This document shows, one piece after another, positions 1 through 29,557 of a stretch of 29,557 nt of DNA. The DNA comes from a virus: IMG/VR virus record IMGVR_UViG_3300020469_000174, positions 1 to 29,557 of that record. One strand, written 5' to 3'. The position numbers were made by a program, and so were the translations under genes. Numbering within the stretch: position 1 is the stretch's first letter; every line of letters begins with the position of its first letter. The notes below the pieces were generated by a model. The model was not told where the DNA came from, searched no databases, and saw only the letters and a list, made by a program, of their open reading frames with translations.

Positions 1-1024
1 TGTAATCAAAGATGCTATTTTTCAGGGCACCTTCAGGTTGATAATCTGTAAATGTTTTTTCAGCTGCATCGCCACCTTCATGCATCTCAATAACACCTTT
101 GCCCATCAAAATATCTTTTTCAGTAATTTTGCCATCACCACTTAAATCTGGGAAATCAGATGACTCGGCTTCGCCTCCGCTACCGTACATAGGCATCATC
201 TGCTTAGGTGTTTGTCCAGATGGCATATAGTTAGGCACACCTGATGGTGGTTGCATTAATGAAGGTAAGCCTGCAGTTGGTAAGGTTGGGCTTATTGGTT
301 GATTCTTGTTAGGTAAGTTCATGCTAAGATTAGGGTTTTGTTGTATTAAACTGTTCTGTAATTGATCATACATGCTGATATAGCCTGGAGTGCCTGGAAC
401 ATACATCCCGTCGTTAGGATCAGTATTAGGTGTACCTAATAAGTTTTCTTTTTCAAGACCATAATTACCGATTCTGTCTACTCCGCCTAGAGATGGTCCT
501 GGATTAGGTTTAAGAAGTCCTGGTGTCATAATTGGATTGCCAAAAGGTGGGCTTACGGGTGGCATTTTACTTGGTGGATTTTGTGACGTGTAATAATCTT
601 GTGCACCTGGGTTAGCTGCAAAATATTCTTTCAATTGGTTGTGGTATCTTGCCATACTGCTAGAACCTGTTTGTTGATTGCCAAAAGCATCTGTATAAGA
701 CCTCATGTCCATAGTTTGCATTTCTGGAGGTTGGGGCATATCAGCAAATCTATTATCTGTTTCAGGCATACCTGAACCACCTGGTTGCATATAGCTAGGT
801 AACATGCCGACATTAGCCATATTTCTGCCTTGGGCCTCGGCAATAGAGGGAGGTAATAACATATTCTTACGAGGGAGATTATTGAAGAATGGGTTCATTT
901 GTCTATTACCTCCAAACAATCCTCTGTTGTTCATATTGTTTCTAAAATCAGACAAGCCACCCCCTGGGTTCCGTCTGTTACGGTTGTTTTTTAAAATATT
1001 TCTGATGTTATTAAAAAAACTCAT
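1..1024 (-). CDS. Pro/Gly/Met-rich virion-associated protein with EF-hand-like loop (3' end beyond left edge)
   Basis: The frame is open from the ATG at 1024 to the left edge, at least 341 codons without a stop. The start overlaps the TGA of the upstream gene (ATGA, 1021-1024). The N-terminus is Asn/Arg-rich (MSFFNNIRNILKNNRNRR), followed by a low-complexity stretch rich in Pro, Gly, Met, Gln and Asn, typical of disordered structural proteins of marine phages. Near the left edge (113-148) is DLSGDGKITEKD, which fits the 12-residue EF-hand calcium loop with acidic residues at positions 1, 5 and 12, Ser at 3 and Gly at 6. It is then followed by ILMGKGVIEM. A role in the virion is inferred from composition and from lying in the same orientation as the right-hand virion block. 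No enzymatic domain is recognised. Confidence 0.75.
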   Translation of the reverse strand, partial: MSFFNNIRNILKNNRNRRNPGGGLSDFRNNMNNRGLFGGNRQMNPFFNNLPRKNMLLPPSIAEAQGRNMANVGMLPSYMQPGGSGMPETDNRFADMPQPPEMQTMDMRSYTDAFGNQQTGSSSMARYHNQLKEYFAANPGAQDYYTSQNPPSKMPPVSPPFGNPIMTPGLLKPNPGPSLGGVDRIGNYGLEKENLLGTPNTDPNDGMYVPGTPGYISMYDQLQNSLIQQNPNLSMNLPNKNQPISPTLPTAGLPSLMQPPSGVPNYMPSGQTPKQMMPMYGSGGEAESSDFPDLSGDGKITEKDILMGKGVIEMHEGGDAAEKTFTDYQPEGALKNSIFDY

Positions 1025-1314
1025 TTGATTGATATACCTGTTGTATTTTCAGAAAGACCTAACATTTGTTCAGCCGTTTCAAGTTCTTGTAAACTTAGAC
1101 CTATTTCTGCAAGTAAGGCGTTAATTTCTTCTTCTGTTGCACCTTGGGCTATCAATTGATTTATTGCAGCTCTTATTTCTTTTAAACTCTGAATAGCAGC
1201 CGTCTTATCTTCTGCGGATATTTGACTAATAGCATCATTTACTTCTTTGGGTTGTTGCAAACCGCCGATAGGGCCGTCTGGCATTCCTGATAGTGCGTTT
1301 AACTCTTCTTGCAT
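1021..1314 (-). CDS. Small Glu/Leu-rich helical hypothetical protein
   Basis: This 97-residue acidic protein is probably almost all alpha-helical. A low-complexity N-terminus (NALSGMPDGPIGGL) precedes Ala/Glu/Leu-rich helices with heptad-like spacing (SLKEIRAAINQLIAQ, EEEINALLAEIGLSLQELE). It is translationally coupled to the next gene by ATGA at 1021-1024. No Shine-Dalgarno is visible before the ATG at 1314, where the upstream sequence reads AATCTCACTTTAATATG. It is the first gene after the 467-bp non-coding region, so its transcript probably starts there. A virion-assembly or scaffold-like role is possible from its place beside the structural gene, but the family is not recognised. Confidence 0.65.
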   Translation of the reverse strand: MQEELNALSGMPDGPIGGLQQPKEVNDAISQISAEDKTAAIQSLKEIRAAINQLIAQGATEEEINALLAEIGLSLQELETAEQMLGLSENTTGISIK

Positions 1315-1567
1315 ATTAAAGTGAGATTAAACCAGTTTTATCAATTTGTCTAGAAAATATATATACCCCCTGGGTATGGGTACCCTTAATTGTAAAAAAT
1401 ATGGTTTTTGCGTGAGAGGATTATTGTGTAAAGGTTGCTCCCATATTCGCCACCCGATAAAGTGTGTATGGGGGTGTCAGATCCCGATCTCCTCCATATA
1501 ATTCGACCCTGTATAGAGTCCCTAACCCGATATTCCCCTGGCTAATAAATAGATCTATCAATACTAT

Positions 1568-1692
1568 ATGTTGTGTTTGTTATGAGTAAAACTAAAACAC
1601 AAGATGTTGTGTGGATCTCACTAGGATCGAGGGGTATATACCACTAGATGTTGTGTTTTATCTTTGTTGGATCAGAACACAAGATGTTGTGT
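1568..1692. repeat. Four direct ATGTTGTGT repeats, two within ACACAA-N4-TTGTGT palindromes
   Basis: ATGTTGTGT occurs at 1568-1576, 1604-1612, 1648-1656 and 1684-1692, all in the same orientation. Start-to-start spacings are 36, 44 and 36 bp. Copies 2 and 4 lie in the dyad ACACAAGATGTTGTGT (1597-1612 and 1677-1692), with six paired bases on each side of GATG. Regular spacing in a gene-free region suggests binding sites for a sequence-specific protein, either iterons or operators. No initiator gene is adjacent, so origin function is only a possibility. Confidence 0.6.
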
Positions 1693-1708
1693 TCGAGGGC
1701 ATAACGCC

Positions 1709-1747
1709 CCTGGTTAGTCCTCAGGTCTATCACCCAAGGACGCCAGG
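1709..1747. other. Two-tier stem-loop in non-coding region
   Basis: CCTGG (1709-1713) pairs with CCAGG (1743-1747), and inside it GTCCT (1717-1721) pairs with AGGAC (1737-1741), leaving a 15-nt loop. There are ten G/C-rich pairs in two tiers. No T-run follows on either strand, so a classical terminator is unlikely. It lies 34 bp before the 3' end of the leftward gene 1782-2090, so it could shape the 3' end of that transcript. Confidence 0.45.
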
Positions 1748-1781
1748 CACGCTATAAGTAAAATAATTAATATATCAACCA

Positions 1782-2090
1782 TTACAGCCACTGTTGCTCG
1801 ATAGCGTAGCCATCGTCATACAATACACTAGACAGGCTATAAACTAAGTGGAAACCCATATCCATACCGCAGCCGCCAACAAAGACGGAGCGGGTATCGG
1901 GTTTATATTTATAATCTAATAACTCGGCTATATACCAGCTGACATTCTGAACATGTCCCTTTCTGCCCGATCCTGTTACCAGTATATGCCTGGACATACC
2001 CGAAGGTGCAACCTTAGTCACAAACGTGTAAGCAGTTGATCCCTGGGGGAACATGTCCTGAAGTATTTCTTTAATTCTTGCCTTCTCCAT
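1782..2090 (-). CDS. Conserved phage hypothetical protein with SGMSR and GCGMDMGFHLVY motifs
   Basis: I place the start at the ATG at 2090 (MEKARIKEIL, 102 aa), which overlaps the upstream stop as TAATG and has GGAGG at 2095-2099. A longer reading frame upstream lacks these signals. The sequence has the pattern Y-T-F-V...PSGMSRHI, then an N-V-S-W-Y-I-A segment, then GGCGMDMGFHLVYSLSSVL. From memory, this pattern recurs in small uncharacterised proteins of many tailed phages and prophages; no function is known to me. It is last of three overlapping leftward genes and probably shares their promoter upstream of 2885. Confidence 0.8.
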   Translation of the reverse strand: MEKARIKEILQDMFPQGSTAYTFVTKVAPSGMSRHILVTGSGRKGHVQNVSWYIAELLDYKYKPDTRSVFVGGCGMDMGFHLVYSLSSVLYDDGYAIEQQWL

Positions 2091-2455
2091 TATGCCTCCT
2101 CCTTTTCTTCTAAGTAATAATCTAGATGGTTGCAAAGCTCATCTAGGTATTCATTATCAACTTCTACAACTGCTACCAGAGCATTTCGTCTAGGATCTCT
2201 GTCTGAAGCTACATAACAATCCATATAATCAGGCACACTATAATAGTTATGATCGTTATAGACCTGTTCGAAAAGCTCATCTACTACTTCCGTTGCGGTA
2301 TCTAGGCAAGCAAACCTACCCCAAGTGCCGTTCAGCATCTCTTCTCTATTAAAGCAACGAATACCACTAGTGTCTTCGCTATCCAATAAATATAACGATT
2401 CCATTAAAACCTGGGCTATTGCCTGGTGTTCTCTACTTCCTCTATTTATTTGCAT
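2090..2455 (-). CDS. Hypothetical acidic protein, middle gene of leftward trio
   Basis: The ATG at 2455 (MQINRGSREHQAIAQ) is preferred over the GTG at 2464 because AAAGG sits eight bases upstream of it. This gives 121 aa. The protein is acidic and Tyr-rich toward its C-terminus (YNDHNYYSVPDYMDCYVASD, then DYYLEEKEEA). No catalytic motif or transmembrane segment is seen and the family is not recognised. It overlaps the upstream gene by 14 bp and the downstream gene by one base (TAATG), so the three are clearly co-translated. Confidence 0.7.
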   Translation of the reverse strand: MQINRGSREHQAIAQVLMESLYLLDSEDTSGIRCFNREEMLNGTWGRFACLDTATEVVDELFEQVYNDHNYYSVPDYMDCYVASDRDPRRNALVAVVEVDNEYLDELCNHLDYYLEEKEEA

Positions 2456-2885
2456 TTGCTTCACCTTTAAATATAACAGGGGGGCTGGTTCTATAACTTT
2501 CCAATTTTTTTACCGTATTTGTATAACTTTCTTCTAACATGCCGTCAGCAATAAATCCCCTCTTAACATCACCAAGCAAGTTTCTATTAGGTGAGCCGTA
2601 AACATCAGGGTAAAGCTGGGCAAGCTTTAATATTTCAGGCATATGCTTGGCTATATAACCCAAACGCCATCCGACCAAGTCGTTTAAAGCCGTAGCCATA
2701 ATTTTTATAGCCTGGGCGATCTTATCAGCGGGTTTACTGTAGACTGCACCCTCAGTTGCATCTACTAAATACTTTGCCAATAGAGAATGATCAGTATTAG
2801 CCTCTATTGCATAATAGCCAGCAAATGAATGGGGGTTGCCCTCATTTGTCGGCTCGTACGTTTTCATTTTATTATCTGTTTTCAT
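2442..2885 (-). CDS. Hypothetical protein, first gene of leftward trio
   Basis: This 147-residue protein starts at an ATG preceded by GGAG (2895-2898 on the opposite strand) at good spacing. A second Met at residue 7 is a possible alternative start. The middle is helical (KIAQAIKIMATALNDLVGWRLGYIAKHMPEILKLAQ) and the C-terminus basic. There is no signal peptide, TM segment or recognised domain. As the first gene leftward from the divergent region at 2886-3214, it is a candidate early gene. Confidence 0.7.
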   Translation of the reverse strand: MKTDNKMKTYEPTNEGNPHSFAGYYAIEANTDHSLLAKYLVDATEGAVYSKPADKIAQAIKIMATALNDLVGWRLGYIAKHMPEILKLAQLYPDVYGSPNRNLLGDVKRGFIADGMLEESYTNTVKKLESYRTSPPVIFKGEANANK

Positions 2886-3214
2886 AATAATAATCTCCTT
2901 ACCTATTAATATACAGATAGTAGTTAATATTGCAAGTATTAATTGGGCCTGAGGATCCTTGAAAGACTCTATATATGTGGCTTTGATGTGTGTGCCTTAG
3001 TCGCACAACATGATATAATTTGTGTGTGTCCTTGGTTTTTTAGGGCAGTCCCGACAAGTCCCCATTAGCCTTATTTTTGTGTGCGTTCCCGCTTTTTTTT
3101 TGAGCTTTGTCTCTGCGTGAGGGTATTAATGCTATTAATAACCGTGAATTAGGGGGTTTAATATTAACTTACCTATTGTAATTGATTACTATGTGTAGTT
3201 AACTAGTAAGTACT
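2886..3214. promoter_or_regulatory. Divergent early control region
   Basis: These 329 bp separate the leftward trio from the rightward early train. They contain the leftward promoter candidate, a rightward extended -10 (TGATATAAT, 3011-3019) with no good -35, and a closer rightward candidate TTGTAA-17-TTAACT (about 3175-3203). There are also T-runs near 3035 and 3092, the hairpin TATTAAT-GCT-ATTAATA (3124-3140), and a split direct repeat: CTTACCTATT, TAGTTAA and AAGTA at 2898-2938 and again at 3168-3212. The repeat beside both divergent starts suggests a shared regulator. No ORF is supported inside. Confidence 0.5.
2908..2935 (-). promoter_or_regulatory. Putative leftward promoter for 2885-1782 genes
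   Basis: On the minus strand TTGCAA (2935-2930) and TATATT (2913-2908) are separated by 16 bp, about 22 bp before the start codon, with GGAG between. The match to a sigma-70 promoter is moderate. TTGCAA is itself a palindrome, so the -35 assignment rests on spacing. Confidence 0.4.
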
Positions 3215-3586
3215 ATGAAAGACTATTTTAAATATGACGAGATCAAAAGTTATTTTAATGACTTTTTAGCTGAAGATTCAGGTATTGATGGTGAGAGAAA
3301 CGATTTCTTAGCCACTCATGATTCTGACTTCAGAGATGAATTACATCATCATGCATTTAATACTGACTATTTCATAATAGGCACATACAAAGCCAAACAA
3401 TGGCTGGGAGACAAAGCCTTTGATGCAATTGATATTATTAAAGATTATGAAGAAAGTGAGTTTGGCGAAGTCACAACGGATTTAGGGAGCCCTGAAAGCG
3501 TGGTCAATATGTACGCTTATATTGTAGGCGAAGAAATTGTTTACCAATGGCTAGAAGCTAACCCACTAGAAGAGGTGGAAGCGTGA
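3215..3586 (+). CDS. Early acidic hypothetical protein
   Basis: This is the first gene of the rightward train (123 aa). It is strongly acidic (Asp/Glu-rich throughout, ending NPLEEVEA), with a HHH cluster near residue 44 and a Tyr/Phe-rich N-terminus. There is no TM segment, signal peptide or recognised motif. The ATG follows AGTAAGTACT, a very poor ribosome site, so translation may depend on a short leader. The stop overlaps the next start as GTGA. Acidic early phage proteins often bind host machinery, but that is only an analogy here. Confidence 0.75.
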   Translation: MKDYFKYDEIKSYFNDFLAEDSGIDGERNDFLATHDSDFRDELHHHAFNTDYFIIGTYKAKQWLGDKAFDAIDIIKDYEESEFGEVTTDLGSPESVVNMYAYIVGEEIVYQWLEANPLEEVEA

Positions 3587-3948
3587 AAACAGAAATATAT
3601 ACTGACTACGCAATATGTCTTGATAATTCAGAAAATATTATCAAGGAATATTCCAATTATGCTGAGATGATTATTCATCTCTTCCAACTTCATGCTGAAA
3701 ACCCAAAAGCTGACTACTTTGTCAAATGGTATAAATACGAGAAAACCTTATATACAAAAGAAGATGCAAGAAAAGGTGGATATTGTATAGAAGGTGAAGA
3801 AGAAGAATGGGATTCAGACCCTACAAAACCATTTCCATATTTTGGTGATTATCCTCGTTTATATGATGAAATAGTTGAATTAGACAGAGGTTCTTACGAA
3901 TTAGATATTCTTGGTAAGTATCAAATCAAAGAAGAGGTTGAGGTGTAG
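3583..3948 (+). CDS. Early acidic hypothetical protein (GTG start)
   Basis: The GTG at 3583 overlaps the upstream TGA and has GAGGTGGAAG just before it, so I accept this non-ATG start. The 121-aa product is rich in Glu, Asp and Tyr (GEEEEWDSD, FGDYPRLYDEIVELDRG). It looks like a compact soluble domain with no recognised family. Its stop codon lies inside the 5' arm of a terminator-like hairpin (3940-3959), so the end of this gene is also a control point for the genes downstream. Confidence 0.75.
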   Translation: MKTEIYTDYAICLDNSENIIKEYSNYAEMIIHLFQLHAENPKADYFVKWYKYEKTLYTKEDARKGGYCIEGEEEEWDSDPTKPFPYFGDYPRLYDEIVELDRGSYELDILGKYQIKEEVEV

Positions 3949-3963
3949 AAATACTCCTCTTTT
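3940..3963 (+). terminator. Terminator-like hairpin with GAAA loop inside early train
   Basis: GAGGTGTA (3940-3947) pairs with TACTCCTC (3952-3959) around a GAAA loop, with one T-T mismatch, followed by TTTT (3960-3963). It begins inside the upstream stop region and ends three bases before the next ATG. It could be an intrinsic terminator or attenuator that tapers expression along the train. The U-run is short, so read-through is likely. Confidence 0.5.
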
Positions 3964-3966
3964 GTT

Positions 3967-4161
3967 ATGCAAAATATTACAAGAACAGAAATAGAAAGAG
4001 ATGATAATTACCTGGGGACAGGTAATTATTTTCTTACCTTATACGGTACAGATGAAGCTCAGAAGGAATACATTATAGATACGGCAGAGTTTATTAATAT
4101 AAATGCTCTTAACCGTTATCTAGATAATTTAGGGGGAAACGATCATGTCATTAACAGCTAA
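3967..4161 (+). CDS. Early hypothetical protein without Shine-Dalgarno
   Basis: This 64-aa protein starts three bases after the T-run of a terminator-like hairpin and has no Shine-Dalgarno; the preceding arm CTCCTC is instead anti-SD-like. The sequence suggests a small beta-alpha fold (YFLTLYGTDEAQKEYIIDTAEF, then a helix with ALNRYLDNLGG). No known family. The 3' end overlaps the next gene by 17 bp. The frame is credible because of tight packing and codon pattern, but translation may be weak or depend on read-through ribosomes. Confidence 0.6.
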   Translation: MQNITRTEIERDDNYLGTGNYFLTLYGTDEAQKEYIIDTAEFININALNRYLDNLGGNDHVINS

Positions 4162-4375
4162 TGAAGCGTTTAACATTTTAAAGACCAAAAACAACAGATA
4201 CTTATGTACTTTTATTAAACGAAGAATCAATATGTTTGATAATCCATCAGAACTGTATCAGCTCGTTATTAATGAAGTTGTGAGAAGAAAAGAGCAAGAC
4301 TTTAAAAATATATGGAGTGGTAAGGATCTTAAAGATGAACCAATTGAGGAAGTATTAGAGGAGTTAGGATTATGA
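4145..4375 (+). CDS. Early hypothetical protein (MSLTANE)
   Basis: The ATG has GGGGGAAA eight bases upstream. The 76-aa product has a basic middle (IKRRINMF) and an acidic C-terminal helix (DEPIEEVLEELGL). Its N-terminal TANE coding sequence shares the 12-mer ACAGCTAATGAA with the gene at 5204 (4154-4165 and 5210-5221), a hint of shared ancestry or recombination among the small genes. No recognised family. The stop overlaps the next start as ATGA. Confidence 0.65.
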   Translation: MSLTANEAFNILKTKNNRYLCTFIKRRINMFDNPSELYQLVINEVVRRKEQDFKNIWSGKDLKDEPIEEVLEELGL

Positions 4376-4608
4376 GCAAATTGATACATACAAGTTTTGA
4401 AATTGGCTACAAAGAAAACGGAGCATTAGATTATTTTCATGACGGAACTAGTAATAAATATTTAGATAAGAACCGTTATAAAGTTGTGTCTACTAGGGGC
4501 AAAGAAATAACAGATGATTTAGACATCAGCCTAGGCTTAAAAGATTATGAATGGCGAATAGAGGTATATGACGAGTTGAAAAAGTTAAAGGAGCAACCCA
4601 ATGAGTAA
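4372..4608 (+). CDS. Early hypothetical protein, 78 aa
   Basis: The start is ATGA-coupled with GAGG upstream (GAGGAGTTAGGATT). The soluble, charged sequence mixes beta-prone segments (NRYKVVSTRGKEI) with an Asp-rich turn and a C-terminal Lys/Glu helix (VYDELKKLKEQ). No catalytic or metal-binding pattern and no family I recognise. It overlaps the next gene by 8 bp, consistent with one polycistronic early transcript. Confidence 0.65.
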   Translation: MSKLIHTSFEIGYKENGALDYFHDGTSNKYLDKNRYKVVSTRGKEITDDLDISLGLKDYEWRIEVYDELKKLKEQPNE

Positions 4609-4852
4609 AGCAGACATAATTCAATACTTTGGCAACAGGGGTATGTTTTTAGACAACAAAGACTTTAAAGAGTTTGGCGTGGTAGGAAGATATATTTTTA
4701 TACACTTCATCAATGGTGAATACGAAAACAGGGGTTGGGTTGGGATGTATGAAACAGGATATTCTTGTCTTGAATGCATGGAAGATTTTGAATACAAAAA
4801 CTTTAAGTTTAGTAAAGCACACATGAGAAAGTGTGTAACAGGAGAAGCATAA
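4601..4852 (+). CDS. Early hypothetical protein with aromatic/Cys core
   Basis: AAAGGAG precedes this ATG. The 83-aa product has an aromatic, Gly-rich centre (YENRGWVGMYETGYSCLECMED) with CLEC, a CxxC-like pair, and a third Cys near the C-terminus, so a small metal site is possible but unproven. The C-terminus is basic (KFSKAHMRKC). Transcription may stop just after it at the structured element 4852-4925. Confidence 0.65.
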   Translation: MSKADIIQYFGNRGMFLDNKDFKEFGVVGRYIFIHFINGEYENRGWVGMYETGYSCLECMEDFEYKNFKFSKAHMRKCVTGEA

Positions 4853-4925
4853 GATTGGTAGTCTCCCCAGCAGTATGTTGTTGACTGTTGGACGACTTTA
4901 AAAGTGCAAACAACTAGTCTGATTT
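4852..4925 (+). terminator. Structured terminator-like element after 4852
   Basis: AGATTGGT (4852-4859) can pair with ACTAGTCT (4913-4920) using two G-U pairs, followed by GATTTTT. Inside, GTTGTT (4877-4882) matches AACAAC (4909-4914), and ACTT/AAGT pair around a small loop. The outer and second stems share two bases, so they partly compete. A large-loop terminator or a small structured RNA are both possible. Confidence 0.4.
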
Positions 4926-4987
4926 TTCTCATTTAGCGAGGGGTTTGAACAGACGATAAACAACAAAGCCAATATGTGTATGTCTCT

Positions 4988-5019
4988 TGCTAGTTTAGAC
5001 ACACAAAATAGAACTAGCA
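4988..5019. promoter_or_regulatory. 8-bp inverted repeat upstream of 5040 gene
   Basis: TGCTAGTT (4988-4995) and AACTAGCA (5012-5019) are perfect complements separated by 16 nt, 20 bp before the ATG at 5040. No T-run follows. It lies in the largest gap of the early train (4853-5039), the one place with room for a second promoter and operator. It could equally be an RNA hairpin in the leader. Confidence 0.4.
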
Positions 5020-5039
5020 TTAACTTAATGGAGATAAAT

Positions 5040-5207
5040 ATGAAAACTTGGAATAGCACAATAACATACTCTGTAATCGATATTGGTAGAGAGTGTGGAA
5101 CAGAAGAAGAATATAAAGAATGGGTTAAACAGTCTTTTAGGGAAGAACACAATATTGAATTAGAGGATAGAGACATAACCGATATTGAATATGAGGAGAG
5201 TGCATGA
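5040..5207 (+). CDS. Early hypothetical protein, 55 aa
   Basis: I choose the ATG at 5040 because GGAG (5030-5033) sits at proper spacing; an in-frame ATG at 4974 would run through the inverted repeat 4988-5019 and has no ribosome site. The product (MKTWNSTITYSVIDIGRECG...) looks like a small beta-alpha domain with an acidic C-terminus. No recognised family. It ends in EESA at the sequence GGAGAGTGCATGATGA, which recurs at the next gene junction. Confidence 0.65.
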   Translation: MKTWNSTITYSVIDIGRECGTEEEYKEWVKQSFREEHNIELEDRDITDIEYEESA

Positions 5208-5386
5208 TGACAGCTAATGAAATGACAGACGATAATTTTATAAAGTTTCAAGATGATTTTTATAATTTGCTTGAAAAGTATGGAGTAAAAAATATTGACT
5301 GCGAACATAAACAGTGGCAAGAAATATGTAAACTTAGAAATAAAGTTGTTGAATTTATTGAGTCAGAAACATGGGAGAGTGCATGA
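5204..5386 (+). CDS. Early hypothetical protein, 60 aa
   Basis: This starts with tandem ATGATG overlapping the upstream TGA, with GGAG upstream. The protein is helical and acidic with two Cys in the second half (NIDCEHKQWQEICKLRNKVVEF). It ends WESA at a second copy of the junction 16-mer GGAGAGTGCATGATGA. No family recognised; the frame is supported by coupling on both sides. Confidence 0.65.
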   Translation: MMTANEMTDDNFIKFQDDFYNLLEKYGVKNIDCEHKQWQEICKLRNKVVEFIESETWESA

Positions 5387-5571
5387 TGAGTAAAGTAATT
5401 GAAGCAGTTAAAGAAGCAAGTATATCTGTTGCTTGTTTGCTTGATGATGTTGCAGTTGATAAAGATGATATTTTAAATTGTGAATTAGATTTAAATGAAC
5501 TACAAAAAGATGTTGAGCATATACAAGACCAAATAACCATAATAGAAAACTTTTTTAAGGAGAATAAATGA
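5383..5571 (+). CDS. Early small helical hypothetical protein
   Basis: The start is at the ATGATG at 5383, coupled to the upstream stop; an ATG at 5371 lacks a ribosome site. The 62-aa product is almost entirely helical with coiled-coil-like spacing (CELDLNELQKDVEHIQDQITIIENFF). It could be a small dimerising protein that binds a partner, but there is no recognised family. The next gene follows with a 4-bp overlap. Confidence 0.65.
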   Translation: MMSKVIEAVKEASISVACLLDDVAVDKDDILNCELDLNELQKDVEHIQDQITIIENFFKENK

Positions 5572-5795
5572 TGAGTAAACCGACATTAGAAGAATTAGGT
5601 ATTGATACCGACACAATGATTATTGAGGTTGAAGGTGGTCTTATCCAAGAAATCCATAACGATAAAGTCCCAATAAGAATATTTGACTGGGATAATCTAA
5701 AAGGCGGATACGATGATAATGGTGAACCGACAACTATCGAAGAACAAGAACAACTGTTTAATAATATGTTGTCAGCAATAGAAAGGGAAGACTAA
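5568..5795 (+). CDS. Conserved small phage protein with VEGGLIQ / DWDN motif
   Basis: AAGGAG lies upstream of a tandem ATGATG start. The 75-aa product carries IIEVEGGLIQEI near residue 20 and RIFDWDN near residue 40. From memory, this V-E-G-G-hydrophobic-Q ... D-W/Y-D pattern is seen in many small uncharacterised phage and plasmid proteins; no activity is known to me. The C-terminus is acidic. It is coupled to the next gene by one base (TAATG). Confidence 0.7.
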   Translation: MMSKPTLEELGIDTDTMIIEVEGGLIQEIHNDKVPIRIFDWDNLKGGYDDNGEPTTIEEQEQLFNNMLSAIERED

Positions 5796-6001
5796 TGACT
5801 TGGGAGATAATAAACCATACTAGACAAGCCGTCTTAGATTATGAGTGTAAGGCTTGTGGCAGTCCTGTAATGTGTGTTGCTTATGAAACGCATAGTAATT
5901 TACACTTGGACAAGAAAAAAACTTCTTGCACTAACTTTATGTGTGAGAAGCATAACGAAGATCATAACTTATTAGATTTAATTATAGGAGGAGATTTATG
6001 A
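5795..6001 (+). CDS. Small zinc-ribbon-like protein
   Basis: The 68-aa product has Cys at about residues 18, 21, 27, 45 and 50 and His at 53. The pairs CKAC and CTNFMC are spaced as in a zinc ribbon, so it likely binds one Zn ion. Target (nucleic acid or protein) is unknown. The start shares a base with the upstream stop (TAATG), and the end overlaps the next ATG (ATGA) after a strong GGAGG. Confidence 0.7.
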   Translation: MTWEIINHTRQAVLDYECKACGSPVMCVAYETHSNLHLDKKKTSCTNFMCEKHNEDHNLLDLIIGGDL

Positions 6002-6195
6002 CTGAAGAAAAAGAACTTATCAGCACATACAGAAAGAACAACCGTGTAGCTGATATCTACAAAACAACCAAAGGTTACGAAATAGAATTGTTCGAAAAGG
6101 GCAAAAAGATCAGAGTGGTTGAAGCTTGGGAACATTCAGAATCTTGGGCTGAGGACGTTGCTGAAAATTGGAATGAAGGAGTATTAAGATCATGA
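5998..6195 (+). CDS. Small phage protein with WAEDVAENWNEGVL C-terminus
   Basis: AGGAGG precedes this ATG. The 65-aa product begins with a charged beta-hairpin-like stretch (RVADIYKTTKGYEIELFEKGKKIRVVEAW cut across two strands) and ends in an acidic helix SESWAEDVAENWNEGVL. From memory, small marine-phage proteins with a similar ESYAEDAAENW ending exist, but I cannot verify homology. Function unknown. The stop is coupled to the next gene. Confidence 0.65.
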   Translation: MTEEKELISTYRKNNRVADIYKTTKGYEIELFEKGKKIRVVEAWEHSESWAEDVAENWNEGVLRS

Positions 6196-6413
6196 TAATG
6201 GAAACTATACCTGTTATGGAAAACCCTGAAACAGATTACGATTGTTTTGTGTGGTGTGGTGTTGTAGCTATCACTTGCACAAACGAACAGACGCACACAT
6301 TCTTTGAAGCTAGGTTTAAGGAAATTGGTGAAAATTTAGATGAACTCTCAATTGCTAGAGGCAAGAAAGAAATTTTAAAAATAGTAGATGCAATATCTCA
6401 GGAGTATTCATGA
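6192..6413 (+). CDS. Early hypothetical protein, 73 aa
   Basis: The start is ATGATAATGG, so either the ATG at 6192 or the second Met two codons later is possible; GGAG lies about ten bases upstream. The sequence has a hydrophobic Cys-containing strand (DCFVWCGVVAITCTNEQ) and a helical C-terminus. No signal peptide. It is too polar at both ends to be a confident membrane protein. Family not recognised. Confidence 0.6.
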   Translation: MIMETIPVMENPETDYDCFVWCGVVAITCTNEQTHTFFEARFKEIGENLDELSIARGKKEILKIVDAISQEYS

Positions 6414-6607
6414 CAACTTATTTAGGACAAATATCCGAATTTACGATTGACCACAATAAATCTTTGAAAGAAAACTTTGATGCATATATTGCAGAAGTGA
6501 ACCGTGAAAGATATGCGAATGAAGGACTTTGTTCAAACAATTATAGGCCTGTGAGCCGTATGGAAGCCGTAGACTTCTTCATAAAGTATTGTGGGAGAAA
6601 AAGATGA
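6410..6607 (+). CDS. Early hypothetical protein, 65 aa
   Basis: This ATGA-coupled gene has AGGAG upstream. The product is small and soluble with a Ser/Tyr/Asn-rich middle (NEGLCSNNYRPVSRMEAVDFF) and a basic end (YCGRKR). No motif I recognise. It overlaps the next start by four bases. Confidence 0.6.
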   Translation: MTTYLGQISEFTIDHNKSLKENFDAYIAEVNRERYANEGLCSNNYRPVSRMEAVDFFIKYCGRKR

Positions 6608-6837
6608 GTAAAACCTTATTAGAAAGCAGAGCCTCACATGAAAATGGAAAGCCTATGGTCTTGCTCAAACAAAGTGGTAAGCAATATTATGTTTACACCC
6701 TTAACCACCAGGGCGACCATTATGAAGCTTTTAGATCAGGAGGTTGTTACGATCCTATAACTAAATATAAATCGTATGATGAAGCACGTGCTAAGTTTCT
6801 ACAAAAAGCTATGTTATATATCGAAGGTGGCTTTTAA
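6604..6837 (+). CDS. Early hypothetical protein, 77 aa
   Basis: The ATG at 6604 is ATGA-coupled and follows GGGAG; an in-frame start at 6589 is less likely. The sequence resembles a small beta-rich domain (GKPMVLLKQSGKQYYVYTL then HQGDHYEAFRSGG) with a C-terminal helix (YDEARAKFLQKAMLYI). No recognised family. Its stop is coupled (TAATG) to a 23-codon reading frame. Confidence 0.65.
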   Translation: MSKTLLESRASHENGKPMVLLKQSGKQYYVYTLNHQGDHYEAFRSGGCYDPITKYKSYDEARAKFLQKAMLYIEGGF

Positions 6838-6908
6838 TGATCTTAGATATCTTGTTAATTATTCTGATTGCTGGTCTTGTTTCTTTTGGGGAACGTCCTG
6901 AGGACTAA
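6837..6908 (+). CDS. 23-aa candidate membrane micropeptide
   Basis: An ATG at 6837 overlaps the upstream TAA (TAATG) and opens a 23-codon frame: MILDILLIILIAGLVSFG followed by ERPED. The first 18 residues form a single hydrophobic helix; the tail is charged. The last 50 bp lie antisense over the 3' end of the small terminase gene. Coupling and composition favour a real small membrane protein, but so short a frame can occur by chance. Confidence 0.45.
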   Translation: MILDILLIILIAGLVSFGERPED

Positions 6909-7431
6909 CGACAAGATCTTTTGAATCAACCTCAATTAACTCCGTAGTCATGAGTTGCTTGAGGCGATTTTCTACCTCTTCTCTAGACATCTGATCTATC
7001 TTGCCAAATCTTACTTCCTTCTTCTCAACAACCAGGCCCCCGACTTTCAGCAAAGAATTCTGGGCAGCTATGGCAGCATTAAAAGATCCCGACTTTAAAG
7101 CTTCGTCCCGAATGTCGTAGAGATCTTGAACAGCCCTGTCATGATTTAACTCATACTTTTTTTTTACTTCCGACATCAAGATATTAAATTCCTGTTTAAC
7201 CTTAGGATTTTTCATCAGCTGATAAGAAGCTTGTCTAGGATCTTTGTATCCCGACATTCTGGCTGCTTCTGTCAAAGATAGCCTGGGATTGTTAACTGCT
7301 GTCCAACAGAACATCTTTTGTCTACGATTTAAGTCGCTGTCGTCAAAAAACTCTATTGGTGGTATCTTTTCAGCAGAGATAGTTTCTTTGTATTCCGTTG
7401 AAGGTTTTGGTGGATTAATGGTTTTGTTCAT
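6859..7431 (-). CDS. Terminase small subunit (Terminase_2-like)
   Basis: This 190-aa protein would recognise phage DNA and load the large terminase for packaging. The N-terminal half has the usual HTH signature: NRRQKMFCWTAVNNPRLS, LTEAARMSGY, then QASYQLMKNPKVKQEF. This matches the family pattern of a RQ...F start, TEAA..AGY and LL.NPKV. The central helices fit the oligomerisation region. The large subunit is not next to it, which is unusual, and must lie outside the window. Its ATG overlaps the stop of the 49-aa gene upstream (ATGA), so both are expressed from the promoter near 7586-7614. Confidence 0.8.
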   Translation of the reverse strand: MNKTINPPKPSTEYKETISAEKIPPIEFFDDSDLNRRQKMFCWTAVNNPRLSLTEAARMSGYKDPRQASYQLMKNPKVKQEFNILMSEVKKKYELNHDRAVQDLYDIRDEALKSGSFNAAIAAQNSLLKVGGLVVEKKEVRFGKIDQMSREEVENRLKQLMTTELIEVDSKDLVVSPQDVPQKKQDQQSE

Positions 7432-7577
7432 CCTTGGCCCCTATATATTTTGTGGCTCCGTCTTAGATTTTTGTTCATGCAAGATGTTCCTAAGTTACGC
7501 CTGCCAATGGATGTCTTTTTGCCTCTGACACCACATACAGGAACATGTGCTTTACTGTTGGTCCATTTGGTAGCCAT
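7428..7577 (-). CDS. 49-aa basic protein upstream of small terminase
   Basis: This short frame (start MATKWTNSKAHVPVCGVRGK, end KIYRGQG) is very basic, with a Lys/Arg-rich middle and two Cys. Its stop overlaps the terminase start as ATGA. A promoter-like -10 lies only eight bases before its ATG and there is no Shine-Dalgarno, suggesting a near-leaderless mRNA. Basic charge and coupling to the terminase suggest a DNA-binding or packaging-related role, which is inference only. Confidence 0.6.
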   Translation of the reverse strand: MATKWTNSKAHVPVCGVRGKKTSIGRRNLGTSCMNKNLRRSHKIYRGQG

Positions 7578-7849
7578 TATTGCGAATTATAGAATTACAA
7601 TTTGTAGAAGTAAAGTATAGAAAAATAATTATCGTGTCTTAGATGCACGAAACCCTACTTATCTCAATAAGTATAGATAGGAATTTACAGCAGCTCAAAC
7701 CACAAGTCAAGAGAGCAGTTATAAATAATTATAAATTCTTTCTTACCCTAGTGACAAAAATAAAAAAAATAAAAAAATAGTCTAGCCCTTTGTTTATCAA
7801 TGTTTCCGATGTCACGTTATTTATGACAAAAATAGGACAAAAATAAGAT
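7578..7849. other. 272-bp A/T-rich intergenic region with repeats
   Basis: No ORF is supported here. It holds the leftward promoter, the hairpin TACTTAT-CTCA-ATAAGTA (7656-7673), an A-tract block (about 7755-7790), and three copies of GACAAAAATA (7753-7762, 7825-7834, 7836-7845). On the minus strand the A-tracts read as long T-runs downstream of the gene at 7850, which may end its transcript, though no strong stem precedes them. Confidence 0.5.
7586..7614 (-). promoter_or_regulatory. Leftward promoter for 49-aa gene and terminase
   Basis: On the minus strand TTTACT (7614-7609), 17 bp, then a perfect TATAAT (7591-7586). The predicted start site falls within about two bases of the ATG at 7577, so the transcript would be almost leaderless. 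A weaker upstream candidate, TTGACT-17-TAAATT, lies near 7688-7715 on the same strand. Confidence 0.6.
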
Positions 7850-8359
7850 CTAATCATCAAAGTCTAAGGGCCGTAAATCTCCCTTGCTGTCATGTTTAGT
7901 GAAATCGTTACGATCTTCAGGAAATTCTGACATTCTATTGTAAGAAAATTTAAATTCATTACTTTTTTGTATGGCTTCTGTTAACACTTCAGCAGATATG
8001 TTGCCTCTAGGTTCACAAACCTCATCATGTGTTGTGTAAGAAATACCGAGAGCACCCTTTGATAAAAATTCATCATCTCCCAATAATTCGTCTTTTTTAG
8101 TGCTGATCTTTTTTTTTCTTTGCGCTGTTAGGTCTTGATTGCTTTTCAGCCAACAACGATAACCTTCTTTGTCGATCAACCTTCTTGTAGTGTAAGCGTA
8201 ATTCAATTTAGCGCAGTAAGCTGCAAATGCATTTCGTTCAGAAAAAGTCTCTACAACTATACTGTCTCCAGGTTTCATTTTTAATATTACCTGGCCCAAC
8301 TCAGTTTGTTCTATTTTGCCTTTAGGGACCTTTACGTTCTCTTCTATTTTGTACTTCAT
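7850..8359 (-). CDS. Phage protein with GDS-type N-terminal domain
   Basis: The 169-aa product starts with MKYKIEENVKVP, then ILKMKPGDSIVVE and a helix with AFAAYCAKLNYAYTTRRL, ending GYRCWLKSN. From memory, this arrangement (short beta strand, M..GDS, helix, TRR, R.W) is common in small uncharacterised phage and prophage proteins that may bind DNA. The C-terminal ~95 residues are an added acidic/basic extension of unknown role. There is no Shine-Dalgarno; the ATG is six bases after TGCTATAAT, so the mRNA is probably leaderless. Confidence 0.65.
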   Translation of the reverse strand: MKYKIEENVKVPKGKIEQTELGQVILKMKPGDSIVVETFSERNAFAAYCAKLNYAYTTRRLIDKEGYRCWLKSNQDLTAQRKKKISTKKDELLGDDEFLSKGALGISYTTHDEVCEPRGNISAEVLTEAIQKSNEFKFSYNRMSEFPEDRNDFTKHDSKGDLRPLDFDD

Positions 8360-8365
8360 ATTTTA

Positions 8366-8374
8366 ATTATAGCA
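8366..8374 (-). promoter_or_regulatory. Extended -10 promoter directly before 8359 start
   Basis: TGCTATAAT on the minus strand (8374-8366) is a full extended -10 element with a perfect TATAAT, followed by six bases and the ATG at 8359. No good -35 is needed or seen. Start of transcription is predicted at or next to the A of the ATG. Confidence 0.6.
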
Positions 8375-8455
8375 GAGCATTTTGTCGCTATGGTTGCTCT
8401 GAAACCGCAAGTCCGCCGACTTCTCTTTGAGGAGAGTTATCAATGAGGCGACAAA
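8373..8455 (-). ncRNA. Possible RNA pseudoknot between 8466 and 8359 genes
   Basis: Stem A: TTTGTCGC pairs with GCGACAAA (8448-8455 with 8381-8388), enclosing two hairpins, CTCT/AGAG (8423-8436) and AAGTC/GACTT around GGCG (8409-8422). Stem B: CAGAGCA pairs with TGCTCTG (8373-8379 and 8395-8401). One arm of stem A lies in the loop of stem B, so both stems together form a pseudoknot. All helices are perfect. It overlaps the promoter at 8366-8374, so it would act on read-through RNA from the upstream genes. Confidence 0.4.
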
Positions 8456-8465
8456 GTAAAAACCG

Positions 8466-8714
8466 TTAAATACCGTTCTTATACATGTCACAAGACATGT
8501 CGTAATGTAAATCAAAAGTTGTGCAATCCCATTCTGCTTCAACCTTATCGATCTTTTGGCCCGTGCTTCGATATACATACTCAGCATAATTACTACAAAG
8601 TTCCTCTGTAGATTCGTAACCGTCATCAAATGCTTTTTCAAACGCTATAGTTTTTTTTAGGTTTTGTAAAAGCTGTTCTTCTTCTGCTTGATGCCATCTA
8701 CTGCTTGCGCTCAT
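8466..8714 (-). CDS. Hypothetical acidic protein, 82 aa
   Basis: The start is set at the ATG at 8714 (MSASSRWHQ), which has AGAGG at good spacing; a longer frame from 8753 lacks one. The product is acidic and helical with four Cys-containing positions late in the chain (CTTFDLHYDMSCDMY). A different-frame ORF over the same DNA is taken as a shadow. It overlaps the upstream gene by 17 bp. Family not recognised. Confidence 0.65.
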   Translation of the reverse strand: MSASSRWHQAEEEQLLQNLKKTIAFEKAFDDGYESTEELCSNYAEYVYRSTGQKIDKVEAEWDCTTFDLHYDMSCDMYKNGI

Positions 8715-8907
8715 CTTTACCTCTTTGTGTTTCGACAATACGTGTAAGAACATTTGCCATGTGGGTCTGCTGTTCAGAAGGTAGATTAGATAAATCTTTT
8801 ATACAATCCACCAACTGCGTAGTTGTTTGTGACAAATCAGCCGCTATGTTTTCTAAATGGGCCATTTGTTCTGTCACAACAGGAGTTAAATTTCTGTTTA
8901 TTTTCAT
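8698..8907 (-). CDS. Small helical hypothetical protein, first of leftward operon
   Basis: The ATG at 8907 (MKINRNLTPVV) is chosen over 8931 because a promoter -10 (TATTAT, 8922-8917) lies between the two. The 69-aa product is a helical, amphipathic protein with a long central helix (EQMAHLENIAADLSQTTTQLV). It has no Shine-Dalgarno and only nine bases between the -10 and the ATG, so a leaderless mRNA is likely. No known family. Confidence 0.65.
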   Translation of the reverse strand: MKINRNLTPVVTEQMAHLENIAADLSQTTTQLVDCIKDLSNLPSEQQTHMANVLTRIVETQRGKDERKQ

Positions 8908-8912
8908 AATAC

Positions 8913-8945
8913 TTGAATAATAAAACAACATAAACTAAAATGCAA
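8913..8945. promoter_or_regulatory. Overlapping face-to-face promoters, exonuclease vs leftward operon
   Basis: Plus strand: TTGAAT (8913-8918), 17 bp, TAAAAT (8936-8941). Minus strand: TTGCAT (8945-8940), 17 bp, TATTAT (8922-8917). Each -35 overlaps the other's -10 by one or two bases, so the two polymerases cannot bind together. The rightward mRNA would have about a 30-nt leader with GAGG; the leftward one almost none. Confidence 0.5.
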
Positions 8946-8978
8946 CTACTGACTGTAAATATAAATAATGAGGATATT

Positions 8979-9848
8979 ATGAATCAATTACCAGAAAGCT
9001 TAAACAAATACGATCACCACGTTATGGGGGACGCAATTTATTTTCCTGCCATATCAAACCACGACTATCACAACTCTGCAGGAATATCATCCACAACTAT
9101 TAGAAAGTTTGGTGTTTCAGAACTACATGCCATTAAAGAAGAAATGGAGCATACACCAGCCCTAAGATTTGGGTCCGCTGCACATTCATATATTGTTGAA
9201 GGAGAGCAAGCCTTTTTGAATGAAGTAGCCATTATCTCTGGCAGCATGTATTCTGCCGCTAATAAAGAAACTGTAGCTGAATGCGCTGAGAAAGGCATAA
9301 CTTGTATAAGCCCAAAAGATTTTGAAACTATCAAAGCCATGAAAGAAAATATGATTCCGTATGGAGATAAATTATTACACCCAACAGAAAATGAATACCC
9401 AAGCCATGATTTTACTTATCCATACGAGAGGGCCCTCTTCTGGTATGAAGACGACATACTCTGTAAGTTAAAAGCAGACGTTGTAAGGCATCCAGATACC
9501 CCTATGCACGATCCAAAAGATGTTATCGTGGTAGATTATAAAACTACTAAATCATGTAACCCAGACTCTTTTCTAACCTCAGTCAGACAATACGGCTATC
9601 ATTACCAAGCCGCTTGGTACACAAGAGGTTTTGAAAAAGCTGGATTCAATGTCAAAGAATTTATCTTTGTAGCTCAAGAAAAAAAATCACCTTATGCCAC
9701 CAAGGTATTCAAAATAGATACAGGTGACTTAGAAAAATATTGGATAGAACTAGAATATACTTTAGCTAATTACGGTAAATATAAAAATGGCTTAGTTGAA
9801 GATTTACAAACTTATAACTGTCCTAATGTTATTGAGCTAGATCTATGA
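8979..9848 (+). CDS. RecE-like PD-(D/E)XK exonuclease
   Basis: The start is the ATG at 8979 (MNQLPESLNK, 289 aa) with GAGG upstream; an in-frame ATG at 8940 overlaps the promoter. Signatures of the RecE/exodeoxyribonuclease VIII-like PD-(D/E)XK family are present: H69 in GSAAHSYIVEG, D167 in KLKADVV, D186 and K188 in VVDYKTT, and Q200 in YHYQAAWY. It would resect double-stranded ends 5'-3' for single-strand annealing recombination or concatemer formation, together with the Sak4-like ATPase and DUF669 protein encoded at 10232-11440. The downstream gene is coupled by ATGA. Confidence 0.85.
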   Translation: MNQLPESLNKYDHHVMGDAIYFPAISNHDYHNSAGISSTTIRKFGVSELHAIKEEMEHTPALRFGSAAHSYIVEGEQAFLNEVAIISGSMYSAANKETVAECAEKGITCISPKDFETIKAMKENMIPYGDKLLHPTENEYPSHDFTYPYERALFWYEDDILCKLKADVVRHPDTPMHDPKDVIVVDYKTTKSCNPDSFLTSVRQYGYHYQAAWYTRGFEKAGFNVKEFIFVAQEKKSPYATKVFKIDTGDLEKYWIELEYTLANYGKYKNGLVEDLQTYNCPNVIELDL

Positions 9849-10069
9849 GCAAAAAAATAGATATGGTAAATACACCACCTCATTACACTATGGGATCAAT
9901 AGAGTGTATTGATGCTATCAAAGAAGCTCTAGGGCCAGAAGGTTTCAAATCTTGGTGCCAGGGTAACGCTATGAAATATCTATGGCGCTACAAGCACAAA
10001 GGTTCTGGAATACAAGATTTAGAAAAAAGTATATTTTATATCAATAGAATTATTCAACAGCTTAAATAA
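9845..10069 (+). CDS. DUF3310 (SaV-like) protein
   Basis: The 74-aa product matches the DUF3310 pattern: NTPPHYT, SIECIDAIKEALG, GNAMKYLWRYKHKG and a final DLEKSIFYINRII. The family is widespread in phages, often near nucleotide-metabolism or recombination genes. It is sometimes labelled a nucleotide kinase, but there is no P-loop here and I do not support that. Coupling to the exonuclease (ATGA) suggests co-expression. A hairpin follows one base after the stop. Confidence 0.85.
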   Translation: MSKKIDMVNTPPHYTMGSIECIDAIKEALGPEGFKSWCQGNAMKYLWRYKHKGSGIQDLEKSIFYINRIIQQLK

Positions 10070-10091
10070 GTAAGGGGCCTAAGCCCCTTAC
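10070..10091 (+). terminator. Perfect 9-bp hairpin after DUF3310 gene
   Basis: GTAAGGGGC (10070-10078) pairs with GCCCCTTAC (10083-10091) around CTAA. The stem is strong but no T-run follows, so it may terminate weakly, stabilise the mRNA 3' end or act with other factors. It lies just past the stop codon. Confidence 0.5.
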
Positions 10092-10175
10092 GAATACTAT
10101 GAAAATGGAGAAACTTTATCCTTACTTACGATCAAAAAAAGATAAAATCAAACTAAATTATACATAATAATGTAC

Positions 10176-10208
10176 AAAAAAAAAGCCTGCCAACTAAATG
10201 ACAGGCTT
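10176..10208 (-). terminator. Intrinsic terminator for leftward DUF669/ATPase operon
   Basis: Read leftward, AAGCCTGTCA pairs with TGGCAGGCTT (ten pairs, one G-U) around a six-base loop, followed by a run of T on the minus strand (A-run 10176-10184 on plus). It is a textbook rho-independent terminator 24 bp past the stop of the gene at 10232. Confidence 0.85.
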
Positions 10209-10231
10209 AATCGTAAAATCCTTTTAAGTAA

Positions 10232-10702
10232 TTAACTACCTAAAGATGGCTTGACCCCAACGGCAGGGCTAACAGCCTGACCAGATCCTACGTTTGCATT
10301 TTCAGAAGCAAGATAACCCTTAACGTTTGTGTATTCTTTTACACTACCGTCAGGTTGATCAACCTTCCTGGTGCCTATTACAACTCTGAGCAGCTTGCCC
10401 ACAAGCTCTTCTTTTTTATCAGGATAATCATCTAATCCTGTTGCTAATATAAGTTGTGAAAATATTTTGTTAGAAACTTGTTTAGCTTCTTCTCTGCTAT
10501 GCCACAAATTGTAATATTCTGTTTGGTCATAATATTGACCACCTGCTAATTCAAAAATAACTTTAAGGGCCTTGTCCCCTGCTTGTGTTGTATGATTTTC
10601 AACACTATTTATTTTTGCTTCATGTACACCTTTCGGTGCTACCGTTTTTTCTGATGCAGTTTCTGCATCCTTAAAAAAATCTACTCCGCTAAAATCGCTC
10701 AT
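10232..10702 (-). CDS. DUF669-family protein, probable single-strand DNA-binding partner
   Basis: The 156-aa product fits DUF669: APKGVHEAKINSVE, then ALKVIFELAGGQYYDQTEYYNLWH, then a helix SNKIFSQLILATGLD, then LVGKLLRVVIGTRK. The C-terminus is Gly/Ala/Ser/Pro-rich and probably flexible. In many phages this family lies beside Sak4/RecA-like ATPases and is thought to act as an SSB-like recombination partner, exactly the arrangement here. It abuts the ATPase gene and shares its promoter. Confidence 0.75.
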   Translation of the reverse strand: MSDFSGVDFFKDAETASEKTVAPKGVHEAKINSVENHTTQAGDKALKVIFELAGGQYYDQTEYYNLWHSREEAKQVSNKIFSQLILATGLDDYPDKKEELVGKLLRVVIGTRKVDQPDGSVKEYTNVKGYLASENANVGSGQAVSPAVGVKPSLGS

Positions 10703-11440
10703 TTATTCCTCCTCATTTACAATTTTATCAACTGGTGCTACGCCCACTTCTTTACTAAAACCAAGCTTTCTAATCACGTTAGCAATATTTGGTTCTTCTA
10801 AAGGTTCTAACTTTCCAGACCTATCCTTACAGACATAACCTTCAGCTAATGTCGTTTGGAACCATCTAGTATGTACAGATTTTCCTTCACTATCAGTTTG
10901 TTCCATGACTCTCAAACATAACACCTCATCAAAAAAATAAGGTATAGACTGGCCCAACTGTTTACCAATCATTTTAGGTTGAAAGAACCAGGTCCCTTCG
11001 TTATTTTCTTTAGCCATTTTACAAACAAAGATGACATGCATAGGTAAGTCCCTAAACATTCTCATTACGTTAGTGCAGGCATTTTGTACATTGCCGTATG
11101 CTTTAAGAGCATTCTTATTAATATTAAGTTCATGCTCTAAAAGGATCTCTGACATTTCGGAAATTGAGTCTAAACAAACAGTATCATAGTCGTGTTCGCC
11201 TGCTTTCAATTCACCATACACTTGGTTTAATTCTTCATAGCTTTTTATTTCTATAGCATCAACGTTCTCTTTATCACGAATAGATAGAAGTCCTGCTTCC
11301 ATGCTTATTACAAGCACTTTACCAGGAGCCGTTGAGCATGCATATGTTTTACCTGCACCAGATTCTCCATAAACTAGGATCTTAGCTCCTTGCTTATTTA
11401 CCAACTGATCAGGTTTAACTACATTATTTAAAATACTCAT
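10703..11440 (-). CDS. Sak4-like RecA-fold recombination ATPase
   Basis: This 245-aa protein has Walker A GESGAGKT (about residues 25-32) and a Walker B strand YDTVCLDSISE (D about 91), followed by helices as in phage AAA_24/Sak4-type ATPases. That family is thought to promote single-strand annealing with an SSB. It pairs with the DUF669 gene downstream and, functionally, with the RecE-like exonuclease. The ATG at 11440 has GAGGGA upstream and a leftward promoter TTGACA-16-TATGAT. Confidence 0.8.
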   Translation of the reverse strand: MSILNNVVKPDQLVNKQGAKILVYGESGAGKTYACSTAPGKVLVISMEAGLLSIRDKENVDAIEIKSYEELNQVYGELKAGEHDYDTVCLDSISEMSEILLEHELNINKNALKAYGNVQNACTNVMRMFRDLPMHVIFVCKMAKENNEGTWFFQPKMIGKQLGQSIPYFFDEVLCLRVMEQTDSEGKSVHTRWFQTTLAEGYVCKDRSGKLEPLEEPNIANVIRKLGFSKEVGVAPVDKIVNEEE

Positions 11441-11458
11441 ATGATTTCCCTCATAAGA

Positions 11459-11476
11459 TTGACATGATCATATCAA
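11459..11476. promoter_or_regulatory. 18-bp palindromic operator candidate
   Basis: TTGACATGATCATATCAA is a palindrome with a single mismatched base pair (position 5 versus 14). It covers the rightward -35 and the leftward -10, so a bound dimer would block both promoters. The adjacent HTH gene (11516) is the obvious candidate to bind it. Confidence 0.6.
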
Positions 11477-11494
11477 AGGGTTACGATTTGTCAA
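11459..11494. promoter_or_regulatory. Face-to-face promoters of recombination and replication operons
   Basis: Plus strand: TTGACA (11459-11464), 17 bp, TACGAT (11482-11487). Minus strand: TTGACA (11494-11489), 16 bp, TATGAT (11472-11467). Both have consensus -35 elements and point away from each other through overlapping DNA, so they compete for polymerase. Leaders of about 20-25 nt with GGAGG or GAGGGA follow on each side. Confidence 0.7.
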
Positions 11495-11515
11495 TATAAA
11501 TAATGGAGGAAATTT

Positions 11516-11839
11516 ATGTCAGACAATAATGTTTGGTATGTTAATTACTGTCATAGGATAGAAAAAATTAACAACAGGCGTGTTAAGGACCTTAAAAACA
11601 AAGGGTATGAACCACTTTATGCAGATAAAGAAGTAAAACCATATTCTTTGAAAGAAATGATCAAACACATAGGTATGGAAACAGCGGCTGATCTTTTTGG
11701 AGTATCACTATCTTCAATAAAATCTTGGCGTTGGGGTTATAGAAGACCAAGTATCGAGCAAGCAAAAAAGATAATAGCAGCAACCAACGGAAAATTAGAT
11801 TACGAATCAATTTATGGTTGTCCAAATGAAATAAAATAG
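11516..11839 (+). CDS. HTH transcriptional regulator, Cro-like
   Basis: The 107-aa protein has a helix-turn-helix in its second half: MIKHIGMETAADLFGVS, LSSIKSWRWGYRRPS, IEQAKKIIAATNG. The turn and the RRPS following the recognition helix resemble Cro/YdaS-type repressors. GGAGG precedes the ATG. It is first in the long rightward operon and next to an 18-bp palindrome between divergent promoters, so it likely controls the switch between the leftward recombination genes and its own operon. The N-terminal 45 residues are not recognised. Confidence 0.7.
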   Translation: MSDNNVWYVNYCHRIEKINNRRVKDLKNKGYEPLYADKEVKPYSLKEMIKHIGMETAADLFGVSLSSIKSWRWGYRRPSIEQAKKIIAATNGKLDYESIYGCPNEIK

Positions 11840-13959
11840 TGTTCACAATAAACTTCAACGGCGATGAATCTGTCTATGATTTAGCTATGGCATACTATGA
11901 TGAAGGATTAGATGTTGTTCCTTTATTAAGAAAAACAAAAAAACCACCAGGCTTTTTTAAAGGGTGGGCCCACTTTAAAGAAACTAGACCAAAAAGAGAA
12001 GAGGTAGAAACTTGGTTTAAGAACAGAGATGATATGACTGTAGCCCTTGTCTGTGGTCAATTTATTGTTGTCGATGCGGATACGCCTGAAGCTATGGGTT
12101 GGGTTGAGGAAAACATACCTCCTTCTCCATACAAAGTTCGTACTGGTAAAGGCATGCACTACTATTACAACAACCCACAAAACTATACAACTTTTGCTAC
12201 CAAAAGATTAAACGACACACCTATAGAAAGACATATAGATATAAGGGGTGAAGGTGGTTTAATAATTGCTCCTTACAACTTACATGCAAATGGTCAAGTA
12301 TATGAGCCAATAGTAAACAACAATTGGGATCTATGGGGTTTTGAAGATCTACCAGACTTTACAGAAAAAGAATGGATACAAATTACAGGTAACAAAAAAT
12401 CAAATGGGCAAAGCAATGTTGCGCCATTTTCATTAGATGGTGTAAACGAAGGTTCTAGAAATGATCAAGCAGCTAGATTGGCTGGCTATTTGATAAGTAA
12501 AAATTTGAACTTAGATTTTGCTAAATTTTTTATGGAGAGTTGGAATGTACAGAACACCCCTCCCCTACCAAGACATGAAATAATATCAGTTGTAGACAAC
12601 GTAAAAAGGACACACGACAGAAAGAATCAACAAGCACCACTCTTTGTACAAACAAAAGAAGACATAATACCGCCTAAAGATCTTTTTAATCCTCCAGGAG
12701 TTTTGAAAGATATGTTCAATTTTGCTGAAGAAATTGCACAAATTAGCCAACCAGAACTATCGTTAGTGGGTGCTTTATCGTTAGCTAGTGTTGCTTGCGG
12801 GAGAATGTATAGAACAGACATGAACAACTTTAGTAGTTTATATTTTGTAGGTATAGCTAAATCAGGGCAAGGTAAAGAAAACATTAAAACCTTTGTTGAA
12901 TCAGTTTTAAATAAAACTAAACATGCACGACTAGTGGTTGGTGATGGCTATACTTCATCTGGAGCAGTACATTCAATTCTTAAATATAGGCCTACACAAA
13001 TTACTGTTATGGACGAATTTGGTAAAAGACTTGAAAATATAGCCGCACAACAAAACACAAACAGAGAAGACGGTATACAAACTCTTATGGAGGCTTGGGG
13101 CAGATGCCACGGTACTCTTAGACCCGATAACTATTCTTTGATGAATACACCAGAACAATATGTAGAACAATCAATGAACCGTATTTGTTATAAACCTGCA
13201 ATTACATTAGTGGGACTTTCTGTACCAAAAAATTTCTATGGTGCTCTAAATTCTGGTCGTGTTGCTGATGGTTTTTTAAATAGGTTTTTAATCGTTGAAT
13301 CAAAAGAACCAAGAAAAGTAAGCTCACTAAAAAAATATAAAAAACCTCCACAATTATTATTAGATTGGGTCAATGCTATAAGAAGACCAAAGACAGACTT
13401 TGGAGATATTGCAGAACAAAACTCTGAAGTCAATGTAAATCAAACCGTAATAGATTTTGATGAAGACAGCAGACAGTTACTCAATGAATTTGCAGAAGAA
13501 TTAGTAAAGAGACAAAACGTTTTAGAAAAAGATAATTTAGAACCTTTGTTGTCTAGGTCCAGAGAAAAAGCAATGCGCTTGTCTCTAATATGTGCTTTAT
13601 CTAGTGATGTCGGAGCAAAAAAAATTAAAGGTGAGTTCACAAAATGGGCAATAGATTATGTGAGATATTACGACTTGTTGTTTATTGAAACCTGTAGAGA
13701 TAAGGTGTCATCTTCAGCAACAGAAGCAAAAATAAAATCTGTGCTTTCTTACATAAGGTCAAGGGGTGGTGAGGGTATAAGTAAACGTGAAGTAGATAGG
13801 CATGAATTGTTTAGATCAATGAAATCATATGAAGTTAAAGAGATTATTGAGAGGCTTCGAAATGCAGGAGAAATACAAGAAATAGAGGTGAAGATCGGTG
13901 GCAAAGGCAGACCAACTAAAAGGTTTGTGGCTGTAGACCCAACTTATTATGAGGATTAA
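11839..13959 (+). CDS. Primase-polymerase / SF3-like helicase fusion
   Basis: The GTG at 11839 shares a base with the upstream TAG, giving 706 aa. The N-terminus is a prim-pol domain: D79 and D81 in FIVVDAD, RTGKGMHYYY (T102, G103, H107), and IDIRGEGGLIIAP (D134). After a linker comes a DUF3987-type helicase/ATPase domain with a Walker A variant GIAKSGQGKE (about 338-347) and Walker B ITVMDEFG (about 388). It ends in a probable winged-helix region (KREVDRHELF...VKEIIERLRNAGEI) and a basic tail. It would prime and unwind DNA at the replication fork. No DNA polymerase gene is in the window. Confidence 0.85.
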   Translation: MFTINFNGDESVYDLAMAYYDEGLDVVPLLRKTKKPPGFFKGWAHFKETRPKREEVETWFKNRDDMTVALVCGQFIVVDADTPEAMGWVEENIPPSPYKVRTGKGMHYYYNNPQNYTTFATKRLNDTPIERHIDIRGEGGLIIAPYNLHANGQVYEPIVNNNWDLWGFEDLPDFTEKEWIQITGNKKSNGQSNVAPFSLDGVNEGSRNDQAARLAGYLISKNLNLDFAKFFMESWNVQNTPPLPRHEIISVVDNVKRTHDRKNQQAPLFVQTKEDIIPPKDLFNPPGVLKDMFNFAEEIAQISQPELSLVGALSLASVACGRMYRTDMNNFSSLYFVGIAKSGQGKENIKTFVESVLNKTKHARLVVGDGYTSSGAVHSILKYRPTQITVMDEFGKRLENIAAQQNTNREDGIQTLMEAWGRCHGTLRPDNYSLMNTPEQYVEQSMNRICYKPAITLVGLSVPKNFYGALNSGRVADGFLNRFLIVESKEPRKVSSLKKYKKPPQLLLDWVNAIRRPKTDFGDIAEQNSEVNVNQTVIDFDEDSRQLLNEFAEELVKRQNVLEKDNLEPLLSRSREKAMRLSLICALSSDVGAKKIKGEFTKWAIDYVRYYDLLFIETCRDKVSSSATEAKIKSVLSYIRSRGGEGISKREVDRHELFRSMKSYEVKEIIERLRNAGEIQEIEVKIGGKGRPTKRFVAVDPTYYED

Positions 13960-13961
13960 TT

Positions 13962-14426
13962 ATGAAAAAACCTAGTTTAGAAACAACGGATGATCAAAAA
14001 AGAGAAGAGCGTGTGGCAGGATTTCTGGAAGGGAAGTGGGGTGTAGCCTGCCATAAGCTCCCTGTCTCATATGGGTTAGACTATTGGATTGAATCTAAAG
14101 AGACTTGTTTTTGGTGTGAAGTTAAATGTAGAAGTTTCAGTATAGATAAATACGATACTCTCATTCTTTCTTCAACAAAACTTATAAAAGGTTCTACTTA
14201 TGCTCTAGCTACTGGTGTACCTTTTATAGCTGTTTTTGCAATGACTGACGGTGTTTATTATCATGAATGGGATCCTGATCATACATATGACATAAGAATG
14301 AATGTATCGCCAAACCCTACTTATGAAGACGACAATGAGCCATATGCTCACATTCCAAAAGATATGATAAAATGTTTATCAGACCAACCATTAGGAATGG
14401 ATAGGAGCGAAATAGGATTATGTTAG
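13962..14426 (+). CDS. PD-(D/E)XK endonuclease, resolvase-like
   Basis: The 154-aa product has GLDYWIE (D40) followed by CFWCEVKCR (E53, K55), the PD-(D/E)XK core of Holliday-junction-resolvase or VRR-like nucleases. It may cut branched replication intermediates before packaging. It follows the replication protein by two bases and overlaps the holin start by seven. The specific subfamily cannot be fixed by eye; several Cys near the active site are unusual but seen only here. Confidence 0.7.
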   Translation: MKKPSLETTDDQKREERVAGFLEGKWGVACHKLPVSYGLDYWIESKETCFWCEVKCRSFSIDKYDTLILSSTKLIKGSTYALATGVPFIAVFAMTDGVYYHEWDPDHTYDIRMNVSPNPTYEDDNEPYAHIPKDMIKCLSDQPLGMDRSEIGLC

Positions 14427-14896
14427 ATAAATTAAAAGTATTAGTAGGGGCAGTAGCACCTACAATTGGAACAGCATTAGGTGGGCCAATGGGTAATGCA
14501 GCTATGAGTATGTTAGCTGATAAATTAGGTGTGCCTAATAATAAATCTGCTGTAGAAAAAGCAGTAAATCAAGCAACACCAGAACAATTAGCTGAAATTA
14601 AAAAAGCTGAATTATCTTTTGAAAAACAAATGAAAGAGCTTGAGGTTGATGTGTTCAAATTAGAAACCCAAGACACACAAGATGCCAGAAAGACTTTTTC
14701 TAAGGATTGGACTTCCAAACTTTTAGGCTTGTTAGTTATTGGTGGCTTTATGGGTTATATCTTTTTAGTAACCATACAACCGCCAGAACAAAACTCTGAA
14801 GCTTTAATAAACCTAGTGTTAGGTTATTTGGGTGGTTTAGCTTCAGCCGTAATATCTTTTTACTTTGGTGCTTCAAATAAAGATAATGACAAGTAG
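14420..14896 (+). CDS. Three-TM holin (GTA-type holin family)
   Basis: The 158-aa protein has an N-terminal Gly/Ala-rich hydrophobic helix (LVGAVAPTIGTALGGPMG), a charged middle rich in Lys/Glu, then KLLGLLVIGGFMGYIFLVTI and LVLGYLGGLASAVISFYFGA, and a charged tail. This layout matches the three-TM holin family of phages and gene transfer agents. It would permeabilise the inner membrane to time lysis. No endolysin is found next to it. AGGA precedes the ATG inside the nuclease gene. Confidence 0.75.
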   Translation: MLDKLKVLVGAVAPTIGTALGGPMGNAAMSMLADKLGVPNNKSAVEKAVNQATPEQLAEIKKAELSFEKQMKELEVDVFKLETQDTQDARKTFSKDWTSKLLGLLVIGGFMGYIFLVTIQPPEQNSEALINLVLGYLGGLASAVISFYFGASNKDNDK

Positions 14897-14962
14897 CCTG
14901 TTGACTAGCGTAAAGCTCATCGGTTTCCATACAAAACCAGGGGAACAGCAGGCTACTTTTTT
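14891..14962 (+). terminator. Terminator-like long hairpin between the two holin genes
   Basis: AAGTAGCCTG (14891-14900) pairs perfectly with CAGGCTACTT (14949-14958); three more pairs extend it, and a small GGTTT/AAACC hairpin (14922-14938) lies within. A run of T follows (14957-14962). The holin stop codon is inside the 5' arm and the next ATG is at 14966. It may attenuate entry into the curli-like genes. Confidence 0.6.
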
Positions 14963-14965
14963 CTT

Positions 14966-15316
14966 ATGCAAGAAATAGTAACTATAATTCAACAAGTAGG
15001 CTTTCCTATTGCAGCTGCAGCAGGACTGGGTTGGTTCATCTACAAACTTATTATGAGAATAGTAGATGGTATGGAAAACAAACTAGATGTTGTAGATGAA
15101 AAGGTCGCAGAACAAATAAGTGCCATGGAACAAAGGCTTGGCACTAAACTTGACTCACAACACGGTATTTTAGTAGCCTTAATAGATAGAATAAGAAGTT
15201 TAGATAATGAGATCATTAGACAAGACACTATGATAAAAACCATGTTAGGTGTACCGCAACTAATAGATAGTAACAAAATAGCTAAGGCAGATAGAGATGA
15301 CCAAAGAAAAGATTGA
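14966..15316 (+). CDS. Second holin-like protein, one TM plus coiled coil (BhlA/UviB-like layout)
   Basis: The 116-aa product has one TM helix near the N-terminus (VGFPIAAAAGLGWFIYKLI, about residues 11-29), then a long heptad-like helix (NKLDVVDEKVAEQISAMEQRL and beyond). This layout matches BhlA/UviB-type holin-like proteins, which may assist or regulate lysis. There is no Shine-Dalgarno, and the ATG follows the T-run of a hairpin by three bases. It overlaps csgF by 20 bp, linking lysis to the curli-like module. Confidence 0.6.
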   Translation: MQEIVTIIQQVGFPIAAAAGLGWFIYKLIMRIVDGMENKLDVVDEKVAEQISAMEQRLGTKLDSQHGILVALIDRIRSLDNEIIRQDTMIKTMLGVPQLIDSNKIAKADRDDQRKD

Positions 15317-15785
15317 CGATTACTACAGAGACAAATACAAGAGGATGGGTTGTGCAATATATTTGATCCCCATCTTAGCGCTTCCTATCCTCGCTGATGA
15401 AATAAAATTTAAATTTAAATCACCATCATTTAGTGGAGAGGGAACCTCTGCACATTATTTAACAATAGATCAACAAGAGTTTACAAGAAAAGAGGCTTTA
15501 GAAGCTGAAATCAAAGCCTTGCAAGATGAGCTTGAAAGAGATGCTGACAACACAACTCTTGCTAGGTTCCTAAGAAACTTTGAATCTAGAGTTTATGCAC
15601 AACTATCCAGGCAATTAGTTGATCAATTATTTGGAGAAAATCCAGCTGAAGAAGGTTCTTTCACCTTGTTCGATAATCTCATAACTTGGACGACAGACGG
15701 TATAAATATTACAATGACTATATTTAATGAAACAACTGGCGAAACAACTACTATCACTATCCCTATTGGCGACTTTGGTTTCTAG
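15297..15785 (+). CDS. csgF: CsgF-like curli assembly factor
   Basis: The 162-aa protein has an N-terminal signal peptide with an unusually long polar n-region (16 residues) and hydrophobic core ending PILA, cleaved before DEIKF (about residue 34). The mature N-terminus FKFKSPSFSG matches E. coli CsgF FQFRNPNFGG, the segment that inserts into the CsgG pore. The C-terminus (ITWTTDGINITMTIFNETTGETTTITI) matches the CsgF pattern D-G...L-T-I-x-D-x-x-T-G-x-T-T-T-I. The middle has an extra charged helix (KEALEAEIKALQDELERD). It would sit in the pore mouth and anchor the fibre. The start has only a weak ribosome site inside the upstream gene. Confidence 0.85.
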   Translation: MTKEKIDDYYRDKYKRMGCAIYLIPILALPILADEIKFKFKSPSFSGEGTSAHYLTIDQQEFTRKEALEAEIKALQDELERDADNTTLARFLRNFESRVYAQLSRQLVDQLFGENPAEEGSFTLFDNLITWTTDGINITMTIFNETTGETTTITIPIGDFGF

Positions 15786-16578
15786 TTGTGCAACACATCT
15801 AGAATATATTTCACCCTGTGTTACTAATCCTGACGAAGATTACAAAGATGTAGTTACAATTATTGGCAAGGCTCAATGTTTTTCCAAAGAAGCTTTCATT
15901 AACGAACCTATTACTGATGCAATTAAGAGTCTACCACTACCTTCTCAAAGACCTATAGTAGCAGTATATAGCTTCCCAGATGCGACAGGTCAACGTAAAT
16001 CTATCGATGGCTATGCTAGTTTCAGCTCTGCTTTATCACAAGCACCTGAAGCATATGTAATAAGGGCCCTCAAACAATCTAGATTTTTCAGAGTAGTTGA
16101 AAGGGTGGGGATTGATGCAATCACAAAAGAAAGACAAATAATAAGATCCACTAGAGAAAAGTTTGATGAAGATGATCAACAAATGCCGTTGCTTTTTGCA
16201 GGGATTATAATTACTGGTGTTGTAGCTGATTATAACTCTAACTTACTGACAGGGGGTGTAGGTGCAAGATACCTGGGTATAGGCAATAGTAAACAATATC
16301 GTGAAGATACTGTGGTCGTATCTATGCGTGTTGTTTCAGTATCTACTGGTGAAATATTACTAGAAAATTTAATAACAAAAACTATTCTTTCGGTTGGTTT
16401 ATCTAATGATTTTTTTAGATATATAGCCGAAGGGACCAAGTTGGTAGAGTTTGAAACAGGTAATGCTATGAACGAAAGTAAATCAATAGCGTTGCAAGCA
16501 GCCATAGAAACTGGTATCGTTGATATTATACGCCAAGGTGAGAGTAAAGATTATTGGCGTTATATGGAGAGCAAATGA
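15727..16578 (+). CDS. csgG: CsgG-like outer-membrane curli secretion lipoprotein
   Basis: The 283-aa protein starts with a lipoprotein signal (LATLVSSC, Cys21), so it would be lipidated and sent to the outer membrane. TGGVGARYLGIGNSKQY and VVSMRVVSVSTGEIL match E. coli CsgG closely (GGVGARYFGIG..., RVVNVSTGEIL). A second conserved block, VAVYSFPDATGQ, precedes the constriction loop, where F99 matches Phe56 but Asn55 and Tyr51 are replaced. The stretch between Cys21 and RPIVAVY is longer than in E. coli, with two further Cys. The first 59 bp overlap the end of csgF in another frame. CsgG forms a nonameric pore. Confidence 0.92.
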   Translation: MKQLAKQLLSLSLLATLVSSCATHLEYISPCVTNPDEDYKDVVTIIGKAQCFSKEAFINEPITDAIKSLPLPSQRPIVAVYSFPDATGQRKSIDGYASFSSALSQAPEAYVIRALKQSRFFRVVERVGIDAITKERQIIRSTREKFDEDDQQMPLLFAGIIITGVVADYNSNLLTGGVGARYLGIGNSKQYREDTVVVSMRVVSVSTGEILLENLITKTILSVGLSNDFFRYIAEGTKLVEFETGNAMNESKSIALQAAIETGIVDIIRQGESKDYWRYMESK

Positions 16579-17291
16579 GAATTTTATTATTTTTTCTTTC
16601 GTTGTCTCTATTTTCAGATAACGAAATTTTTATTGACCAAACAGGTTCAAACGCATTAATTAAACTAGAACAACTAGGTAGTACTAACCTTATTGGCGGC
16701 ACAAGTTCTGTTGCAGGAACCGTAACCGCTTTAGATCTTGACGGTACAAACATGACTCTTACTATCAATCAAATTGGTAGTAGCAACCTATTCAAATCTG
16801 ATGCATTCGACTCAGATTACGTTACTGGATTATTTGACTTTCAAGGTGACAGCAATGAAATGGACATTTTAGTAAACAGTAGTGGTGCTTATACAGCTGA
16901 CTATGCAGATTTCAATATTCAAGTAACAGGTGGTAGCAATACATTTGATGTAGAAGTAGCCGAAACCTCTAACGCTGATTACTTGGATCTAGACTGGATT
17001 ATCGACGGTGATAATAATGATTTTAGTTTTGATATAGATTATGAAAATGCAGTTAACAATATTGATGTCTTTGGTGATAGCAACACTCTTACTTTTACTG
17101 GTAGTGGTTATGCTGGCACAACCTCAAGCGATTCAGCCTACTTTTATTTAGACTTAGACGGCTCAAGCAATACATTTACAATTACACAAGCTTCGACTCT
17201 TGCTCGTGATTACCTTAAAATTACATCTAATGGTTCGAATAGTGTATTCTGTATTGTTCAAAATGACGGTTCTAGCACAACTACATGCTGA
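16575..17291 (+). CDS. Curlin-like secreted amyloid-repeat protein
   Basis: The ATG at 16575 is ATGA-coupled to csgG with GGAG upstream (238 aa). A short signal-like segment (MRILLFFLSLSLFS) is followed by about ten repeats. Early ones are near-canonical curlin (IFIDQTGSNALI, LEQLGSTNLI, TINQIGSSNLF); later ones keep only the G-x-x-N turn (FGDSNTLTF, DGSSNTFTI). The turn Asn residues are at about 26, 38, 59, 71, 94, 122, 148, 170, 199 and 222. The protein is acidic and Asp/Ser/Thr-rich, and ends with two Cys (VFCIVQN, TTTC). It should be the CsgG/F substrate; whether it is a fibre subunit or a nucleator is open. The longer start at 16554 is TTG and less likely. Confidence 0.75.
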   Translation: MRILLFFLSLSLFSDNEIFIDQTGSNALIKLEQLGSTNLIGGTSSVAGTVTALDLDGTNMTLTINQIGSSNLFKSDAFDSDYVTGLFDFQGDSNEMDILVNSSGAYTADYADFNIQVTGGSNTFDVEVAETSNADYLDLDWIIDGDNNDFSFDIDYENAVNNIDVFGDSNTLTFTGSGYAGTTSSDSAYFYLDLDGSSNTFTITQASTLARDYLKITSNGSNSVFCIVQNDGSSTTTC

Positions 17292-18315
17292 ACCAATAGG
17301 AGACATTACAGAACTTAAAGGTTATGGGCAGGTCCTAAGAGGCGAGCCTTATCCAGCTGTCTTAGACTTCAACATAAATTCATATGATGACGTGCAGACT
17401 AGAGCAGGTCGTATAGGTATAACCTTCTTAGATAACTCAACCGTAAGGCTTACTGAGCATTCTTCGTTAATTATTGATGAGTATATTTATGATCCAAATC
17501 CAAACAACAGCAAAATGGCTTTGCAATTTGCTAGCGGCACCATCAGATTTGTATCAGGTAATCTTAATAAAAATAGAATATCACTTAAAACTCCTACAGC
17601 TGATATAGGCGTCAGGGGAACAGATTTTACAGTAACCGTAGATGAGACAGGCAGGTCTTTGATTATTCTCTTACCTAATGAATTTGGAGATGCTAGTGGT
17701 GAGATAGTGGTATCTACTGCTATGGGCCAAGTAGTTTTGAATAAACCGTATCAAGCTACTACTACAAGTGTTTATGAAAGCACACCTACTAAACCAGTAA
17801 AATTAGCAATAGATTTAAACTTTATAGATAACATGCTCATAATATCACCACCAAAAGAAGAGCTTAGTCTAGAAGAAGAAAGCGTCATAAAAGCTGCAGA
17901 TTTTTTAGAGTTTAACGATTTAGATGTAGATTTCTTGGAAGAAGATCTATTAGAGGAAGATCCAGATTTTGATTTTACAGAATTAGATATAGATTATTTG
18001 AATGTAAATTTTTTAGAGGACCTTTTGGATATTTTAGATTTGTTAGACGAAGAAGAAGAAACAGAATTATTAGGACAAGTTTCTGGTGTTGATATACAAG
18101 GAACTACAATAGGGCAAGATCTTGAAACGAACATCACTACTATAGTAGATGGTGACGCACTAAGATTAATGCGTAAAGTTACTCAAAATGCAGAGTTAAC
18201 TTTAAACTCAGATCAATCATATACCGTAATATTTATACAAGACGGTGTTTCGAGGACAGTAAAAATAAATGGTGGCTCAACTTCTAACATAACAATAATA
18301 CAGGGGTCAGGATGA
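17230..18315 (+). CDS. Exported FecR-domain protein with acidic C-terminal region
   Basis: The ATG at 17230 gives a 361-aa protein with a signal peptide ending AQLHA (cleavage near residue 20); this part overlaps the curlin-like gene by 62 bp in another frame. Residues about 55-135 form a FecR domain: GITFLDNSTVRLTEHSSLIID, LQFASGTIRFVSG, and TPTADIGVRGTDFTV. The C-terminal half has an Asp/Glu/Leu repeat-like region (DFLEFNDLDVDFLEEDLLEE, then NFLEDLLDILDLLDEEEE), and ends with a Thr/Ser/Gly beta-like tail. No anti-sigma cytoplasmic domain or TM follows, so it is a periplasmic or surface member and not a classical FecR regulator. It is coupled by ATGA to the cyclase and may pass signals to its CHASE2 domain. 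Confidence 0.75.
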   Translation: MVRIVYSVLFKMTVLAQLHAEPIGDITELKGYGQVLRGEPYPAVLDFNINSYDDVQTRAGRIGITFLDNSTVRLTEHSSLIIDEYIYDPNPNNSKMALQFASGTIRFVSGNLNKNRISLKTPTADIGVRGTDFTVTVDETGRSLIILLPNEFGDASGEIVVSTAMGQVVLNKPYQATTTSVYESTPTKPVKLAIDLNFIDNMLIISPPKEELSLEEESVIKAADFLEFNDLDVDFLEEDLLEEDPDFDFTELDIDYLNVNFLEDLLDILDLLDEEEETELLGQVSGVDIQGTTIGQDLETNITTIVDGDALRLMRKVTQNAELTLNSDQSYTVIFIQDGVSRTVKINGGSTSNITIIQGSG

Positions 18316-20057
18316 GGTTAAAGTTATTTTTTGTATTGCTTACAATATTATTAATACCTTTAATAACACAATCTGTTCCAACTGAAATATTAAAGCTTAA
18401 AACATTTGATGTTTTAGTTCAGAAACATAACCCATCTGAATACTTTACTATAATTAATATTGATGAATTAGATATAAGTAGGGAAGGTGGTTGGCCCTTA
18501 CCAAGATCTAGAATTGCTGAGATAACAGAAGAAATATTCGCTAATGGTGCCATAGGAGTTGGTTGGGTGTTATCATTTATAGATAAAGACAGGTTTGAGA
18601 TAGGTGGTGACAAATACCTATTAGAAAAGTTAAGTTCATATCCCACGATTGTTGCCACCTTCTCATTTGACAACCAAATATATCCATCACCAGAAGGAAC
18701 CGTTGTTTTAGGAGCAGACGCTCCAGGTATACTGCTTGAAGGACACCTACCAAACATACCAGGCATGTCAGAAGCAACACTAGAAGGTATTGTTAGTGCA
18801 CCAATAGATGTAGATGGTTTGGTTAGAAGAGTACCACTCATGTATAGGATACCTGACGGTTGGGTGCCAAGTTTCGGTACACAAGTATATAAAAGTCTAA
18901 CTGGCTCAGATACTTACATAATCAAAACTAATCAATACGGTTTAGAAGAAATAAGAGTCAAAGGAATTCCACCTGTACCTGTGGACAGTTTAGGACGAAA
19001 GTGGATAAGTTGGGTAGATACACCAACAACCTCTTTGACTGATATGGATGTAGCTAATAAATTTGTTTTTATTGGGACGACAGGTAAAGGCATAATGCCA
19101 GTTGTTTCTACTCCGTCAGGTTTGTTAGCTCCTCATGAAATTCAAGCAGCATTATCTGAGTCAATTTTGTTGCCAAACTCACCTTATATCCCAGATTGGC
19201 ATTTAGCGGTAGAAATCTTAATTTTAGGATTTTTTTGCTTTTTTATTTGGCTTGTAACGCAATCTTTAGGAGTTACAGGTGGTTTGATAAGCTTTTTATT
19301 ACTATTTTCTTCTGTCGGCTTCTCAGGAGCCTACATCATCAGAAGCGGTATTTTACTGGATTTTTCCTATAGTTTGGTTGCTGGATTTATTACTGGGGCC
19401 GTATCTTTCTATTTAAACTTTGAAAAACAATATAAATTACGACAACAAATTAAAAAACAGTTTGAGCACTACTTAGATCCTGCTCAAGTAAAAAGACTAC
19501 AAGACAATCCTGAACTACTAAAGTTAGGTGGAGAAAAAAGATACTGTACATATTTATTTACAGATGTCAGAGGATTTACAAGCATGTCTGAAAAACTAGA
19601 TCCACAAGAAGTTACTGAGATCATGAACAAAGCTTTGACTATCCAAGCTAATGCAGTTCAACGTAACGGAGGTATGGTTGATAAATATATTGGAGATGCG
19701 ATGATGGCGATCTTTAACGCACCTTTAGATCAAAATAATCATGAAGACGCAGCTATACAAACAGCTGTTCAGATAAGAGACGAAATAAAAGCAGCAGAGT
19801 TAGGTATTGCAATTGGTATAGGTTTAAATTCAGGGCCAGCTGTTGTAGGTAATATGGGGTCAGATTCACGCTTTGACTATACGGCTATAGGTTCAGATGT
19901 CAACTTGGGTGCTAGATGTGAAAGCAGTTGTAAGGCCGTAGGTGAAGATATAGTAATCGGCAAGAATACAGCTCAAGCTGCAAGCCATAAATTAAGAAAG
20001 TTAAAACCGATTGAAATGAAGGGTATAGCTAAACCTGTTGAGATTTATACTGTTTAA
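18312..20057 (+). CDS. CHASE2-domain class III adenylate cyclase
   Basis: The 581-aa membrane protein has an N-terminal TM helix (about 3-19), an extracytoplasmic CHASE2 domain (about 25-290, with GVGWVLSFID and a DVDGLVRRVPL segment), three TM helices (about 297-365) and a class III cyclase domain (about 405-581). Metal-binding D418 (LFTDVRGF) and D462 (GDAMMAIF), adenine-specifying K458 and T524 (DYTAIG), and transition-state N531 and R535 (NLGARCE) are all present, so it should be active and make cAMP. It is coupled to the FecR gene and ends the operon. Its stop shares bases with that of the convergent gene at 20054. Confidence 0.88.
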   Translation: MRLKLFFVLLTILLIPLITQSVPTEILKLKTFDVLVQKHNPSEYFTIINIDELDISREGGWPLPRSRIAEITEEIFANGAIGVGWVLSFIDKDRFEIGGDKYLLEKLSSYPTIVATFSFDNQIYPSPEGTVVLGADAPGILLEGHLPNIPGMSEATLEGIVSAPIDVDGLVRRVPLMYRIPDGWVPSFGTQVYKSLTGSDTYIIKTNQYGLEEIRVKGIPPVPVDSLGRKWISWVDTPTTSLTDMDVANKFVFIGTTGKGIMPVVSTPSGLLAPHEIQAALSESILLPNSPYIPDWHLAVEILILGFFCFFIWLVTQSLGVTGGLISFLLLFSSVGFSGAYIIRSGILLDFSYSLVAGFITGAVSFYLNFEKQYKLRQQIKKQFEHYLDPAQVKRLQDNPELLKLGGEKRYCTYLFTDVRGFTSMSEKLDPQEVTEIMNKALTIQANAVQRNGGMVDKYIGDAMMAIFNAPLDQNNHEDAAIQTAVQIRDEIKAAELGIAIGIGLNSGPAVVGNMGSDSRFDYTAIGSDVNLGARCESSCKAVGEDIVIGKNTAQAASHKLRKLKPIEMKGIAKPVEIYTV

Positions 20058-23000
20058 ATAGGATCGAAACCTAAGCGTTGTTCTCTTTCAATTACTGATC
20101 CTGGATTAGATGCAGGCCTATTATAGCTAGATAGATCTGGTAAAGGTATATCAACACTTTGGACAGCTCTTGTTCCCATATCTCTAAACTGTTGTGCTTC
20201 TTGGGTATTGGCTAAGTCACCAACTTCACGCCTAACTGTTTCATCTAATTTTTCGACACCACTCGCAACTTCTCTCGTTAGGTATTGTTTGACGGCTCTG
20301 TCAAAATAATCAAAAACAAGTTGAACAGAGTTTTTATCTGTAGATGCCATCATTCTCACTAATTTAGGATTTGATAATGCGCCTCTCATAATAATTATAC
20401 CAGCAGCTAAAGGTATAGCCGCTACATTTAAAAACCCTACAGCAAGAGAAGCAGCTATAAGACCACCAGCCGCAGCGCCTCTACCAGCCTCACCTTTAGT
20501 AAGAACATCTATAGAGTTAGCTAAATACCTTAAACTGTCTTTAGTTTCTTTACCGAACATAGCTTCTAAGGTTTCATCACCATATGAATCTAAAGCGCTA
20601 GCTAAAGCTTGAGGTTTAAAAATATCGGTCACTTCGCCTTTTGTGCCAGGTTTAATTGTAGTCCTGAGAAGTTTATCCATACCAGCATTTTGTATTTCTA
20701 GAAAAGCATCATCCCCAATTACATTTCGTACCTTAGCGATATTATCGGCTCCTCGTGGTGTAAATATCTTACTTACAACCTCTTCAGCTGTAGCATCAGG
20801 TAATCGTTCTGATATAAATTTATTAGCTTCGAATAATTCATTATCAAGTTGTGCACTAGCTTTACCTTTGAGTGCTTCCATGAATTCAGTACCTGCTCTA
20901 CCAACGTTAGCGTATCCCTGTCTATTAACACTTATATTAGAAAGTAAATCAAAAACTTCATCTGATTTTATATTTGGTTTTAGTTTTATTAAATCGTCAG
21001 AAAGGTTTTGAATTTCTTGTGCAACACCAGGAGCGTTGAATAATTCTTCTAGTTTGCGTGAGTCTTTTCTTTGGAATTCTTTCATGAATCTACCAAATTT
21101 TACAAAATCTACAGTATTAGTTGTGGTGTCTAATGATGCGTCTAAAGTTTCTTTAAAAAACTGTTGTTGCATGATAGTTCTTACATCATCTAAAGTATTA
21201 CTAGTTATACCTATTTTATTGCTGTAATCATCATATTGTTTTAAATTTTTGAAAACGTCTCTTAAATCGGTATAATCGCCTTTAAGAAAAATACTGTTAT
21301 AGATTGCATCAGCTTCAGTAGAACCATACTTTGCTTGTTCAGCAATTCTTTTAATATTAATTTTATCGAAAGATGCGCTGGCTTCAGCATATTCTCTGTT
21401 TATTCTGGCAAATTCTTCTGTATATTTTACAATATTTTGTTTGGCCCTTTGACCTAAAGCTGGTATTCTTTTCATGTTAGAATCATAAGTAACACCATAA
21501 CTTTCTATATTACCCAAATCCTCCATAAAACCACCATTTCTGTTTATGCCTAAAACATCATCATCCATTAGACGTCCTAAGTTTCCATCTGGTTTTATAA
21601 TACGTTGATCAAAACCTAACTCATTAGCCATTTTTTCGTACATTTTATTCATTTGACCCCTATTGAGAGTTGTATATTTGTACTTTCTTAAATCTTTGAC
21701 TGCGTCAATAATTTCTACCATATTCAGTTGTTTTGGATCGTTTACCATTTTTTCTAATTTTTCTACAGCTTCTTCAAATGGTTTCAAAGCTGATGAAGGA
21801 AGATCGCCTGGTTGATCTATACCTTTAATTATTTTTACATTATAATCCTTGAGTTCATCCTTAATGTTTTGAACTCTTTTTCCAAGAATGGTTGCAATCT
21901 TTTTTTGAACTGCGCTTGCTTGTGTATCAGATGTTTGAGCTACTGCTTCTTTAAAATTCTTATTTAAATTTTTATATTGATCACCAAAAGTATTATCTAT
22001 AGCTCGTCGAGCACGATTCATGTTATTAATTAATAATGTGCCAAATTCTTTTTGTCCAATAGATTCACCATACAAACCAAGCCCTGTTATGTCTTCAGTC
22101 ATATCTTTTAAAGCTTGCTCTAGTTTAGCGTTGTTATTATTGACTAAAGCACTTAATTCAGCTTTTTTATTTGCAATTGAACGGTCAATACCTATTTTAG
22201 TTTCACCCTGTATACCGCCCTGCAATTTTGCTTTGTAATAATCTGAGGCTACATTTTTTTGTTTGTTGAGATCACCAACAAGCCTGCTGACCTGCATGTT
22301 TATATTTTCTATATTACCTCTGGTTCTGGTGTTGCCAAGAATAGATTCCATAATTTGTTGGAACCTGCCAGGCAAAGATCTACCAAGCCCAGCTTGACTG
22401 ACAACATAAGCTACAGGGTTTAACCTTATAGCACCAGGTTGATAGCCGCCTTTATCATAATCGTATTTTTTAACAGCGGCTTCTATTTCTTTAAGTGTTG
22501 CTGGTCTACCATTTTTTTTAGTTTTCGGATTAAATAAACTAGCATCTAACTTTTGTAAGTCTTGTAAATCACGACCAGCGGCTGCTTCTCTTTGTAGTCT
22601 GTTAGTTGCTTTAGGTGCGGACTTACCTAAGGTGTTGGCAAATAAAATACCAATACCTTCACCTATACCTTGTCCTGCTGCACCAAGCAAAGCTTCACCA
22701 GTAAGTTCCCCTCCAATCTCATATAAACTTTGTTTTTGATAACCTTGTAAATAATCCACGCTTTCTTCTACGGCTTTACCACCAGCAGAACCTATTGCTG
22801 CAGTAATAACATTCGCCGCTCTAGTTGAACCTTTGTCACCAAATAATCCTGCAAGACTTTTAGCACCCTTGTAAAGTCTAGTTTGTGGGGCCATAGCAAC
22901 AAGAGAGCCTATAATAGGACCTGATATACCTGCAAAGTCAGCTAAGTCAGCCATACCTTCAAAACTATTAGAATCTATAATAGTATTTATTGGTAATCTG

Positions 23001-23368
23001 CTACCATCTGGTTGTGCTAAATATTTAACGGGAAGTCCTAATCTTCTTAAACCATCATGTGTCAAAGCCATTTGACCTTTACTGTTATAAGTGTAACCTC
23101 TGGATCCTACAATACGGGTAGCAACGTTTTCACGTTCTTCAAGGGTTTCTGCTTGGGCAAGTTCTGATCTAAGGCCTTTTGTGTTAGGTACACCTTCGTC
23201 GTAATCAAAAAGATAGTTGTCTAAATATTTAGTGACTTCTCTATTTTTATTATTAAAAACATTAACTTGTCGTATGTCTTCATTCACTAAGGCTCTGGCT
23301 TCTTCTGGTGAATTAGCTTCTTTAAATACTCTTGTACCGTCAGCTAATTTAATTCTGTACTTAGGCAC
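20054..23368 (-). CDS. Large internal-virion-like protein
   Basis: The 1104-aa product begins with a GTG overlapping the upstream TAG (TAGTG) and a GGAGG site. N-terminal MPKYRIKLADGTRVFKEANSPEEARALV resembles the short beta-alpha domain found at the start of many phage internal virion proteins (matched by pattern only). It is mostly helical, Lys/Asn/Glu-rich, with a Gly-rich glycine-zipper-like region near residue 200 and a hydrophobic segment near residue 1000 (GGLIAASLAVGFLNVAAIPL). An ejection or internal core role fits the size and place. No enzymatic motif was seen. Confidence 0.6.
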   Translation of the reverse strand: MPKYRIKLADGTRVFKEANSPEEARALVNEDIRQVNVFNNKNREVTKYLDNYLFDYDEGVPNTKGLRSELAQAETLEERENVATRIVGSRGYTYNSKGQMALTHDGLRRLGLPVKYLAQPDGSRLPINTIIDSNSFEGMADLADFAGISGPIIGSLVAMAPQTRLYKGAKSLAGLFGDKGSTRAANVITAAIGSAGGKAVEESVDYLQGYQKQSLYEIGGELTGEALLGAAGQGIGEGIGILFANTLGKSAPKATNRLQREAAAGRDLQDLQKLDASLFNPKTKKNGRPATLKEIEAAVKKYDYDKGGYQPGAIRLNPVAYVVSQAGLGRSLPGRFQQIMESILGNTRTRGNIENINMQVSRLVGDLNKQKNVASDYYKAKLQGGIQGETKIGIDRSIANKKAELSALVNNNNAKLEQALKDMTEDITGLGLYGESIGQKEFGTLLINNMNRARRAIDNTFGDQYKNLNKNFKEAVAQTSDTQASAVQKKIATILGKRVQNIKDELKDYNVKIIKGIDQPGDLPSSALKPFEEAVEKLEKMVNDPKQLNMVEIIDAVKDLRKYKYTTLNRGQMNKMYEKMANELGFDQRIIKPDGNLGRLMDDDVLGINRNGGFMEDLGNIESYGVTYDSNMKRIPALGQRAKQNIVKYTEEFARINREYAEASASFDKINIKRIAEQAKYGSTEADAIYNSIFLKGDYTDLRDVFKNLKQYDDYSNKIGITSNTLDDVRTIMQQQFFKETLDASLDTTTNTVDFVKFGRFMKEFQRKDSRKLEELFNAPGVAQEIQNLSDDLIKLKPNIKSDEVFDLLSNISVNRQGYANVGRAGTEFMEALKGKASAQLDNELFEANKFISERLPDATAEEVVSKIFTPRGADNIAKVRNVIGDDAFLEIQNAGMDKLLRTTIKPGTKGEVTDIFKPQALASALDSYGDETLEAMFGKETKDSLRYLANSIDVLTKGEAGRGAAAGGLIAASLAVGFLNVAAIPLAAGIIIMRGALSNPKLVRMMASTDKNSVQLVFDYFDRAVKQYLTREVASGVEKLDETVRREVGDLANTQEAQQFRDMGTRAVQSVDIPLPDLSSYNRPASNPGSVIEREQRLGFDPI

Positions 23369-24825
23369 TAAGCGCCCTCCACGAGATCAATATCGGTATA
23401 GTTGCCTCCAGAATATTGCCCATAACTTTCACTAGAAGGATCATATTCAGGTGCTTGATAATCTTGAAAGTTTTTAACATTTAAGATTTTTCTAATACCT
23501 TCTGTATTGCCCTGTATTACACCACTAGGCATATTTGTTTGTCCAAAATAATCCATACCTGCAATTATTTCATTTCTATTTCTTTTCAAACCCTGTTTGT
23601 ATCTAAGCGCTATTTCTCTTAGTTTAGATTTAATTTCTGCAGGAGTTGATGTAATCGTTATGCTACCAAATATCTCTGCTACTATTTCTCTATCCAAGTT
23701 TGAGATAGTTCTTCCAGATTCTCCTAAGATGTTTCTTATGTCTTGTTGTCTAAGGGCAGTCAAGATAGCATCTGCTTGGGTTCTTGAATCTAATTCACTA
23801 AAATCTTTACCAGAATTAGCGTTAAATAATGATAGGAATTGTGTCCAACCTTTACCAAATAGCCCTGGCAGACCTGTAGCTCCTTCATCAATAAGCCCAG
23901 TCGCATATTCAAGCCTAGATAAATTTCTTTCTGTTTGTTCAAACTCATTTAAGTTACCAAGTATTTCTTGGTTTACTTTTCTATTTCTTTCAGCATCAGA
24001 AGTTTCAACTGATAAAACTTCACCCACACCTTCTAATTTTTCATCTAGAGCTTTGCTTGCGCCTTGAGCACCACCTAAAGCTAATGAGCCTGTTTCTGCT
24101 AGTGAAGATGAAAGATTATTAATAAATCTAAAAAAGTCTGGGCTGTTTACAACTTTTGATACAAGCGGTTGCTCTTTAAGACCTATTACTGTTTTTTCAG
24201 GCTTTGCATCTTCTTTCTTTTCTATACCCATACTTTGACCCATAGGTTTTCCTTTGTTCTTTGTATTGTCTGTTTTTTGTAACTCTGCAATATCACCAGC
24301 AAAGTCTACCGAACCAGGTTTGAGAGCCTCTAAACCTAAATAACCCCCAACACCAGCACTACCTAATGCAACATTTTTACCAGTTTCTGTAAGACCAATA
24401 ATTTGATTTGGATTTGTAAGTGTGGCTGTAGTGCCTGGCCCTGCTAGAGTATTTCGCTGTCTTATTGTTAATGGTGATATTTTATCCAAGACAGGTTTAA
24501 TAAACTTACCACCATATTTTAATATGGCACCAGGTGCTTTTAGAAAAGGTAGGGCCATTAGACCAGTTTGCAATCTATTGAATTTGTCTACGTTTCTTTG
24601 TTTTTGCAAAGCTTCAGCAGGATTTCTTGTTTCTGATAAACTTAAATCTACAGGTATTGTTTGTAAAATATTACCATCTTGATCTTTTTCAACAAAATCT
24701 ACTCCACCACTAGCGTTATAAACAAACTCTCTAGTAGTTTCAACAGGTTGTTGGTAGGTTCTTTGCATACCTGAACCACGTGCTAAACCACCTGTTTGGA
24801 ACATGCGTCGATTGAGAGAACTCAT
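23368..24825 (-). CDS. Virion-associated hypothetical protein, 485 aa
   Basis: This gene has a very strong GGAGGAGG site before its ATG and shares one base with each neighbour (TAATG and TAGTG). The N-terminus is Gly/Arg-rich (FQTGGLARGSGMQRTYQQ), the centre Gly/Ala/Leu-rich with low complexity, the C-terminus helical and then Tyr/Gly/Ser-rich (YGQYSGGNYTDID). Composition resembles disordered internal or tail-associated proteins. Function not recognised. Confidence 0.6.
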   Translation of the reverse strand: MSSLNRRMFQTGGLARGSGMQRTYQQPVETTREFVYNASGGVDFVEKDQDGNILQTIPVDLSLSETRNPAEALQKQRNVDKFNRLQTGLMALPFLKAPGAILKYGGKFIKPVLDKISPLTIRQRNTLAGPGTTATLTNPNQIIGLTETGKNVALGSAGVGGYLGLEALKPGSVDFAGDIAELQKTDNTKNKGKPMGQSMGIEKKEDAKPEKTVIGLKEQPLVSKVVNSPDFFRFINNLSSSLAETGSLALGGAQGASKALDEKLEGVGEVLSVETSDAERNRKVNQEILGNLNEFEQTERNLSRLEYATGLIDEGATGLPGLFGKGWTQFLSLFNANSGKDFSELDSRTQADAILTALRQQDIRNILGESGRTISNLDREIVAEIFGSITITSTPAEIKSKLREIALRYKQGLKRNRNEIIAGMDYFGQTNMPSGVIQGNTEGIRKILNVKNFQDYQAPEYDPSSESYGQYSGGNYTDIDLVEGA

Positions 24826-25751
24826 TATCCTCCTCCAGTAAATGGATTGTTATATGAACCTATACCAAAAGGATTTTGTTTAGGTGTCATAGGAGCTCCC
24901 ATAAAACCTGTTTGTGGTTGTGACGTTTGTTGTTGTGTTTGTTCAGGTGTTTCTTCTTGTGGTGCATAACCGTATATTCTAGGATCGTATTCTTGTGGGT
25001 TATTAAAGTTACCAAAAAAACCAAGCCCTGCACTTAAACCTAATGCTTTAGGATCTGGCGGTATACCGTAATCGCTTTGTAATTGTGTACTGCTGCCTTG
25101 ATAACCTGGCAATAAATTAGCAATACTGTTTAGTAAGCCTAGGTTTCTACCGACGTCAGTATAATATAAACTTGGTGCAAATGAAGCTAGACCTTTTTGA
25201 AACTCAGCACCTCTTTGCGCTGCATCTCTACCTTTAAACATATTATCAAATGCTGTTTGATAACCTTGGTCCCTAATATCACCTAAAGCTCGGCCTAAAC
25301 CCCTACCAAATGCTTCTTGCCTTTCTCCTTCTAGTAAACGGCCACGTGAGCCAAAAGCACCTTCGCCAGCAGCAGCAATTCCTTGAGCTCTTGCTGCAAC
25401 ATCTTGTATGCCAGCTTGTTTTGATAAATCTTCAATTGTCTGTTGTACAACTCTATCTTCGTAAGGGTTGTAGTATTGGTCAATATCTTCTGGTGTAACT
25501 TCACCAAAAGCTCTACGGCCATACTCTTCTGCTTGGTTAAGATATGGCATATACATGCCTAAACCGCCTTGTATTTGACCAGCTGCTTCTTGTCCTGCAG
25601 ATAATAACTGATTGAAAAAACCAGGTATGCCTTGTGACCCAAAGTATAATTGTCTAATAAGTGGGTCAGATATAGTGTCGTAAGAAGTTTGATTGGTAAG
25701 TCTGGGAGTTATACTGCCTGGTTGAGAATACATGTATTGATTTTCGTCCAT
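24825..25751 (-). CDS. Ala/Gly/Gln-rich virion-associated protein
   Basis: The 308-aa protein has a helical Ala/Gly/Arg-rich middle (AARAQGIAAAGEGAFGSRGR, then GLGRALGDIRDQGY) and a Pro/Gln/Thr/Gly-rich tail (PEQTQQQTSQPQTGF). Such middle regions are frequent in small internal virion or tail proteins of podovirus-like marine phages, but that is analogy. It is coupled on both sides by TAATG. Confidence 0.6.
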   Translation of the reverse strand: MDENQYMYSQPGSITPRLTNQTSYDTISDPLIRQLYFGSQGIPGFFNQLLSAGQEAAGQIQGGLGMYMPYLNQAEEYGRRAFGEVTPEDIDQYYNPYEDRVVQQTIEDLSKQAGIQDVAARAQGIAAAGEGAFGSRGRLLEGERQEAFGRGLGRALGDIRDQGYQTAFDNMFKGRDAAQRGAEFQKGLASFAPSLYYTDVGRNLGLLNSIANLLPGYQGSSTQLQSDYGIPPDPKALGLSAGLGFFGNFNNPQEYDPRIYGYAPQEETPEQTQQQTSQPQTGFMGAPMTPKQNPFGIGSYNNPFTGGG

Positions 25752-27010
25752 TATGCTACCCCTTCGAAATATTTCATTAGTGTCATCATGTTGTCTGAGC
25801 CTTTTTCTCTGCTTGGTTTGCCTGTAGGCATAAGTTGCATTATACCACCATCTCCTGGGGCTACATCAAAACTACCAGCATTTCTAACGGCTTTCGCTGT
25901 CATAACAAATTCACCATCTGACAACATAGCAGGTATATCATCAGAAGTACCAGTACCAGGTCCAGCAGATTCACCACCAGCTCTCATATCCATTACAGCA
26001 CCACCCTCTGCATATCCAGTTAAACCTAGATCAAAACCGCCTATACCGCCACCATATACTGAAGGCAAGGCTAAATCAGGTCTAAAAGCATCTCTAACAT
26101 CAGTTGCTCCTTTTGCTTCTCTCTCTGCAGCTTTTTCTACTTGTTTAGCGTACAAAGCTGCCATTCCAACTAATCTAGGGTCTATACCACCCTGTTTCGG
26201 ATCGAAAGATCTTTTGAATTCATCTTCTATACCTCTAATAAAATCAGGTGTTCTTCGACCGAAGAAACTACCTAAACCTTCAGATTGTGTGCTCGCAACC
26301 GCTTGGTAATTTTCTTTGAGACTATCAGGTAGCGCATCATACGTTGCTTGATCTATTTCTATAGTACCACCCTCGCTATCAGGCCCAACATACTTATTTG
26401 GCGTAGTTGGCGTAGCAAACACTTTATTGCCTTCTATAAGGTTCTTAAATAAACCTTTTTTATCTTCACCAGGCAATACATACTCTCCTATATTTCCTAC
26501 AGCTGATTTGAAAGCATCACCATATTCACCAAATTTAAAACCCTCTTTGCTAAAATTTTTAAAGAAATCTTTGGTTACACCCTCTTTACCAAACAGTTTA
26601 GGACCACCTGTTATAGCTAGAATATCTCCAATATTACCATCTCCTTTTGCTATATTAAGCGCAGCTTTGCCTTTTTGATAAAGAGCTGCAGGTGCTCGCC
26701 AAGGGCCTGGTATGTATTGAGCAACTTTAGTGACAGGATCTACTACTTTCTTTACTTTTTTCCAGAGCTTACTTAAAAAACCAAACTCTGCTAGTCCTGT
26801 TTTTGGGTTAAATGAAACCATATCAGAACCTACGGTTCTTTCTTGTATGTTGCTATCGTAGCCAGCTAGTTTTTTTTCTAAAGATGCTTTAAGTTTTTTA
26901 TCACTAGATAAAAGGCCTGGAGGTAAAATTACTTCGCCCACCATCAAGTGAGCTAACTCAGTATCGCCGTTTCTACCTAACTTGGCTAAAGATGTAATAC
27001 CGTTATTCAT
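25751..27010 (-). CDS. Virion-associated protein with SDGEFVMTAKAVR motif
   Basis: The 419-aa protein ends with AEGGAVMDMRAGGESAGPG, DDIPAMLSDGEFVMTAKAVR and a short helix. From memory, the D-x-I/V-P-A-x-L-S-D-G-E-F-V motif is common near the C-terminus of phage tail or structural proteins. The N-terminus repeats the theme (TELAHLMVGEVILPP). The middle contains basic, Gly/Lys-rich segments around WKKVKKVVDPVTKVAQYIPG. AAGGA precedes the ATG. Precise role unknown. Confidence 0.65.
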   Translation of the reverse strand: MNNGITSLAKLGRNGDTELAHLMVGEVILPPGLLSSDKKLKASLEKKLAGYDSNIQERTVGSDMVSFNPKTGLAEFGFLSKLWKKVKKVVDPVTKVAQYIPGPWRAPAALYQKGKAALNIAKGDGNIGDILAITGGPKLFGKEGVTKDFFKNFSKEGFKFGEYGDAFKSAVGNIGEYVLPGEDKKGLFKNLIEGNKVFATPTTPNKYVGPDSEGGTIEIDQATYDALPDSLKENYQAVASTQSEGLGSFFGRRTPDFIRGIEDEFKRSFDPKQGGIDPRLVGMAALYAKQVEKAAEREAKGATDVRDAFRPDLALPSVYGGGIGGFDLGLTGYAEGGAVMDMRAGGESAGPGTGTSDDIPAMLSDGEFVMTAKAVRNAGSFDVAPGDGGIMQLMPTGKPSREKGSDNMMTLMKYFEGVA

Positions 27011-27019
27011 AACTTTTCC

Positions 27020-29557
27020 TTATTCTACCACCTCTTTCAACGGTTCGACAATAATTTTACCGTTATCATCAGTAAGTGTTGAATCGTATATTGCTTTATC
27101 TTGACGCTCACCAACTACTAACCAAGAGACTGATGCCTTAGATTCAGCATTCTGACACTCTATAACAAGCTGAGAGCCCATCATTTTAGCTCTGACGGCA
27201 TCCCAGTCATCTATATTAGATACGAAAGCCTGTATGTCTCTGTTTAGAGCTAAGAATGTGCCTGGAGTCATACCGAACCATTCGTCCAGATCTATAACGG
27301 CTCTACCGTCTTGTAAGGTTATAGTGCCTCTATAAAGGTTATCAGCTTGTGGGCCCTCTACAAATGAGTGAACTAAATGATGTGTCTCAGGTTTTAATGG
27401 GTGATCTATCTTGAATGAGCCTGATTGCTTTGAAAGTGAACCAGCGATAGTAGCAGAGGTATCAGTAAGTGTGAGTATCTTGCTTAGATCGTATGGGTCA
27501 GTTACTTCATCATCTTCAGAAGTAACATGGAACTCCATAATCCCAGAATTGTCACTTGCACCATTACCTTTGATACTTATAGAACCAGCAGCATAACCAC
27601 CTGCTGTACTATACCATTCAAGACCACCTTTTCTAGCGGTTGTACTTGCTGTTGTTTGTTTTAGCTGTAATTTAGCACTATTAGGTGAAGATTGTATTAT
27701 TGGTTGTCCTACAACAGTCAAAGGTTTGCTTTGTACAACAACTGCTGAACCATTAGATGTGATATTAGTAGAAACTATAGTGCCAATATTGGTTAGGTTA
27801 CGAGAGCTATCTATTACTGTTGTTGAACCTTGTTTTAGATTGCCACCAAAATAAATATCTCGCCATTTTCTGCTAGAAATACCAAGATCAACTATATTGT
27901 CTAATCCAGCATTTGTGGTTGGTTGCCAAGGATATACTGCGTTTACATTTGTGTTAAACAGCACACCTGTATCGCCACTACCTATTGCCATCTGGACACC
28001 AGAAACCCCAATAGCCCTACCAACTTCTGTTGATCCTTCAAACCATCTTTGAAGTAAAGAGCTTTGTGATTTTACATCTATGGTGTTTTCAAAAGTAGCA
28101 ACTTGTGATGAATCTAAAGTAAGGGCTACAGTATTGCCATTTGTACCAAGAACAATTTTGCCATCATTAGTACCCATCACTTGTGCTTTAAGGGTATCTG
28201 ATGCATTTAAAAAACGGACAGCACCAATATTTTCTGTTGCACCAGTTCTACCTGTAGCTATATCTAATGTAGTAAATGAACCACCTTCGTCTACAGTCAT
28301 ACCACCAGTGCTTTTAATAGAACCTGAAACGGATAGATTTCCTGATCTTGTGATGTGTGCTAATTCAGTAGCAAATCGCATAAATCTGAAGGCTTTTGAG
28401 CTAGTGGTTGAGAAATCAGTTCCATCAGTTTCACGAACATTAAAGTGCATATCTCCACTTGTATTGCTATTGTTGGTTGCAGCTATGAATAATGCACCTA
28501 CATTATTGCTACTCTTACCTATTAATGCTGGTGCGGCTGTTCCAGATGAATTATTAGCAAATGACCATGAACCAGCTAGTTGGTTTCCAATTTCACTTGT
28601 AGAACCTGATGTACCTGTAAAGATGTTAAATTTTCCACGTGGTGTATCAGTTCCTATGCCGACGTTGCCTGAGCTGTTTATTCTCATGCGTTCGCCTGAT
28701 GAACCTGTATGCATAACAAGATCATTACCTGTTGCACCGATAGCAGGGCGATTACTTGTAGAGCCGTCTTTAAATTCAATTAAAGCATCTGCATCGCCAC
28801 TTTCTATTAAAGCTAGTCTATTAGTAGTTGCGTGATAAGCATGTAAAGTTTTATCTGGCGAAGCGATTCCTATACCCACATTTCCTGTATCGCCCTTAAC
28901 TGTTAGTTTTGTACTACCTGCACTTGAAGTTCTAACAGAAAAATCATTACCAATATTATTTAAATGTACTTCACCAGAATCATCTTTTATAACAAGTCTA
29001 CCTAATGAATCTCCACTTTCAAAAACTGCTACTGTATTTGTTGTTCCTGAGAAAACATGTAATTTATTAGATGGTTGTGTTGTATTAATACCAATGTTGC
29101 CTGAACCATCAATCACAAATCGTTTAGTTACACTACTATCAGCAACAGCAAACACATGTCCTGCATCAGAATCATGTCCTAATAAAGCACCATAAGTACC
29201 ACCGCCATCATCATTTAAATTTATCCATACTTGGTTATCACCAGATGTAAATGACCCAACAACATTTGTTGTAGCATGATGTACACTAAGTTTATATGAA
29301 GGTGACGAAGTTCCAAGACCCAGTCTGCCTGAACTGTCAAACCTTGCAATTTCTGTAGAACTTGTAGTTGTCGTTCCTGACCTGTTTGCTGTACCAAATA
29401 TTAAAGAACCACCATCTGAAGATAAAAATTTGAATGGTTGGCTACCATCAGCTACACCACTATCATCTAGGTTAATACGACCTGCTGAAGCACCTCTTAT
29501 GAAAGCTGTACCACTAGAATCTAACCCATCACTAACGACTGTACCAGTAACATCTAT
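27020..29557 (-). CDS. Tail fibre / receptor-binding protein (5' end beyond right edge)
   Basis: The frame stays open to the right edge, at least 845 codons. It is built from tail-fibre repeats with the shape D-x-S-G-N-hydrophobic-G-I-G-T-x-x-P-x-x-K-L-x-V (for example GRLGLGTSSPSYKLSV, GNIGINTTQPSNKLHV, GNVGIGIASPDKTLHA, GNVGIGTDTPRGKFNI). The C-terminal ~110 residues form a different globular domain (DLDEWFGMTPGTFLALNRDI...SWLVVGERQ) without a clear endosialidase chaperone pattern. It likely recognises host surface structures. Any apparent start at 29155 is internal. Confidence 0.8.
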   Translation of the reverse strand: MDVTGTVVSDGLDSSGTAFIRGASAGRINLDDSGVADGSQPFKFLSSDGGSLIFGTANRSGTTTTSSTEIARFDSSGRLGLGTSSPSYKLSVHHATTNVVGSFTSGDNQVWINLNDDGGGTYGALLGHDSDAGHVFAVADSSVTKRFVIDGSGNIGINTTQPSNKLHVFSGTTNTVAVFESGDSLGRLVIKDDSGEVHLNNIGNDFSVRTSSAGSTKLTVKGDTGNVGIGIASPDKTLHAYHATTNRLALIESGDADALIEFKDGSTSNRPAIGATGNDLVMHTGSSGERMRINSSGNVGIGTDTPRGKFNIFTGTSGSTSEIGNQLAGSWSFANNSSGTAAPALIGKSSNNVGALFIAATNNSNTSGDMHFNVRETDGTDFSTTSSKAFRFMRFATELAHITRSGNLSVSGSIKSTGGMTVDEGGSFTTLDIATGRTGATENIGAVRFLNASDTLKAQVMGTNDGKIVLGTNGNTVALTLDSSQVATFENTIDVKSQSSLLQRWFEGSTEVGRAIGVSGVQMAIGSGDTGVLFNTNVNAVYPWQPTTNAGLDNIVDLGISSRKWRDIYFGGNLKQGSTTVIDSSRNLTNIGTIVSTNITSNGSAVVVQSKPLTVVGQPIIQSSPNSAKLQLKQTTASTTARKGGLEWYSTAGGYAAGSISIKGNGASDNSGIMEFHVTSEDDEVTDPYDLSKILTLTDTSATIAGSLSKQSGSFKIDHPLKPETHHLVHSFVEGPQADNLYRGTITLQDGRAVIDLDEWFGMTPGTFLALNRDIQAFVSNIDDWDAVRAKMMGSQLVIECQNAESKASVSWLVVGERQDKAIYDSTLTDDNGKIIVEPLKEVVE

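What the first reader, a model, noticed from the sequence alone, without database searches (positions are those of the whole stretch)
15297..17291. Phage-carried curli-like export set: CsgF, CsgG and a curlin-repeat substrate
CsgG is recognised by GGVGARYLGIG and VVSVSTGEIL plus a lipobox; CsgF by its FKFKSPSFSG pore-binding N-terminus and C-terminal domain. The next gene encodes a secreted protein with about ten curlin-like turns. Encoding pore, adaptor and an apparent substrate together in a phage is unusual. CsgE, CsgC and CsgD are missing, so targeting and control must differ or rely on the host.
Basis: partly seen in the sequence, partly recalled or inferred. Interest (0 to 1): 0.88.

Follow-up and report, generated by a model that had tools for sequence, protein, structure and literature searches.

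The report
Curli secretion genes carried by phage
A marine phage carries a compact six-gene set for a curli-type outer-membrane pore, a secreted repeat protein and a cAMP-signalling enzyme; such sets were already reported in other marine phages, but this one lies in an apparently undescribed phage lineage and, in that lineage, usually sits behind a conserved folded RNA that matches no known RNA family.

Summary
CsgF, CsgG and a curlin-repeat protein are at 15297-17291, in a real phage. At least 15 other contigs keep the same junctions on both sides, so it is no chimera. The set is larger than reported: TM/coiled-coil gene - csgF - csgG - curlin - FecR-domain protein - CHASE2 adenylate cyclase (14966-20057), with overlapping genes, all under purifying selection. 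CsgE and CsgC are absent.

The main claim is not new. Wittmers et al. 2022 (PMC9599517) describe this module in HTVC023P-type podophages and pelagimyophages, and isolates HTVC008M and Melnitz carry it.

What I found beyond that paper: (1) the module in another phage lineage, with sister phages lacking it at the same site; (2) the first gene, at the position the paper calls 'histidine kinase', has no kinase domain and no invariant histidine; (3) one bacterial chromosome (Hyphomonas sp. TMED17) has the collinear five-gene set without that gene; (4) a conserved, covarying three-way-junction RNA (14891-14968) joins the holin-like gene to the module, with no Rfam match.

Best reading: a phage type VIII secretion set that exports a beta-solenoid surface protein during infection, probably coupled to cAMP signalling. 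The purpose remains untested.

The parts
14420..14896 (+). holin-like membrane protein (two predicted C-terminal TM segments); upstream neighbour, absent with the module from empty-site sister phages
   Evidence: phrog_1544 E=7e-26, function unknown; TM segments; absent in L086, L087, L089, L090, L096
14891..14968 (+). conserved three-way-junction RNA; 5' arm of P1 holds the stop codon of the holin-like gene, 3' arm ends 6-9 nt before the next ATG
   Evidence: MFE z -3.4; 10 pairs with two-sided changes, covariation score 0.346 against 0.128 in shuffles; one copy per record, only at this junction; no credible Rfam match
14966..15316 (+). small TM + coiled-coil protein, first gene of the module; sits where Wittmers et al. 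place a 'histidine kinase'
   Evidence: present upstream of csgF in nearly all viral loci; dN/dS about 0.03; no kinase domain; no invariant His
15297..15785 (+). CsgF (probable start at 15345)
   Evidence: PF10614 E=2.3e-17
15727..16578 (+). CsgG outer-membrane lipoprotein pore
   Evidence: PF03783 E=1.5e-43; PDB 3x2r, 4uv3, 6l7a matches
16575..17291 (+). secreted curlin-repeat protein, predicted beta-solenoid
   Evidence: PF07012 E=8e-5; AF2 model all-beta; BFVD 'Curlin associated' E=7.6e-8, TM 0.73-0.78
17230..18315 (+). exported FecR-domain protein with putative signal peptide, overlapping the end of the curlin gene; no FecR-type cytoplasmic domain or TM
   Evidence: PF04773 E=4e-13; weak resemblance to Leptospira surface proteins LipL45 and Lsa33; no TM segment
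18312..20057 (+). CHASE2-domain class III adenylate cyclase
   Evidence: PF05226 E=1e-30, PF00211 E=4e-17; cyclase structures E=1e-32, catalytic motifs present in the aligned sequence

Best explanation
This is a phage-encoded type VIII (curli-type) secretion module. Shown from sequence: an intact, conserved, co-oriented and overlapping gene set for a CsgG pore lipoprotein, its CsgF partner, an exported curlin-repeat protein, an exported FecR-domain protein and a membrane adenylate cyclase with an extracytoplasmic CHASE2 sensor. Inferred: during infection CsgG and CsgF form an outer-membrane channel that passes the curlin-repeat protein to the cell surface, where it makes a beta-solenoid fibre or coat; the FecR-domain protein reports periplasmic state to CHASE2 and so sets cAMP in the infected cell. 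The most likely benefit is a changed host surface (exclusion of competing phages, or aggregation), not uptake or lysis. The upstream membrane protein and, in this lineage, the folded RNA probably tune expression of the set relative to the lysis-type gene before it.
For: Family matches and PDB matches. Same order in about 40 viral contigs and in isolates HTVC008M and Melnitz. dN/dS 0.03-0.17 for all six genes. Both junctions repeated in at least 15 contigs of this lineage, and empty sites in sister phages. Beta-solenoid prediction. Published description with metatranscript evidence of expression (PMC9599517). Precedent only: periplasmic FecR-domain protein SMc02177 is a cAMP/Clr target in Sinorhizobium, where adenylate cyclases including CHASE2-bearing CyaD1 supply cAMP (PMC5498481).
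Against: No CsgE gate. The repeat protein is a weak curlin match and mostly degenerate, so it may not polymerise. Melnitz cultures showed no clumping (PMC9004378). Host, expression and secretion in this phage are untested.
Confidence: 0.72

Rival explanations
1. The CsgG-CsgF pore has been repurposed for lysis timing or membrane depolarisation, with the upstream membrane/coiled-coil protein as a holin-like partner.
For: Proposed for Melnitz (PMC9004378). The module follows a holin-like gene and starts with a small TM/coiled-coil protein with weak holin-profile hits.
Against: Does not explain the conserved curlin, FecR and cyclase genes, all under purifying selection. The pore is in the outer membrane, and holin identity is not confirmed.
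Confidence: 0.13
2. The open CsgG-CsgF channel without CsgE serves uptake of nutrients or cofactors by the infected cell.
For: CsgE absent. Suggested in PMC9599517 and PMC7029224.
Against: Leaves the curlin-repeat protein and CsgF unexplained; CsgF is not needed for a bare channel.
Confidence: 0.1
3. Chimeric assembly of phage and bacterial DNA at 14900-20060.
For: None found; the genes are cell-type genes.
Against: Same junctions on both sides in at least 15 contigs from different samples. Overlapping gene ends and even GC. Phage-type CsgG forms a supported clade apart from ordinary bacterial CsgG.
Confidence: 0.01

Closest known systems
Pelagiphage T8SS module (Wittmers et al. 2022, PMC9599517; HTVC023P-type podophages and pelagimyophages)
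   Same: Same genes in the same order: small gene(s), csgF, csgG, curlin, fecR, adenylate cyclase; no CsgE, CsgC or CsgD
   Different: Window phage is not HTVC023P-type: relative HTVC027P shares only the terminase small subunit and weak small-gene hits. One curlin gene; structured RNA upstream; first gene is not a histidine kinase
Pelagibacter phage HTVC008M and Methylophilales phage Melnitz (isolates)
   Same: Module present and collinear
   Different: Large myophages; second curlin-repeat gene in Melnitz and an extra gene at that place in HTVC008M; CsgG 42-45% identical; no such RNA
Hyphomonas sp. TMED17 chromosomal curli operon (L108)
   Same: Collinear csgF-csgG-curlin-fecR-cyclase; CsgG falls in the phage clade
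   Different: On a 705-kb bacterial contig, no TM/coiled-coil gene, 504-aa curlin with many repeats; other curli operons of its family and class lack fecR and cyclase next to csgG
E. coli csgDEFG-csgBAC
   Same: CsgG pore and CsgF partner homologous
   Different: No CsgE, CsgC; FecR and cyclase added; substrate longer and degenerate

Membership tests
Type VIII secretion (curli) system | CsgG-family outer-membrane lipoprotein pore | tested here: met
   PF03783 E=1.5e-43, lipobox by inspection, PDB alignment
Type VIII secretion (curli) system | CsgF partner with exported N-terminal pore-binding segment | tested here: met
   PF10614 E=2.3e-17; signal peptide then FKFKSPSFSG by inspection; binding itself not tested
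Type VIII secretion (curli) system | Exported curlin-repeat substrate encoded alongside | tested here: met
   PF07012 E=8e-5, just over cut-off; 5 of 26 members of the alignment match at E<=0.01
Type VIII secretion (curli) system | CsgE periplasmic gate and CsgC inhibitor | tested here: not met
   No match in the window or eight related viral records; also unreported in published phage modules, and not essential for curli per PMC7029224
Curlin amyloid (CsgA-like) | Regular Q/N-laddered repeats forming an amyloid beta-solenoid | tested here: inconclusive
   Predicted beta-solenoid; only the first repeats canonical; 22-33-residue spacing; polymerisation not testable
Pelagiphage T8SS module (Wittmers 2022) | Gene order [small gene]-csgF-csgG-curlin-fecR-AC | tested here: met
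Histidine kinase (published label for the first gene) | Kinase/ATPase domain and a conserved phospho-acceptor histidine | tested here: not met
   No kinase profile in 15 members; some members contain no histidine. That the published label refers to this gene rests on its position
FecR iron anti-sigma regulator | Cytoplasmic N-terminal domain, TM segment, partner sigma factor FecI | tested here: not met
   No TM or N-terminal domain, only the FecR domain after a putative signal peptide; FecI not searched by profile
Rfam RNA families (for 14891-14968) | Score above a family's gathering threshold | tested here: not met
   Best chance hits E 4.4 and 8.9, far under threshold

The most novel reading that the evidence does not exclude
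The RNA at 14891-14968 is a new family of cis-regulatory RNA: a three-way junction with a near-invariant core that covers the stop codon of the holin-like gene and the start region of the curli module, and decides, by translational coupling or by binding a ligand or protein, when the surface-secretion set is made relative to the lysis-type gene.
Probability: 0.4. Interest if true: 0.5.

Novelty: new member of a known kind. Interest (0 to 1): 0.38.

Why it matters
The curli-in-phage idea is established but its function is not. A further phage lineage with the module, plus sister phages that lack it at the same site, gives a natural presence/absence comparison. Correcting the 'histidine kinase' and 'iron regulator' readings removes two misleading clues. 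One bacterial operon with the same five genes is a candidate source or recipient, and the upstream RNA is a concrete handle on how the module is switched on.

Tried and rejected
Chimera: rejected by repeated junctions. MAG loci L107, L109, L110, L123, L124, L130 and L161, named as Pelagibacter, Rhodobacteraceae, Flavobacteriaceae or Pirellulales, look like misbinned phage contigs, so they are not cellular sources. The Salmonella phage hit OR851715 is a 1.5-kb unverified contig and was ignored. RNA as a plain intrinsic terminator: the U-tract is not conserved in all members and the terminator scan did not list it. RNA elsewhere in viral contigs: two pattern scans gave only this lineage. Promoter scan: no excess over shuffles. 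AlphaFold2 of the TM/coiled-coil protein: pLDDT 49, helical but uninformative. Foldseek against PDB gave no match with E below 0.001 for the curlin model. The Hyphomonas operon as proven source: direction not resolved, since it falls inside the phage clade with moderate support. A literature search for the RNA found nothing.

Full report
Observation. The window is a 29,557-base viral record. CsgG aligns with solved E. coli CsgG over 213 residues. CsgF has a signal peptide if started at 15345, followed by FKFKSPSFSG. The curlin protein has seven exact GxxN corners 22-33 residues apart, a count that 0 of 2000 shuffles reach, and most of them are invariant in 25 aligned sequences. AlphaFold2 predicts an all-beta repeat (pLDDT 76.5, pTM 0.75). 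The four significant matches among viral models include three named 'Curlin associated' (E down to 7.6e-8). PDB matches are beta-helices and beta-solenoids, with the CsgA fibril among the weaker ones.

The unit is larger. Upstream and overlapping is a 116-aa TM/coiled-coil protein (14966-15316). Downstream are an exported FecR-domain protein (17230-18315, overlapping the curlin gene by 62 bases) and a CHASE2 adenylate cyclase (18312-20057). The cyclase matches solved cyclases at E=1e-32 and by inspection keeps the metal-binding aspartates, the lysine and the Asn/Arg pair. All six genes are under purifying selection, median dN/dS 0.03 to 0.17. CsgE and CsgC are absent from the window and from eight longer related viral records.

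Is it phage? A scan with CsgG gave 58 viral contigs. About 40 carry the whole module in order, and at least 15 have the window's own flanking genes on both sides, primase/holin-like upstream and the 1104-aa virion-type gene downstream. Relatives found with the primase include phages in which the same neighbours meet without the module (L086, L087, L089, L090, L096, and L094, L098, L104 with a still shorter join). The holin-like gene, the RNA, the TM/coiled-coil gene and the module are therefore gained or lost as a block. A chimera is excluded.

Known or new? The core claim is known. Zaragoza-Solas et al. 2020 (PMC7029224) reported csgF/csgG in pelagimyophages. Buchholz et al. 2022 (PMC9004378) discussed Melnitz. 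Wittmers et al. 2022 (PMC9599517) described the complete module, including curlin repeats, FecR and cyclase, in HTVC023P-type podophages and myophages, with ocean-wide occurrence and transcripts. (Author names are from my own knowledge; the identifiers are what I read.) Isolates HTVC008M and Melnitz carry it. The window phage is not HTVC023P-type: HTVC027P shares only the terminase small subunit clearly, and HTVC103P and phage DSL-LC04 only scattered genes. It is thus a further lineage, which I did not find described.

Corrections to the published picture. The 2022 paper says the module is always preceded by one or two histidine kinases. The gene or genes at exactly that place, one here and two in Melnitz and L046, are about 90-117 aa, have no kinase profile and no invariant histidine. 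I infer that the published label is wrong, but I could not compare their sequences directly. The FecR-domain protein lacks a TM segment and the cytoplasmic part of the iron regulator FecR, so an iron-regulatory role is unsupported; a periplasmic partner of CHASE2 is more plausible, with a loose precedent in Sinorhizobium.

Origin. In a scan of genome contigs, one clearly chromosomal locus has the collinear five genes: Hyphomonas sp. TMED17, on a 705-kb contig, without the TM/coiled-coil gene. Curli operons from 24 other alphaproteobacterial loci lack FecR and cyclase near csgG, and in about 300 genomes of its order the best other CsgF match is only 36% identical. In the CsgG tree all phage sequences plus TMED17 form one side of a branch (100/99), with TMED17 inside it (89/69). 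The direction of transfer is open. Several MAG-labelled hits are misbinned phage contigs.

The RNA. Between the holin-like gene and the module lies a 78-nt element, window 14891-14968, predicted as a three-way junction (MFE -27.1, z -3.4). It recurs at the same junction in more than 30 loci, one copy per record, and nowhere else in the sequences searched. Ten of 21 pairs show changes on both sides; 96% of cells pair against 84% in shuffles and 26-44% when the partners are slid. The third stem varies in length and sequence while the junction segments UUGACU and GGAACA stay nearly invariant. The 5' arm of P1 carries the stop codon of the holin-like gene, and the 3' arm ends just before the next start codon. 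Some members of the lineage lack it, and there the two genes abut or overlap. Rfam has no match. A regulatory role is inferred, not shown.

Mechanism. Shown: conserved, intact genes for an outer-membrane pore, its partner, an exported repeat protein, an exported FecR-domain protein and a membrane cyclase. Inferred: secretion of a beta-solenoid coat or fibre during infection, coupled to cAMP. Superinfection exclusion or aggregation is more likely than uptake or lysis because the substrate is conserved along with the pore. The host is not identified here.

Verdict. A correct observation of a known kind of phage module, in an apparently undescribed lineage, with a structured RNA as the most original element.

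Noticed in passing
window 14891-14968: Conserved covarying three-way-junction RNA between the holin-like gene and the curli module; no Rfam match; one copy per record, present in most but not all members of this phage lineage.
   Followed up: yes
L108 7474-13497: Chromosomal csgF-csgG-curlin-fecR-CHASE2 cyclase operon in Hyphomonas sp. TMED17, collinear with the phage module; CsgG falls inside the phage clade.
   Followed up: partly
L107, L109, L110, L123, L124, L130, L161: Phage contigs with the curli module that appear misbinned into bacterial MAGs (Pelagibacter, Rhodobacteraceae, Flavobacteriaceae, Pirellulales).
   Followed up: partly
window 14966-15316: TM/coiled-coil protein is the most conserved gene of the module (dN/dS about 0.03), with weak holin-type profile hits; function unknown.
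   Followed up: partly
window 13962-14426: Small protein next to the insertion site with a DYWIE...EVKCR pattern that by eye resembles a PD-(D/E)XK nuclease; kept in most empty-site phages.
   Followed up: no
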